Below are positions 1 to 64,000 of a stretch of DNA of 64,000 nucleotides, piece by piece. Under the pieces are notes generated by a model. That model was not told the origin of the DNA. It made no database searches and saw nothing but the letters and a program-made list of their open reading frames with translations. The position numbers and the translations under genes are program-made. How positions within the stretch are numbered: position 1 is the first letter of the stretch; every line of letters begins with the position of its first letter. The stretch covers positions 620,001 through 684,000 of the forward strand of contig NZ_CP046276.1 in assembly GCF_009730595.1 (NCBI RefSeq), read 5' to 3'. Source of the stretch: Spiroplasma tabanidicola. GTDB lineage: Bacteria > Bacillota_I > Bacilli_A > Mycoplasmatales > Mycoplasmataceae.

Positions 1-1
1 T

Positions 2-1408
2 TTTTTACCAGATGAAACTATGTTTAGCACAACAAAGTTTTCATTTTCTACAATTAGCGAAAGATTAAAAGAATCTGCATTATTAAATTCAGGATTAAAA
101 ATCACTTTAAAAGACGAAAGAAGTGATAAATATGTTGAGTATAAATATGATAATGGTTTAATTGAATTTGTAAATGAACTTAAAGGAAATGAAAAAGCAA
201 TATGTAATCCAATTCTTATTAAAGGACAAGATTCACAAATTGATGTTGAAATAGCTCTAACTTATACTGATGACTTTTCTGAAAACGTTATGGGGTTTGC
301 AAATAATGTTAAAACTAGTGATGGAGGAACTCATATATCTGGTTTTAAAACTGGACTTTTAAAATCTTTAAATGAATACGGAAGAGATCAAGCGATTTTA
401 AAAGATAAAAAATTAGAAGCAAATGATGTTAAAGAAGGATTAATAGCTGTTGTTACTGTAAAAATCCCTGAAAATCTAATCCAATATGAAGGTCAAACAA
501 AAGGAAAATTAGGAACTAGTGAAGCAAGAGGGGCTTGTGAAAAAATCACTGAAGAAATATTTGGTTTTTGATTACAAGAAAATAAAGCAATTGCTATATC
601 TATAATAGAAAAAGCCTTGATTGCTAAAAAAGCTAGAGACGAAGCAAGAAAAGCAAGGCAAGCAATAAGAGATCAAAAAACAAAAACCAGAGGAAAAACT
701 ATGCTTGGTAAATTAACACCAGCACAAGGAAAAGATAAATCTCTAAATGAATTATTTTTAGTCGAAGGAGATTCAGCTGGTGGAAGTGCAAAATCTGGAA
801 GAGATAGAAAGTTTCAAGCGATATTACCACTTAGAGGTAAGGTTATAAACGCTGAAAAAACAAAAATACTAGATTTATTAAAAAACGAAGAAATTACAAC
901 AATCATTAACGCAATTGGTGCAGGTATGGGAAGTGATTTTGATATCAATGATATTAATTATGGAAAAATCATTATAATGACAGATGCAGATACAGATGGT
1001 GCTCATATTCAAACTTTATTATTGACTTTCTTTTATCGATATATGAAAGAATTGATAATAAATAAAAATGTATATATTGCAATGCCTCCACTTTTTAAAG
1101 TTACACAAGGTAATAAAAAGGACTTTTTATATTTATGAACAGAAGACGAACTTGCTGCATATATGAAAAAAGCTAAGCAAAAAGTTGAGATACAAAGATA
1201 TAAAGGACTTGGAGAAATGAATGCGGTTCAGTTGTGAGAAACTACAATGGACCCAGAACAAAGAAAATTAATTCAAGTCTCAATTGAAGATGCTTTAAGT
1301 GCAGAAAACACTTTTAGAACTCTAATGGGTGATAATGCTGAAAAACGAAAAGAGTGAATAGAAGAAAATGTTAAATTCACTTTAGAAGATAATGCTGAAT
1401 TTATTTAA
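2..1408 (+). CDS. parE: DNA topoisomerase IV subunit B (ParE), 5' end cut off
   Basis: This is the ATP-binding subunit of topoisomerase IV, which unlinks daughter chromosomes together with ParC. The N-terminal ATPase region begins before the window; 468 residues are visible. The Toprim domain shows the [18 protein letters not shown] block and the metal-binding DADTDGAHI motif. Internal TGA codons must be read as Trp to keep the frame open to the TAA at 1406-1408. ParE is preferred over GyrB because parC follows. An unrecognised gene lies between the two. No frameshift is seen. Confidence 0.95.
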
Positions 1409-1442
1409 TCATTTTTAAAAATTTAATAGGAGTTCACTAAAT

Positions 1443-2420
1443 ATGGAAAATTTAAGCTTCCAAAGTAAAATCAATTTGATTATTTCAAAAATTGAAGAAT
1501 ATAATAAAATTAATAAAGATATTAAACGTTTTAGTATATTTAATAGTTTTATTATTGATTACGAACTTGATGGAGCTTATTTATACTTTAATATGAGAAA
1601 TATAGACGATGAAAATATGGAATTAATGACATCAGCTGGAAGTGAACAATCCTTACATGTAAATCTAAAAAAAGATATAGATTTTTTATGAATTATAAAA
1701 ACTGTTAATCGTTTTATTGAAAATGCAAAAGATACAATGAAAAAAGCAAGAGAGTTATCAAAACCTCAAGCAGGAATTCTGATTTATGATGAGTTTACCG
1801 ATTCGTATTATTTAAATCCTTCAACAGGACCTTTGTTATTAAAGTCTAAAGAAATTGCCAGAGAAATAGCTTCAACTAGATTAGATATATTTGCAATATT
1901 TATTCATTTAAGAACAACAGTTATTGGTAGAGATAGATCTATGGAACTTGTTGGGCTTGATGGAGAAATGATGCTAAAAAAAATTTTGAGTATAATTCAA
2001 GAATTAAAACAGTTTGAAATAAAATTAAAAAAAATTGAAGGTATTCCTAGATTTATTTGTGATATAAATGAAATTGATAGTAAAAATTATGAGTTTGAAG
2101 GATATTTAACAGATGATTTTGGAGATAATCAATTATACATAACAAAACAAAATGATTTAGTACAAAGAATTAATATAGATACTCAAGTTGGTTTTGAAGT
2201 TGTTTATTCAATGCTAAGAACTGCACAAGAGTTTTCTAAATTAATGATGGGTTTAGCAAGAACATTAGTTTCTAAAAATGATCCAAAGTTATATAAACAA
2301 GATACTTTATCAAAGTTATGAATTTTAACTTCAGAAGGCAAAAAAACTATGAAAAATTTAAAAATAATGGACTTTTTAAATGAAGATATTTCAGAAATTA
2401 ATTTTGATATAAATCAATAG
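1443..2420 (+). CDS. Hypothetical protein between parE and parC
   Basis: I do not recognise the family. The protein has 325 residues, is soluble with no signal peptide or membrane segment, and is rich in charged helices. It starts at an ATG after the Shine-Dalgarno sequence AGGAG and reads through TGA at about residue 83 and again near the C-terminus. It sits 34 nt after parE and 13 nt before parC, so it is probably co-transcribed with the topoisomerase IV genes. A role linked to chromosome segregation is possible from context only. Confidence 0.85.
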
Positions 2421-2433
2421 AAAGGTAAAAATA

Positions 2434-4983
2434 ATGGCTCAAGAAAATAAAGAAAAAGGTATATTAAATTATTCATTAGAAGAATTAATGGGAGATAGAT
2501 TTGGTAGATATGCCAAATATATCATTCAAGAAAGAGCTCTTCCTGATGTTAGAGATGGATTAAAACCAGTTCAAAGAAGAGTTTTATATGCAATGAATGA
2601 TATTAATTTAACTTACGATAAACCATATAAAAAATCTGCACGTATTGTTGGAGATGTAATTGGTAAGTATCACCCTCATGGAGATACTTCTGTTTATGAT
2701 GCTTTAGTTAGAATGAGTCAAATTTGAAAACTAAATATTCCATTAGTTGACATGCATGGTAATAACGGTTCTATTGATGGGGATAGTGCTGCTGCTATGC
2801 GTTATACTGAGGCTAGACTTTCTAAAATAAGTAGTTTATTATTAAAAGATTTGCAAAAAAATACTGTTTTATTTGCACCAAATTTTGATGATTCTGAAAA
2901 AGAACCAACAGTTTTACCTGGATATTTTCCAAATATTTTAGTAAATGGATCAACTGGAATTGCTGCAGGTTATGCTACAAATATGCCTCCACATAATTTA
3001 GGAGAGATTATTGATGCAGTTATTGCTACAATTAAAAATCCTGAAATAAAATTAAAAGATATATCAAAAATTGTAAAAGGTCCAGATTTTCCAACCGGAG
3101 CAATTGTTATGAGTCAAGAAGGAATTGATTCTGCATTTCAAACTGGAAAAGGAAGAATAATTGTTCAATCAAAAATGCATAGAGAAGAAAATAATATTAT
3201 TATTGATGAAATTCCTTATGAGATAGTTAAACAAGATTTAGTAAGAAAAATTGGCGAAACAGTTGATGCAAATACTGCAATTGATGTTAAAGAAGTAAGA
3301 GATGAAACTGATAGAACTGGTTTAAGAATAGTAATCGAACTTGCAGAAAAAACTGACTATGATATTACTAGAAAATTTTTATTAAAAAATACTCCTCTAC
3401 AAATTTCATATAACTACAATAATGTTGTTATTGTTGATAAACAACCAAAACAATTAGGGATAGTTCCTATAATAAAAGCTTATGTAAGTCATTACAAAGA
3501 AGTTTTCATTAAAAAAACTCAATTTGATTTAGATAAAGCAATTAAAAGACAAGAAATTATTGAAGGTTTAATAAAAGCTATTTCAATTTTAGATGAAGTT
3601 ATAGCAATTATTAGAAATTCAAAAAATAGAACTGATGCAATTGAAAATTTAATCAAAGCATATGATTTTAGTGAAAATCAAGCAATTGCAATTGTAGATT
3701 TGAGATTATATCGTTTAACTTCTACTGATATTTTAAAATTAGAAGAAGAGAAAAAAGAGTTATTAGGATTGATTGAAAAATATAAATCAATAATTGGAAA
3801 TAGTGATGTTTTAAATAATGAAATTATTAATGAATTAACAGAAACAAAAAAAGAATTTAATGTGCCAAGAAGAACTGAAATAGTTAAAGAAATTGAAAAC
3901 ATTGACTTTGAAATAAAAGAAACCATTGTGGAAAAAGATTATACAATTTGAATTTCTCAAGATGGATATATAAAAGCAATTGAAGATAGTCAAATGGGAA
4001 AAAATCCAATGGACACATTCAAACGTAAACCAAATGATATATGAATCTCATGTGTACCAGCTTCAAGTTTAGATTTCTTATTATTAGTTTCAAGTTCTGG
4101 AACTTATTATTCAATTCCTGTTTATAAAATTAAACCAAGCAAGTGAAAAGAAAATGGGATGCATTTAAATACTGTTGCGCAAATGACAGCTCAAAATGAA
4201 AGATTACTAGCTGCATTTGTAGTTAGAACATTTAAAAACGCAAAACAAGAAATATTACTTGCAACTAAATTGGGATTAATAAAAAGAACTCCAATTGAAG
4301 ATTTAGAAACTAAAATGTTTTCAAAATCATTTAGAATTATGAAATTAGGACCAGGAGATGAATTAGTTTCTGCATCACTTGTTACTTCAAAAACAAAAAC
4401 TGTTACAATGTTAACTCAATCAGGATTTGCAGTTAGATATGATATTGCAGAAATTCCAAGTGCAGGTCCTAATGCAAAAGGAGTTAAATCAACTGTTGTA
4501 AAAGGTGAAAATATTATTGCTGGAAAAGCATTTGATTCTGGAGATATTTTAATATTAACTAATAAAGGTAATATTAAAAAAATTAAACAAGATCTTGTAC
4601 CAATAATGACAAGACCAAAACGTGGTGTAAGATTATATCCAATGAATAAGAAACGTGATGAATTCGCAACTTTCTTATACAATGTAAGCAATAAAGATAT
4701 ATTAAATATCTTAGATGTAAACGATGAATTAAAACAAATGAGTGTAAGTAGTTTTAAATATTTAGATTTAGAAAGTATACCAACAGATCTAGATATGAAT
4801 GAAATTTTAACAACTACTTTAGAAAAATCATTTATTATAAAAAATGGAGATATACCTCCATCACCTAAAACTTCTGATGACAATGAAGATAATCAAAGTA
4901 AAATTATTAATGATGAAGCAGAAAAAAATATAGAAGAAGAAAATACAGAAGAATTAAAAGTCGATATAGATGATTTATTATAA
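2434..4983 (+). CDS. parC: DNA topoisomerase IV subunit A (ParC)
   Basis: This is the DNA-cleaving subunit of topoisomerase IV, 849 residues. The N-terminal breakage-reunion domain is complete, and the catalytic tyrosine lies in [11 protein letters not shown] at about residue 124. The C-terminal half carries beta-pinwheel repeats, and the tail is acidic (about 45 residues rich in Glu and Asp). The quinolone-determining region reads [17 protein letters not shown] is used for Trp several times, for example in the stretch after residue 97. The gene follows parE and one hypothetical gene and ends at a small hairpin. Confidence 0.96.
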
Positions 4984-5003
4984 ATACTTTTGTATTTTTT
5001 TTA
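4980..5003 (+). terminator. Probable terminator after parC
   Basis: The short stem AATAC-TTTT-GTATT is followed by a run of T residues and overlaps the parC stop codon. The stem is only about 5-6 bp, so efficiency is uncertain. Confidence 0.5.
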
Positions 5004-5058
5004 TTTAATATAAAAATTTAATAAAAAAAACTATAATAATTTTAAGAGAGTAAAAAAA

Positions 5059-7260
5059 ATGACAGAAATAAAAGGAAAAATAAAAAGTTTTATATTTAAT
5101 AATGAAAGTTTTGGTATAGCTGTTTTTACATTAATGGATAACGATACAAGATCTATTGTTATCAAAGGTGAAATAACTTCTATGAGACTAAATGTTTTTT
5201 ATTGTTTAAACGGGGAAACTGTTATTGATAGAAAAACTAATAAAACAGTTTTTGAAGTTAAAAGTTTAAAACAAATTAAAATTACTTCAAAAGAACTTGT
5301 AATAAAATATCTTTGCTCACCACTTTTTCCAACAGTAGGAAAAAAACTAGCTTCTAATATTTATGAACATTTTGGAGATGATACTTTTAATAAAATTTTA
5401 TCTAATCCAGAAGAAATAAAAAATGTTAAAGATATAAAAGATTCTCAAGTGTTAATAATTTTAGAAACATTAAAAGAAAATTTTGAAGAAAATAAAGTCT
5501 TAGAAATTTTTGAAGAGCATAATTTAAAGTTAGAATTTTATACACGTGTTGAAAAGTTTTGCAAGAGTAAAGAAGAAATAAAAAACACTTTTGAAAATAA
5601 TTTTTTTGAGTTTGCAGAAAATAATTTTTTAATTCCTTTTAAAGAAGTTGACAGAGTTGCTTTAGCATTTGGATTAGAAGAAAATTCATCAGAAAGAATT
5701 TCATGATGAGCAAAACATCTTGCAAATGAACTTTTAATGAAAACAGGAAATACTTATTTAGAGTTATCTATAATAAAAAAAGAATTACAAAAAGTTTTTT
5801 TTAATATAAATTACGAAATTTTTGATGAAAAATTAATTTATGCCAAAAAAAATAAACTATTAATTTTTGAAAATAAAAAAGTTTATACAAAAGAAAGTTA
5901 TAATGATGAAGTTGTAATTTCTAAATCTTTACTAGAAATTGAAAACAAAATAAAAATTACTAAAAAAACTAATTTAGAAGATTATTTAAAAGAAGTAGAA
6001 TCGTTTGTTGAAACTTCTTTAAACATAAAAAACTTTAAATATAATCAAGAGCAAAAATTGGCACTTGAAAACTTTTTAAATAATAATGTAAGTATAGTTA
6101 CAGGGGGACCAGGTACTGGAAAAACAACTGTAATAATTGGACTTGTTAAATTATATGAGTTAGTTTACAAAAAAAATGATTTTGCAATTGTTGCTCCAAC
6201 CGGTAGAGCTGCAAGTAGAATAAATGAAGTTTCAAATTATGAAGCAACTACTATTCATAGGTTATTAAAATATACAGGTAACAATACTTTTGAATATAAT
6301 GATTTAAACAAACTTGATAGAGGTATGTTAATAATAGATGAATCATCAATGATTGATAATCATCTATTTGCATCAATTTTTTTAGGATTAGAAAATTTAA
6401 ATAAAATTGTTTTAGTTGGTGATATAGATCAATTACCAAGTGTAAGTTATGGGAATGCTTTTGAAGATATTATAAAAAGTAATTGTTTTTCTTTAACAAA
6501 ATTAATTACAAACAATAGACAAATTATAACGGGGGAAAGAAATTCAATAATTGATTTAGCAAATTGTATAAAAAATAATAATATAGAGCTTTTTGATTTT
6601 GATAATACAAATAATATAGATTTCATTTTTGAAAATGATGCTAATTATGCATTGGAAAAAATTAAAGATACTTATCTTAATAATAGACCAATTGATTTTG
6701 AAGAAGAAATTTTAAATTTACAAATAGTTGCACCAATGTATAAAAATAATTTAGGAATAGATAGAATTAATAATTTTATCCAAAGCATTGTTAATGTGAA
6801 TAAAAAAAATATTTATAAAAGAGGAGAAGTTGAATATAAAGCTAATGATAAAATTATGTATACAGAAAATGATTCTTATTTAAAAGTTTTTAATGGTGAT
6901 GTAGGATATATTCAAGAAATAATTTTAGAAAATAAAAAATTTAAAATTGCAAAAACTTATTTCAATAAAGAGTTAAAAGAATTAAATAGTTCACAATTTG
7001 GAAAAGTAAAACTTAATTATGCTTGTAGTATTCATAAGACACAAGGAAGTGAATATGATAAAGTTATTTTAGTTTTAGATAATACAAACCAATACTCATC
7101 TTTTTTAATTAACAAAAAAATGATATACACTGCAATAACTAGAGCAAAAAAACATTTATTTATAATTGGAGATAAAAAATTATTTATTAATTCATGTAAA
7201 AAAGAAATGAAAGAAAGATTAACAACTTTAAAAGATAGAATTGTTCAATTAATTGATTAA
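5059..7260 (+). CDS. recD2: RecD2-type ATP-dependent DNA helicase
   Basis: This is an SF1B 5'-3' DNA helicase of the RecD2 (RecD-like, YrrC) family, 733 residues, acting without RecBC. Residues 1-220 form the family's N-terminal region with helix-hairpin-helix-like repeats. The Walker A motif GGPGTGKTT lies at about residue 349, Walker B is IIDESSMID, and later motifs include VGDIDQLPS and the C-terminal UvrD-like block KTQGSEYDKVI with YTAITRAK. One TGA pair codes Trp-Trp near residue 216. The gene stands alone between parC and a membrane protein gene. Confidence 0.93.
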
Positions 7261-7294
7261 AAAAAGTTATAATATATAAGCATAGGAGAAATTT

Positions 7295-8524
7295 ATGAAG
7301 AACAAAATATTTACAAGTTTATTTATAAGTACGGCTGCTTTTTTTCTAATTTTGTTGATAGTTTCTTTGGTTATACTTCCTAGTTTTAATGTTAATAATG
7401 AATTAAATAGAATATCAGCGGTTGATTCAAGTGATCAAGGATTAAAAGATTATTTGAATGGTGTAAGACCACAAATAAAAAATAAACTTGATTTAGCATA
7501 TATGATTATGGGTTTAGAAGGATTGGCGACAATGTTAAAAATTCATTCATTTGGTGCTGTTACTTTTACTATTTTGGTTGCTTTCTTTTTACCTTTAGTT
7601 GGTACAATGTTAGGAATGAGTTTTTTAGTTTTTATTTTTTTGTTTGTAATTTCAAGAATAAAAAGAGAATATAAATTCAATACAATTAGATTGGTAGGGA
7701 AAATTGGTTTATTAGTAAGTTCTATATTATTTTTAATTATGGGAATATGTGGAATAGTTTTGTTTTCAGATATTGAAACCTTTTTAAATAAAAATAACGG
7801 TGAAGTATCAAATTATTTAAATAAAATTAATAATAACGATTCTCATAACGCTTTTGCTTTTATTACTGCATATAAATATTTTACAAATGGTAAATTACAA
7901 ACTCTTATAAATAATGGTTTAAGTCAAACTGGATTATATTTTGGAGATTTACCTATTAATAATATTGAATTTAAAGCAGCAATTAGTATAGGTACTATAA
8001 TGATGCCTTTGTTTGGAATATTTACAATATTTTTTGCATCAATTTGAATCGCAACATTTATTTCAAATAGAAACAATCAAAATTCCAAATTTTCATATTG
8101 ATTAAAAAACGTTAGAATTGATTCTAAAAAAGAATTTAGAAGAAGTTTGTTAACTAATGTTTGATTTTGAATATCTTTAATAACTTTTACAATAACAATT
8201 ATTTTTCCAGGATTTATACACCCATATAAAACATTAGCCCAAACTTTATTAACTGTTATAAATGCTATTTTGTTGCCGATTTGTTTTATACCTATAATTT
8301 ATGCATGATTTAAAATAATTAAAATTAAAAGATTTAATTATAATAAAATGATGTTTAATCAAATTTTAATATTTTGTATCCTAGTTATGCTAAATCAAAT
8401 TTTAATTTGAGTTTTATTTAGAGAAGAAATGGGAATGCCTGTTTGAATAGGTATTACATGACCATTTGTAGCTATAATTTTATCAATTGTTTGTCTATTT
8501 GGTTTTGTACATCAAAAACATTAA
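7295..8524 (+). CDS. Multi-pass membrane protein, unknown function
   Basis: I do not recognise the family. The protein has 409 residues and about eight hydrophobic segments, the first at residues 8-30. A hydrophilic loop of about 60 residues follows the first segment and another lies in the middle. Many TGA tryptophan codons fall in the C-terminal half, which would look like a broken gene under the standard code. The start ATG follows AGGAG. It is a single-gene unit between recD2 and nagA. No transporter signature is visible. Confidence 0.85.
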
Positions 8525-8569
8525 AATAAAATTTCATTTATTAAGTAAAAAAATATAAAGTAAGTTTTA

Positions 8570-8613
8570 AAAATAATTATTAAAATTTAAACACAAATTT
8601 TAATAATTATTTT
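8570..8613. terminator. Perfect 19-bp hairpin between two genes
   Basis: The arms at 8570-8588 and 8595-8613 are exact reverse complements with the 6-nt loop AAACAC. The right arm ends in TTTT and an A/T-rich stretch follows. It probably terminates the upstream membrane protein gene. It lies about 48 nt before the nagA start, so a regulatory role is also possible. The rest of the 136-nt gap holds no gene. Confidence 0.6.
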
Positions 8614-8660
8614 ATTTATTTAGATTAATTAGAATAAAATTAAATAAAAGGGGTATAAAA

Positions 8661-9806
8661 ATGATAATAAAAAATGCATCGATTATTTTAGAAGATAAAA
8701 CTATCAAAAAAGGATGATTAGAAATTGAAAATAAAAAAATTTTATCCATAAACGAAGGAGAAACTAACTTAGAAGGAATAGATTTAAAAGGCAGTTTTTT
8801 ACTACCTGGATTTATAGATTGTCATGTTCATGGTGGTTATGGAGTTGATTTTGAATCAGGAACAATTGAAGCATATCATAAGTTTGCAAATCTTGTAACA
8901 AAAGAAGGTATAACAACTTATGTTCAAGGAAGTGTTACAAATTCAAAGGAAAATAATATTAAATATATGAGTGCTTTTAAAAAGTTTATGAAAAATCAAG
9001 ATTTAAAAAGTGCAAAATGTTTAGGAATTCATTTAGAAGGTCCTTTTATTTCGCCTGCAAAAAAAGGAGCACATGAATTAGCTTTATTAGAGCCACCAAA
9101 TATAAAGACTTTAAAAGAATTAATTGAATTAAGTGATGATAATATTAGAATTATTACATACGCTCCAGATCTACAAGATGGTGGATTTACAAGATATTTA
9201 ATAGAACATAATATTTTACCTTCTGCAGGTCATACAAATACAAGTGTACAAGATTTTTTAAAAGATTATAAGCTTGGAGTAAGACATCTAACTCATTTGT
9301 TTAATGGTATGAGTGGAGTAAGTCAACAAGAACCTGGACTAACTACCGCTGGTTTATATTTTGATGATATTTTGTGTGAAGTTATAACAGATTCAATACA
9401 TATACAACCAGATACTTTGAGATTAATTTATAAAATCAAAGGACCAAAAGGAATGTGTATTATAACTGATGCAATGAACGCTAAAGGTTTACCGGATGGA
9501 GAATATAAACTAGGAAACCTTCCGGTTATAAAAGAAGGTATGAAAGTTTTTTTAAAAGAAAATAAAGCACTTGCAGGAGCTGGTGCTACATATGATCATA
9601 ATGTAAGAGTAATGTTAAAAGAAATTCCTAATTTATCTTTAAACAATTTAATTTATATGACTTCAATAAATATAGCTAAACAATTAAATATTTTTGATAA
9701 AACTGGAAATATTGAAGTTGGAAAATTTGCAGATTTAACAGTTTTAAATAATGAATATCAAGTTGAAAAAACATTTGTAAATGGAGAATTAGTTTATGAA
9801 AAATAA
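8661..9806 (+). CDS. nagA: N-acetylglucosamine-6-phosphate deacetylase
   Basis: NagA removes acetate from GlcNAc-6-phosphate to give glucosamine-6-phosphate. The protein has 381 residues, the usual length. The amidohydrolase metal motif is FIDCHVHGG; further metal and substrate residues lie in HLEGPF, SAGHT, HLFNGMS and ITDAMNAKG. The start ATG follows AGGGG and is 5' of a TGA Trp codon in the stretch KKGWLEIE, so a later start would drop the beta-sandwich strand. No nagB is seen nearby. The next gene overlaps its 3' end. Confidence 0.95.
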
Positions 9807-10377
9807 TATAAATCCAAAATCATATACATTAACAAAATATTTACTTACAATTTCAATGTTATCTTTTTATTTACTTTGTTTTTTAATGGTAGTTGTTTCA
9901 ATCAAAACAAAACAAGCTAATTTAGGAGAATGATGAACAAATAATTATTTAAAAGTAGGATTTATTTTACAAGTAATGGGAATGCTTTTTGGGATTATTT
10001 ATTTTTTAATTAGATATCGACTACACAAAAGATCTGAGTATAAATACAATAAAAAAGAATCTTATTTTGTAATAACTTATCTATGTAGTTTTATTTTATT
10101 AATTGTATTTTGTTTTTTATTATTATTGGTTATGAAATATGCAATAGTTTCTTATTTTGTTTTAACTTTTATTTTTATTATTTTTGTATTCATATTAGGA
10201 ATAACTATTTCAGTTTTAGAAACTATTTCAAGATTAAAAGAACAAGCCTTAGTTAATAAAGTTTGATTTGAAAATAATAAAGGTAAAAAAACTCAACACG
10301 AAATTAAAGAAGAAAAAAAAGCACAAGAATTACTAGAAAAAAACGACAATCCTTTTATGGAGGAAAAAAATGATTAA
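9796..10377 (+). CDS. Four-helix membrane protein, unknown function
   Basis: A 193-residue protein with four hydrophobic segments at roughly residues 14-33, 53-72, 91-112 and 115-137, then a charged cytoplasmic tail rich in Lys and Glu. The start overlaps the end of nagA by 11 nt, and the end overlaps the next gene by 8 nt. This suggests translational coupling in a nagA-oxidoreductase-deoC operon. I cannot assign a function; it is not an obvious transporter. Confidence 0.8.
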
Positions 10378-11362
10378 ACTAGGAACCATAGGAACAAGTG
10401 AAATAGTAAAAAAATTTGTTAATAGTGCTAAAAAAAATAGTAATCTTAAAGTTTTGTGTTGTTATTCAAGAAATAAAGAAAAAGCAAAAAATTTTATTAT
10501 TGAAAATGATTTAGCTGCAAAAGCAGTAGATTCTTTTGAAGTTTTAGTTGATGAAGTTGATGCAATTTATATTGCAAGTCCTAATGGTTTGCATTATGAA
10601 CATGCAAAGTATTTTTTAACTCAACAAAAGCATGTACTTTTAGAAAAACCTTTGACACTTAATTATGATCAAGCTTGTGAATTAGCACAAATTGCAGAAA
10701 TGAATAATGTTTTTTTAATGGAAGCATATCGAACTGCTCATTTGCCTCAATTTAAAAAGCTGTTAGATAGTTGTCAAAATTATCAACCATTTTTAGCAAA
10801 TTTTAGTATGACTCAATATTCTTCAAGAATGGAAAAAGTAAAACATGGAATTTATGATTCTGTATTTGATGAAAATTTAGGAAAAGGATCAACTTATGAT
10901 ATGTTAATATATCCTGTTGAATTAGCAATTGCTTTGTTTGGTCCTGTAAAAGAAGTAAAATCAATGGGATTAAAATTACCCAATGGTAGCGGCTTAAATG
11001 ATATAGTTCTTATGAAACATACTAATAACGTTTTAGTGAATATAACTTGTTCTAAAGCTTCTGAGGGTTTAAACTATAATGAAATTTTATCAGATCATAT
11101 AACTATAAGTTTTTTAGATAATTCTCATTTAAAAGAGATAAGCATCAAAAAAAGAGTTAATGATACAAGAGAAATGTTATATGAACAAAAAGAACCAATG
11201 GATTACTTTGAGTATGAAATCAAAGTTTTTGTAAAAATGATATTAGAAAATGACATTTCATTAAGAAATTACTTACTTGATGTTAGTTGTGAAGCAATTA
11301 AAGTTTTAAATCAAGTAGAAAAAAATCGTGATAAATTAGGAGAAATACAACATGAAACTTAA
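10370..11362 (+). CDS. Gfo/Idh/MocA family NAD(P)-dependent oxidoreductase
   Basis: Members reduce or oxidise sugars, inositols and related compounds. The 330-residue protein starts with the Rossmann fingerprint LGTIGTSEI, continues with a second strand ending in CYSRN, and has the family hallmark LLEKPLTLN near residue 97, whose Lys is catalytic. Position between nagA and deoC points to sugar or sugar-phosphate breakdown, but the substrate cannot be read from sequence. It overlaps both neighbours. Confidence 0.9.
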   Translation: MIKLGTIGTSEIVKKFVNSAKKNSNLKVLCCYSRNKEKAKNFIIENDLAAKAVDSFEVLVDEVDAIYIASPNGLHYEHAKYFLTQQKHVLLEKPLTLNYDQACELAQIAEMNNVFLMEAYRTAHLPQFKKLLDSCQNYQPFLANFSMTQYSSRMEKVKHGIYDSVFDENLGKGSTYDMLIYPVELAIALFGPVKEVKSMGLKLPNGSGLNDIVLMKHTNNVLVNITCSKASEGLNYNEILSDHITISFLDNSHLKEISIKKRVNDTREMLYEQKEPMDYFEYEIKVFVKMILENDISLRNYLLDVSCEAIKVLNQVEKNRDKLGEIQHET

Positions 11363-12014
11363 TAAATATATAGATCACACTTTGTTAAAACCAGATGCAA
11401 CAAAAAAAGAAATTGAAATATTATGCAAAGAAGCAATAGAATATGATTTTGCAACAGTCTGTATTAATCCTTGTTTTGTAAGTTTAGCATCAAGTATTTT
11501 AAAAAAAACAAATATTGGTATTACAACAGTTGTAGGGTTCCCGTTAGGATCAAATACTATTAATACTAAAGTTTTAGAACTAAAGGAAGCTTTAAATAAT
11601 GGTGCTAGTGAAATAGATTTTGTCATAAATATTAGTGCAGTAAAAGATAAAGATTGAATCTATGTTTTAAATGAGTTTAAAGAAATAAAAAATAATGCAA
11701 ATTCTAATATCGTTAAAGTAATACTTGAAACTTGTTTGTTAACAAAAGAAGAAATAATTAAATGTTGTGAATTAGCTTGTGAAGCAAAAATTGACTATGT
11801 AAAAACTTCAACAGGTTTTTCAAAAGCGGGAGCAACATTTGAAAATGTTAAATTAATGAAAGATATAGTTAGTAGTAGGGCACTTGTAAAAGCAGCAGGG
11901 GGAATCAGATCATTTGATGATGCAATTAAGATGATTGAAAATGGAGCTTCTAGACTTGGAACAAGTGGCGGAATAAACATTATAAAGGGAGAAACTAATA
12001 ACACAAGTTATTAG
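11352..12014 (+). CDS. deoC: Deoxyribose-phosphate aldolase
   Basis: DeoC splits 2-deoxyribose-5-phosphate into glyceraldehyde-3-phosphate and acetaldehyde, feeding nucleoside sugars into glycolysis. The protein has 220 residues. Visible motifs are YIDHTLLKPDAT, EIDFVINI, KVILETCLL and the Schiff-base lysine in DYVKTSTGF (about K151), then GGIRS and GTSGG for phosphate binding. It starts 11 nt inside the preceding gene. The stop codon lies inside the right arm of its terminator. Confidence 0.95.
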
Positions 12015-12022
12015 TTTTTTTA
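11993..12022 (+). terminator. Intrinsic terminator of the nagA-deoC unit
   Basis: A perfect 10-bp stem (AACTAATAAC / GTTATTAGTT) with loop ACAA is followed by seven T residues. The deoC stop codon is contained in the stem. Confidence 0.85.
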
Positions 12023-12056
12023 TAATATAAATACGAATAGAAAGAAGTGATTATTT

Positions 12057-12197
12057 ATGTCTGAAGAAATTAAAAATTGCTTTATTTGTTCAAAACTTAC
12101 TTCAAAATTAATAACTAAACACGGTAAAAATAAAAATTGAGATTCTATAATTTTCATCTATTGTTCTGATATATGTAGAAATAAGCATAAAGTTTAA
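12057..12197 (+). CDS. 46-residue protein with paired cysteines
   Basis: This is a small gene with an ATG about 10 nt after AAAGAAG. The product has two Cys pairs, CFIC near residue 8 and CSDIC near residue 36, spaced like a single zinc site. One Trp is encoded by TGA. I do not recognise the family. It stands alone after the deoC terminator. The reading frame is short, so the call rests on the cysteine pattern and the ribosome binding site. Confidence 0.55.
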
Positions 12198-12246
12198 GAT
12201 TTTTAATTCTTAGTAGCTAAGGCATTAAAAAACAATGAATTAATGG

Positions 12247-12252
12247 TATAAT
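12247..12252 (+). promoter_or_regulatory. Putative -10 box (TATAAT)
   Basis: A consensus TATAAT lies 23 nt before the ATG of the coiled-coil gene. No convincing -35 box is seen. Confidence 0.4.
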
Positions 12253-12275
12253 TAATTAAATTAGGAGTTTAAACT

Positions 12276-14342
12276 ATGGCAAAAAGATATGGTTTTGAAT
12301 TAGGCGAGTATGGTTTACCATCAAGTATTAGAAAAAGAATTGATGACTTAGTTGGTTTAAGTTTAAATCCTTCAACTATAAATCTTTTAACAAGTGAATT
12401 TTCATTATTTGAAGAAGAAACTAAAGAAAACATAGGTCGTTATATAGCAAATCTTTTAGAAATAGAAAATGCATTATTAGCAAAACATTTTGAAAAAATA
12501 AAACAAGAAAATAGTTTTGGTAATTCTAAACAAGAATTAATCATGAAACAAAGACAAAGTAATTTGTTGAGAATACAACAAATTTTTTCTCATAAAGATA
12601 AACTTTTAGAAAGAGTTAATAATATAGAAACTAAAAGTTTTGCTCCAAAAGATGAAGTTAGCTCTGAAAAAATTGATTTTACAAAATTTATGGTAACAAA
12701 TAATTCAAATACAGTCACAGACGATGAAAAGCAAAAGCAAAAACTTAAATTACTGTCTGAGAAAAAAAGAAAATTGGAACTTGTTGTAAGTGAAAAACAA
12801 CAACAAATAAATATTGCAAAAAAACAATACGAAGAAGCAAGAATGAGAAATGACTCAAATGCTCAAAAAAGTAAAATTTTAATAATAAAAGAAGTAAACG
12901 AAAAATTATTAAAAATAGATGAAGCTATAAAAAAATATAAATCAGTTGAAAATATACCATGAGAAGTTTTTATGGATGAAAATGAATTACAAGATGATTT
13001 GGATATTCAAGAACTTAGAATAAGAGAACATTTAAATAAAAAACCTTTTAATCCAAATCCGAAAAAAAGTGAATCTATTATAAATAATAATGTTACAAAA
13101 GAAATTGATGTTACCAAAGAAATTGAACAAGGTGACTTTTTTGAAGTTGATGACTTTGAAGACGTCAGTATAAAAAAAAACAAAGAAAGTAAAAAAGCAA
13201 TAAATGAAAAGCAAAAAAAAAGTAAAGAAAGTTTTTCAAAAACAGAAGTTATTGATAACACAAATGATTTAAATTTAATTAATGAAATTAAAATCATTTT
13301 AGATAAAAAAGAAACCAATGTAGAAATAAAAAAAGTAGATAAAATTGAAAAAAATAAGAAAGAAACAAAAACAAAAAAAGCAAAAAATATAGATTCTATA
13401 AAAAAAGCAAAAAATATAGATTCTATAAAAAAAGATAAAAATATAAAAGAAATAAAAGATACAAATAAAGTAAAAAAAATTAGTGTTGAAAAAAATTATA
13501 ATGAGTTCACTTCGATAATTAATGAAGTTGTTGAGCTTGAAAATAGACTAAAAAAAGCAAAAGAAGTTGCAAGAAAAATCGAAGAAGAAAGATTAATTAA
13601 AGAAAGGGAAGATGAAAGAAAGCGTTTTGAAAGAGATCAAAAAATAGCAGGACTTCATGCTTTAGAAACAAAAAATAAAGAAAGAATTATTAAAAAAATT
13701 AAAAAAAATTATAAAGCAAGAGATAAAAAATATGATCAACTAAAAAAAGAAAAAGAAAAATTAGAAAAAGAATTAAAAACATTAAAAGAAAAACAAAAAA
13801 TTGATGAACTTAGAAATATTGAGATTGCAAAAAGAAAAGCTATTGAATCAACCGAAAGCATTTTGAAAAAGTATAAGTATAAAGGACATAACCTGCATAC
13901 AATCATGGAAAAAAAATGAGTTGCTTTTAATATAAAAAGTACTTTGTTTGTTAAAGAAAAAGCAATTAAAGCAATGAAACTGATAAAAATAAAAGATTGA
14001 ATATATAAAAATAAAGAAAAAGTATTAGCAGAAGATAAAAAACAAATAATTGAAAAAAATAAAAAAGATAAAAGTGAATCAACTAAAAGCTTAGTTGAAA
14101 AAAATAAAAAAGTTTTAACTAAATTAAAAAGTTTAAATTATAATAATAAAGAATCTGTTAAAAATAATTTATATAATGAGGAAAAAAGATTAGAATTTTT
14201 ACAAAGAAAAAAATCTTTAAACATTATAAATAGTATAGAAGTAAATGAGTTACAATGTTTAGAAAGCAAAATTAACAATAAAAACTCAAGCAACAAAATA
14301 AATTTGAAAAAATATAAATTAATTAAAAAAGAAATATTTTAG
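12276..14342 (+). CDS. Large charged coiled-coil protein
   Basis: I do not recognise this 688-residue protein. Residues 1-110 look globular; the rest is dominated by Lys and Glu heptad-like stretches, with long coiled-coil candidates at about 155-230 and 405-520. No signal peptide or membrane segment is visible. Two in-frame TGA codons (before residue 233 and near residue 548) must be Trp, otherwise it would be split in three. Around residue 367 there is a tandem 9-residue repeat. It ends 8 nt before the PTS gene. A structural or cytoskeletal role is only a guess. Confidence 0.8.
13374..13445 (+). repeat. In-frame 27-bp tandem repeat
   Basis: Two identical 27-bp units encode KKAKNIDSI twice, followed by a diverged partial third unit (KKDKNI). 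It lies inside the coiled-coil gene and keeps the frame, so copy number could vary without breaking the protein. Confidence 0.8.
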
Positions 14343-14350
14343 GTGAGTAT

Positions 14351-16312
14351 ATGAATAACAATTTAGAAAAGAATGAAATTACAATAGATGAAAAAGTTAA
14401 ACAAAATATGTTTAGAAGTTTTGATATTTCTTGATATACAAAAAATAGCTCAAAAACTTTTTTAAGAAAATTAGGATCAACATTTGGTTTTGTAATTATA
14501 TTAATGCCTGTATTTGGAGTAATTTTATCAATAGGTAATTTATTAAATACATATAATGCGCCAAAAGTAATAAGTAATTTATTCACAAATGTTGGTACAT
14601 TGTTGTTTACAAATATAGGATTGTGATTTGCGATTGCTTTAACAATTGGGTTTACAAATAATAAAGGTGTTGCTGTATATAGTAGCATTATTTTTTATTT
14701 CACATTTACATTAACAATGGCTGCCTTTATCAAAATAAATGGTACTGATGGAAAAACATTTGACTTACTATTTTGAAAAAATTTAGAACAAAAGATATAT
14801 TTAACATCAATCTTTGGATTTGTAACATTTAATACAGGTGTTATTGGAGGGTTTTTGTCTGGTACAATTTCAATTATTATTTATAAAAGCTTTAAAGAAA
14901 CAAAATTGGTTTCAGGACTTGAGTTTTTTTCAAAAGAAAAGTTTGTTCTAATTTTAATTCCTTTTACTGCTGTTATTTCTGCAATATTGTGATTAATATT
15001 TTGACCAGCTATGGGATATTCATTAAGATTTTTAGGAATGGGACTTGCAAAAACTCCCACTGGATTAGACTCATTTGTTTTTGCAACTGTTTCTAGATTT
15101 TTAACACCTTTTGGTGCAGGAATGTTGATTCACTCACCATTATGATATACAGAACTTGGTGGTAGTTTAAGAAATTATGAAGGACAATTATTTGCTCAAT
15201 ATTTAGAAAGAACACATTCTGATAATCCAAGTTGATTACCTGATTTAGTTGAAAAATTAATGAATGAAAAACCAGGAACATGAGTTGATAGAAGTGTAAC
15301 TGATTTTATAAATTCATTAGGATATTCTCAAGAAGAAAAAACACAAATTTTTAATGATCTGAATTATTGATATAGTAATATAGGAAATTTTCAAGGTTCA
15401 ACACTTAATATGCTTGATTTAAGAGGTGATCAAGTTATAGCTGCAAATGTTATAAATAGTAACTTTATAACAATTCAAGATTGTTGGAATGTAGGTCTTA
15501 GAGTTTCTAGATTTATTGCTCCAGGTTTTGCAAATTCAATATTTGCATTACCAGCAATTGGATTAGCAATTTTTTTACAAATTGAAAAAAAAGATAGATC
15601 AAAATATTACGCATCATTCTTAATAGCTTTTGCTTCATCTGCTTTATTAGGAATAACTGAACCATTAGAATATATGTTTTGTTATACGTGTCCTATTTTT
15701 TACTTCGCAATATATGCTCCAATGCTTGGTTTAATGGGTGCAATTGGATCTATTACACAATTAAAGTTAGGAACTACTTTTTCAACAGGGTTATTTGACT
15801 TTATTTTTAATGGAGTTTTACCAACAGTTGCTGGTCAAAATACTAGAATTTGAATGGTTCCTGTTTTGGGGGTTGTATTTGGAGTTATTGAGTTTTTATT
15901 AGCATATTTTTATTTCAAATGAACAAAATTTGATCCATTTGAAAAATATTTATCTGAAAAAGATCAAATAAAAGTAAATATTTCTGAAATTAGAAGTTCT
16001 TTTTATGGATTTAAAAATATTTTAACTATAAATAAATCTAAAAATCAGGTTATATTAGAAACAAAAAAACCAATAAATAAAGATTCTATGGATAATTGAT
16101 ATGAATCGGTTTCTTTTGAGGGTAATAATAAATATAGTTTTTCTATTAAAAATGATTATGTAAAAACTTATGATACTCTTTTAGACTCGTTAAAAGAAAG
16201 ACAAAATATTAAAGAATACAAAAAAACTAATAAAAATGAGTATAAAGCAATAAAAAAAGAATATAAAAATTTAAAAAAAGATGAAAAAAAGAAAAAAGTA
16301 AAAAATAAGTAA
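14351..16312 (+). CDS. PTS sugar permease, glucose superfamily IIC with degenerate IIB domain
   Basis: This is a phosphotransferase-system transporter of 653 residues. About ten membrane segments span residues 40-530, and the glucose-superfamily signature GITEPLEYMF lies near residue 435. The C-terminal 90 residues after the last helix align by eye with a IIB domain (FKNI..., then a beta-strand, then a final helix). At the position of the phosphorylated Cys there is Ser (about S563, in NKSKNQ). So the protein appears to lack its own phosphorylation site and may need a IIB in trans. No IIA gene is adjacent. Confidence 0.85.
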
Positions 16313-16418
16313 ATTTTTAATAAAAGTTCTAGATTTTTTACATTTTTTTTGATATAAATATAGAGAAAAGCATTTATATTTTTTAAATGTTTTTACATTA
16401 GGAGTTGAAATTTTAAAT

Positions 16419-16583
16419 ATGGCAAGTGTCGTAGTACGTGAAGGTGAACCTATTGAGAAAGCTTTAAAACGCTTTCAAAAAGTAGCTGCTTCTTCAAAAG
16501 CTGAAGCAAGAAAACGTGAATATCACCTAAGCAAAAAAGAAAAACGTATCTATAAACAAAAACAAAACAGAAAATTTGGTTAA
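16419..16583 (+). CDS. rpsU: 30S ribosomal protein S21
   Basis: A 54-residue basic protein starting MASVVVREGEPIEKALKRF, typical of S21, with the helical middle and the basic tail KRIYKQKQNRKFG. S21 sits near the anti-Shine-Dalgarno region of the 30S subunit. The ATG follows TAGGAG at good spacing. It is a single-gene unit with its own terminator; its G+C content is a little higher than its neighbours, as usual for ribosomal proteins. Confidence 0.95.
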   Translation: MASVVVREGEPIEKALKRFQKVAASSKAEARKREYHLSKKEKRIYKQKQNRKFG

Positions 16584-16606
16584 TACCAAATTTTTATTTT
16601 GTTTTT
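16572..16606 (+). terminator. Intrinsic terminator of rpsU
   Basis: A perfect 9-bp stem (AAATTTGGT / ACCAAATTT) with loop TAAT carries the stop codon in the loop and is followed by T-rich sequence. Confidence 0.8.
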
Positions 16607-16658
16607 TAGTAAAATATATAAATAATATATATAATATTATTAGTAAGAGGAGAAGCTA

Positions 16659-17123
16659 ATGATAAATAAAGAAATTAAAAGTATAAGTATTAATAAAAAT
16701 ACTAAAGATCTTCAACCAAGACCTGAAAAAGCAGCATCAGGAAAATTTGTGAAAAAACCACCAATTTTGGAAGATAAAAGTACCAAATTATCTCTTGTAA
16801 TGCAGTCAAGAACAATGCTTTCTGCAAAAAAAGGCAAAAATAAAGGAGATATTTCAACTCTTCCTCCAGGTGTAATAGCTTCAATTAAAAATAAAGAAAG
16901 AATTAATAAAGAATTAAATCTTGATTGATCAAATAATGTTGAAGCAATTAAACAAAAATATGATATCGATGGTAAACCTTTAACAAGAAAAAGAGCACAA
17001 GGAATCATTGAAGAAAGAAAAGAATTTTTTGAAAAAAATAGAAAAAAAAGTATTAAAGCAGCTACTACAAATGTAGCGCCAAAACCTGCTGTTAAAAAAA
17101 CAGCTACAAAAAAATCTAAATAA
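16659..17123 (+). CDS. Basic hypothetical protein
   Basis: A 154-residue protein of unknown family with high Lys content. The C-terminal 25 residues are an Ala/Lys/Pro-rich tail (AVKKTATKKSK), like tails that bind nucleic acid. There is no membrane segment or signal peptide. The ATG follows AGAGGAG. A TGA Trp codon at about residue 90 must be read through. It is a single-gene unit between rpsU and ruvA with its own terminator. Confidence 0.75.
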
Positions 17124-17125
17124 TA

Positions 17126-17161
17126 AAATACAAATTTGTAAAAAATTTGTATTTTTTTTTC
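17126..17161 (+). terminator. Intrinsic terminator upstream of ruvA
   Basis: A stem of about 10 bp (ATACAAATTT / AAATTTGTAT) is followed by nine to ten T residues. Confidence 0.8.
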
Positions 17162-17183
17162 GATTTAATTATTGGAGGTTTAT

Positions 17184-17741
17184 ATGCACTACATAAAATC
17201 AAAAATAATAAATATTGAAAATAACTTAATTATTGTCGAAAACAATAACATTGGTTATAAAGGTTATTTAATAGATACACTCAATAGGGATTTAAAAATT
17301 GATAATGAAGTAAAATTATTTTATTTAAATTATAGAAATGAATTTATCGATGAAAGTTTGTTTTTTATAGATGAAAATGTCTTAAATTTATCAAAACAAT
17401 TATTACAAATTAAATATTTCGGCATAAAAACTTTAAATAATTTATTTAATAACATTAGTTTCAACGACTTAATTAACTATGTTAATAATCAAGAAATAGA
17501 TAAAGTTATGAAATTAACTAATATTAAATTAAATATTTTAAAAGAGGTGTTTTCTATTGTTTCTGATAAAATATTAAATAAAAAATATAATAAAAAACAA
17601 ATGGAAATTATAAACTCTTTACACAAACTGGGTTATGGAATTAACAATATTTATAAAGTTATATCTATAATTGATTCTAGTCTAGACGAAGAACTTATTT
17701 TACAAAAAGCCTTATTTGAATTAAATGAAATTAAAAATTAA
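17184..17741 (+). CDS. ruvA: Holliday junction DNA helicase RuvA
   Basis: RuvA binds four-way junctions and loads RuvB. The 185-residue product begins MHYIKSKI with the OB-fold, followed by helix-hairpin-helix repeats (around residues 70-130) and a short C-terminal domain ending LGYGINNIYKVI. The ATG at 17184 is chosen because GGAGG lies 6 nt upstream; a TTG at 17172 in frame overlaps that site. The sequence is divergent, as usual in Mollicutes, and it is called mainly because ruvB overlaps its end. Confidence 0.88.
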   Translation: MHYIKSKIINIENNLIIVENNNIGYKGYLIDTLNRDLKIDNEVKLFYLNYRNEFIDESLFFIDENVLNLSKQLLQIKYFGIKTLNNLFNNISFNDLINYVNNQEIDKVMKLTNIKLNILKEVFSIVSDKILNKKYNKKQMEIINSLHKLGYGINNIYKVISIIDSSLDEELILQKALFELNEIKN

Positions 17742-18669
17742 TACAAACAGACCAGATAGCTTTTCAAATTATATCGGTCAAAAAAATATTGTAAATAATT
17801 TAAAAGTATATATAAGTTCTTCTATAAAAAGAAATTCTGTACTAGATCATATGCTATTTTATGGTGGTAGTGGACTTGGAAAAACTAGTTTAGCTTATTT
17901 AATTTCTTATGAAGTTAACAAAAAAATTTATGTTTTAAATGGTACATCACTACAAAAACCTAGTGATATTATTGCTCCTTTAACAAGTTTAAAAGAAGGT
18001 GAAATTTTATTTATTGATGAAGTTCATGTAATTTCTAAAGAAGTTTTTGAAGTATTGTATCCAGTGTTAGAAGATAATCAGTTAAGCATAATTATTGGAA
18101 AAGATTATAACTCTAAAATAGTTAACATCAATTTACCTAATTTTACTTTAATAGCTGCTACTACTGAAATTAATAAACTTTCAGAACCATTTATAAATAG
18201 GTTTCCTATTAATTTTTATTTTGAAACTTATAATAAAGATGAAATAGCAAAAATTTTACAATTAAATTCTAATAAATACAATATAGAATTAGATAATGAC
18301 ATTTTATTATTTATAGCAGATCATTGTAAAAATAATCCAAGAATTGCTATAAATATTTTTAAAAGAATTTATGATTATATTGTTATAGAAAAACCTTTAG
18401 TTCTAGATATTTCATATATTTCAAAAATTTTAAAAACTTTAAACATTTATAAGTATGGTATTAACAATCAAGATTTAAGTTATTTAAAAATTTTAAATGA
18501 GCATAAGGTTATTGGATTAGAATCTATTAAACAAATTATGAACACACAACTAACTATAATAACAAACAATATTGAACCAAACCTATTATTTTATAATTTG
18601 ATAAAAAAGACATCGAAGGGGAGAATAATAACTGAAAAGGGGAGAGACTTAATAGAATCTATTATATAA
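17725..18669 (+). CDS. ruvB: Holliday junction branch migration ATPase RuvB
   Basis: RuvB is the AAA+ motor of branch migration, 314 residues. The family block FSNYIGQKNIVNNL opens the ATPase domain; Walker A is GGSGLGKTS (about 47-55), Walker B LFIDEVH, sensor 1 AATTE, and the arginine finger region FINRFPI. The C-terminal winged helix ends with TSKGRIITEKGRDL. It starts 17 nt inside ruvA, so the two are translationally coupled. Confidence 0.96.
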   Translation: MKLKINTNRPDSFSNYIGQKNIVNNLKVYISSSIKRNSVLDHMLFYGGSGLGKTSLAYLISYEVNKKIYVLNGTSLQKPSDIIAPLTSLKEGEILFIDEVHVISKEVFEVLYPVLEDNQLSIIIGKDYNSKIVNINLPNFTLIAATTEINKLSEPFINRFPINFYFETYNKDEIAKILQLNSNKYNIELDNDILLFIADHCKNNPRIAINIFKRIYDYIVIEKPLVLDISYISKILKTLNIYKYGINNQDLSYLKILNEHKVIGLESIKQIMNTQLTIITNNIEPNLLFYNLIKKTSKGRIITEKGRDLIESII

Positions 18670-18711
18670 ATAAACCTTAGTATTTTATGTTTTAATATGC
18701 TTATTTTAGTG

Positions 18712-18717
18712 TATAAT
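18712..18717 (+). promoter_or_regulatory. Putative -10 box (TATAAT)
   Basis: A consensus TATAAT lies 28 nt before the ATG of the following gene, in the 76-nt gap after ruvB. Confidence 0.4.
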
Positions 18718-18745
18718 ATTATTAGTTTTTAAAGTGAGGTTTACT

Positions 18746-19246
18746 ATGGATAAAAAAGTTTATAATTTGAAAGAATCAAGTTTGGGTAAAGTGACATTTT
18801 TAGATGGAACTGTATTTATGTCAATATCTTTTTTAGCAGATAGTGGAGAAAAAATTACAGAAGTTATTATCTTATCATCATTAGATGAAGCTGTAAGAAA
18901 ATTTCCATCATTTGTTACAGAATTAACTTTTAAACATGTTCAAGATAAACTTAAGTTTCATAATGATATAGTTGATTGATTAATTGAAAATTGATTAGAT
19001 CCAGGAATAGTGACTTGTCAAAAATACATTGCAGAACAATATGGTTTTCCTGAATTTGCAGAAATGAACCCAATTGAATGAATAAAATCTGAGCCAGAAA
19101 TGGTTGCTCTAACTTTGTCTCATATTGCAGGTAGATATACTAATGGATATTTAAAACTACCATCAAGAATAAGAGAATTAGAGTTTTGTTGTAGATTTGT
19201 AAAAAATGTACTTGCAATAAACTTTTGAGAAGATAATATTAAATAA
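18746..19246 (+). CDS. Hypothetical protein, 166 residues
   Basis: The family is not recognised. The product is soluble, with a beta-rich N-terminal half and a helical C-terminal half. Four Trp codons are TGA. The ATG at 18746 follows GTGAGG at good spacing; an in-frame GTG at 18734 lies inside that site. It is a single-gene unit with a strong terminator. Its position next to ruvB does not by itself suggest a role. Confidence 0.8.
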
Positions 19247-19251
19247 TTTAG

Positions 19252-19283
19252 AAAACAAGAATATATATTCTTGTTTTTTTGTT
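19252..19283 (+). terminator. Intrinsic terminator
   Basis: A perfect inverted repeat (AAAACAAGAATAT / ATATTCTTGTTTT) is followed by T residues, 5 nt after the stop codon. Confidence 0.85.
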
Positions 19284-19311
19284 GCTATAATTATTATTAA
19301 AGGTGGTAAAT

Positions 19312-20574
19312 ATGAATTTCAAAAAAATATTAAAAATTAATTTAAGTGCCATAATTATAGTTCCTAGCTTTTTTACATTAAGTTGCTCAAAAACAAAAAA
19401 TGCAATAGGACATTATGAAATGAATAATAATTACGCATACTCTAAAGTTTTTCTTAATAATGAACAAAATTTTAATATTTTGCCGCAATTAAAACGAAAA
19501 AGTAATGATAAAAAAATAATAATAGATGATAAAATTAAACAATTAATTTTAGATAATAGCTCAAATGATTTAATAATTGATGATAAATTGTTCGAAAATA
19601 ATCAAAAGTTTTCTTATAATGGTAGTAAATTAGAAAAAAAAGTTTATAATGAAAAGTTTTCAGAAGATTCTAAAGAAGTTTCAAAAGTTCAATTTGCATA
19701 TGATTTTTTAGCTAGTGAATATAATATTAATATTTTTGCAAATAAAGATGAACCAGACATAATTTATGATTATTCAGAACTTAAATTAGATAACGATATA
19801 AAAGATAATAAATATTATTTTAATCAAGTGTATGATAATGGATCTTTATTACTAAGTTCTGATCAAAAATTAAACTTTACTTATAATCAAAAAACTTATA
19901 CAAATGATATAACTTTATATGACATTACAGCAGAATTAAATTTTGAAAATTTAACATACTTATTAAATTCAAATCTAGCATATGCAAAAGAAGAAAAAGC
20001 AGAAAATGATAATGAAATTTTTTATTCATTAGTAATTAATACTTTTGAGTTAAATTATAAAATAATTAACACTAGTTTAGGAGAAATTGAAAACAAGAAT
20101 CAAGAAACAATTATAAATAAAATAAAAGAAAAGAATCCAAACTCTAATATTGATTTTGAAAAAGATGTAGATATTGCAATTGATAATAATAATTCAAAAG
20201 CAAGAGTAATTGCCAAAAAAGATTCGGCTAAATATAATGGAGAAGTTGAAGTAACTTTTAATTTAAAAGGGGAATCAGAACCTGAACAACCTAATTCTTC
20301 AACATTACAAAAAATTTCAACCGAAAGTATAACAACACCAAATAACAATATAACAGGAAAATTAAATAAGATTTTTAAAAAGTTATTTGTAAAAGAAGAA
20401 GATAAATTAAATTTCAAAAAACTTGATAGTAATGAAAAAATAAAAGAAGAAGTTGTTTTTGAAAGTGTGCTACCAAAAACAATAACTATAAATAAAAACT
20501 TAGTAACTAAAATAAAAATTATTGATAAAGTTAAAGTTGATGATAGTAAAGAAGAAGGTGAGAAAAATGTTTAA
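19312..20574 (+). CDS. Putative surface lipoprotein (first of a pair)
   Basis: A 420-residue protein with a lipoprotein signal peptide: positively charged start, hydrophobic stretch, and lipobox FFTLSC with Cys at residue 25. The mature part is hydrophilic and rich in Asn, Lys and Glu, with no recognised domain. The ATG is chosen over an in-frame GTG 9 nt upstream because the Shine-Dalgarno AAAGGTGG overlaps the GTG. The next lipoprotein gene starts 8 nt before this one ends, so the two are coupled. Confidence 0.85.
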   Translation: MNFKKILKINLSAIIIVPSFFTLSCSKTKNAIGHYEMNNNYAYSKVFLNNEQNFNILPQLKRKSNDKKIIIDDKIKQLILDNSSNDLIIDDKLFENNQKFSYNGSKLEKKVYNEKFSEDSKEVSKVQFAYDFLASEYNINIFANKDEPDIIYDYSELKLDNDIKDNKYYFNQVYDNGSLLLSSDQKLNFTYNQKTYTNDITLYDITAELNFENLTYLLNSNLAYAKEEKAENDNEIFYSLVINTFELNYKIINTSLGEIENKNQETIINKIKEKNPNSNIDFEKDVDIAIDNNNSKARVIAKKDSAKYNGEVEVTFNLKGESEPEQPNSSTLQKISTESITTPNNNITGKLNKIFKKLFVKEEDKLNFKKLDSNEKIKEEVVFESVLPKTITINKNLVTKIKIIDKVKVDDSKEEGEKNV

Positions 20575-21436
20575 AAACTTAATTAAGTTTTTACTTGCAT
20601 TTAATATTTTAACTTTTGCATCATCATCAATTACTTCTTGTGAACCTATAAAAACTTTTCCGTCAGTAAGTGCACAATCAAATATAGAAACACTTAATCA
20701 ATTATTTATCGGTCAAGAAATAGAACCTGTTTACATTAATTATTTAAAATATATAAATGGTTTTTTTGAGCATAGTGGCTTTGAGGATGCGTTATCAACA
20801 AATAAAATAACTACAAGTCTTATAGATACGGATAAATTAAATGAAACTGAACTGAAGTATTACAACTCATTAAAAAATATTTACCAACCAGTACAAAATG
20901 AAAATATTTTAGATTTTAGTGGTATGACTTTTATTGTAGAAAATATTTTTATTGATGAATTTGGATTTGTTAAAAACGATACAAAAAAAGAAACAAGAGA
21001 AGAAAATGTTAGTGATCAAGATTTAAAATCTTATGTAAACACAACAATGGCAATAACAGTTTTAAAAGGTTGAAAAACTGTTGGAAGACTTTTATTACAA
21101 GTTAAAATGGATGAAAAAGATTATTTTTTAAGAGATACTTCTTTTCAATTTATAAATAAATGACTTGAGTCATCATATAGTTTAATATCAGTCAATAAAA
21201 AAGATAAACACGGCTGATATACATATAGTAATTATGAAATAAATGAAGATAATGTAGAAACTTTTAAAAAAGATATAATTAGTAAAGCTAATAGATTGAA
21301 AAATTTTGAAATTAAAAACAATGAAATAAGTTTATGATCTGAAAAATTAAATGAAGAAGATAAAAACGGTCAAATAAAAGAAGTCACTTATAATGGTTTT
21401 GAATTAAAAGGGCAAAGATATACATTTAAACAATAA
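20567..21436 (+). CDS. Putative surface lipoprotein (second of a pair)
   Basis: A 289-residue protein with a signal peptide ending in the lipobox SSITSC, Cys at residue 25. The mature domain is unrecognised. Several Trp codons are TGA. The ATG follows AAGGTGAG and lies 8 nt inside the upstream lipoprotein gene. The pair probably forms one membrane-anchored assembly or is at least expressed in a fixed ratio. Confidence 0.85.
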
Positions 21437-21466
21437 AAAAACTTCAATATTATGAAGTTTTTTTAT
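21437..21466. terminator. Bidirectional terminator between convergent genes
   Basis: The arms AAAAAAACTTC and GAAGTTTTTTT flank the loop AATATTAT. It serves the lipoprotein pair on plus and overlaps the last codons of the minus-strand gene. Confidence 0.8.
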
Positions 21467-22268
21467 TGTTTAAAATATTTCTAAATATTGTACTTAAATT
21501 AATTTTTGCAGCAACTTCTTCTGCAATTGTTACGCCATTATTAAATACTACAATTTTTGAAGTTTCTTTAATATCTTTTGGATCTAAATTTTTTATATCT
21601 TCTTCTTTAATGTCGTTTCCAATAATAGTTTCAAAATAATGTTCTATTATTTCACAAGCTTCTAATTTATTATTTAAATCAGCATCATTAATCAAAACTT
21701 TTAGTTCTTCTTGGTAATTTTCAGCTTGTGCAGGATTTTGATCTGATCATTTTTTTAATTTATCCACACTTTTTAATATCTCCATATTTAAAATATAAGT
21801 AATATCGTCTTCATCAATGTCATTAAATTTTGTATCATTTCCTAATTTTTGTAACAGTACATTATTAATTTCAAGTGCAATTGCTCCACTTTTTACAATA
21901 TTTCCAATTTGCATTTTTATAATTAACTCTGTAATTTTTTCTTGAATATTTGTCGGATTATCTTTTATTGTAGTTATTAAATCATTTTGAACATCGCTAT
22001 TAAAATAACCATTAACTTTTAATTCTAAACTATTTTTTCTTATAAAATTATTAATTTGTTCATGTGTTTTTAATTCTCCAACTTGTTTTCTAATATTTGT
22101 AAGAATATTGTTCATAACTGTAACATCAGGAGTAAAATCACCAATAAACTCTTGGTTTGAATCTAATAGCCCATTTTTTAATAAATCCAACCTTTCTGTA
22201 AAAAATTTCTTAAATCATTCTTGAGAAACACTATTTACAAAATCTTGTAGTACAGCATAGTTATTCAT
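21450..22268 (-). CDS. Hypothetical helical protein, 272 residues
   Basis: The family is unknown. The protein is soluble and mostly helical, with regular Asn, Ile, Lys and Glu and no signal peptide. The ATG at 22268 follows AAGGGG. Two TGA Trp codons are read through (near residues 18 and 173). It is convergent with the lipoprotein pair and divergent from the next gene. Confidence 0.75.
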
Positions 22269-22334
22269 ATTTTTATCCCCTTTACTTATATTCTAAATAA
22301 TATAACAATAAATAACAAAATACAAAAAAATTGA

Positions 22335-22340
22335 TATAAT
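22335..22340 (+). promoter_or_regulatory. Putative -10 box (TATAAT)
   Basis: TATAAT lies 24 nt before the next plus-strand ATG, in the divergent intergenic region. Confidence 0.4.
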
Positions 22341-22364
22341 TAGTTAGATAAGTGTGAAAAAACA

Positions 22365-23297
22365 ATGAAAAAATGAAGTATAAATATAATTGAAGATGGA
22401 TATTTTTTAGTTAATGAGTATCAAAATTTTAGATTTGATAAACACATAGCTAGAACAATGCTTGAAAAAATTCAATTTCCAATAATAATATTGGACACTG
22501 AATTTTTTAATCATTCTCATGATGAAGGAGAATATGAAGATAAATTATATAGCGAAGATCAAAAAGATGTTGTTTATGTAATTCAATATAGTTTTGCAAA
22601 ATCTTTAAAAGAGATAGCGTATAGAGATAATACAAAATCAATCAAATCAATTTATATAAAAAGAGGTCATAACGATAAAACATATAACTTTCAAGAACAA
22701 TACTCAAAAATGGTAACTAGTTTTTTAAGCATGTGTAGAAATAAAGAAATAAAAACAATAATTTGTGCTGGAGCAAGCAATGATATAAAAATCATTAATA
22801 AGTGAATTAATGACTATAAACATTTATTTGCAAGAAAGTCTTTAAATATGGCTTTTTATAATAAAGAAAAAAAAGAGTTGAATGCAAACTTTTTTGATAT
22901 ATATGATATTTTAGAAAATGCATTTAGTTTTTCAAATACTACTTCAACTGGTGAAGAGTTTTATAATGCTAATAACTTGCCGTCAGGAAAACAAGCAGAT
23001 AATATGATTGCTTTGACAAGCTGTAAAAAATTTTATGATTGATTTGAAAGTATAAATATTAAAGCTATTAAAAATGAAGATGAGGAAATAAGAAATTTAT
23101 GTATTGCTGCATATACATTTTATTCAACACCTTTTGAAGCAAGAATGAATTTTGAAGTATATAGAAATATGATAAGTGTTATTAGAAAAGTTGTTGTACA
23201 TTGTTATAATGATGTATTAAAAATATTAATTTTTTTAGGTTTCATATACGAATTTGTTTATCTTCCTTATGAAAAAAACTCATATATTAAAAAATAA
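22365..23297 (+). CDS. Protein with possible DEDD 3'-5' exonuclease fold
   Basis: A 310-residue protein. The segment IIILDTEFFNH looks like exonuclease motif I (DxE), and GASNDIKIINKW resembles motif II of the DnaQ superfamily. SGKQADNMIAL could be motif III, although the usual His is not clear. The C-terminal 90 residues are helical and do not match a known domain. The fourth codon is TGA (Trp), so the true start at 22365 is easily missed. Function is therefore a fold-level guess. Confidence 0.5.
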
Positions 23298-23357
23298 TTT
23301 GCAAATATTTATTTTTAATATAAAATAAATTACATAAATAACTAATAGGTGGGGAAA

Positions 23358-23411
23358 ATGTTTAATATAATTTTTATCAACATAATAAATAATCGAAAAC
23401 TTATGCACTAA
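23358..23411 (+). CDS. Candidate 17-codon leader peptide upstream of permease
   Basis: A short frame MFNIIFINIINNRKLMH follows a strong Shine-Dalgarno (AGGTGGGG) with close spacing. It holds five Ile and four Asn codons in its first twelve. Its stop codon lies in the 5' arm of a hairpin (23405-23423). There is no other gene between 23298 and 23530, so this may be a regulatory leader. Ile and Asn are common in any A/T-rich frame, so the composition alone proves little. Confidence 0.4.
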   Translation: MFNIIFINIINNRKLMH

Positions 23412-23445
23412 ACGTTTTGGTGCTGTTTTCAAAATGTTTGAGTGC
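23405..23445 (+). promoter_or_regulatory. Competing hairpins in the permease leader
   Basis: The segment GCACTAAA at 23405-23412 can pair with TTTGGTGC at 23416-23423 (8 bp, one G-T). It can instead pair with GTTTGAGTGC at 23436-23445 (with one bulge). The two structures exclude each other. This resembles attenuator or translation-control leaders; no named riboswitch was recognised. Confidence 0.4.
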
Positions 23446-23530
23446 GTATTTTGCTAAATGAACTTAGATTAATGCTAATGTTTTTTTGTTTGAAACAGAT
23501 AAAATCTTTGATTTAAAAGGAGTGAAAAAT

Positions 23531-25186
23531 ATGTCAGAGAGGGCAAAAACGTTAACGAAATTGTCAATTATTTTTATGAGTTTTGCAATAATATTTGGAT
23601 TTAGAAATATTATTAACAATCAAGTTCAATTTGGATTGTTAGCTTGTGTTTTATTTTTAGTAGGAGGAGCAATATATGCTATTCCTATGGTTTTATTAAC
23701 TTCTGAATTTGGAAGTGTGCATAGATTAAAAGACCAAGAAGCTGGTTTGGGTTCATTTTGTGCGTTTGCACTTGGCAAAAAAGGAGGTTTTTTAGCAAGT
23801 TGAGCAAGTTATTTTGGAAACTTATTCTTTTTTGCAACAATGGCACCATTTACAGTAATTGCATTAAGTTTTTTCTTTTATGGGAAAAATGGATTTGATG
23901 AATTAGCAGTTGTGTTATCAGCTAAATTAAGTGATGCAACTGCAACAAGATTAAGTACTTGTACTTTAGCTTTATTTGCAATTTTATTATTTTGAGCAGG
24001 AACATATGTTTCTTCAAAAGGACCAAAATGAATTGGTAAAATAACAAATGTTGGGGGTACTGCAAGTTTATGTTTAGGAGTATTATTCATATTAATTGCA
24101 ATGTTTTATGCATTACCAGTAAATGGAGTAGAAAAAACATTTGGTTTAGGTTCATTTAATTCTTTAAATGATAAAGATCAATTCAATGGAGATTGATGAA
24201 GTTTTATATCAATGTTTCCGTGATTAATTTTTGCTTATAATGGTATCGAAACAATTAGTGTTTTTATAAAAGACACAAAAGGAGGGGCAAAAGCCTTCAA
24301 AATAGGATCTACAATTGGAATGATTGTTGTTATGATTTTAATGGTTGTAGGAACATTGATGCTAAGTATGACAATTTCTCAAGCGGATATTAATAAATGA
24401 GGAATATCAAATTCATACTTTATGGTTTATCCTAAAATTTTAGGTATTGCTGAAGGAACAACTTGACATAAAATTATTATTCATATTGTTGGATTTATTA
24501 CAGCCTTAAATGGAATGGGATCATTATTTTTCTGAACTGCTGCGCCAGCAAAAGTTTTCTTATCTGAAGTTCCACACAACACAATGGGAAAATATTTATC
24601 AAAGACAGATAAAAATGGAATTCCAATTAATGCTTTATGAATTCAAGCAATAGTTGTTAGTTTTATATTAATTTTAGTAGGAGCAACTACTTCTGGAGTT
24701 GTAACAGAAGAAAATGGGATAAAAACAGTTACTAGTTCAAGTGATTTTTTAACAAGAATTACCCAGGCAACAACTTCATTAGCAACTGTACAAATGTTAT
24801 TTTATTTTTGAGGTTATATTAAATTTAGATGAAAAAATGATGATGAACCTAGAGACACGAAATTCTTTAAAAATAAAATTCCAGCTATAATAATAACGTC
24901 ATTTGCACTATTTTTAGTAATTGTCGCGTTCTTCTTTGGGGTAATTCCAAGTCCAGTCTTATGAAAAAAAGATTGAGTTGATGCAATGATAACATTTATA
25001 TTAGTTTTTGGTGGATTTATATTCTTTATGGGTATTGGTTTATTGGTTTGATACTTACAAGTTACAAGAAAAGGTATACAAGAAGATGGAAGCATTATTG
25101 AAAGATCATCTATAATTGATGCTAAAAATTCTAAAAAATTAGAAAATAAAGAAATTAAAATGCAAAAAACTCAAAAGAAAAACTAG
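23531..25186 (+). CDS. APC-superfamily amino acid permease
   Basis: A 551-residue membrane transporter with about 12-14 hydrophobic segments. The N-terminus is of the APC type (segment FRNIINNQVQFG followed by a glycine-rich helix), and a later helix reads WLIFAYNGIETISVFIKD, matching the family's conserved TM6 region. Such proteins import amino acids in exchange for H+ or another amino acid; the substrate cannot be read here. The ATG follows AAAGGAG. Many Trp are TGA. The leader carries a short reading frame and competing hairpins. Confidence 0.88.
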
Positions 25187-25203
25187 TTAATGAATAATAA
25201 TAA

Positions 25204-25235
25204 GATACTTTACAAATTATGTAAGGTATTTTTTA
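25204..25235 (+). terminator. Intrinsic terminator of the permease gene
   Basis: A 10-bp stem (ATACTTTACA / TGTAAGGTAT, one G-T pair) with loop AATTA is followed by a T run. Confidence 0.85.
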
Positions 25236-25319
25236 TTTTAAAAATAGTGTTTAGATAATGACTTTATATACTTATATTATTGTATAATAAGAATATTAAT
25301 AAAAATTGGAGTAAATATT

Positions 25320-25898
25320 ATGTCTAGAAAGAAAAGTTTTTTACTATTGAACTATTTTAAACCATCTATTTATCTAGAAAGTTATAAAAAGATTAACTTA
25401 GATTCTTTAAAAAATAGTGGAATTAAATTAATTATGTGCGATATGGATAATACTTTAATAAGTTGAAATGAAAGAATACCAAATACTGATATTATAAATT
25501 TTATAAAAAGTGTATATGAACATAATATGGAATTTGTATTATTTTCTAACAATATAAGAAGTAGGGTAGAAAATTTTGCAAAAAAAGCAGGTATTAAAAA
25601 CTATTTTTGAGATTGTAAAAAGCCACTTTTAGGGAAATTTAAATTAGTTAGAAAATTAATGCCATATAAAGAAAATGAAATTGTTCTAATTGGAGATCAA
25701 TTAATAACAGATGTTTTAGTTGCTAATCGTGGTCATATAAAAAGTATATTAGTTTCGCCATTAGGAAGAGTTAGTGGAGAGAAAAAAATAGTTCAGTTTT
25801 TAGAAAACTTTATTTTAAATAGATTAGCTCAAAAAAATATTTTACATGAAGGTTTTTATAATGAAGGTGAATTAGGAGGTAACTATGAAATTCTCTAA
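25320..25898 (+). CDS. yqeG: YqeG family HAD IIIA-type phosphatase
   Basis: A 192-residue HAD phosphatase. Motif I is CDMDNTL, motif II LFSNN, the lysine lies in CKKPLLGK, and motif III is IGDQLITDV. In other bacteria relatives hydrolyse phosphatidylglycerophosphate or have unknown substrates. The ATG follows TTGGAG. It overlaps yqeH by 14 nt, the same pairing as in Bacillus. Confidence 0.92.
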
Positions 25899-27186
25899 TG
25901 ATAATAGTGATTTAAAAGACATTGAAAAACAATTAGATGAATTAGAAGACAAAGCACTCTTAGCTCATATTAATGGTGAAAAGAAAATCAATATTAAACA
26001 AAAAAATAAAGTTACCCTTACTGAAATGAGTGTTGGATTAGGTAATACAACAAATATTGATAATAAGGGGCCAAAAAAATGTGTAGGTTGTGGAATTGAA
26101 ATGCATAATACAGATCAAAGGAAACCTGGTTATGTTATAGATGCTGAAAAACAAGATTATTGTTTAAGATGTTTCAAAATAAAACATTACAATAGTTTAG
26201 TTGAACAAGATATATTTGATGAAGATTTTGTAGAAATTTTAGATGAAATAAATAAAAATAAAACTAAAATTAGATATTACTATGTAGTTGACATATTTGA
26301 TTTACCAGGCAGCAGATTAGAATGATTGGAAAAAATGATTTCACAAAAAGAAGTTGTTGTTTTGGTAAACAAAATCGATTTACTTCCTAAGATTGTTAAC
26401 AAAGCTAAAATTATGAAATATATTAAAAAGTTTTTTGAAGATTCGCCTGTAAAAGATGCAAAATTTATTTTAACTAGTTCAATTAAACTGGAATATGTAT
26501 ATTCTTTAGTTAATGAATTAAAATCAATTATTTATGATCAATATATTGTAGGTATTTCAAATACAGGAAAATCAAGTTTAATAAATGCATGTTTAAAAGC
26601 AAATCAACAAGTTCCATCAATTGTTACAAGTAAATATGTAAATACTACATTAAATAAAATTAAAATTAATTTCACAAAAAATAATTATATATATGATACA
26701 CCTGGACTTGTAAAACAAAATCATATTGCAATTGCAACTGCGCCAACATATTGAGATTTTTTCTTTTTTAAAAAAGAAATTAAACAAGTTACATATCAAT
26801 TGTTAAAAGGTCAAACTATATTTTATGGCGGACTTGCTTGATTTACATTTGAAGATGGACAAGAAATAAATGAAATAAAAAATAAAATAATAAAAACAAG
26901 CTACCACTTTTATGTGAATAAACAAATGCCTTTACATAGAACAAAGTCTGAAAATACAGAAATGTATTTTAGAAAAAATAGACACACTTTATCACCAAGA
27001 TTAAAAGATAAAGATACAAAATTTGAAAAAAAATATTTTGAATTCAAAGATGAAAAAAAGTATGATTTACATATCTCGGGATTAGGATGAATTAATTTCA
27101 AAGCATTTAAAGGATTAAAATTATCAATAACTATTCCAATTACTCAGTCTAATATAAAAGTAAAATTATTACCAGCTATGATATAA
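25885..27186 (+). CDS. yqeH: Circularly permuted GTPase YqeH (30S assembly)
   Basis: YqeH is a GTPase needed for small ribosomal subunit assembly. The 433-residue product has an N-terminal zinc finger (CVGCG then CLRC). The G motifs are in permuted order: G4 LVNKIDLL and G5-like TSS come before the P-loop GISNTGKSSLIN and G3 DTPG. The C-terminal region is the usual RNA-binding part. The N-terminus carries an extra acidic stretch of about 60 residues before the zinc finger. Confidence 0.95.
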
Positions 27187-27210
27187 ATATAAATAAAAGA
27201 GGTGTTTTTT

Positions 27211-28179
27211 ATGAAACTAATTTTATCAATCGAAGTAGGAAATAAATTATCAAAAGTTGCACTTATTAATCAATACGGAGAATTACAACTAAATTTTATT
27301 GTGGAACACGATTTAAAAATTGGTTTAATTGAAAATTTACATAATAAAATTATTAAAGATATTAAAAAAGTTGGTTATGACATAAATGATATATATGAGA
27401 AAATTGGTATTGCCATTCCTGGTTTTGTAGATCATTCAAAAGGAGTGGTAAAATATGCTGGTATTTTAAATTTAAATAATTTTCCTCTAAAAGAAAAAGC
27501 GGAAGAATTATTTAAAAAAGAAGTTTTGGTATTAAATGATGCTAATGCAGCTGCTTTAGGAGAGTTTTGAATTGGTTCTGCAAAAAGATTCGACTCTATT
27601 ATATTTTATACAATTAACGATGGTGTTGGAGGAGCATTGATTTTAGATGGAAAACTTATTGCTGGATCGCGGGGTTTTGCTGGAGAATTTGGTCATGGAA
27701 GCGGACTATTTGCAAAAAACTCACAACACAAATGTGTTTGTGGTGCGAATGGTTGTATTGAAAAACTATGTTCATCAACAAGTATTATAAATTTTTTTAA
27801 AGAGTTTTTAAGTAAGGATGAACCTAGTTTAAAAAAACATTTTCATGATGAAGATGATATTAAGCTTATAGATATTTATAATGTTTACAAAAAAAATATT
27901 GGATCTGAAAAAATAATTGAATTTTTAACAATAATTTTAGATCCGTTAATAAGACATATTTCATTGATGATTAATGCATTAGATCCTGAGGCAATAATTT
28001 TTTCAGGAGAAATTACTGAATTAAAAGATTTATTAATTAAAATTATTCAAAATAATTTAAAAAAATATGTTGTATTAAAATTTTATGACGGAACACCAAT
28101 AAAAATTGCAGAATTAGAAAATGATGCAATTTTAATAGGGTCAGCATATTATGTTTTAAATGATTGAAAAATTACATAA
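27211..28179 (+). CDS. glk: ROK family sugar kinase, probable glucokinase
   Basis: A 322-residue ROK kinase that phosphorylates glucose or a related hexose. It shows the N-terminal phosphate loop (ILSIEVGN), LNDANAAALGEF with the catalytic Asp, GVGGALI, EFGHGS, and the zinc motif CVCGANGCIE. The start at 27211 follows AGAGGTG; an in-frame GTG 9 nt earlier lies in that site. The substrate is inferred from the family; glucosamine, N-acetylmannosamine or fructose are alternatives. Confidence 0.85.
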
Positions 28180-28198
28180 CATCGAATAGGAGACCATT

Positions 28199-28417
28199 AT
28201 GGAAGATTTAATTAAAAGAATAAACGAACTTGCAGCCTTAAAAAAAGAAGATAAATTAACACCAGAACTTGTAGAAGAACAAAAGGAGTTAAGAAATAAA
28301 TATATTGAAGCACATAAAAAAAATTTACTTAGTCAATTAAAAAGATTAAAATTTGTTGACAAAGATGGAAATGATATAACAAATGAAAAATTAAAAATTC
28401 TAAAAGAACAAAAATAA
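28199..28417 (+). CDS. ynzC: DUF896 family small protein (YnzC-like)
   Basis: A 72-residue protein matching the DUF896 pattern: RINELAALKKEDKLTPEL and then EQKELRNKYI. The function is unknown; in Bacillus it lies just upstream of tkt. Here the same order is interrupted by an IS element. The ATG follows TAGGAG. Confidence 0.9.
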   Translation: MEDLIKRINELAALKKEDKLTPELVEEQKELRNKYIEAHKKNLLSQLKRLKFVDKDGNDITNEKLKILKEQK

Positions 28418-28440
28418 ATAATTTATTTTTGTTCTTTTTT
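28402..28440 (+). terminator. Strong terminator of ynzC, partly duplicated by the IS
   Basis: A perfect stem of about 16 bp (AAGAACAAAAATAAAT / ATTTATTTTTGTTCTT) with a 1-3 nt loop is followed by T residues. Its right arm falls in the 31-bp direct repeat that flanks the IS element; the second copy is at 29910-29940. Confidence 0.85.
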
Positions 28441-28441
28441 G
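28410..28441. repeat. Left copy of the 31-bp direct repeat flanking the IS
   Basis: The sequence beginning AAAATAAATAATTTATTTTT and ending in TTTTTTG recurs at 29910-29940. A target site duplication of this length is typical of IS1202-family insertions. Confidence 0.8.
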
Positions 28442-28449
28442 TTGATTGT

Positions 28450-28465
28450 AAGCGATTATGTCACA
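28450..28465 (+). repeat. Left terminal inverted repeat core
   Basis: AAGCGATTATGTCACA, the exact reverse complement of 29884-29899. Confidence 0.85.
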
Positions 28466-28478
28466 AAAAAACAATATA

Positions 28479-29831
28479 TTAATATATGCTTCTTGTATTT
28501 ATTCTTTTCTTATTAAAGAAGTATGAATTACTATATTTTCATGAACTTTCAATTTTTGGTGGTTTAATAGACTCTAGTTCTTCTTTTTTAATTGTATATT
28601 TATTACCGTGAAGCCTATTTCATCTATTTCTATTAAGTTATATACATCATTACCAATTGAAGAATAATATTTATTATCCTGAGTTTTCATAACCATAACT
28701 TTTGTTTTTGGTTTTAAATACAGCGGCTCATACCCTGAACAAACAAACCATTTTTATTATCATAATCAATACTTGAACCTTTATTGACGATTCTTGTGGT
28801 TCTATATGAAAAAACAATATTTGGATTTTCTGTAAATTTTCTTACAACTGATTTACAATTATCAATAGGAGTTGAATATTTTTTATTATATTCTTTAATC
28901 AGTGTAGGTAAATAATCATTTAACTCTTCAATTGTTTTAATATTTTTGATTCGAATTCTTTGAGGCCATCTTCTTTGAAGGGTGCCAAAAGTTCTCTCAA
29001 CCAAAGCTTTTTCTTGTGGTATAGAGGTAGTTTTTGTTGATACTTTTAAAGAATGAAAAATAAATTGCAATTGAGTACGAGACTCTGAATACCCTTCAGA
29101 GTCTCTATTTATTTTAGAGCTAAATACATTTCGATTGTCAGTTACATTCTTAATAGGAATGCCATAATTTACAAATGTTTCTTTATAAACACGATAATAA
29201 CTCTCTGTTTTTTCTTGCTCGCTAAAATGTCCTGCTAAAATTATTTTTGTTGACTTATCAATTACAATGTGTAAATGACTTTTTACTCCCTTAATCCACT
29301 CGTGATTTGAAGCATCTGCTTCAAAAATTGCCCCAAAGTTTGTTTCTCTTTTTTGGGTTGGGTGAGGGTGTTTTAATAATGGAATTTTATTTTTGATTAT
29401 AACTAATGGGTCTAAATCATTGTTTAATCGCTTTGTTCTTAATCTAATTTCTTTTTTGGTTTTTTTATGCATACTAAAAACTAACTCATTATTTTCTTTC
29501 ATTATATTTCTTAATGAAGAATAGCTAATTTTATCTTTTCAACAATTTCTCAATAATCTAACATACTAAAATCATAATATTTTAAATTATAAAGACTAAT
29601 TATTTTTTCTTTAATATCATGATCTATTTTATTTCTTGGGATTTTCCCAGTGTTTTTATGAATAAAAGCTTTTGGTCCAATTTTTTTATACTCTTTTAAC
29701 TTTCTATATGTGTGTTTTTTTGATCAACCAAGAGTTTCTGCGCTTGTGTTTATGTCATGTAGTTTATTAGATAAACCTTTTATAACCTCTAATTTAACTT
29801 GTTTCATTATGTCTAATTCAATTCCTTTCAT
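28479..29831 (-). pseudogene. IS1202-like DDE transposase, frameshifted
   Basis: The gene starts at ATG 29831 with a helix-turn-helix region (SAETLGWSKKHTYRKL). It shifts by -1 near 29530 into the catalytic frame (up to 28714), where the DDE residues are seen in EADASNHEW, VTDNRNVF and ALVERTFG. Just after 28730 the homology moves to another frame (YEPLYLKPKTKV) and again by -1 near 28635 (RLHGNKYTIKKEEL), ending at 28479. One -1 shift could be programmed; three make a dead copy more likely. Confidence 0.75.
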
Positions 29832-29857
29832 AATTTTGCCTACAAGTATATTGTACT

Positions 29858-29903
29858 TGTGACATAATCGCTTGTTAATTGTTTGTGACATAATCGCTTG
29901 TTA
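29858..29903 (-). repeat. Doubled right-end repeat of the IS
   Basis: The 20-bp sequence TGTGACATAATCGCTTGTTA occurs at 29858-29877 and again at 29884-29903, 26 bp apart. The outer copy is the terminal inverted repeat. Confidence 0.85.
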
Positions 29904-29909
29904 TTCATA

Positions 29910-29940
29910 AAATAAATAATTTATTTTTGTTCTTTTTTGA
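29910..29940. repeat. Right copy of the 31-bp direct repeat
   Basis: Matches the sequence at the left edge of the IS. It carries only the right half of the ynzC terminator stem plus its T run, and precedes the tkt leader. Confidence 0.8.
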
Positions 29941-29987
29941 TAACAATTTAATTATAAATATATAATTTAAATATAAGGAGAAGTTAT

Positions 29988-31958
29988 ATGAATAAAAATA
30001 ATAATAATTTAAATGCAATGAGAATATTAGGTTTAGAAGCAGTTAATAAAGCTAACTCAGGTCATCCTGGAATAATTTTAGGAGCAGCACCAATTTTATA
30101 TACATTATTAACAAAATATATGAATGTAAATCCTAAAAACCCTGATTGATTTAATAGAGATCGATTTGTTTTAAGTGCAGGGCACGGAAGTGGTTTATTA
30201 TATTCTGCTTTGCATTTATCTGGTTTTAATGTGTCAATTGATGATTTGAAACATTTTAGACAAATTGATTCAAATACACCAGGGCATCCTGAGTACGGTT
30301 ATACTGATGGAGTTGATGCAACAACAGGTCCATTAGGACAAGGTTTTGCAATGGCTGTTGGTATGGCTCTTGCCGAAACTCATTTAGCAAAAAAATATAA
30401 TAAAGATAATTATAAAATCATTGATCATAATACTTTTGTAATTTGTGGTGATGGAGATTTACAAGAAGGTGTTTGTCAAGAAGCAATTAGTTTTGCTGGA
30501 AGATACAAACTTAATAAATTAATAGTCTTTCATGATTCGAACGATATTCAATTAGATGCAAGAGTAGAAGTTGCTCAAGCTGAAAATATGCAAGAAAAAT
30601 TTAAAGCAGCTAACTGAAATTGTATAAAAATTGAAAATGGAGAAGATTTGAAGGCAATTGAAAATGCAATTGAAAAGGCAAAAAAATCTGATAAACCTAC
30701 TTATATAGAAGTAAAAACAATCATAGGAATTGGATCGACAAATCAAGGTACGCAAAAAGTTCACGGTGCTCCTTTAGGCGAAGATATAAAGATTGTAAAA
30801 AAATATTTTGATTGAAATAATCAAGATTTTGAAATACCAAATGAAGTTTATAATTTTTATAAAGAAAATGTATTAAATCGTTGTTTGAAAATTAATGATG
30901 AATGAGAAACTCTTTTTGATAATTATAAAAAAGAGTTTCCTGATCTAGCTAAAAAATTAATAAATAGTATTAACAAAAATTGAGATTTAGATAAAAATGA
31001 ATTATTAAAATTAAATAATCGTCAAGAACAAGCTACGCGAGTTAGTTCTGGAAATGTTTTAAACTATTTAAGTGAAAAAATAGACGCTATCATTGGTGGA
31101 AGTGCAGATTTAACTGAGTCTACAAAAGCAAAAGGTGCTGATGGTCATTATGATTTTAATCATTTAGAAGGCAGAAACATAATGTATGGAGTTAGGGAAT
31201 TTGCAATGGCTGCTATAAATAATGGTATCGCTTTACATAAAGGACTATTGCCATTTTGCGGGGGATTTTTTGTTTTTGCAGACTATATGAAACCAGCGAT
31301 TCGTTTAGGAGCACTTATGAATATCCAAACATTGTCAATATTTACTCATGATTCAGTTGCTGTTGGAGAAGATGGACCCACTCATCAACCAGTTGAGCAA
31401 CTAGCAATGATAAGAAGTATTCCTAATATAAATGTTTTTAGACCATGTGATATGGCAGAAACAATCGCAAGTTATTACAATGCATTAGAAATAAAAAATC
31501 AACCAAGTGTAATAGTTGCTACAAGACAAAATTTAAAAGAGTTAGAACACAATGATATCGATTTATTTGAAGCTGTTAAAAAAGGGGCTTATTTATACGC
31601 TGAAGAAGAAAATGCTAATATAACTTTAATTGCAACAGGTAGCGAAGTTAGTTTAGCGTTGGATGTTAAAAAAATATTAGAGCTAAAAAATCATAAGGTA
31701 AATATTGTTTCAATGGTTAATCAAAATGCATTTGACAAACAAGATGAAGATTATAAAAATCAAATTATAAATAAAAACACAATTAGATTTTCAATCGAAT
31801 TAGGTTCAACATATGGATGACATAAATATTTAGGAGATAATGGTAAAGCTTTTGGATATGATAATTTTGGATATTCAGCACCAGCAAGTGATGTAATAAA
31901 AAAAATTGGATTTAAACCGGAAAACATAGCAAATAAAATTTTAAATATATTAAAATAA
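29988..31958 (+). CDS. tkt: Transketolase
   Basis: Transketolase moves two-carbon units between sugar phosphates in the pentose phosphate pathway, using thiamine diphosphate. The product has 656 residues, full length. It shows [12 protein letters not shown], the [16 protein letters not shown] block, the diphosphate-binding GDGDLQEGV motif, REFAMAA with the catalytic Glu, and [19 protein letters not shown]. The ATG follows AAGGAG. An IS lies 79 nt upstream, so its promoter may be new or sit in the 31-bp repeat and leader. Confidence 0.96.
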
Positions 31959-32007
31959 ATTATATGATATATTTATATTGTGTTAATTTTTAAAAGGAGT
32001 AAATAAT

Positions 32008-32223
32008 ATGGAATGATGAGTAGTTTTAATAATTGGTATAGTATGTGCGGTTGTTGGAGGAATTATAGGGTTTATAATCACTAGAAAAGTGATTCAAAAG
32101 CAATTGAAAGACAACCCCCCAATTAATGAAAATCAAATTAGAGCAATGTACAGAAGTATGGGAAGAAAACCATCTGAAGCTGACATCAAAAAAACTATGA
32201 ACGCTGTAAAAAGAGGGAAGTAA
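32008..32223 (+). CDS. yneF: UPF0154 (YneF-like) small membrane protein
   Basis: A 71-residue protein with one N-terminal membrane helix and the conserved block NENQIRAMYRSMGRKPSEADI. In Bacillus yneF lies close downstream of tkt, as here. The function is unknown. Trp codons 3 and 4 are TGA, so the start is only found with the Mollicutes code. The ATG follows AAAGGAG. Confidence 0.92.
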
Positions 32224-32294
32224 TACCTTTTTTTATTTTGTATGAAAAAAAATTTTAAAAAAATAATTTCAATACTCATAAAAACTATTTAGTG

Positions 32295-32300
32295 TATAAT
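32295..32300 (+). promoter_or_regulatory. Putative -10 box (TATAAT)
   Basis: TATAAT lies 33 nt upstream of the GTG start of the MBL-fold gene. Confidence 0.35.
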
Positions 32301-32333
32301 TTATTGATATGATAAAAGAAGAAGGTGACAAAA

Positions 32334-33008
32334 GTGATACAAGTTTTCACAGATAATGATTTTAAAGATACAAATGCTTATTTAATATATAATGAAAAAA
32401 AACAAGGCATACTCATTGATACTGCTTATGAACGTTACAAAGATATAATAAGTTTTGTAAAAAAAAATGATATTAATTTAACTGATGTATTTATAACTCA
32501 CGGTCATTTTGCTCACTTTTATGGAATTAATGAAATTTGTGAAATTTTAAATATCGAAAATGTTTACATAGGTAGAAAAGATATGATAATGCTTTTTGAT
32601 GCTAATAAAAATACAAGCATATTATTCACAGAAGGATGATGTGCAAAACCTTTAAAAAATTTAAAGGTAATAGATAAAGAGTTAGAACTTAAAATAAATG
32701 GATTTTTAATTAAAACAATAGCTAGTGAAACTCATACAGATGGATCTATGATAATTGAGTTTCCTGAAATTAAATGTATATTTAATGGAGATACGTTATT
32801 TTTACACCATGATGTAATTGGTCCAACAAACTCGTTAGAAGAAGAAAAAAGAATTTTAGAAAATATAAAATGAATATTTAAAAACTATAGTAAAGGATAT
32901 TCATTTTTTCCTGGTCATTTTGATTATGGTTTTACAATAAGGGATGTTCTTGATAAAGATAACTATATTAAGAAAAAATATAAGAGATTAATAAATTATA
33001 GCAACTAA
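32334..33008 (+). CDS. Metallo-beta-lactamase fold hydrolase with altered metal motif
   Basis: A 224-residue protein of the glyoxalase II-like MBL group. The metal motif reads THGHFAHFYG instead of the usual HxHxDH, so the Asp is Ala (about A60). The later ligands look intact: ETHTDGS, FNGDTLF and PGHFDYG. The start is probably GTG at 32334, 6 nt after AAGGTG; an in-frame GTG at 32325 lies in that site. It is a single gene with a strong terminator. The substrate is unknown. Confidence 0.85.
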
Positions 33009-33047
33009 AAAGCAACTAGTATTATTAACTAGTTGCTTTTTGTTTTT
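33007..33047. terminator. Bidirectional terminator between convergent genes
   Basis: A perfect 14-bp stem (AAAAAGCAACTAGT / ACTAGTTGCTTTTT) with loop ATTATTA serves the MBL gene on plus and plsY on minus. T runs flank it on the plus side; on the minus side the A run gives the T tract. Confidence 0.9.
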
Positions 33048-33807
33048 TAAAACTAAATAGTGTTGTTTCTTTTTTGTTAATTAATTTAATAATGTTATCT
33101 TTATGTCTAAAAATCAAAATAAATGATGATAAAGTTATAATAATGCAAATTTCTAAAAAACTTTCAGCATAATTAATTCTAGAACCATGTGTATGCAATG
33201 AATTCATTCAAACCAGTTTCCCTTTAAAGGTACCTCATAATGGTTCAAAAAAACTCATTCCTTTTAATCATTGATCATTATTTAATTCCATTGAATTTAC
33301 TCCTGAAAATACAGGTATCCAAATTGCTACTAAAGCAAATAATGAACTAAAAATTGATGAAACACTAACAATTCTAAACGTTAAAATTAAAATTACTCAA
33401 ACAAAAAAGAAAATTAAACATATCGCTCAATTTATTAAAGCTGTTAATCCTAAAAAACAACTTACAGCTTTTCCACCTTTAAATTTATAATATATCGGGA
33501 AACAATGACCGATAAGAGCGAAGAATCCAGGTATATAAAAACTAGTATATTGAAACGCCTCGTTAGGTATATAAGTAAAAATAAGAGCGACAAACGCTGT
33601 TATAAAAACCTTTGAAGCATCTAATAACATTATTAAAATACCTCATTTTTTTCCTAATTTTCTACTCGCATTTGTAGCGCCAGCATTTTTACTACCAAAA
33701 TTTCTTATGTCTTCTTTTGTCTTTAGTTTAACTATCATTATAGAAAAACTAAAACTACCTATTAAATATCCTATGATTGATGCTAAAACAGTTCCTATTA
33801 CATACAT
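33025..33807 (-). CDS. plsY: Acyl-phosphate glycerol-3-phosphate acyltransferase PlsY
   Basis: PlsY transfers the acyl group from acyl-phosphate to glycerol-3-phosphate, the first step of phospholipid synthesis, in the membrane. The product has 260 residues and about five to six helices. Motifs: GSFSFSIMIVK near the start, FGSKNAGATNASRKLGKK, GHCFPIYYKFKGGKAV. It is longer than the usual 200 residues because of a loop of about 50 residues between the last helices. It starts at ATG 33807; several TGA Trp codons are read through. Confidence 0.93.
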
Positions 33808-33918
33808 AGATTAATTAATCCACCTTCTATGATTTCAATAGTTTGATTTTACTACATTTGAATATATATATTCAACTTTTAATGTAAAATATTATTATAA
33901 AAAAGTTAAGGAGTTTTT

Positions 33919-34605
33919 ATGGGTTTAAATGAACAAATTAATTTAAAAAATATAATATTTAGTCTTTATAAAAAAGATAGTGAAGATTTAATAAAGTCAA
34001 AAAAATTTGAATTATCTGAAATCATTAAAAATGAATTAATTACTTTAGCTATGACTAGTAATTTAAAGACTTTATTTGAAGGTTTAACAAATATATTTGA
34101 AAAAAACCTCGTTTCAAATAATTTTAATTTAAGTTTAATGTTAACTTTATTCTTGCAAAGATATAATTATTTTTATCATACAGAAATTGAATGAGAAAAA
34201 CATTGCAAAACTATTAATAAAGTAGTATTTAAAGACACAGGTTCTTTTTTTATAGACTATATTGCATTTTTTTTTGACAATCAAATAAATATATATAATG
34301 AAAATTATATTTCAATTTTATCATTTTATAAGGTACAAGAGTGAAATAATTCTTTCTATAAAAAACTTATATCTTTAACAAGTGATATAAAACATGCAAA
34401 TGATTTTCAAATAAAGTTAAGTGCAACAGAAAAATTGGTAAAGTTTTTACAAAATACAAAAAACATTTATTCTTCATTAGAAGGTGTTGGAGTGGAAAGC
34501 GAAAAAAAAGAATTTTTAGCTCACTCCAATGAAATAAAAATAGTTTATCAATCAATGAATAAATTAATAAATCAGATTTTAATAAAACTAATTAATAGAG
34601 GGTAA
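33919..34605 (+). CDS. Hypothetical protein at head of ABC operon
   Basis: A 228-residue soluble helical protein of unknown family. It has no signal peptide. The ATG follows AAGGAG. Two Trp are TGA. It is followed 12 nt later by a small membrane protein and then an ABC transporter pair, all in the same direction, so it probably belongs to that operon. A function cannot be assigned. Confidence 0.75.
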
Positions 34606-34617
34606 AAGGAAAAAAAC

Positions 34618-34905
34618 ATGTTTGAAAAATATAATGATATGCCAAAAAATGAATTAATATATGCAAAAGAAAAATTAAATGAAAAAATAAACTTATTAAA
34701 AACAGATGAAAAAAAGCTTGAAAAAAAATTAAAAAGAAATTTAGCTTGATGATTTTTATTTCCTATTTTTGGATTATTTATTTACAATTCTCTTTATGTA
34801 AAAAGAAGACAAAATAGTGAAACTGGAGAAGAACTTTTAAAAATTAAAACTGAAATGACAATGTTAGAACTTGAAGTTAGAATAATAGAAACAAAAATTA
34901 TCTAA
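34618..34905 (+). CDS. Small membrane protein with coiled-coil flanks
   Basis: A 95-residue protein: residues 12-42 form a charged helix, one membrane helix covers about 43-62, and the tail is another charged helix. Family not recognised. It lies 12 nt upstream of the ABC ATPase gene, with AGGAG before that gene. It could be an accessory subunit of the transporter. Confidence 0.7.
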
Positions 34906-34916
34906 TAGGAGATTTT

Positions 34917-35621
34917 ATGAGTTTGATAGAAGTAAAAGATATAACAAAAAAATATAAAGATAAAATTATATTTGAAAATATATCATTCTCTGTAAACGAA
35001 GGAGAATCTGTTGCTATACTTGGAAAAAATGGCGCTGGAAAAACAACGCTTGTTGAAATTATTGCTCAAATGGCAAAACCAAGTAAAGGAGAAGCTGTTA
35101 TAAATATAGATAACAATCTTAAACAAGAGATAGGAATACAATTTCAAGAAGGTAATTGACCTTCTGGTCTATGCGCGAAAGATATAATAGATTTTTATTT
35201 AACTGTATTTGATAATTTTAATAAAGAGAACTTTGAAAAGCTAAATCATACATTTGAGATTATGGAATTTTACAAAACTCCTTTGAGTAAACTTTCTGGT
35301 GGTCAAAAACAAAGATTTAATGCTTTATTATCTGTTATAAATGATCCTAAATTAATCATTTTAGACGAACTTACAACAGGTTTGGATATGGAATTGCAAT
35401 TTAAAATCTTAAGTTATTTTCAAGAGAAAATAAAAGATAAAAAAACATTAATAATAGTTTCTCATCATCCAGAAGAAGTAGAAAGATTATGTAATAGGAT
35501 AATTATTATTGATAATAAAAAAATTTTAATGGATAAAAAAATAGATCAAGTTACAAAAGAATTCAAAAGTGTAAGAAATTTAATGGAAAAATTTTATAAG
35601 GGTGATTTTGATGAAAAATAA
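34917..35621 (+). CDS. ABC transporter ATP-binding protein
   Basis: A 234-residue ABC ATPase. Walker A is GKNGAGKTT, the Q-loop lies in GIQFQEGN, the signature is LSGGQKQR, Walker B is LIILDELTTGLD, and the switch is SHHPEEVE. It is of the type that works with ABC-2 permeases (drug or polymer exporters). The permease gene follows with a start 11 nt before this gene ends, so they are coupled. Confidence 0.92.
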
Positions 35622-36489
35622 AACAGATAATCAAAAAAATTATAAAGTTATATTTAAGCATAAAAAAAAGCTTTTAGTATTTAAGCAATTATTCAAACTA
35701 ATTGCTAAAGCATTTTTTAAAAATGTAAGGGGTCCATTATTCTCTTATGTGATACCAATTTTTTTTACAACTATTTTTTATTTTTTATTTTCCGGACAAA
35801 TAACAACAAATAAAGGAAGTGCAATTCTCGGTTATATTGCATTACCTTGTTTAACAATATTAACTTCATTATCAGCTTCAATTGTGGAATGAAAAAACTC
35901 AGTTTTTCTAAAAAGAATTGATACAACTGGAATAAGTAAAAAGAATTTTATATTTTGTATATGATCATTTTATTTTTTAGTTAGTTGATCTGGTGTATTT
36001 CTAGAAATTTTAGCAGGACTAGCTATTGGAAGAAATGATGTTATCGAATTATACAAAAATTTAGATTGAGGATATTTTATCTTAGCGATTAGTTTGATAA
36101 CATTAATGGCTATTGGGATTGCAACTTTAATTGGGGGTAATTTGAGTGATGATGGGGCAAACCAAGGTATTTCTATGATTGTCTATTTCATAACCATTTT
36201 CTTTTCAGGAGTTATGTTAGATCCGAGATTATACGAAAGTGTAGGAAGCGCAAGATATTTCACTTATTTTATAGCTTTAAAATATCCAGTTGCAATCTTA
36301 TTATTTTCTCAATATAAAGATGGAAATTGAAATGATGCTGGATTTAATACTGGAAGGTGAAATCCCTTGGAAGATGCTAAATTTCATGATTTTACAAGTA
36401 CATGACAACCAGTTTTAGGTTCGTTATTAATAGTAATAGCATTATTTGTAATATCTGCATTAACATTTAAGTGAAATAAAAAAAGATAA
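35611..36489 (+). CDS. ABC-2 type transporter permease
   Basis: A 292-residue membrane protein with six hydrophobic segments, typical of ABC-2 export permeases: FSYVIPIFFTTIFYFLF near residue 48, a stretch ILGYIALPCLTILTSLSAS, and the end of the domain with FFSGVMLDPR. The ATG at 35611 is preferred; it follows AAGGGTGA, and an in-frame GTG 9 nt upstream lies in that site. The substrate is unknown. A palindrome (36489-36506) follows the stop. Confidence 0.88.
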
Positions 36490-36506
36490 TATGTTTTAAA
36501 ACATAT
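36489..36506. repeat. 18-bp perfect palindrome after the ABC operon
   Basis: ATATGTTTTAAAACATAT. No T run follows, so it may be a weak terminator or an operator for the next gene, whose -10 box is 30 nt downstream. Confidence 0.5.
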
Positions 36507-36513
36507 GTAAAAA

Positions 36514-36541
36514 ATTGAGTTAGATAAAAATATGCTATAAT
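36514..36541 (+). promoter_or_regulatory. Putative promoter (ATTGAG ... TATAAT)
   Basis: A -35-like ATTGAG and a consensus TATAAT at 36536-36541 are separated by 16 bp, 18 nt before the next ATG. Confidence 0.45.
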
Positions 36542-36558
36542 TTTCACAAGAGGGCTTT

Positions 36559-36900
36559 ATGTTAAATAAGAAAATATATAGTATAGATGAAAACTTAAAA
36601 CTAAACACTGATAAGATTTATTTTACTAAATCAATAAGAAGTTGCGCTCATGAATACATATCTATGGATATAAGAGATAATCATTATAAATGTACCAATG
36701 AGGGTTGTTGAATGAAATTTTGGATTAGAACTAAAATAGATTTTTATGTATTTCAACATCGCATAGTTAAAGACTTCGATTTTGATTTATCTGAAAAAAA
36801 TTATATAAAAAGACTTAAATTGGAAATTAAAAATGCTAAAAATGCTAAAAAATTAAAAGAAAAAGAGCTTAGAAATAAAACTTTAATTAAACTCTTATAA
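36559..36900 (+). CDS. Small protein with Cys/His cluster
   Basis: A 113-residue protein of unknown family. Residues 29-52 hold Cys-x-His and CTNEGC, spaced like a small zinc site; the C-terminal 40 residues are a Lys-rich helix. One Trp is TGA and one is TGG in adjacent positions. The ATG is preceded by AGAGGG. It is a single-gene unit; its stop codon overlaps the terminator. Confidence 0.7.
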
Positions 36901-36918
36901 AAGAGTTTTTTTTATATA
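36888..36918 (+). terminator. Intrinsic terminator
   Basis: A stem AAACTCTT / AAGAGTTT with loop ATAA is followed by T residues. Confidence 0.85.
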
Positions 36919-36954
36919 TTCATTAATACTAATTATAATATTTGAGGTGAGAAT

Positions 36955-37839
36955 ATGACAAAAGTATATTACTACAATAGTTTAAACAAAATTTTATTGA
37001 ATTTAGATGATTCTATTTGTTTATTTGCGAATTTTAATAATTGATATAACTATGAAAATTTGCAAATAGAGCAATTAAAAAAATATGCTAAATCTTATGG
37101 CTTAAAAACAACATTGTTATTACCTATAAATAGTGAATCTCAAAATAAAATTTGAAATAATAAAAATATTGTAAAATTAGCAAAAAACTTAAAAATAGAT
37201 CAACTTGTTTTTTATTATGTAAATTTTGTTGTTAATAGTTTTTCTGAAGATGACATACTTAATAATTTTAAAAATACTTTATCTATAAAAAAAATACTTA
37301 TAACTAGTGATTATCAAAACGCTTATTGAGAAATTTTAAATAGAAGATTTTTCGAAAAAAAGTGAGAAAAAAATTGTATTATATTTAAAAGTGAGCAATT
37401 TAAAGACGATTATAAAAGAATATATAAAAAATTAAAAGAAAGTGATTTTAATGGTTTTAAAAATTTAACTGGTTTTGATTATGAGATAAGTGGAATTATA
37501 TCCGAAGGAAAAAAAATAGGAAGAACAATAGGGTATCCAACAATAAACATCCTAATTGAAGATGATCTTCCTTTAACTTATGGGGTTTATGGGGTTGAAA
37601 CATATTTTGAACAATTAGATAAAACTTTTTTAGGTGCTGCTATGTATTGAAAAAACGATTTAAATCAAAAAGTTTTAGAAGTATATATACTTGATTTTGA
37701 TAAAGATGTATACGGATGATCGGTTGATATAAAATTATTAGAAAAAATAAGAAATCCAATAAAAATAACTTCATTAGAAGATTTAAAAAAAATAATTAAA
37801 AATGATGTAGATCAAATAAAAAAAATATGAAGAAGATAA
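36955..37839 (+). CDS. ribF: RibF-like protein: riboflavin kinase with degenerate FAD synthetase domain
   Basis: RibF normally makes FMN (C-terminal kinase) and FAD (N-terminal adenylyltransferase). The C-terminal kinase domain is clear: GKKIGRTIGYPTINI at about residue 186, then YGVYGVE and EVYILDFD. The N-terminal domain lacks the nucleotide-binding GxFDGxHxGH motif; the matching region reads LFANFNNWYNY. So only the kinase activity is supported. The length, 294 residues, is normal. It starts at ATG 36955 after TGAGGTGAG and lies 19 nt upstream of nfo. Confidence 0.85.
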
Positions 37840-37858
37840 TTATAGAAGAAGGTATATT

Positions 37859-38764
37859 ATGAATGATAAGTTTTATTTAGGTAGTCATGTGGGTATGAAT
37901 GCAAAAGGTAAGTATTTAATTGGTAGTGCACAAGAAGCTATAGATAATGGGGCAAATACATTAATGTTTTTTACAGGAGCACCACAAAATACAATTAGAA
38001 CAGAAACTAATAAATTAAATATCAAAGAATTCAAAGAATTATTAAAAAATAACAATATTGATATAACCAAAACACTTTGTCATGGCCCTTATACAATTAA
38101 TTTAGCAAATACAGTTAAAAAAGAAACATATGAATTAGGAGTTAGACTTTTAAAAGAAGAACTTTTAAGATTAGAAGCAATAGGAGTGCATCTTGTCGTA
38201 TTGCATCCAGGAGCAGCTGTTGGAGCAGAAAGAAAAGTAGCTTTAGATAGTGTTGCTAAAGGTTTAAATGAAGTTTATGATCAATTGCCAAACTGTCCTG
38301 TAAAAATTGCTTTAGAAACTATGAGCGGAAAAGGTACAGAAGTTTGTATTACATTTGAAGAAATAAAATATGTTTTAAATCAAGTTAAAAGAAAAGAAAT
38401 GGTAGGGGTTTGTTTTGATACTTGTCATATGCATGATGCTGGGTATGATATAAAGAATAATTTCGATAATGTAGTTGATGATTTTGATAAATTAATTGGA
38501 TTAGATAAATTATTAGCTATTCATTTAAATGATTCAAAAAATATAATTAATGGGCACAAGGATAGACATGAAAATATAGGTTATGGATATATTGGTTTTA
38601 AATCTTTATCTAATATAGTTCATAATCCTTTATTCAAAGAAATACCAATCATTTTAGAAACTCCTTGAATTAATGGAGTAACTAGTCCGTACAAAAAAGA
38701 AATAGAAATGTTAAAAGAAAATAAATTTGTTAATAACTTTGGCATGGATATAATTACAGATTAA
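37859..38764 (+). CDS. nfo: Endonuclease IV (AP endonuclease)
   Basis: Nfo cuts DNA at abasic sites in base excision repair. The product has 301 residues. All the zinc ligand regions are visible: HGPYTIN, LHPGA, ALETMSGKG, CFDTCHMHDAGYD, IHLNDSK, GHKDRHENIGYG and ILETPW. The ATG follows GAAGG. It is co-transcribed with ribF. Confidence 0.96.
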
Positions 38765-38796
38765 AAAAATGAACTTTATAAATAAGTTCTTTTTTC
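38765..38796 (+). terminator. Intrinsic terminator of ribF-nfo
   Basis: A stem GAACTT / AAGTTC, extended by A-T pairs, with a T run. Confidence 0.75.
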
Positions 38797-38812
38797 AATA
38801 TCATTGAGTTAT

Positions 38813-39199
38813 TTAATTTTTCAATATACTTCTTATTTTTTTGTTATAGTCTACCATTATTTTTTTAATTAATAGTTTTAATATTGAAAATAGGATTAAT
38901 GAAGAATCAACTCACAAAGCACATTTATCACTATGCTATTCCATCTCATTAATATCTATTTGATAATCTTTAAAAATAATATCTATAATAGCTTTGTAAT
39001 TTTCTAAACATATTTTTTCTAATGTCATAAATACATCATTATAACAAAATATTTTTTGAAATTTACTAATATTATAAAAAAGATTTCCTTTATTTTTCGA
39101 TCAAATAATTTTTCAAAATTTTAATTGTTTAATAAATGAAATAAACTCTTCAAGTCACTTAAATCTCTTATTTATAATAACTCGCAGGTTTTTATCATT
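38813..39199 (-). pseudogene. Decayed hypothetical gene
   Basis: On the minus strand one frame stays protein-like (NLRVIINKRFKWLEEFISF, then YQIDINEME, then CALWVDSSL) but has an in-frame TAG near 38940, an upstream TAA near 39200 and no start codon. TGA appears as Trp in it. No family is recognised. The rest of the gap to 39301 is A/T-rich spacer with no other feature seen. Confidence 0.4.
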
Positions 39200-39301
39200 T
39201 TATAAGTTTTATATTAATTTTTTTAAAAAAACATTTTTATAAAAATTAATATTTTTTTTTATTATAAGGTAAAATTACTATTAAGAATAGGTGAAAATTA
39301 A

Positions 39302-40444
39302 ATGAAAAAAATTTTAACTTTATTATCATCGTTAGGTTTGATATTAACTAGCGCTGCTCCAAGTATAATTTCTTGTAAAGCACTTCCTGTTAATAGAGAT
39401 TTTAAAGATGTCGCTTCAGTAGAAGCGTTATGAGATACAAAAATAGTAAAAACCATTTCATTAACCTCTGTAAGTGATGTTAGTGATAAAGGGGTCATTT
39501 TAAAATTAAATAAATTAGCTAAAAAAATAAAAGAACTTGTAGAATATCGTTTAAGTCCAGGAACGGTTGAAGATTTTAAAAGTAAAAAACCAAAATTTGA
39601 AATAAGATATTTGGATAATCAATTAGGGATTGGAGATCCTGAATTAGAAGATAATATTGAATCTTCAAAAAATATCACAACAATAGTTAATAATTTATAT
39701 GATAAATATGGCGAAAATGGCAATTTTGAATTAAAAATGAGTTTCATATTAATGATTGATAATGACGCAACAGGAAAAGAAACTGGCAAAGTCTCAAAAT
39801 ATAAAGGTTTAAAATTTTTTTTAACAAGCAAAGCATCATTTGAATATGATAGAGAAACAAAAAAATTTACATCAAATAGTAAGTATAAAAAGTATAAAAA
39901 TAGTCAAGAAGCAATAACAGAAAAATCTGATTTAAAAAAAATTAATAAATTAGAAGAAAATCAAATGGAACCAAACAAAACAGCTTTTACAGAGTTGACA
40001 GATGGTATTTTATATTTAGATGATGACCAATATTACAATGATAACGTTGATAATATTCAAAATAGTTTAATAAAAAATGAGAGTTATGTAACTGGTTGAA
40101 TATATAAAAGTTTACTTAGAAAAATTGATGAATCAAATTACAATAATTATATTTATCAATTTTACAGTCAAAAAGATATAAATGTTGTTAATGATGAGGA
40201 ATGAGAAAGTTATACAATTAAAAATATATTGAATTATGAATTAAATTATTGAAAAAAAACTAGTTCTGATTCATCGGATAAAAGTTTTGAATCAAGAGTT
40301 TTGGGAAAAAATCCTAAAGATCCAAGTTCTGATGAGGCAAATCAACTTAATAATTTAGCTTCAAAAGGCGAAGCTATGTTTGAAATATTAGACCAAAAAA
40401 TTAGAGTTAAAACAAGTGTTGTATGAGAAGAAAAAGCAACCTAA
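39302..40444 (+). CDS. Putative surface lipoprotein
   Basis: A 380-residue protein with a lipoprotein signal peptide and lipobox APSIISC, Cys at residue 25. The mature part is hydrophilic, rich in Lys, Asp, Asn and Ser, with no recognised domain. The spacing and composition match the two lipoproteins at 19.3-21.4 kb. It is preceded by AGGTG and followed by its own terminator. Confidence 0.85.
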
Positions 40445-40458
40445 TAAAAAATTCTTAG

Positions 40459-40485
40459 AACCTTAATTTATTAAGGTTTTTTTAT
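40459..40485 (+). terminator. Intrinsic terminator of the lipoprotein gene
   Basis: A perfect stem AACCTTAA / TTAAGGTT with loop TTTA is followed by T residues. Confidence 0.85.
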
Positions 40486-40498
40486 TTTATTACTATTT

Positions 40499-40526
40499 AA
40501 TTATCTTAAAGATAATTTGCTATAAT
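40499..40526 (+). promoter_or_regulatory. nusB promoter with a palindrome between -35 and -10
   Basis: TATAAT lies at 40521-40526. A perfect 9+1+9 palindrome (AATTATCTTAAAGATAATT) occupies 40499-40517, where a repressor would compete with RNA polymerase. A -35-like TTAATT overlaps its left arm. Confidence 0.45.
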
Positions 40527-40550
40527 TATAGATATAACAAAAAGGATAAA

Positions 40551-40952
40551 ATGGAAAAAAGCGTATCTTATTTAAAAAAACAAAGAAGAAATACAGTTCA
40601 AATTTTATACAAAGTTTCACTTTTAAATGAACAAATAGACAAAATAAAACAAGAACTATTAGATAATACTCAATTTGAAGAAATAAATGATGATTTATCT
40701 GCGTATATAACAAATGTTTTAAATCAGTTTGATGATTTAAAACAAGAACTAAAAAAATACATTCCAAGTAACTGATCGTGAGAGAGATTACCTAATATGA
40801 TTAAAGCGATTCTGATATCAAGTGCATTTGAAATTATAAATAATATAAATCCAAAAGGTATAGTTATAAATGAATCACTAGACATGGTCAGAGAGTTTTT
40901 ACCTAGCTGAGACACAAACTTCGTGAATGCTATTTTAGATAAATTAAATTAA
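40551..40952 (+). CDS. nusB: Transcription antitermination factor NusB
   Basis: NusB takes part in rRNA antitermination. The product has 133 residues. The N-terminal RRNTVQILYKVSL and the C-terminal WERLPNMIKAILISSAFEI, then INESLDMVREF and FVNAILDKL match the family. It is the first gene of a nusB-hypothetical-xseA-xseB-dxs run, with a likely promoter and palindrome upstream. Three TGA Trp codons are read. Confidence 0.92.
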
Positions 40953-40971
40953 CTAAAAAAGGAGTAAAGTT

Positions 40972-42417
40972 ATGAAAATAAATAAATTTGATGAACTAAA
41001 AGAAATCTTAAATACTTATAAAAATAACTTTACACAAAATTTTAAAAAGCAATTAGCAATTAAGTTTGAAGAAAACGTGGTGCCTAACAATATTTCAAAT
41101 TTAAAAATTGATTTTTTTAATTATTTAAGTTTCAATTTTGTAAATAGTTTTTTAAGTCAGTTTAACAAAGATAATTTTAGTTTGTTAGAAGAATATTTTA
41201 ATAGTTCACAAAAAAAATTAGAAAATAGATTAATAAAAAAAATAATTATTGTAACTGCTAAAAAAATAGAAAGAGATAATAAAATAATAATTGATTTTTC
41301 TAATGCTTTAATGAGATTTAATTTCAACTTGAAAATAAAAAATATCGATTGATATGGTGAAGAATTTTTTTATAAAGATATTTTAAAATATGAAAGTTTA
41401 AAAACAATACAACAAAAGTTTAAAACTAGTTTTTTCAAATTAGATTTTGAATCTCTAACTGATAAATTAGTTCAAAGTATTGATAAAGTTAAAGTTGAAG
41501 AGTTGTGAAAAGATTTTTTTATAAAAAAAATCATGAGTTCATTAGAGAAGTTTATGTTTATACCAATAAGTTTAGAAAATTCTCATGCATTTGAAATCGA
41601 AACAAAAGTTTTAAAAGATTTAGATCAAAGTACAATGATTATTTTTATAAATAATGTAGAATTTGATGATCTTTATAAAACAAGTTTTTTAAATAGTCAA
41701 AAGTTATTTGAAAATATAATTAGATTAGACGTTCCTGTATTTACTATTGGAACATATAAGGATTTAAATTTAATAAATATTGTAAGTAAAAAAAACTTTG
41801 ATAATGAGTATGTATTTTTATCAGATTTTAATAATATTTATGGAACAAAAGAAGAAAAAGTTTTTGAAGAAAAAGAAAATACAAATACATTAAATATGTA
41901 TTGAGATGATATTTTATCATCTAAGCAAGAAGATGAAGAAGATTTATTTTCAGAAGAAATAATAAATCAAAAAAATAATGAAGATTTATTGAAGACGGAA
42001 GCATTTGAAGAAACAAATAATTTAATAGAAGAAAAAGAAAAAAATAATACTTTAAAAAGTTTTTTTAGTCTTTTTTTTAACGATTATATTAGTGAGGGTG
42101 AAGAAATTATACTAGAAAATTTAGAAAAATATAAAAGTATGTTATTAAATTTTAATAATATGTTTATAGAATTTTGAAATAAAGTAGAAATTGAAATAGG
42201 TAATGTCGATGAAGAAGAAGTAATTTTTTTTAAAGAAAAAATTTATAAGAAAAACATTATGGATTTATATAATCACATAAGCGATAATTACTCTCAATAT
42301 AAAAAATATTTTGAAGCAAGTTCAATAAGTTTAGAAAAATTATGTAAACTTTATCACCTATATATAAAAGTTATAATAATATTAAATAATATTGATTTAG
42401 TTTATAAATTTAAATAG
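40972..42417 (+). CDS. Hypothetical protein between nusB and xseA
   Basis: A 481-residue soluble protein of unknown family. It is helical and rich in Lys, Glu, Asn and Phe, with an acidic stretch around residues 300-360. No membrane segment is seen. Four TGA Trp codons are read. It is 19 nt after nusB and 13 nt before xseA, so it is probably part of the operon. Confidence 0.8.
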
Positions 42418-42430
42418 AAAGAGTGTAGTA

Positions 42431-43705
42431 ATGAGCGAACAAATCATAAATGTTTCTGAATTTAATAAAAAAATAAAAATGTATTTAGAAAAACCAATAG
42501 ATTTTAAAAACATTTCAGTAAAAGGTGAAATTGCAAACTTAACTTATAATAAAGTTGGTCATATATATTTTTCCTTAAAAGATAGCACAGCTAGAATTGA
42601 ATGTGCTATATGAAAATTTAATGCGTATAAATTTAAAAATTTAAATCCAATTGAAGGAGATGAAATAATAGCTATTGGATCTATTTCGTATTATGAACCA
42701 ACAGGCAAAGTCACATTTACAGTAGTAGATATAAAAATTGATGGTATTGGTGAATTAGCAATTTTATACGAAAAAAGAAAAAGAGAATTAGAGCAATTGG
42801 GGTGATTTTCTAACGAAAATAAAAAAAATATTATCAAAAAACCTTTAAATATTGGAATAGTAACAGCAGCAACAGGAGCTGCTGTAAATGATTTAATAAC
42901 AACAATAAAAAGAAGATATCCAATTGTTAATATATATATATTTCCTGCGTTAGTTCAAGGTGAACAAGCTGCAGAAGATATTGCTAAAAAAATAAAATTA
43001 GCAAATAATTTTCATTTAAAATTAGATACATTAATAGTTGGTAGAGGTGGAGGAAGTTACGAGGATTTATGAAGTTTTAATGAAATGCCGGTACTTGAAG
43101 CTATACACAAATCAAACATTCCAATAATCTCTGCAGTTGGGCATGAACCAGATAATACAATATCTGATTTAGTAGCTGATGCAAGAGCATCTACACCTAC
43201 GGCAGCTGGAGAATTAGCAACACCAGATAAGAATAACTTAATTAAAATATTAGATTCTATACAAAAAGATTTTGGAAAAATTGTATTGAATAAATTAAAT
43301 TTATTAAAAAAAGAGATAAATTTAAGTGAAGTGTTAATTAAAAAAGATTTAAAAACAAAATTTGAAAATATAAAAATAGTGTTAATGCAAGAATCGAAAA
43401 AAATAAATACCACTATTATAAATAAATTATTTAATTTAAAAGATTATTTATTTAATTTAGAAAATAAAAATAAAAAAAGTTTATACGAAAAGTTCAAAGC
43501 ATTAAAAAATGATTTTGATTTTGAAGAGAAAAAAATTAATATTTTAAATCCAAAAAAACCATTAGAAAAAGGTTTTGTGATTTTAAAACAAAACAAAAAT
43601 ATAATTTACAGTGTCAATGATATAGACAAAAATAATAATGTTACTGCGATTTTAAAAAATGGAAATTTAGATTTAAAAATACTTAAAATAGATAAGGAGA
43701 AATAA
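42431..43705 (+). CDS. xseA: Exodeoxyribonuclease VII large subunit
   Basis: XseA with XseB degrades single-stranded DNA. The product has 424 residues: N-terminal OB-fold ([20 protein letters not shown]), catalytic domain with [29 protein letters not shown] and [27 protein letters not shown], then a long coiled coil. The ATG follows AAAGAG. xseB follows after 3 nt. Confidence 0.96.
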
Positions 43706-43708
43706 AAA

Positions 43709-43915
43709 ATGGAACAAAAAAATTTTATAGAAAATTTAGATAAAATAAAAGAAATTTCAAAAAAACTTGAAGATCCTAGTACTTCAATGGAAGAAGCTTT
43801 AGAACTTTATAAAATAGGTACTGAAAAAATTAAAAAAGCTAAAGAACAATTAGAAACAATTGAAGGAGAAGTAAAAAAAGTTTTAGATGATAATTCTTTA
43901 GAAGAATTTAAATAA
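43709..43915 (+). CDS. xseB: Exodeoxyribonuclease VII small subunit
   Basis: A 68-residue protein with the XseB pattern: NLDKIKEISKKLEDPSTSMEEALELYKIG. It is the regulatory small subunit bound to XseA. It starts 3 nt after xseA and ends 9 nt before the DXS-like gene. Confidence 0.95.
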   Translation: MEQKNFIENLDKIKEISKKLEDPSTSMEEALELYKIGTEKIKKAKEQLETIEGEVKKVLDDNSLEEFK

Positions 43916-43924
43916 GAGGACAAA

Positions 43925-45571
43925 ATGAAATTAAAAGATGTAAAATGTTTTAAAGATATTTATAAAATCTTTGATAAAAAAGAACTTGAAGAGTTAAGTG
44001 CTGATGTTAGAAAAACTTTAAATAGCATAGCTAATAGTCAAGGAGGGCATATAGGTAGTAGTTTGGGAGTTGTCGAACTAACTATTGCATTGATATGTTT
44101 TTTTAATGTTGAAGATTCTATTTTTTTATTTGATACAGGACACCAGTCACATGTTTACAAACTTTTTACAAATAGAAAAGATACTTTTAATACTTTACTA
44201 AAATTTAATGGTTTATCTAATTTTCAAGAAATGAAAGAAAGCGAGTATGATTGAATATCGAATGGTCATAGTGGAACTTCTTTAGGATATGCTTATGCTT
44301 ATTCGCTATCTAATAGCAAAAAAAATATTATCTCAATAATTGGAGATGCTTCATTTTACGGCTCTTATACCAACCAGGGATTAATAAATTTAATAAACTC
44401 TCCGCATAAAACGATAACTATTATTAATGATAATGATCAATCAATCGGCAATAACTATATTTCAATAAAAAATATGAAGCAATATTGTAACTCTTTAGGT
44501 TTTGATTATATAGAATGTTCTGATGGACATGATTTTACAAAACTATTTGCTTCAATAAAAAATGCTAATGATTCTGAAAAACATGTTATTTTACATATAA
44601 AAACTGCAAAAGCAAAAGGATACGATGGTGTAAAATTATTAGATTGAAATCATACGATAAAAGAAAATACTGATTTTTCATATCAAAAGGAAATAGCGAA
44701 TTTAATAGAAGAAATTTTTGATAATAACTCAGTTTTACTTTGTCCTGCGATGCTAAACACAAGTATGTTTGATAATTTGAAAAAAAAATGACCCGATAAT
44801 GTAATTGATTGTGGAATAAATGAAGAATTGTGCGCGTTGATAGCAAGCGGTTTTGCTAAAACTGGCAAAAAAGTATATATTTCTATTTATTCAACTTTTT
44901 TTCAAAGAATATTTGATCAATTAGTACATGATATTGTTAGAAATAATCTATCAATAGTATTTCTAATTGATAGGGCAGGTTTAAGTTACAGCGGGGGAGT
45001 GAGTCACCATGGAATCTATGATGTGGGTTTAGCTAAATTTTTTAATAATAATATTATTTTTCATCCATTCACAAAAAAAGATATAGAAGATATAAAATTT
45101 ATTATAAAAAATAATGAAAATACAAAAAAACAAATATTTATAAGATATGATAAAGCAAAACTTACAAATATAAACAGTAAATTAACAAATTATGATTATA
45201 TTTGAGAAGAGTTAATTTTTGCTAGTAAAAATAATAAAACTTTAATAACATATGGAACTAATTTACAAGATTTTTATAAACTTGTAAATGAAAAAAACTT
45301 AAATATAAACTTAATTAATGCAAGATTTATAAATCCTATAGATAAAGAAATGCTAGAAAAACATAAGAATAATAAATTATACGTATACGAACACATAATA
45401 GGAAATAATAACTTATATTTAGATGTGTATAAATATTATAAAAATGAAAAAAAAGATATTGTAAGTTTTAATATAAAAGATCCATTAATAGGTCACGGCA
45501 GTAAAAATGATGTTTTAAAAGAACAAAATTTAAATTTTGAACAGATTTTAAAAATAATTAATGATGATTAA
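43925..45571 (+). CDS. dxs: 1-deoxy-D-xylulose-5-phosphate synthase-like protein
   Basis: DXS makes the first intermediate of the MEP isoprenoid pathway from pyruvate and glyceraldehyde-3-phosphate. The product has 548 residues, shorter than the usual ~620. Family regions: GGHIGSSLGVVELTIAL, the diphosphate motif GDASFYG...NDND, GINEELCA with the catalytic Glu, IYSTFFQRIFDQL, DRAGLSYSGG and SHHG. It is well diverged (for example GDA for GDG). The xseA-xseB-dxs order is conserved in bacteria, which supports the call. No other MEP gene is in the window. Confidence 0.85.
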
Positions 45572-45572
45572 A

Positions 45573-45600
45573 ATAAAGCGCAAATGTGCTTTTTTTATAT
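45573..45600 (+). terminator. Intrinsic terminator of the nusB-dxs run
   Basis: A 7-bp stem (AAAGCGC / GTGCTTT, one G-T pair) is followed by T residues. Confidence 0.7.
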
Positions 45601-45643
45601 GTAAATTTACTATTAAGTTATTATTTACTATATATTAACTTGG

Positions 45644-45649
45644 TATAAT
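45644..45649 (+). promoter_or_regulatory. Putative -10 box (TATAAT)
   Basis: TATAAT lies 28 nt before the ATG of the following hypothetical gene. Confidence 0.4.
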
Positions 45650-45676
45650 AAATATGATATTTATTAGAGGTGATTT

Positions 45677-47380
45677 ATGCAAAAAGTTGGAGAAAGAAAT
45701 TACTTTTTAGAAAAGTTGTTAAAAGATAGAAAGATTAATGATTTACTTAAAAATCAAACTTCAAAAGAGAAAATTGATTTTTTAAGTAATTTAGATGAAA
45801 TTAGAAGGGTTCTTCACATTAAAGAAAAAAATGATAAAAAAATATATGATCAATATAATAAATTAATTGTAATTCCAACTGGTAGTGAAGAAACTTTAAT
45901 AAGAGAACTAAATCAATTTAATAAAGCTATGTATAAAAGCTATCCAGAACATTATACTTTAGATATTCCAACACCCGAAGGAAAAGAACCGTATGTAATA
46001 AAAAAACCTAAAAGATATAATATAGAAAAAGAATTACCTAAAAATATTTTAAATTTATCAAACCCTTATAAACAAGATTCAAGTTTAGATTTAGAAGAAA
46101 CATTAGAACAAAAAGAATTATTTGAAAATAAAAATAAAGGTATAAATATATTAAAATTAAATATAGAAATTGCTTTGAAAAATTTGGACTTAATTGTAAA
46201 TACTCATCAAACATTAAAAGAATATAAACAATTAATTAAAAAAATTATAATAGAAAATAAATTAATTAATAAAAAAGAATTTATAGAAATGATTGAAAAA
46301 AATTTAACATATAAAAATATTATTAAAAAATTCAAAGAATACATTTATTTAAGTGAAAAATATATAAAAAATAATAATGAGTTTATAAATTTGGTAGAAA
46401 AAACTATAGAAAAAAATAAATATTTTTTTATTTCAAAAGATGAGAAAAATAATCAAGAAATAAATCAATTTAATAATATGGTTTTAAATTCTGTAACTAA
46501 AAATAGTTTGTTTTCTGATAATATAGAAGAAATTTTAACTAAGCGAGATTTATACTATAACTGTGAAAATAAAAATGATAATGATGATGTAGAAATAGAT
46601 TTAGATGATGTTGAGTTAAGTAAAGATTTTACAAACGAAGATATTATTCCTGATTTAAATAATTTAGAATTAGATAATGAAGTAAATAATTTAAATAAGG
46701 AAGAAAATTTAGATTTAATTTATGAAAAATCAGATAATCAAAAAAATGAAACATATTTTTTTAAACTTGCTGAAAATATAGATAAATCAGAAATAGAAAG
46801 AGAAGTTGAAAAAGCAAATACAAATGTTAAAGAAGCATATGATTTGCTTGAAATACTAGAAGAAATTTTAATTAAAGAAGATAATAAAGTAGAAAATAAT
46901 TTATTTAAAAATAAAGATGAAGCTAAATGAGATTTACTTGCTAGTAAAAATTATTTAGATGATATTATAGATGATAAAGAATTATTAAATAAAAAATATG
47001 AAACAATAAAGCAAAAAGACATTTTAAAAAATAAAGAAGAAATAGTTGTAGAAAATGAATTTGAAAAAAATAAAAAATTAGATGAAATAAAACACAACTT
47101 AGAAAAAGGAGAATATGGAAAATTAAAATTATCTAAAACTATGAATTTGACATGTTCAAAGTATATGAATAAGTTAGATAGTTTAAAAAAAGGATTTGAA
47201 AAAACATACGGTTCTGAAATGTTTTACAGAATTAAAAATTTAATTATACAAGAAGGTGTATTGTATAAGAATTTAGATACTAATAATGATGTAAAAAAAT
47301 TAAAAAATAAAAAATTTAAATTACAAAAATCAATTTTGAAAAGACAAAAAGTAAAAGATTGATTTAGATTTAAAAATTAA
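45677..47380 (+). CDS. Hypothetical acidic coiled-coil protein, 567 residues
   Basis: The family is not recognised. The first 150 residues look globular, followed by helices rich in Lys, Glu and Asn and an acidic region around 320-360. No membrane segment. Two TGA Trp codons are read at about residues 418 and 563. It opens a unit with tlyA, dinB and the SprT-like gene. No function can be given. Confidence 0.8.
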
Positions 47381-47390
47381 GAGGTAAAAA

Positions 47391-48215
47391 ATGAAAGAAA
47401 GATTGGATCAAATTTTAATAAATAAAAAATTATTTGAAAACAGAAATAAAGCAAGAAGTTTTATCGTTGACGGTAAAATTATAGTTAATAATGAAAAAAT
47501 TATTAAACCAGGAACAATGTTTGATCCAGAAAAAATAATACTACAAATTATTAATAATGAAAAAACTTATGTAAGTAGAGCTGGTAAAAAATTAGAAAAA
47601 GCTATAATAAACTGAAATATAGTACTCAAAGATAAAGTTTGTCTTGACATAGGAAGTTCAACAGGTGGATTTACAGATTGTTGTTTATCTTTTGGAGCTT
47701 CATATGTATACGCAATTGATGTTGGTACAAATCAATTAGATTGAAAATTAAGATCTGATTCAAGAGTTAAATCGATAGAGAAAACTAATTTTAGGATAGT
47801 AAACTCAAATTACTTTGCTAAAAAAATAGATTTTTTTTGTTGTGATGTAAGTTTTATTTCAGTTGAAAAAATTTTAATTCCATTAAAGGATATAGTAGAA
47901 GAAGGTGTTGAAGGAATAATTTTGATAAAACCTCAATTTGAATCTGATAAAGATGACATTAAAAATGGTAAGATTAATTCAAAAGGAGCACATAAGAAAT
48001 CAGTATTGAGAGTTATTGGTTATTGCCATAAAAATAATTTTATGATTAAAGGAATAAATTTTTCACCAGTACTTGGTAATAAGAAAAAAAATATTGAATA
48101 TCTTTGTTACATTAAAAAAAGTAATGAAAAGAATTTTATTTTTAATGAAGAATATGTTAATAATATTATAGAAGAAAGTTGAGATTATTTTGCAAATAAA
48201 AAGAATAAAGACTAA
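47391..48215 (+). CDS. tlyA: TlyA family rRNA 2'-O-methyltransferase
   Basis: TlyA-type enzymes methylate ribose in 16S and 23S rRNA. The 274-residue product begins with an S4 RNA-binding domain ([23 protein letters not shown]), then [12 protein letters not shown] and the Rossmann methyltransferase core with [16 protein letters not shown]. In Firmicutes the gene usually lies near dxs, as here. The start of dinB overlaps its end by 26 nt. Confidence 0.93.
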
Positions 48216-49524
48216 AGAAAAGGTTATTTTTTTATTAGATATGGATGCTTTTTTTGCAAGTTGTCATGTAGCAAGAGATCCAAGTTTGAAAGATAAAAAT
48301 CTAGTTGTAGCATCTCCTAATAGAAGAGCTATCATTACAACTGCAAGTTATAATGCAAGAAAGTTTGGAATAAAAGCTGGTATGCCGATCTTTAAAGCAG
48401 AAGAATTATGCAAAAATATTTATAGAGTTGATAGCGACTTTGCTTTATATATAAAATACTCACAAATGGTTTTTGATGTTATATATAAAAATTTTTCTCA
48501 AAAAATAGAAGTAGCTTCTATTGATGAATGTTATATTGATGTTACTCATGTCTGAAAAAAATATGGTACTGCAAAAAAATGTGCAATTGTTTTAAAAAAT
48601 ATGGTTTATGAAAAAACAGGTTTAACTTGTTCTATTGGTATAAGTTCAAATAAATTTTTAGCTAAATCTTGTGTTGATTTTAATAAACCTAATGGAGTTT
48701 CGATTTTATTACCAAAAGATATAGATAAAGTTTTATGACCTTTAGAAGTAAAAGAAATGTTTATGGTAGGAAAAGCTACAGAAGAAGTTTTTTTAAAAAA
48801 TAATATTTTTACTATTAAAGATTTAGCTCAATCAGATGTAAATAAAATTTATGAACTATTAGGCAAAAGAGGTCTTACATTATGATCTTGAGCAAATGGT
48901 TATGGTAGTGATATAGTAGAAAAAGATGAAAATGAATTTAAATCAATAGGAAATGAATTCACCTTAAATTACACAACTACAGATACAAAAGAAATTGAAG
49001 AAATGATTTATGAATTAAGTTTAAAAATTTGTGATCGAGCTAATAAAAGATTTTTAAAAGGAAAAACTATAAGTATAATCTTAAAGTATGAAAATGAAAA
49101 AAATTATAATTTTAATGCAACCGAGCATAAAAAACATAAACATCATCAAGCTGGTTTAGAACAATATACTGCTGAGGTAGAAAAAGTTTATTCTGTAGCA
49201 AAAAATTGTTTTTATAATACATGGACAGGAGAACCTATTTTGTTGATTGGTGTAAGATTAAGCAATTTAATTGATGATATAAATGATAAAAAGCAATTAT
49301 CTTTAGGTGATGTTAATTTATATGAAAGAACTAATCTAAATGATATACAAAAAATAATTTATGATTTAGAACTAAAATTTGGAACTAAAAAAATATTTAC
49401 TGGAGATAAGTTAATTAAGTATAATAAGAAAAATAGAGGTCAAAGTAAATATTTAGAAAATGATGATGTACATATTTCAAATAAACAAGTTGTTGCAAAA
49501 TGAAGTAAAGAAAAAAAAGATTAG
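48190..49524 (+). CDS. dinB: DNA polymerase IV-like Y-family polymerase
   Basis: This is a translesion polymerase of 444 residues. The catalytic motifs are LLDMDAFFAS (about residue 15) and ASIDECYID; the little-finger domain is in the second half. The start is probably the TTG at 48190, inside tlyA, because the first ATG is already in the catalytic motif. The frame is otherwise full length. The C-terminus lacks a clear beta-clamp motif. TGA Trp codons are read several times. Confidence 0.93.
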
Positions 49525-49547
49525 TATATTTAGAAAGGTTATTATTT

Positions 49548-50192
49548 ATGAATGAAATAAAAATAGATGATATTATATTAGAATTAACTTCTTTACATAG
49601 ACAATTAAATCATCTATTGTTCAACAATGAATTAAAAGAATTAAAGATAAACGTAGCTGACAATATTAGATCTAAAAATAAATTAACTAAGGGTCACTTT
49701 GAACCACGAAGCAAATGAGAAGATGAAGATATGCAAATTATTATTTGAACTTTATCTTTAAATGGAGACCCTTTTTATGTAATTGAAGTGTTAATTCATG
49801 AAATGGTTCATCAATGAAATTATCAAAACAATATTAAAGATGTAGAAAATAATGGAAGGCATAATAAAAAATTTAGAGATGTAGCTATAAAAGTGGGTCT
49901 ATCAATTCCTAAAACAATAAGAGGAGAAGGAATAAACGATCATGGTAAAGGATTTAATAGAACAAGCATTTCAAAAGATTTAATGAAAATTTTAGAAAAA
50001 GAGCTTGATTTCAATAGGGAAGTGATGCAATTTAAACATCAGTACGCACTTGATTATGAACCAAAAAGTTATAATAAAAGATTCAGTTATTATTGTGCAT
50101 GCGATTACTATAAAAATGTTAAGTTTACAATTAGTAAAAAATTAAATATTTTATGTAAAGACTGTAATGTAACGTTTAAAATAGAACAATAA
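49548..50192 (+). CDS. SprT-like zinc metalloprotease
   Basis: A 214-residue protein with the HEMVHQW motif (His 84 and 88) and the third ligand region NNGRHNKKFRDVA. A C-terminal zinc ribbon with CAC and CKDC follows. Relatives of the SprT/Spartan group cleave DNA-protein crosslinks, which fits the neighbour dinB, but this is inference. The ATG follows AAAGG. Confidence 0.85.
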
Positions 50193-50219
50193 AGTGTATA
50201 TTATAATATACACTTTATT
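50188..50219. terminator. 32-bp perfect palindrome after the SprT-like gene
   Basis: A fully self-complementary 32-bp sequence (AATAAAGTGTATATTA and its reverse complement) covers the stop codon. No T run follows, so it may be a terminator that relies on its A/U ends or a binding site. The remaining ~107 nt to the next gene show nothing else. Confidence 0.55.
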
Positions 50220-50326
50220 GAATTATAATGTTAAATCGTTATATTTACTTGTATACCCTTTTAATGTATTATATATATTATTAATGCTTAATTTTATTTG
50301 TAAGTTGTTAGAATGGAGAATTAAAT

Positions 50327-51064
50327 ATGGCTCAATTTTCACCTAAATTTTGTTCAATTCATTTAAAAATTCATGTTTGTGAAAACCAAGATATTACAAA
50401 AAAAGTCTCTGAAATTGAAGGTGATCTAGGAGCTAAGGTAAGAAGATTACATGGTACACAAACTGAAGAAGAGTTGCAATTAGAAGCTAAAAAACAAGAA
50501 AAATTTAAAAATGCACCAGGTAGTTTAGGTGATATTTTAGCTAAAGCTAAAGCTAAAGTTGCAGCAGAAAAAGCTAAATTTGAAAAAGAATCTAATAAGA
50601 AAGAAGACGAAGGTAATGTTGTAACAGAAGCTGAGATAGGTGATAGAATGGCTGCTTTAAGAGCTAAAATGACAGGTGATACATTATCTACTTCCACATT
50701 ATCGATTGATAAAGATTTAAGCATTCACAACCCCCCTAACAGTAATTCTAAGGGTAATAATAAGACTAAAAATGGAAATTTGGAATCTAATAAAAAGAAA
50801 ACGAATAAAACCGACGATAGCGCTTCAAAACAAGCAAAAAATACAAAAAAATTTGATGATTTTTTTGAAGTTAATAATGATAAAAGTGATGAAATAGAAG
50901 TTATTGATGAAAATGATTTAGAAGATAAAGATTCAATAAAAGACAAATTATTTACTTATGAAGAAACTCATGAATTAATTCAATCAGCTGTTGAAAAAGC
51001 ATTAGAGCAAGTTGGTTTTTTAGATAAAAATAAAACAAAGAAAAATAATAGTTCAAAAAAATAA
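50327..51064 (+). CDS. Hypothetical protein with N-terminal Cys/His cluster
   Basis: A 245-residue protein. Near the N-terminus CSIHLKIHVC has the ligand spacing of a small zinc site. The middle is Ala/Lys/Glu helical (ILAKAKAKVAAEKAKFE), then a low-complexity Asn/Lys region and an acidic stretch. No membrane segment. The ATG follows TGGAG. Family not recognised. It is convergent with coaE. Confidence 0.75.
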   Translation: MAQFSPKFCSIHLKIHVCENQDITKKVSEIEGDLGAKVRRLHGTQTEEELQLEAKKQEKFKNAPGSLGDILAKAKAKVAAEKAKFEKESNKKEDEGNVVTEAEIGDRMAALRAKMTGDTLSTSTLSIDKDLSIHNPPNSNSKGNNKTKNGNLESNKKKTNKTDDSASKQAKNTKKFDDFFEVNNDKSDEIEVIDENDLEDKDSIKDKLFTYEETHELIQSAVEKALEQVGFLDKNKTKKNNSSKK

Positions 51065-51072
51065 ATCTTTTA

Positions 51073-51657
51073 CTAGTCCTTTGTTGTTGATAAATTTTTT
51101 ATTATTTCATCCGCCCTTTTATATAAATTTTGTAAAGAGTCATTATTATCAATATAATAATCGCATTTAAGTTTTTTAGCTTTATTTTCTTGAAACTTTG
51201 AAATATTTTCGATTTCTAATTTATTAGCCTTATCTCTTTTTTTTACCATCTTTATTCTTTTTTGTAAATCTTTATTAACAAAAATAGTTAAATCAAAATT
51301 AATGTCTAATCCTTTTATAACAGCAGCTTCCACTATATAAGTTTGGTTTATTGCTTTAGTTGAATATAAAATATTATTTATTTTTTTACTTATCACAGGT
51401 CAAACTAATGAGACGAATTTATCATTTAATTGATCATCATTGAAAATAATTTTTCTTAGCATTTTAGTATTTATTACATTATTTTTCACGCATTCTGGTA
51501 TGTTTTGTATTAAAAAATTTAGAACTACTTTTGTTTTTAATGCTTCTTTTGCAATTAAATCTGCACTTATTACAAAAAAATTATATTTATCTTTCAAATA
51601 ATTTACCAAAGTGGATTTACCACTACCAATATATCCGCCAATACCAATAATCTTCAT
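51073..51657 (-). CDS. coaE: Dephospho-CoA kinase
   Basis: CoaE makes coenzyme A from dephospho-CoA. The 194-residue product opens with the P-loop IGIGGYIGSGKST, followed by the acceptor-site Asp in VISADLIA and the LID region with KRIKMVKKRDK. It is convergent with the preceding plus-strand gene. One TGA Trp is read (near residue 86). Confidence 0.93.
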
Positions 51658-51720
51658 TTCTCTTTTCCTTTATTTATAGATAAAAATAAAAAAAACATTT
51701 ATATTAAATGATTAATCAAT

Positions 51721-53274
51721 TTAATTATAAATAATTTTTTTAGCATAACTATTAAATTTTGATTTAATTGGTGACATTTTTTCGATTACTTCAAGGCAAA
51801 CATTTCTATATTCATCATAATCTTCTCCGTTTTTAGCATATTCTAATTTGTTTACAATATCTAATTTATCATCAATGTGTTTAAAACTATTTGATAGACG
51901 TTTTCTAACACATAATCCAACTTTTGCCAATAATTCTTCACGTTTAAGAGCAATCGCAAATATTTGTTCTATGATAGCTTCACATTCATAAACATTTCAT
52001 TCTTTAACGTTGTATCTATATTCATCAATTAGTTCAATTAAATCATCTCTATATCTTCCAAATACATTAAATTTTGATTTTTCAATAATATTAACTAATA
52101 AATCAATAAATTTTTGTTCAATACCAGTTAATATATCCATTTTATTTTCAATTTGATTTAATTCATCTTGTCAATCAACTTCACTTGGTGAACCTGTTAA
52201 TCTTGATATTTTCATTTTAGCTTCTTGATACAAATCTAGACCTGAGTTTTTTGACTTATCAAGCATTTTTGCAAGTGAAGTATAGAAGTTAACAAATACT
52301 TTTGTATCATATTTTACTCCACCAATATCAACAATTGATCCATTTCCTTTATCAGGTTTTTGTTTTTTAACATTAGCTTTTATTTTAACAGGTTTTACAT
52401 AATCATATTCTTTTGCGATATTCATACCGGTTGATGCATCTATATCTCGTAAAACAACTAAGTTAATATTTCATCATGAAGCTTCTCCAAGAATAACTCC
52501 TAAAAATCCGAACAAACCAAATAAAATTAATGGTAAAGTTGGTGTCATAATTCAAATTCAAATATATAATGCTTCATTAGAATTATATCCTTGACTAAAG
52601 TTATTAAAAAAAATTGCTAAACTTAATCAATAAACCGGTTGGAACCCTTCTCCGTTTGCTCCTAGTAAAATATTTTGTATATCATCTGCAATTTGAACAT
52701 TAGAAGTAATCGATACAATTCCACTTGCTCCAAATTCTCAACAAAATCCCATTAAATAAGGAGATGCAGCTAAAAATGACAATAGAGATGACAATAATAA
52801 TAAAGCTATACAAATTCAACTAATAATCATTGTTATTTGAAAACTTCTTATTGGTTTTACTATTCTTGCAACCCCTTTTTTTGTTTGATTGTTATATCCA
52901 ACTGTGTGAATAATCATTCTAAAAAATATTAAAACCAAGGAAGACCCACCAATAAATATAGGTAGATAGAATATTGTAAATTGATCTGGAACTATAGCAA
53001 AATTTTTAGTTTCAAAATTGAATAACATAAACTTTAAAGCATCATTAAAGTATTCGTATATTCCAATATCAAAACCGCCGTTTGAATATCTCTCTTTATT
53101 ATAAGCATCATAAATTGCGTTAAAAGAAGCTTTTTGTCCACCTTCTTTTCAATTAACCATCGGAGAAAAGTAAATTAGTAAACCAAATAAAAGGTATGTA
53201 ATTGAAAAAATGATTACTGCTGCAATCATAAATTTAATTTTAGAGTTCTTTTTTAAAATCTTAATTTTTTTCAT
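51721..53274 (-). CDS. Membrane protein, uncharacterised locus
   Basis: A 517-residue protein with about four to five membrane segments in the first 270 residues and a helical cytoplasmic domain of about 240 residues. The family is not recognised. Many TGA Trp codons are read. It is the last gene of a minus-strand run with a soluble protein, a DUF4258-like protein and a four-helix membrane protein. Confidence 0.8.
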
Positions 53275-53349
53275 TTATACCCCATCAATACATTTTAATT
53301 ATTATATATTATATTTAAAATGAAATTAAACTAAAAAGTGTAAATTAAT

Positions 53350-54417
53350 CTAGTAATTTACAAATAAATCAAAATCTATCTTTAGATCTCTATATCTTAA
53401 ACAATCATTAACCAATTTAACTTGTTTGTCTGTTAATTCAAATGCTTTAAATATAAACTTTTGTTCTTCACTAAGATATATTCCGTTTTCTTCTATTTCA
53501 AGTTCTGGTTTTACACAACTTGGAATAGAATTATTATCAATTTTATTATCTCCAATTAAATATTTAAATAAAGGTCGATATTCACCTCTACCAGGACCAA
53601 GATTTACTAGCCCAATTGCAAATCTTGGGTCCACTACAAACACACTTAATATATTAATTTTTGTTTTTTCATCTATAAAACCAGCAATAGTTTTATTTGT
53701 TAAAATAAATGAAGTTCTATCTAAAGGAGATACTTTAAAAATCTTTATAAAAGTATTATTTACAATATTATGAAAATAAACATCTAAAAACTTATAATTA
53801 AAATCTTTAAAAGAATTTGGTGGAACTATAATTTGTTTTTTGTATTCTTGATTAACAAAGTTAACATCAGATTTTTCTACATATTCATATAAACTTTCAA
53901 AAATTCTTGGTGTAAAAATATAATCATACATATCAAATAAAGTGTAGCTAATAATAGATAAAATACTTTTTCTAACCTCCATTGGAGCATCTTGATTTAT
54001 TGCATCAAAAACTCGATAATTTTTTTCATACTCTACAAATGAATATTTATACTCTCCGTTTAATAAACACACTAAAAAATAAAAATACTTCACAAATAAA
54101 AGTTCTTTACCTGTTATTTTAATTTCTTTGTCTTTTTTATCGATTCTTCTTTCAAAAATAGCTTTTCCAATTTTTGCTATTTGATTATATTGTTTGTGAA
54201 TTTTTTCAATATCAAAGCTATCGTCTCAACTAAAAAGCATTTCAATAATTGGTTCATTTTCAACCTCAACTTCAACAACACTATCAGATGAAAAGTCTAT
54301 ATATCTAAAACATTTAGATCCATCATCTTTTGTGCTGATTCATTTATCTAAAAAATCACTAGGAAGTAATAAATTTCTTTTTACTTTTTTTTGAACTTTT
54401 TTTTCTGGACCTTTCAT
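53350..54417 (-). CDS. Hypothetical soluble protein, 355 residues
   Basis: Family not recognised with confidence. The segment RTSFILTNKTIAGF followed by INILSVFVVDPRFAIGL is weakly like the end of the DUF4238 family, but this is not certain. The N-terminus is basic (KGPEKKVQKKVKRN). It starts 10 nt after the small DUF4258-like gene, so the two are probably co-transcribed. Confidence 0.75.
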
Positions 54418-54427
54418 AATTATCTCC

Positions 54428-54712
54428 TTAATATATATCTCTATTTATAAGTTTCAATTCTCTTTCTGGAGAAATCGGTGTAGTTGTTATAATTAATTTT
54501 TCACGCTTTGCAATAACAAAAAAAATGTTACCCTTTCCTGTGTAGATATAAATTGTATCATTTGTTTCAAAATTTCTTGTTGAGTTTTCAATCATATCAA
54601 GTACTTTTTCTTTTATTTCTCATTCATTAGATTCGCTTAAATTAAGTCTTTGTTTTATCCTTTGAAGCCCATGATCTGAAAATTTAAATTCATGTCTGTA
54701 ATAATAACTCAT
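54428..54712 (-). CDS. DUF4258-like small protein
   Basis: A 94-residue protein. FSDHGLQRIKQRLNLS is the His-x3-Arg-x3-Arg helix of the DUF4258 family, and the rest is a small beta sheet (YIYTGKGNIFFVIAKREK). Some relatives have a RelE-like fold, but no antitoxin gene is adjacent, so a toxin role is not supported. One Trp codon is TGA. The start ATG is at 54712. Confidence 0.65.
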
Positions 54713-54773
54713 TAATATAAGCACATCCTCTAAAAATATTATATAAAAAAAAGTAATATAAGCATACAATTAA

Positions 54774-54803
54774 TTAAAAAAACTAGAAGGTTATCTAGTT
54801 TTT
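54774..54803 (-). terminator. Terminator of the four-helix membrane protein gene (minus strand)
   Basis: On the minus strand the stem AAAAACTAGA / TCTAGTTTTT with a 6-nt loop runs into T residues. It includes the stop codon of the upstream gene. Confidence 0.75.
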
Positions 54804-56246
54804 ATCATCTTTTTGTTCTTTGTTTTTTTTGTTATCTCGTTTATCTAAAAACTCTTTTACATATATTTCTGGTTCATAAATACTTTGATCCATTTCATAT
54901 TTTCTTCCTTGCATTAATTCACTCATAAGTTTTTGATATTCTTGATTTGCATAAATAACTTTTTCTCTATCCATTTTAGGGTTTAAGAATACTATTACAA
55001 CAATAATAACTATACAAATCATTAAAATTACAAAATTAATTCATAATAATGATTTAATTAAAGTTATTATAGATGATGATATATTTCCTTCTACAATTGA
55101 AGAAAAAACATTTTGAATATCTTCATCGCTAACTGATGTGTTCATTTTTTGAGCAGCAGCATTAATTGCATTTCTAAAGTTTTCAAATATTGATGAACTA
55201 CCTGAAATTGTGCTAATTACATTTCCAAGATATAATGTGAAGATATTTACAAAAACAAATACTCCAGCAAAAATTATGTTAAATCATGGTATTCAATATT
55301 GTTCTTTATATGTTAGCGGCGGTTTTATCATTACATAAAATATATATATCAATAAAATAAAGTTAAGTGCTAAAAATATATAATTCATATTAGAAGTGAA
55401 ATTACTTCCAAATAAAATGGCTCTTTGCAAAGATAAAACTTCTACATTTCCAGTATAAAGATTTGAAAATGATGAATTAGCAATACTTTGATCTGATTTT
55501 GCAAGATCTATTGATCCTGTAGTTAAAAATATCACTAGTATTAAATATGTCAAACCACAAATTCCATAAAAAACTGATAATGCAATTTTGTATCAATATG
55601 CATGTTTTAATTTTGTTTTAAATGGGAAAAATCTTTGATCTTGAAGTGGTGGCGGTGGTAACGTTCCGCCCATTTGGTTAAACATATTATGATTAAATCC
55701 ATTTGCAAAATTACTATGAAAATTATTATTATTATTATTTTTGTTATTGACATCAAGATTTGGTTTTTCTGTGCCAACGCCTACCACTTCTACTTCTTTA
55801 CCATTTGTTTCTATTTTTGTATAATCTGTTTCTCCGTATTTTTCTTTCATTTCATCAGTAACCTTAGAAGATAGAGTTATTTCTTTTGATGAAATTTGAA
55901 TTGCTTCACTTGTTAATTTTTCTTTTGAAACTTCATATTTATTTAAGCAAAAAGTTAATAAATCTGAATAGTCAGCATAAATATCTATTATTACTTTATT
56001 TTCTGGTTTTTCAAATTTTATTTTTTCTTTTGTAATATTCACAATAGCTTTTGCAAGATTTGAACTTCATTTCTCATCTTTGAAAGTTGCGCTACTGTCT
56101 ATTTCTAATGATAACAAGTTATTGATATTTGCTATAATTTTAGCTCTAAGTTCAAAATCAATAAAAATTTTAGTTCTTAACTTTTCATCTCTAATCAGAT
56201 TAAATAAGCTTGTAACAACGCTTTGATAAACGCTTTGTGCTTCCAT
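54795..56246 (-). CDS. Four-helix membrane protein with Asn-rich linker
   Basis: A 483-residue protein. Residues 1-165 are cytoplasmic; about 165-205 form an Asn-rich linker with seven Asn in a row and PPPP; four membrane helices follow (about 218-243, 283-303, 315-337, 393-420); the tail is charged. Family not recognised. The start ATG is 1 nt from the end of holA. It is part of the uncharacterised minus-strand locus. Confidence 0.8.
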
Positions 56247-56247
56247 T

Positions 56248-57210
56248 TTATATTACCTCTCTTTTAAATAACTTGATAAATTCTAATTCTGGTATTATTT
56301 TGTTATCAATTTCCCCGTTTTTCAAATTTTTTTCTAGTTTATATAATGTCTTTATTGTATCATTTATTTTATTTATATCTAGTCTATTTTCACTCATTAA
56401 TTTTTGAACTCTATAGGGGTTTTGATTCAAAATTGATGATATTTGACTAATGTTTTTATTCATTTTTTTTAATAACAAAGCGTTCCGCAATAAGCAAAAT
56501 TGACTACTTAATAGTGCTAAAAAACTAAACATGTTAGAGTTTAGTTCGATATATACATTTCAACCTTTTAAAAAAGCTTTTATATCGTTTTTTATAAAAG
56601 ATTCTGCTAATTCAAAAATATTGTATTGATAGTATTTAAAAACATTATCTTCTATTACTTCTTTTGTAATATCTTTATTTAAACTAATCAATTTATTAAC
56701 TTCATTAACTAAAATAGACACATCATCAATTACTCTATCTAAAAAGTATATAATAGCTTCTTTATTGTAATTTAATCCTTCTTTTTCAAGTTTTTTAACT
56801 ACCAAATCATATTTTTGATCAAAATTAGGTATATCTACTTTCAATGTTTTTGCATTATTTTCAATCAACTTTGCTATTTTTAATTTTTTAGAGATTTTTT
56901 CACTTTTTACTGTAAAAATTATATCCACATTAGGATTTTTATTATTTATAATTTTTTCAATATATTTATTATCATAATCTTTATGTAATTGCGGTTTATT
57001 TTCATTGACAAAAAAACTGTCATTTATAATAATGATTTTTTTTCTAGAAAAAAGTGAATATGTATTAATTTGACTGATAATTTCAATAATCGAATCATCT
57101 ATTAAAGAGTAATTAAAAATTTCATAATCATTATCAACATTAATTTTTTTTACTAATTTATCTATTTGTTTACTTATTAAATATTGATCTTTTGAATAAA
57201 TAAAAAACAC
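56248..57210 (-). CDS. holA: DNA polymerase III delta subunit
   Basis: HolA opens the beta clamp in the clamp loader. The product has about 320 residues, typical for the family in Mollicutes, and is poorly conserved in sequence; the domain pattern (RecA-like N-terminal domain, then helical lid and collar, FELAESFIKNDIKAFLKG) fits. The probable start is the GTG at 57210 after AGGTGAG; a GTG 9 nt upstream overlaps that site. The position next to rpsT and comEC is conserved in Firmicutes and supports the call. Confidence 0.85.
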
Positions 57211-57334
57211 TATTCTCACCTATATCTATACTTTAACATTAAAAAATTGCTTTTTTTTATTTTTTCTTGTTTTTTACTAGTTATTTACTATATACTTTAT
57301 ATGTATATGATTAAATATTGAAATAGGAGGAAAA

Positions 57335-57577
57335 ATGGCAAATATTAAATCTCAAAAGAAGAGAATTTTAACTAATGAGAAATCAAGATTAGTTAATAAA
57401 GCTTTTAGAAGTCAAGTTAAAACAGCTATTAAAAAGGCTATAGTTGCTAAAGCTGAAAATTCTGCAGATAAAGATCAATTAATTAATACAGCAGTAAGTT
57501 TAATTGATAAATCAGTAACTAAATCTGTATGAAAGTTAAATAAGGCAGCAAGAGAAAAATCAAGATTAATGAAATAA
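57335..57577 (+). CDS. rpsT: 30S ribosomal protein S20
   Basis: An 80-residue basic protein with the S20 pattern: MANIKSQKKRILTNEKSRLVNKAFRSQVKTAIKKA, then VSLIDKSVTKSVW and RLMK. S20 binds the 5' domain of 16S rRNA. The ATG follows AGGAGG. Its terminator is shared with comEC, which converges. Confidence 0.96.
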
Positions 57578-57586
57578 TAAGTTTCT

Positions 57587-57612
57587 AGAGTTTAAATAAA
57601 CTCTTTTTTTAT
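57587..57612. terminator. Bidirectional terminator between rpsT and comEC
   Basis: A perfect stem AGAGTTTA / TAAACTCT with loop AA is followed on plus by T residues. It overlaps the last codons of comEC. Confidence 0.8.
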
Positions 57613-59682
57613 TTCTACAACTTTTTTAGATTTAATTTTATATTTATATGATTTTTCACCATTTGTAATATAGTTTTGACAGCTGTTATCTTCTAAAGTG
57701 TTAATTGTTTCTTTACTTGGAAATTGTAACTTATCTTTTTTCATACCTGAAATAAAACAAATTTTAGGTTTAATAGCTTTGACAAATTTATCACTTGTAG
57801 CAGTTTTGCTTCCATGATGACCTACTTGATATAAATCAACACCATTTTTTACAAGTTCTAAAAATAAAGAATTATTTAACATTCTAGCTTCTCTTTTTTT
57901 ACTTGCATCACCTGTAAATAAAAAAGTTTGATTATTTAATTTAACAACAATAATTTGCGAATTATCATTTTCATCTGAGTTACCATACTCATTAAAAATA
58001 TAAAATTTAATATCATCAAACTCAACTAAAATATCTTTTTTTAAATTTCTATAAATATATTTTATAGTAGTTTCTTTTTTGAGTTGTTCTAACGAATTAT
58101 AATGATCACTATGGTTATGAGATATAAATACACTTTGAATTTTATTCAAACCTTTATATTTTAAATAATCCGGTAATGTTGATTTATTTTGACCTACTCC
58201 AGCACCAGCATCAATAACAAAAATATTTGAATTATAATTAATCATAAAAGAATTTCCATTACCAACATTTAGCATTTCGATAGTTTGACTAAAAATATTG
58301 ATAATAGTATTTGTAAAATACATACCTATTAAACTAAATGTCAACATTGAATATAAAAAGAATTTTATTTTTTTATTAAAAATAATAAACTTAGTCAAAA
58401 AATAGAGACTTAAATAATAAATGATAATATAACCAAAATTTATATATCCTGTCAAAGATGTTAAATTATATTTTGAAAAAAAGATTACTGTAAACTTTAA
58501 TAAATTATAGTCAAAATTAAGGAGCGGATTTAAAAATGGTAAAACAAAAAAGAAACTTAATATAAAACTAAGAAAAAATAATGGCAACAAAATTATCTCT
58601 TGTATTTGAGCTAATCAATAAATTTTAAAATCATAAATAATGTTCAAAGGAATAAATACAAGATTAATTACTATAAAATTTATTATCAAGTTAGTACTTT
58701 CTTTTCTATCTTTATATTTTTTTAATAACAAAATGGCTATTGTACAATATACAAATCCAATATTGAATAAGTACATTGGATTTATAAATAATACAATGAA
58801 TCATGTTATTGATAGCTTTGTAATTTTATTTAAATTAAAGTTAAAATATTTTTTTAATTTATTTAACAAAAAACCTATTAAAACTTTTAACAAGGTTGGT
58901 GGCATTCCTATTAAATAACAATAAAAAAACATAAAAATAAGTGAGATAAAACTTAACATTCTATTTTTTTTATACTTTTTTGAAATCAATTTTTTAATAA
59001 ACACCACAAATAAATACAGATATACACCTGAAATATTTGATAAGTAGCTTAAACTTAGGTTTATTAAATTTTTATATACTTCATCATTAGATTTATTTTG
59101 AAAAAGTAACAAGTTAGCTAAATTATTTTCTGAATGATTTAGTTTAAAAAAATAGTATCTAGGATCTTTGAAAAATACTTTTAATATTTTTATATATTCA
59201 ATAGATTCATTAACATTCTTATCGTTTAAATATTTATTAAAATTGAAACTTCAAAAGTTACCATAAACATTGAGTTTCTTAACTTCCCCTACCGCTTTTA
59301 CAACCTCCCCTACCGAAAAATTAGCATCCCCTTTTCATACTAAATATTGTTTAAAACCTTTTACTAAGATTACATATTTTTCTTTTACTTCACTCACATA
59401 GTATATGTCACTGTTTTTAAAAAAATCCACTTTAAATATATAGAAAGTTAAAAAATAAACAAAAAAGATAAAATACAAAATAAAAAAAATATATACTTTT
59501 TTTATAAATAGAAGATAAATGCAAAAGATTAAACCGTAAACAGAAAGTTTAATATAAATGCTAGATATTTTTAAAGTGATGACCACAAATATGATACTAA
59601 AAACATTAAAAGCAAATCAATTGATTCTATTGAATAAGTCTTGGTATAGCTTCTTTATAGAAGGATTTGTTAAATTCACCAT
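57592..59682 (-). CDS. comEC: ComEC/Rec2-type DNA uptake channel protein
   Basis: ComEC carries single-stranded DNA across the membrane in competent bacteria. The 696-residue product has a variable N-terminal part, about ten membrane helices in the ComEC domain, and a C-terminal metallo-beta-lactamase domain with ISHNHSDH (about 520-527) and GHHGSKTATS. The start is the ATG at 59682, inside the upstream gene by 56 nt; the frame is then open all the way with TGA as Trp. It sits in the conserved comEC-holA-rpsT neighbourhood. Whether it still imports DNA is unknown. Confidence 0.88.
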
Positions 59683-60157
59683 TATTAAATACAGCTTTTA
59701 ATTCCTTGTAACACATATCGAAAGTCTTTTTAAAGTTTTTAAATATTTTAATTGTTTTTTGACTATTACTTTTTGTAACACCTTTATTTATAAAAAAAAT
59801 TTCAGTTAAATCTTTTCTTAAAGTTTTTATAGTTTTAATATTTTCTTTAGGTAAAAGCCAAATAATTTTATCTTTTTGAAATAACTTACTAGTTTTTAAT
59901 TCAAAAAAATTAAGTAAATAATTTAAGTTATTATCTTTTAAAAAGTTTTTTTCATTTGTTAAATCTTTATTATACTTTATAGGTTCTGGTAAATATTTTT
60001 TATTTTCTAATTTTATATCATAGACTATTTTAAAACTTATTAAAGAGTTTTCATATATTATGTTTTCTTTTTGTTTTGTATTACTTCTAAAAATTAAAAA
60101 TGATGATAATAAAATTACTAAAACTATTAAAATTAGTAGATATAAATATTTTTTAAT
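59627..60157 (-). CDS. Membrane-anchored protein upstream of comEC, with a probable ATT start
   Basis: An open frame of about 176 residues: a single N-terminal membrane helix (about residues 4-23), then a hydrophilic extracytoplasmic domain of unknown family. A strong Shine-Dalgarno (GGAGG) lies 7 nt upstream of ATT at 60157, and no ATG, GTG or TTG is in frame before residue ~145. The frame is closed upstream by TAA. It overlaps comEC by 56 nt. Position next to comEC suggests a role in DNA uptake, but there is no motif for it. Confidence 0.65.
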   Translation of the reverse strand: MKKYLYLLILIVLVILLSSFLIFRSNTKQKENIIYENSLISFKIVYDIKLENKKYLPEPIKYNKDLTNEKNFLKDNNLNYLLNFFELKTSKLFQKDKIIWLLPKENIKTIKTLRKDLTEIFFINKGVTKSNSQKTIKIFKNFKKTFDMCYKELKAVFNNGEFNKSFYKEAIPRLIQ

Positions 60158-60206
60158 AATTTCACCTCCACTATTTTAATCGTTAATTTTTTAAGATTTT
60201 TTATAT

Positions 60207-60221
60207 AAAAAAAAAAAAAAA
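60207..60221. repeat. Run of 15 A
   Basis: A homopolymer of 15 A lies in the noncoding stretch between the membrane-anchored gene and the IS3 remnant; its length may vary among isolates. Confidence 0.9.
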
Positions 60222-60236
60222 TAAATATACTTTTTC

Positions 60237-61510
60237 AAGTATGCAAAATGTTTTTTTATAAGAATACTTCAAAATTATTTTAATATTCTTTTTTTGAAAT
60301 AAAACCGATATTAACATATGCTTGAGGTCCATTATGTTTAATCATTATTCTTGTATAGTTATAAAAATCTAAATAATTATCTATTATTTTTTTTAGATTA
60401 ATAAAGCTATTTTGTTTTAGTTTCTTTTTTATTATTCTTTTAGTAAAGAAAAAAATTTTACATATTACATTATCAATAGAGTTACCCAGCCTAGATAATT
60501 ATATTATCGAGCTTTTTTGCATATCGTATTGCAAATGCAAATGTGTACTATATTTCGTTATTAGAATTAATAATAAGTTTTTTAAAAATATCTTTTCTAT
60601 GAAACAAAACTTTCTCTAGTGATTTTTTATAAATATTTATATCTTTTTTTAAAGATACTTAATGACCAAATATAAATACAGTATTTGCATCTTTTATAAC
60701 ACTTAAATATGCAAACTTTTTTTAAACTGTATATAAGTTACATTTGTAACTCATAACTCATTTTTTGAATATATAGATCAAATCCTATTAAGATGATTGA
60801 GTCATGTGTTATATTTTTAACTTCATTTTGTTTTCTATGCATTTTTTTTATTCTTATAATTGAATACAGTTTAAATATTTTCATTATTCTAGTTACTTTA
60901 GTTTGACTAACTATAACACCTTTATTATTCACAATTATTTTTATTTTTGGCATCCTATAAATTCCATTGTGTTTAATGAAAATATCTTTTATTTTATAAG
61001 CTAAATTATTAGCTAATTTTAAGTCATATTCTGGCTTATTTTTTTTGCAACAGCTATAATAACTATCTCTAGTTATATTTAATAATTTACATAAATAAAA
61101 AAATTGTATATTTATTTTTATATTTATCTATTGTTTTGTAGAAATTAATTATTCTTTTTCTGAATTCTCCATTAGTTTATTATACTTTTTTAAAACATCA
61201 TTCTCCATTTTTGATATTTTTAGTTTTTTGTTAAGTTCAGTAATTTTCTTATCTTTTGGATCTTTTGAATTAGTTCTAATTTTTCCATTATATTTGTTAT
61301 GCTTTTCTATTTTTTATATAAGTGATTCATCACCATAAACTTTTCAATCTAAACACATTTTTCTAACTGTTGAGTATGAATGTTGTAAATTTTTGATAAT
61401 TATCTAAAAAAAAAATTTTTGATTAAAGTACTTATTTATTAATTTTTTTTAGTATTAAATTTCATAATACTTGATACATTTCCTTTTAAATTTGCCATAA
61501 AAAAATTCTC
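60237..61510 (-). pseudogene. IS3-family element remnant (orfA and orfB fragments)
   Basis: On the minus strand, orfA begins at about 61498 (MANLKGNVSSIMKF after AAGGAG) and continues in shifted frames with STVRKMCLDWKVYG and a coiled coil (KKITELNKKLKISKMEND). orfB pieces follow: LCKLLNITRDSYY and IKDIFIKHNGIYRM, then VIVSQTKVTRIMKIFKLYS near 60900, and the C-terminal FYNYTRIMIKHNGPQAY at about 60330. There are several frameshifts and stops. Imperfect ends AAGTATGCAAAATG near 60237 and AAGTATACATTGTG near 61550 may be its inverted repeats. Confidence 0.7.
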
Positions 61511-61704
61511 CTTATGTAATTTTATGTTTTTTTCAACACAATGTATACTTAGAGAATTATATTCAAGTTTTTTATTAAGTTTATCTTAATTTTTTTAAAT
61601 TAAGTACTCAATCAGTTTACTAATAGTTTTTTCAGTAATAAGAATAATATTGTTAATGCAAATTATTATTTTTTTTTCATTTATTTCTATAAATAGGCGG
61701 AAGA
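61511..61704. other. A/T-rich spacer next to the CRISPR array
   Basis: I see no gene, no tracrRNA anti-repeat and no clear leader in this 194-nt stretch. It contains runs of T and a possible IS3 end near 61550. It borders the first repeat of the array. Confidence 0.6.
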
Positions 61705-64000
61705 GTTCTACTACTACATAATTTTACAGGGTACCATAACTTGTATATTTTTTTTCTACATAATCTTTATGTTCTACTACTACATAATTTTACAGGGTAC
61801 CATAACAAGGAGAAAAATTATGTTTAAAGCTTTATTGTTCTACTACTACATAATTTTACAGGGTACCATAACAATGAAGCAGCGTTAAAAGTTTTGTTGT
61901 TAGTTCTACTACTACATAATTTTACAGGGTACCATAACGGGCTGTAAATGCTTTTGTAAGTTGTGCCAGTTCTACTACTACATAATTTTACAGGGTACCA
62001 TAACTATATAATAAAGCCAACATATCAAAGTTTAGTTCTACTACTACATAATTTTACAGGGTACCATAACTAACTGACCATGTATTGATCTTTACTAGAA
62101 GTTCTACTACTACATAATTTTACAGGGTACCATAACGGTTTGACGACCTTATATCTATTCTTTTTTGTTCTACTACTACATAATTTTACAGGGTACCATA
62201 ACTGATATATTCTAAATATTGATTTGCTAATGGTTCTACTACTACATAATTTTACAGGGTACCATAACAAAAACCTGATTATATTACTTATCAGTTAAGT
62301 TCTACTACTACATAATTTTACAGGGTACCATAACTTGTATTTAGAAAACTCAAAAGTAATAGTAGTTCTACTACTACATAATTTTACAGGGTACCATAAC
62401 CATTAGCAAGTTGGTTGTCTTTATTTACAAGTTCTACTACTACATAATTTTACAGGGTACCATAACACGGCGTTGCTAACCCAGAAGACTTTGCTGGTTC
62501 TACTACTACATAATTTTACAGGGTACCATAACTGATTTCCAGGACAAAAAAGTAGCTTGCCTGTTCTACTACTACATAATTTTACAGGGTACCATAACTA
62601 AATAAACTTTTCATTTTATCTAAATATCGTTCTACTACTACATAATTTTACAGGGTACCATAACTAGGAGCAATTAGCCTTGTAAGAATTGTATGTTCTA
62701 CTACTACATAATTTTACAGGGTACCATAACAAGATGTACATTTTCATAAATCAAACATATGTTCTACTACTACATAATTTTACAGGGTACCATAACTCTG
62801 CTTATTATTCTCTCTCACATTAAATAGTTCTACTACTACATAATTTTACAGGGTACCATAACTAAAAGTAGTCATCTCATACTCACTAAAAGGTTCTACT
62901 ACTACATAATTTTACAGGGTACCATAACTAATATTTTATTTAACTCTTCTAACGCTCAGTTCTACTACTACATAATTTTACAGGGTACCATAACTTGTAT
63001 TGTTTATCTTCAATAGCTTTAGCAGTTCTACTACTACATAATTTTACAGGGTACCATAACTGACTAATCAATAGGGACGCTCCCCTTAAGGTTCTACTAC
63101 TACATAATTTTACAGGGTACCATAACAGGGGGTTTTATCAACAAATTGGAAATACCGTTCTACTACTACATAATTTTACAGGGTACCATAACCATCATAC
63201 TAAATAACATATATATCTAAATGTTCTACTACTACATAATTTTACAGGGTACCATAACGAAAACACAACTCTGTTATAGACATGTTTTGTTCTACTACTA
63301 CATAATTTTACAGGGTACCATAACATATATGATTCTTTAAATGTATTTCTATATGTTCTACTACTACATAATTTTACAGGGTACCATAACATAATAATTG
63401 TCAATGTAAATAAAAGGAGGGTTCTACTACTACATAATTTTACAGGGTACCATAACCTAAAAATATCGCTATCTCTAATTCTAATTGTTCTACTACTACA
63501 TAATTTTACAGGGTACCATAACTGACTAATCTTTTGTTTTTAAACCCTATCAGTTCTACTACTACATAATTTTACAGGGTACCATAACACTTCTCTTTTA
63601 ATTTCTCTAATCTTTTAGGTTCTACTACTACATAATTTTACAGGGTACCATAACCATACAACTTTTTATAATCATCTTTTTTAAGTTCTACTACTACATA
63701 ATTTTACAGGGTACCATAACTAGAAACACAAGTAGTCTTGCCACTATGTCGTTCTACTACTACATAATTTTACAGGGTACCATAACAATCAAGTTTGCTT
63801 GTTAATTGTTTTGCTTGTTCTACTACTACATAATTTTACAGGGTACCATAACATATATACATGTTTATTTTAAACTCTATATGTTCTACTACTACATAAT
63901 TTTACAGGGTACCATAACTTAGATATGTTTAAAACTAATTCTGTCGATGTTCTACTACTACATAATTTTACAGGGTACCATAACGATTTAGATGGAATGA
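61705..64000 (-). CRISPR. CRISPR array, 35 identical repeats, continues past the window
   Basis: The repeat is 36 bp and begins GTTCTACTACTACATAA and ends GGGTACCATAAC on plus. It recurs at exact 66-bp steps from 61705 to 63949 with 34 complete 30-bp spacers and 16 nt of a 35th. All 35 repeats look identical. The length and the GTT...AAC ends fit type II systems. Read on the minus strand the repeat (GTTATGGTACCCTG...) resembles the Streptococcus thermophilus CRISPR1 repeat, so I infer crRNAs from the minus strand and a leader, and perhaps cas9, beyond the right edge. The strand call is inference. Confidence 0.95.

Follow-up and report, generated by a model that had tools for sequence, protein, structure and literature searches.

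A type II-A CRISPR-Cas9 locus beside a regular repeat array in Spiroplasma tabanidicola

Related systems and the repeat array

Type II-A systems have been published for S. turonicum, S. helicoides, S. litorale, S. gladiatoris and other spiroplasmas (Ipoutcha et al. 2019, PMC6882279). The system presented here is an addition to this already known Spiroplasma type, with which it shares cas9, cas1, cas2, csn2 and a tracrRNA, genes in genetic code 4 and 36-bp repeats, while its spacers and array length are different. According to Van Orden et al. (2017, PMC5382924), group-1 II-A systems, which carry a long Csn2, use ATTTGAG as the integration motif at the leader end. The same leader end is present here, as is a Csn2 of roughly 310-320 aa with the S. 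thermophilus Csn2 structure 3ZTH as its top fold match. Unlike in that group, csn2 is separated from repeat 1 by only 27 bp, and an extra conserved CTTG precedes ATTTGAG. The Cas9 resembles SaCas9 (5CZZ/5AXW), a compact II-A Cas9, in size class and nuclease domains and aligns with it from end to end; in the PAM-interacting region, mollicute Cas9 diverges from SaCas9 (PMC6882279).

The window, i.e. the whole analysed stretch of 64,000 nucleotides (genome positions 620001-684000, the genome position being the window position plus 620000), ends inside the array. An exact search of the window retrieved 35 exact copies of the 36-bp repeat GTTCTACTACTACATAATTTTACAGGGTACCATAAC at 61705-63984 (minus strand), with a period of 66 bp at every step and 34 spacers, all of 30 bp and all different, in agreement with an earlier note on this DNA as regards the repeats and their spacing. 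No near copies of the repeat were found elsewhere in the window. Spacer 35 is split by the window edge (first 16 bp at 63985-64000, minus strand), and a genome search showed that the repeats (minus strand) run on to 64182 in extended window coordinates (genome position 684182, +182 bp). In total, the array holds 38 identical repeats and 37 mutually distinct spacers of 30 bp. In the complete genome, a single contig of 1,284,335 bp, no copy was found outside the array at up to 3 mismatches and a reversed-pattern control gave 0 matches; a chance origin of the array is excluded. The regular 66-bp period could also be expected of a plain tandem repeat or a surface-protein repeat, a reading with virtually no probability left, as it is refuted by the unique spacers and, as described below, by an anti-repeat that matches the repeats, by the adjoining cas operon and by the prophage that the spacers match.

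The identical repeat occurs in four congeneric genomes (G009, G010, G011 and G019) in 37 to 97 copies, and related repeats were found in G015, G140, G069 and G183. In these relatives, the outermost repeat has 0-3 mismatches. The earlier note had taken the undecayed outer repeat at 61705 as a sign of activity; the repeat is indeed perfect, but this carries less weight than was given to it, given the relatives and an end that may not be original. About 200 bp away from the distal end there is a broken IS3-type transposase remnant (60440-61540, minus strand), whose frames are interrupted and whose HTH_21 fragment scores below the Pfam cut-off; it is a neighbour of the array and not a part of the system. 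The distal flanks show no relationship between any of the species compared, including G009. Therefore, the distal end need not be the original end of the array and, as it probably is not, the perfect outer repeat needs no special explanation.

The cas genes, tracrRNA and leader

Directly to the right of the array, csn2, cas2, cas1, the tracrRNA and cas9 follow one another, all on the minus strand and in genetic code 4 (coordinates in extended window coordinates, i.e. genome position minus 620000). The remark in the earlier note that no cas gene is in view holds within the window itself, which would fit an orphan array that is either served in trans or has no Cas proteins to serve it. It does not hold beyond the edge, where the csn2 stop codon lies 27 bp from the leader-proximal repeat; with a complete cas operon at this distance, the orphan reading is refuted by the flanking sequence and is left with a very slight probability. 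The expectation that cas genes would be found to the right of the window was thus borne out, with cas9, cas1, cas2, csn2 and a tracrRNA with an anti-repeat all present past 64000.

All four reading frames are intact. Cas2 (65139-65462, minus strand, 107 aa) and Cas1 (65452-66357, minus strand, 301 aa) were identified as type II proteins with curated profiles and PADLOC. For csn2 (64210-65139, minus strand, 309 aa), the PADLOC Csn2 profile matches over the full length (E 3e-113), while no Pfam or NCBIfam match was obtained for its product. The predicted structure (mean pLDDT of 77) matches Csn2 structures, best of all the long Csn2. The presence of csn2 indicates II-A and not II-C, which refines the type II assignment of the earlier note. 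Cas9 (66483-69692, minus strand, 1069 aa) is intact and was assigned by curated profiles. Its RuvC and HNH domains are intact, with the catalytic positions D9, E508, H588, N611, H734 and D737 present and invariant in eight relatives. Its identity to the Cas9 of G009 is 97-98%, and the next three follow at 65-69%. A scan of genome contigs with the single Cas9 as query gave no match, and with a Cas9 alignment only a 29%-identical Mycoplasma Cas9 was found. Just upstream of cas9, there is a weak match to the Mycoplasma sRNA MCS4 (L010:8730-8786, plus strand; 30.3 bits, E 0.26, under the gathering score).

The tracrRNA (about 66365-66446, minus strand) consists of a perfect 26-nt anti-repeat followed by a nexus hairpin and a terminator hairpin, and is preceded by a promoter recognised from its sequence, TTGACT-N18-TATATT (66461-66490, minus strand). 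Rfam gave no tracrRNA match at this site. The element is conserved in the relatives, and its duplex with the repeat, which includes the usual bulge, has a predicted energy of -44.4 kcal/mol. This pairing places crRNA transcription on the minus strand, where the repeat reads GTTATGGTACCCTGTAAAATTATGTAGTAGTAGAAC; the strand proposed earlier is the same, and the orientation of the cas genes agrees with it. The leader end ACTTGATTTGAG (64183-64194, minus strand) lies directly before the right-most repeat. Its ATTTGAG is exact in 7 of the 9 related loci, with one-base variants in G069 (ATTTGGG) and G183 (ATTTGAC). Since this motif sits at the right-hand end, new spacers enter there and 61705 is the oldest end, as the note had supposed.

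Taken together, the array almost certainly belongs to a complete type II-A CRISPR-Cas9 adaptive immune system of a small Mollicute that has no cell wall. In such a system, Cas1, Cas2 and Csn2 (with Cas9) would add 30-bp pieces of invader DNA at the right-hand end, with ATTTGAG as the guide, and the array would be transcribed leftward on the minus strand. The tracrRNA would pair with each repeat, RNase III, for which a gene was found in the genome, would cut the duplex, and crRNA-guided Cas9 would cut matching phage DNA. A degraded II-A locus was seen in another genome (G018:C2, L043), where the cas9 frame is broken by a TAA and only a weak cas1 fragment and a tracrRNA-like element are kept; no array was found at that locus.

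A candidate promoter, consisting of a -35-like and a -10-like element, lies across the junction of the leader and repeat 1 (64163-64192, minus strand). Within the Spiroplasma group, the CTTG block, which is conserved, forms TTGATT together with ATTTGAG, and TAAAAT or TAGAAT follows in repeat 1 after a spacing of 18 bp. It is possible, though rather doubtful, that the array promoter of Mollicute II-A systems is split in this way, with a -35 at the leader end, overlapping with the integration motif (CTTGATTTGAG), and a -10 in the first repeat. The hypothetical -10 would be TAAAAT here and TACAAT, TATCAT or TATAAT in mycoplasmas, i.e. the GTACAAT motif. Each added repeat would then restore the promoter, with transcription starting immediately ahead of the newest spacer. 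A -10-like hexamer starting at repeat positions 11-18 was found in 27 of 27 sampled Mollicute II-A loci, which are related by descent (shuffled mean 8.9, maximum 18). The -35 at a spacing of 18 bp is conserved in the Spiroplasma group only, and a promoter scan of the AT-rich stretch gave no excess (28 versus 26.1). The mycoplasma repeat motif GTACAAT was reported without explanation in PMC6882279, the main text of which does not contain the word 'promoter'; a split promoter, if true, might explain why this motif is conserved.

Spacer targets

Convincing protospacers were found for only 4 of the 37 spacers. All four match one region of G005 with 1-4 mismatches, where shuffled spacers gave 0 matches. 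As it encodes a terminase large subunit, the region (L076:12249 to L077:9432; G005:C1, about 540-557 kb) is read as a prophage; apart from the terminase, nothing in it was recognised by PHROGs or Pfam. No Cas9 match was obtained in G005. At up to 5 mismatches, no further protospacers of this array were found in eight more prophage regions from seven genomes. Among INPHARED phages, a single match, to a Sulfolobus virus, was attributed to chance. The same holds for the best chromosomal match, that of spacer 8 to an scpA-like gene, with 4 mismatches including the PAM-proximal base, which was judged not to be self-targeting.

Several genomes of the family encode terminases related to that of the G005 prophage, and none was found in a scan of viral contigs. 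A terminase of the same protein family as the G005 one is present in none of the 7 genomes of the genus that encode a II-A-type Cas9, this genome among them, and in 4 of the 13 others, which is suggestive only, the numbers being too few for significance.

SaCas9 has NNGRRT as its PAM. In comparison, the PAM-side flanks of the four protospacers are TCGAATT, TCTAGCA, GAGATGA and AAAAGAT, with an A at position +4 in 4 of 4, so that an A at +4 is tentatively proposed as a candidate PAM element from only four sites.

Spread of the locus and array turnover

From the leader rightward, a block of 12.3 kb (G000:684183-696483, L010:3184-15484) is 93-100% identical to G009 in each 500-bp block, and this identity ends sharply at genome position 696,483. 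The cas genes are 95-99% identical (cas9 98.1%, its third codon positions 96.1%), versus 67-80% for syntenic background DNA sampled from the window; at the protein level, GlyA is 86% and ComEC 58% identical. Besides the cas genes, the shared block carries a DUF2828 pseudogene, a TauE-type transporter, a PTS EIIBC and a family-1 glycosyl hydrolase. At its right edge, an rpiR-type regulator is cut (L010:15158-15508; 116 aa, compared with 253 aa in G009) and a DDE transposase fragment lies beside it; the left side of the locus meets the broken IS3-type transposase. No tRNA was found at the edges of the block. This array and that of G009 have no identical spacers. Because the locus stands out from the background and no spacer is shared, the best reading of these comparisons is that the module moved recently between the species, or from a common donor, and that its memory was then fully replaced. 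CRISPR transfer between spiroplasmas has been proposed before (PMC6882279).

Elsewhere in the window, a stretch of about 1.5 kb (28438-29976) has several copies in G009 with 80-94% identity and is likely a mobile element. A large protein with AAA_11, AAA_12, REase_MTES_1575 and DUF4011 domains is encoded near the G009 CRISPR locus, and the G011 array is flanked by a protein that resembles it in its start and its size (L149:9296-12724 and L036:355-3825); it looks like a second defence gene.

The broken transposases found here to the left and right of the locus would also be compatible with an inactive relic, i.e. a system acquired intact and now silent, with the array as a static record. Such a relic is improbable, given four intact cas frames, repeats without decay and spacers that all differ from those of a 95-99% identical locus. 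A frozen array as such is conceivable, but is made less likely by the fact that all spacers differ from those of G009. The view of the earlier note that the array is maintained is supported. From the intact genes, the array turnover and the phage-matching spacers, we infer that the complete II-A system is probably active, with expression, cleavage and ongoing acquisition.

In this minimal bacterium, the striking array at the window edge is thus part of a compact Cas9 system that is complete and probably functional. Its spacers lead to a prophage family of the genus that is still mostly unannotated, and the comparison with G009 offers a clear natural case in which a CRISPR module appears to have spread between Spiroplasma species and its memory to have been completely rewritten.
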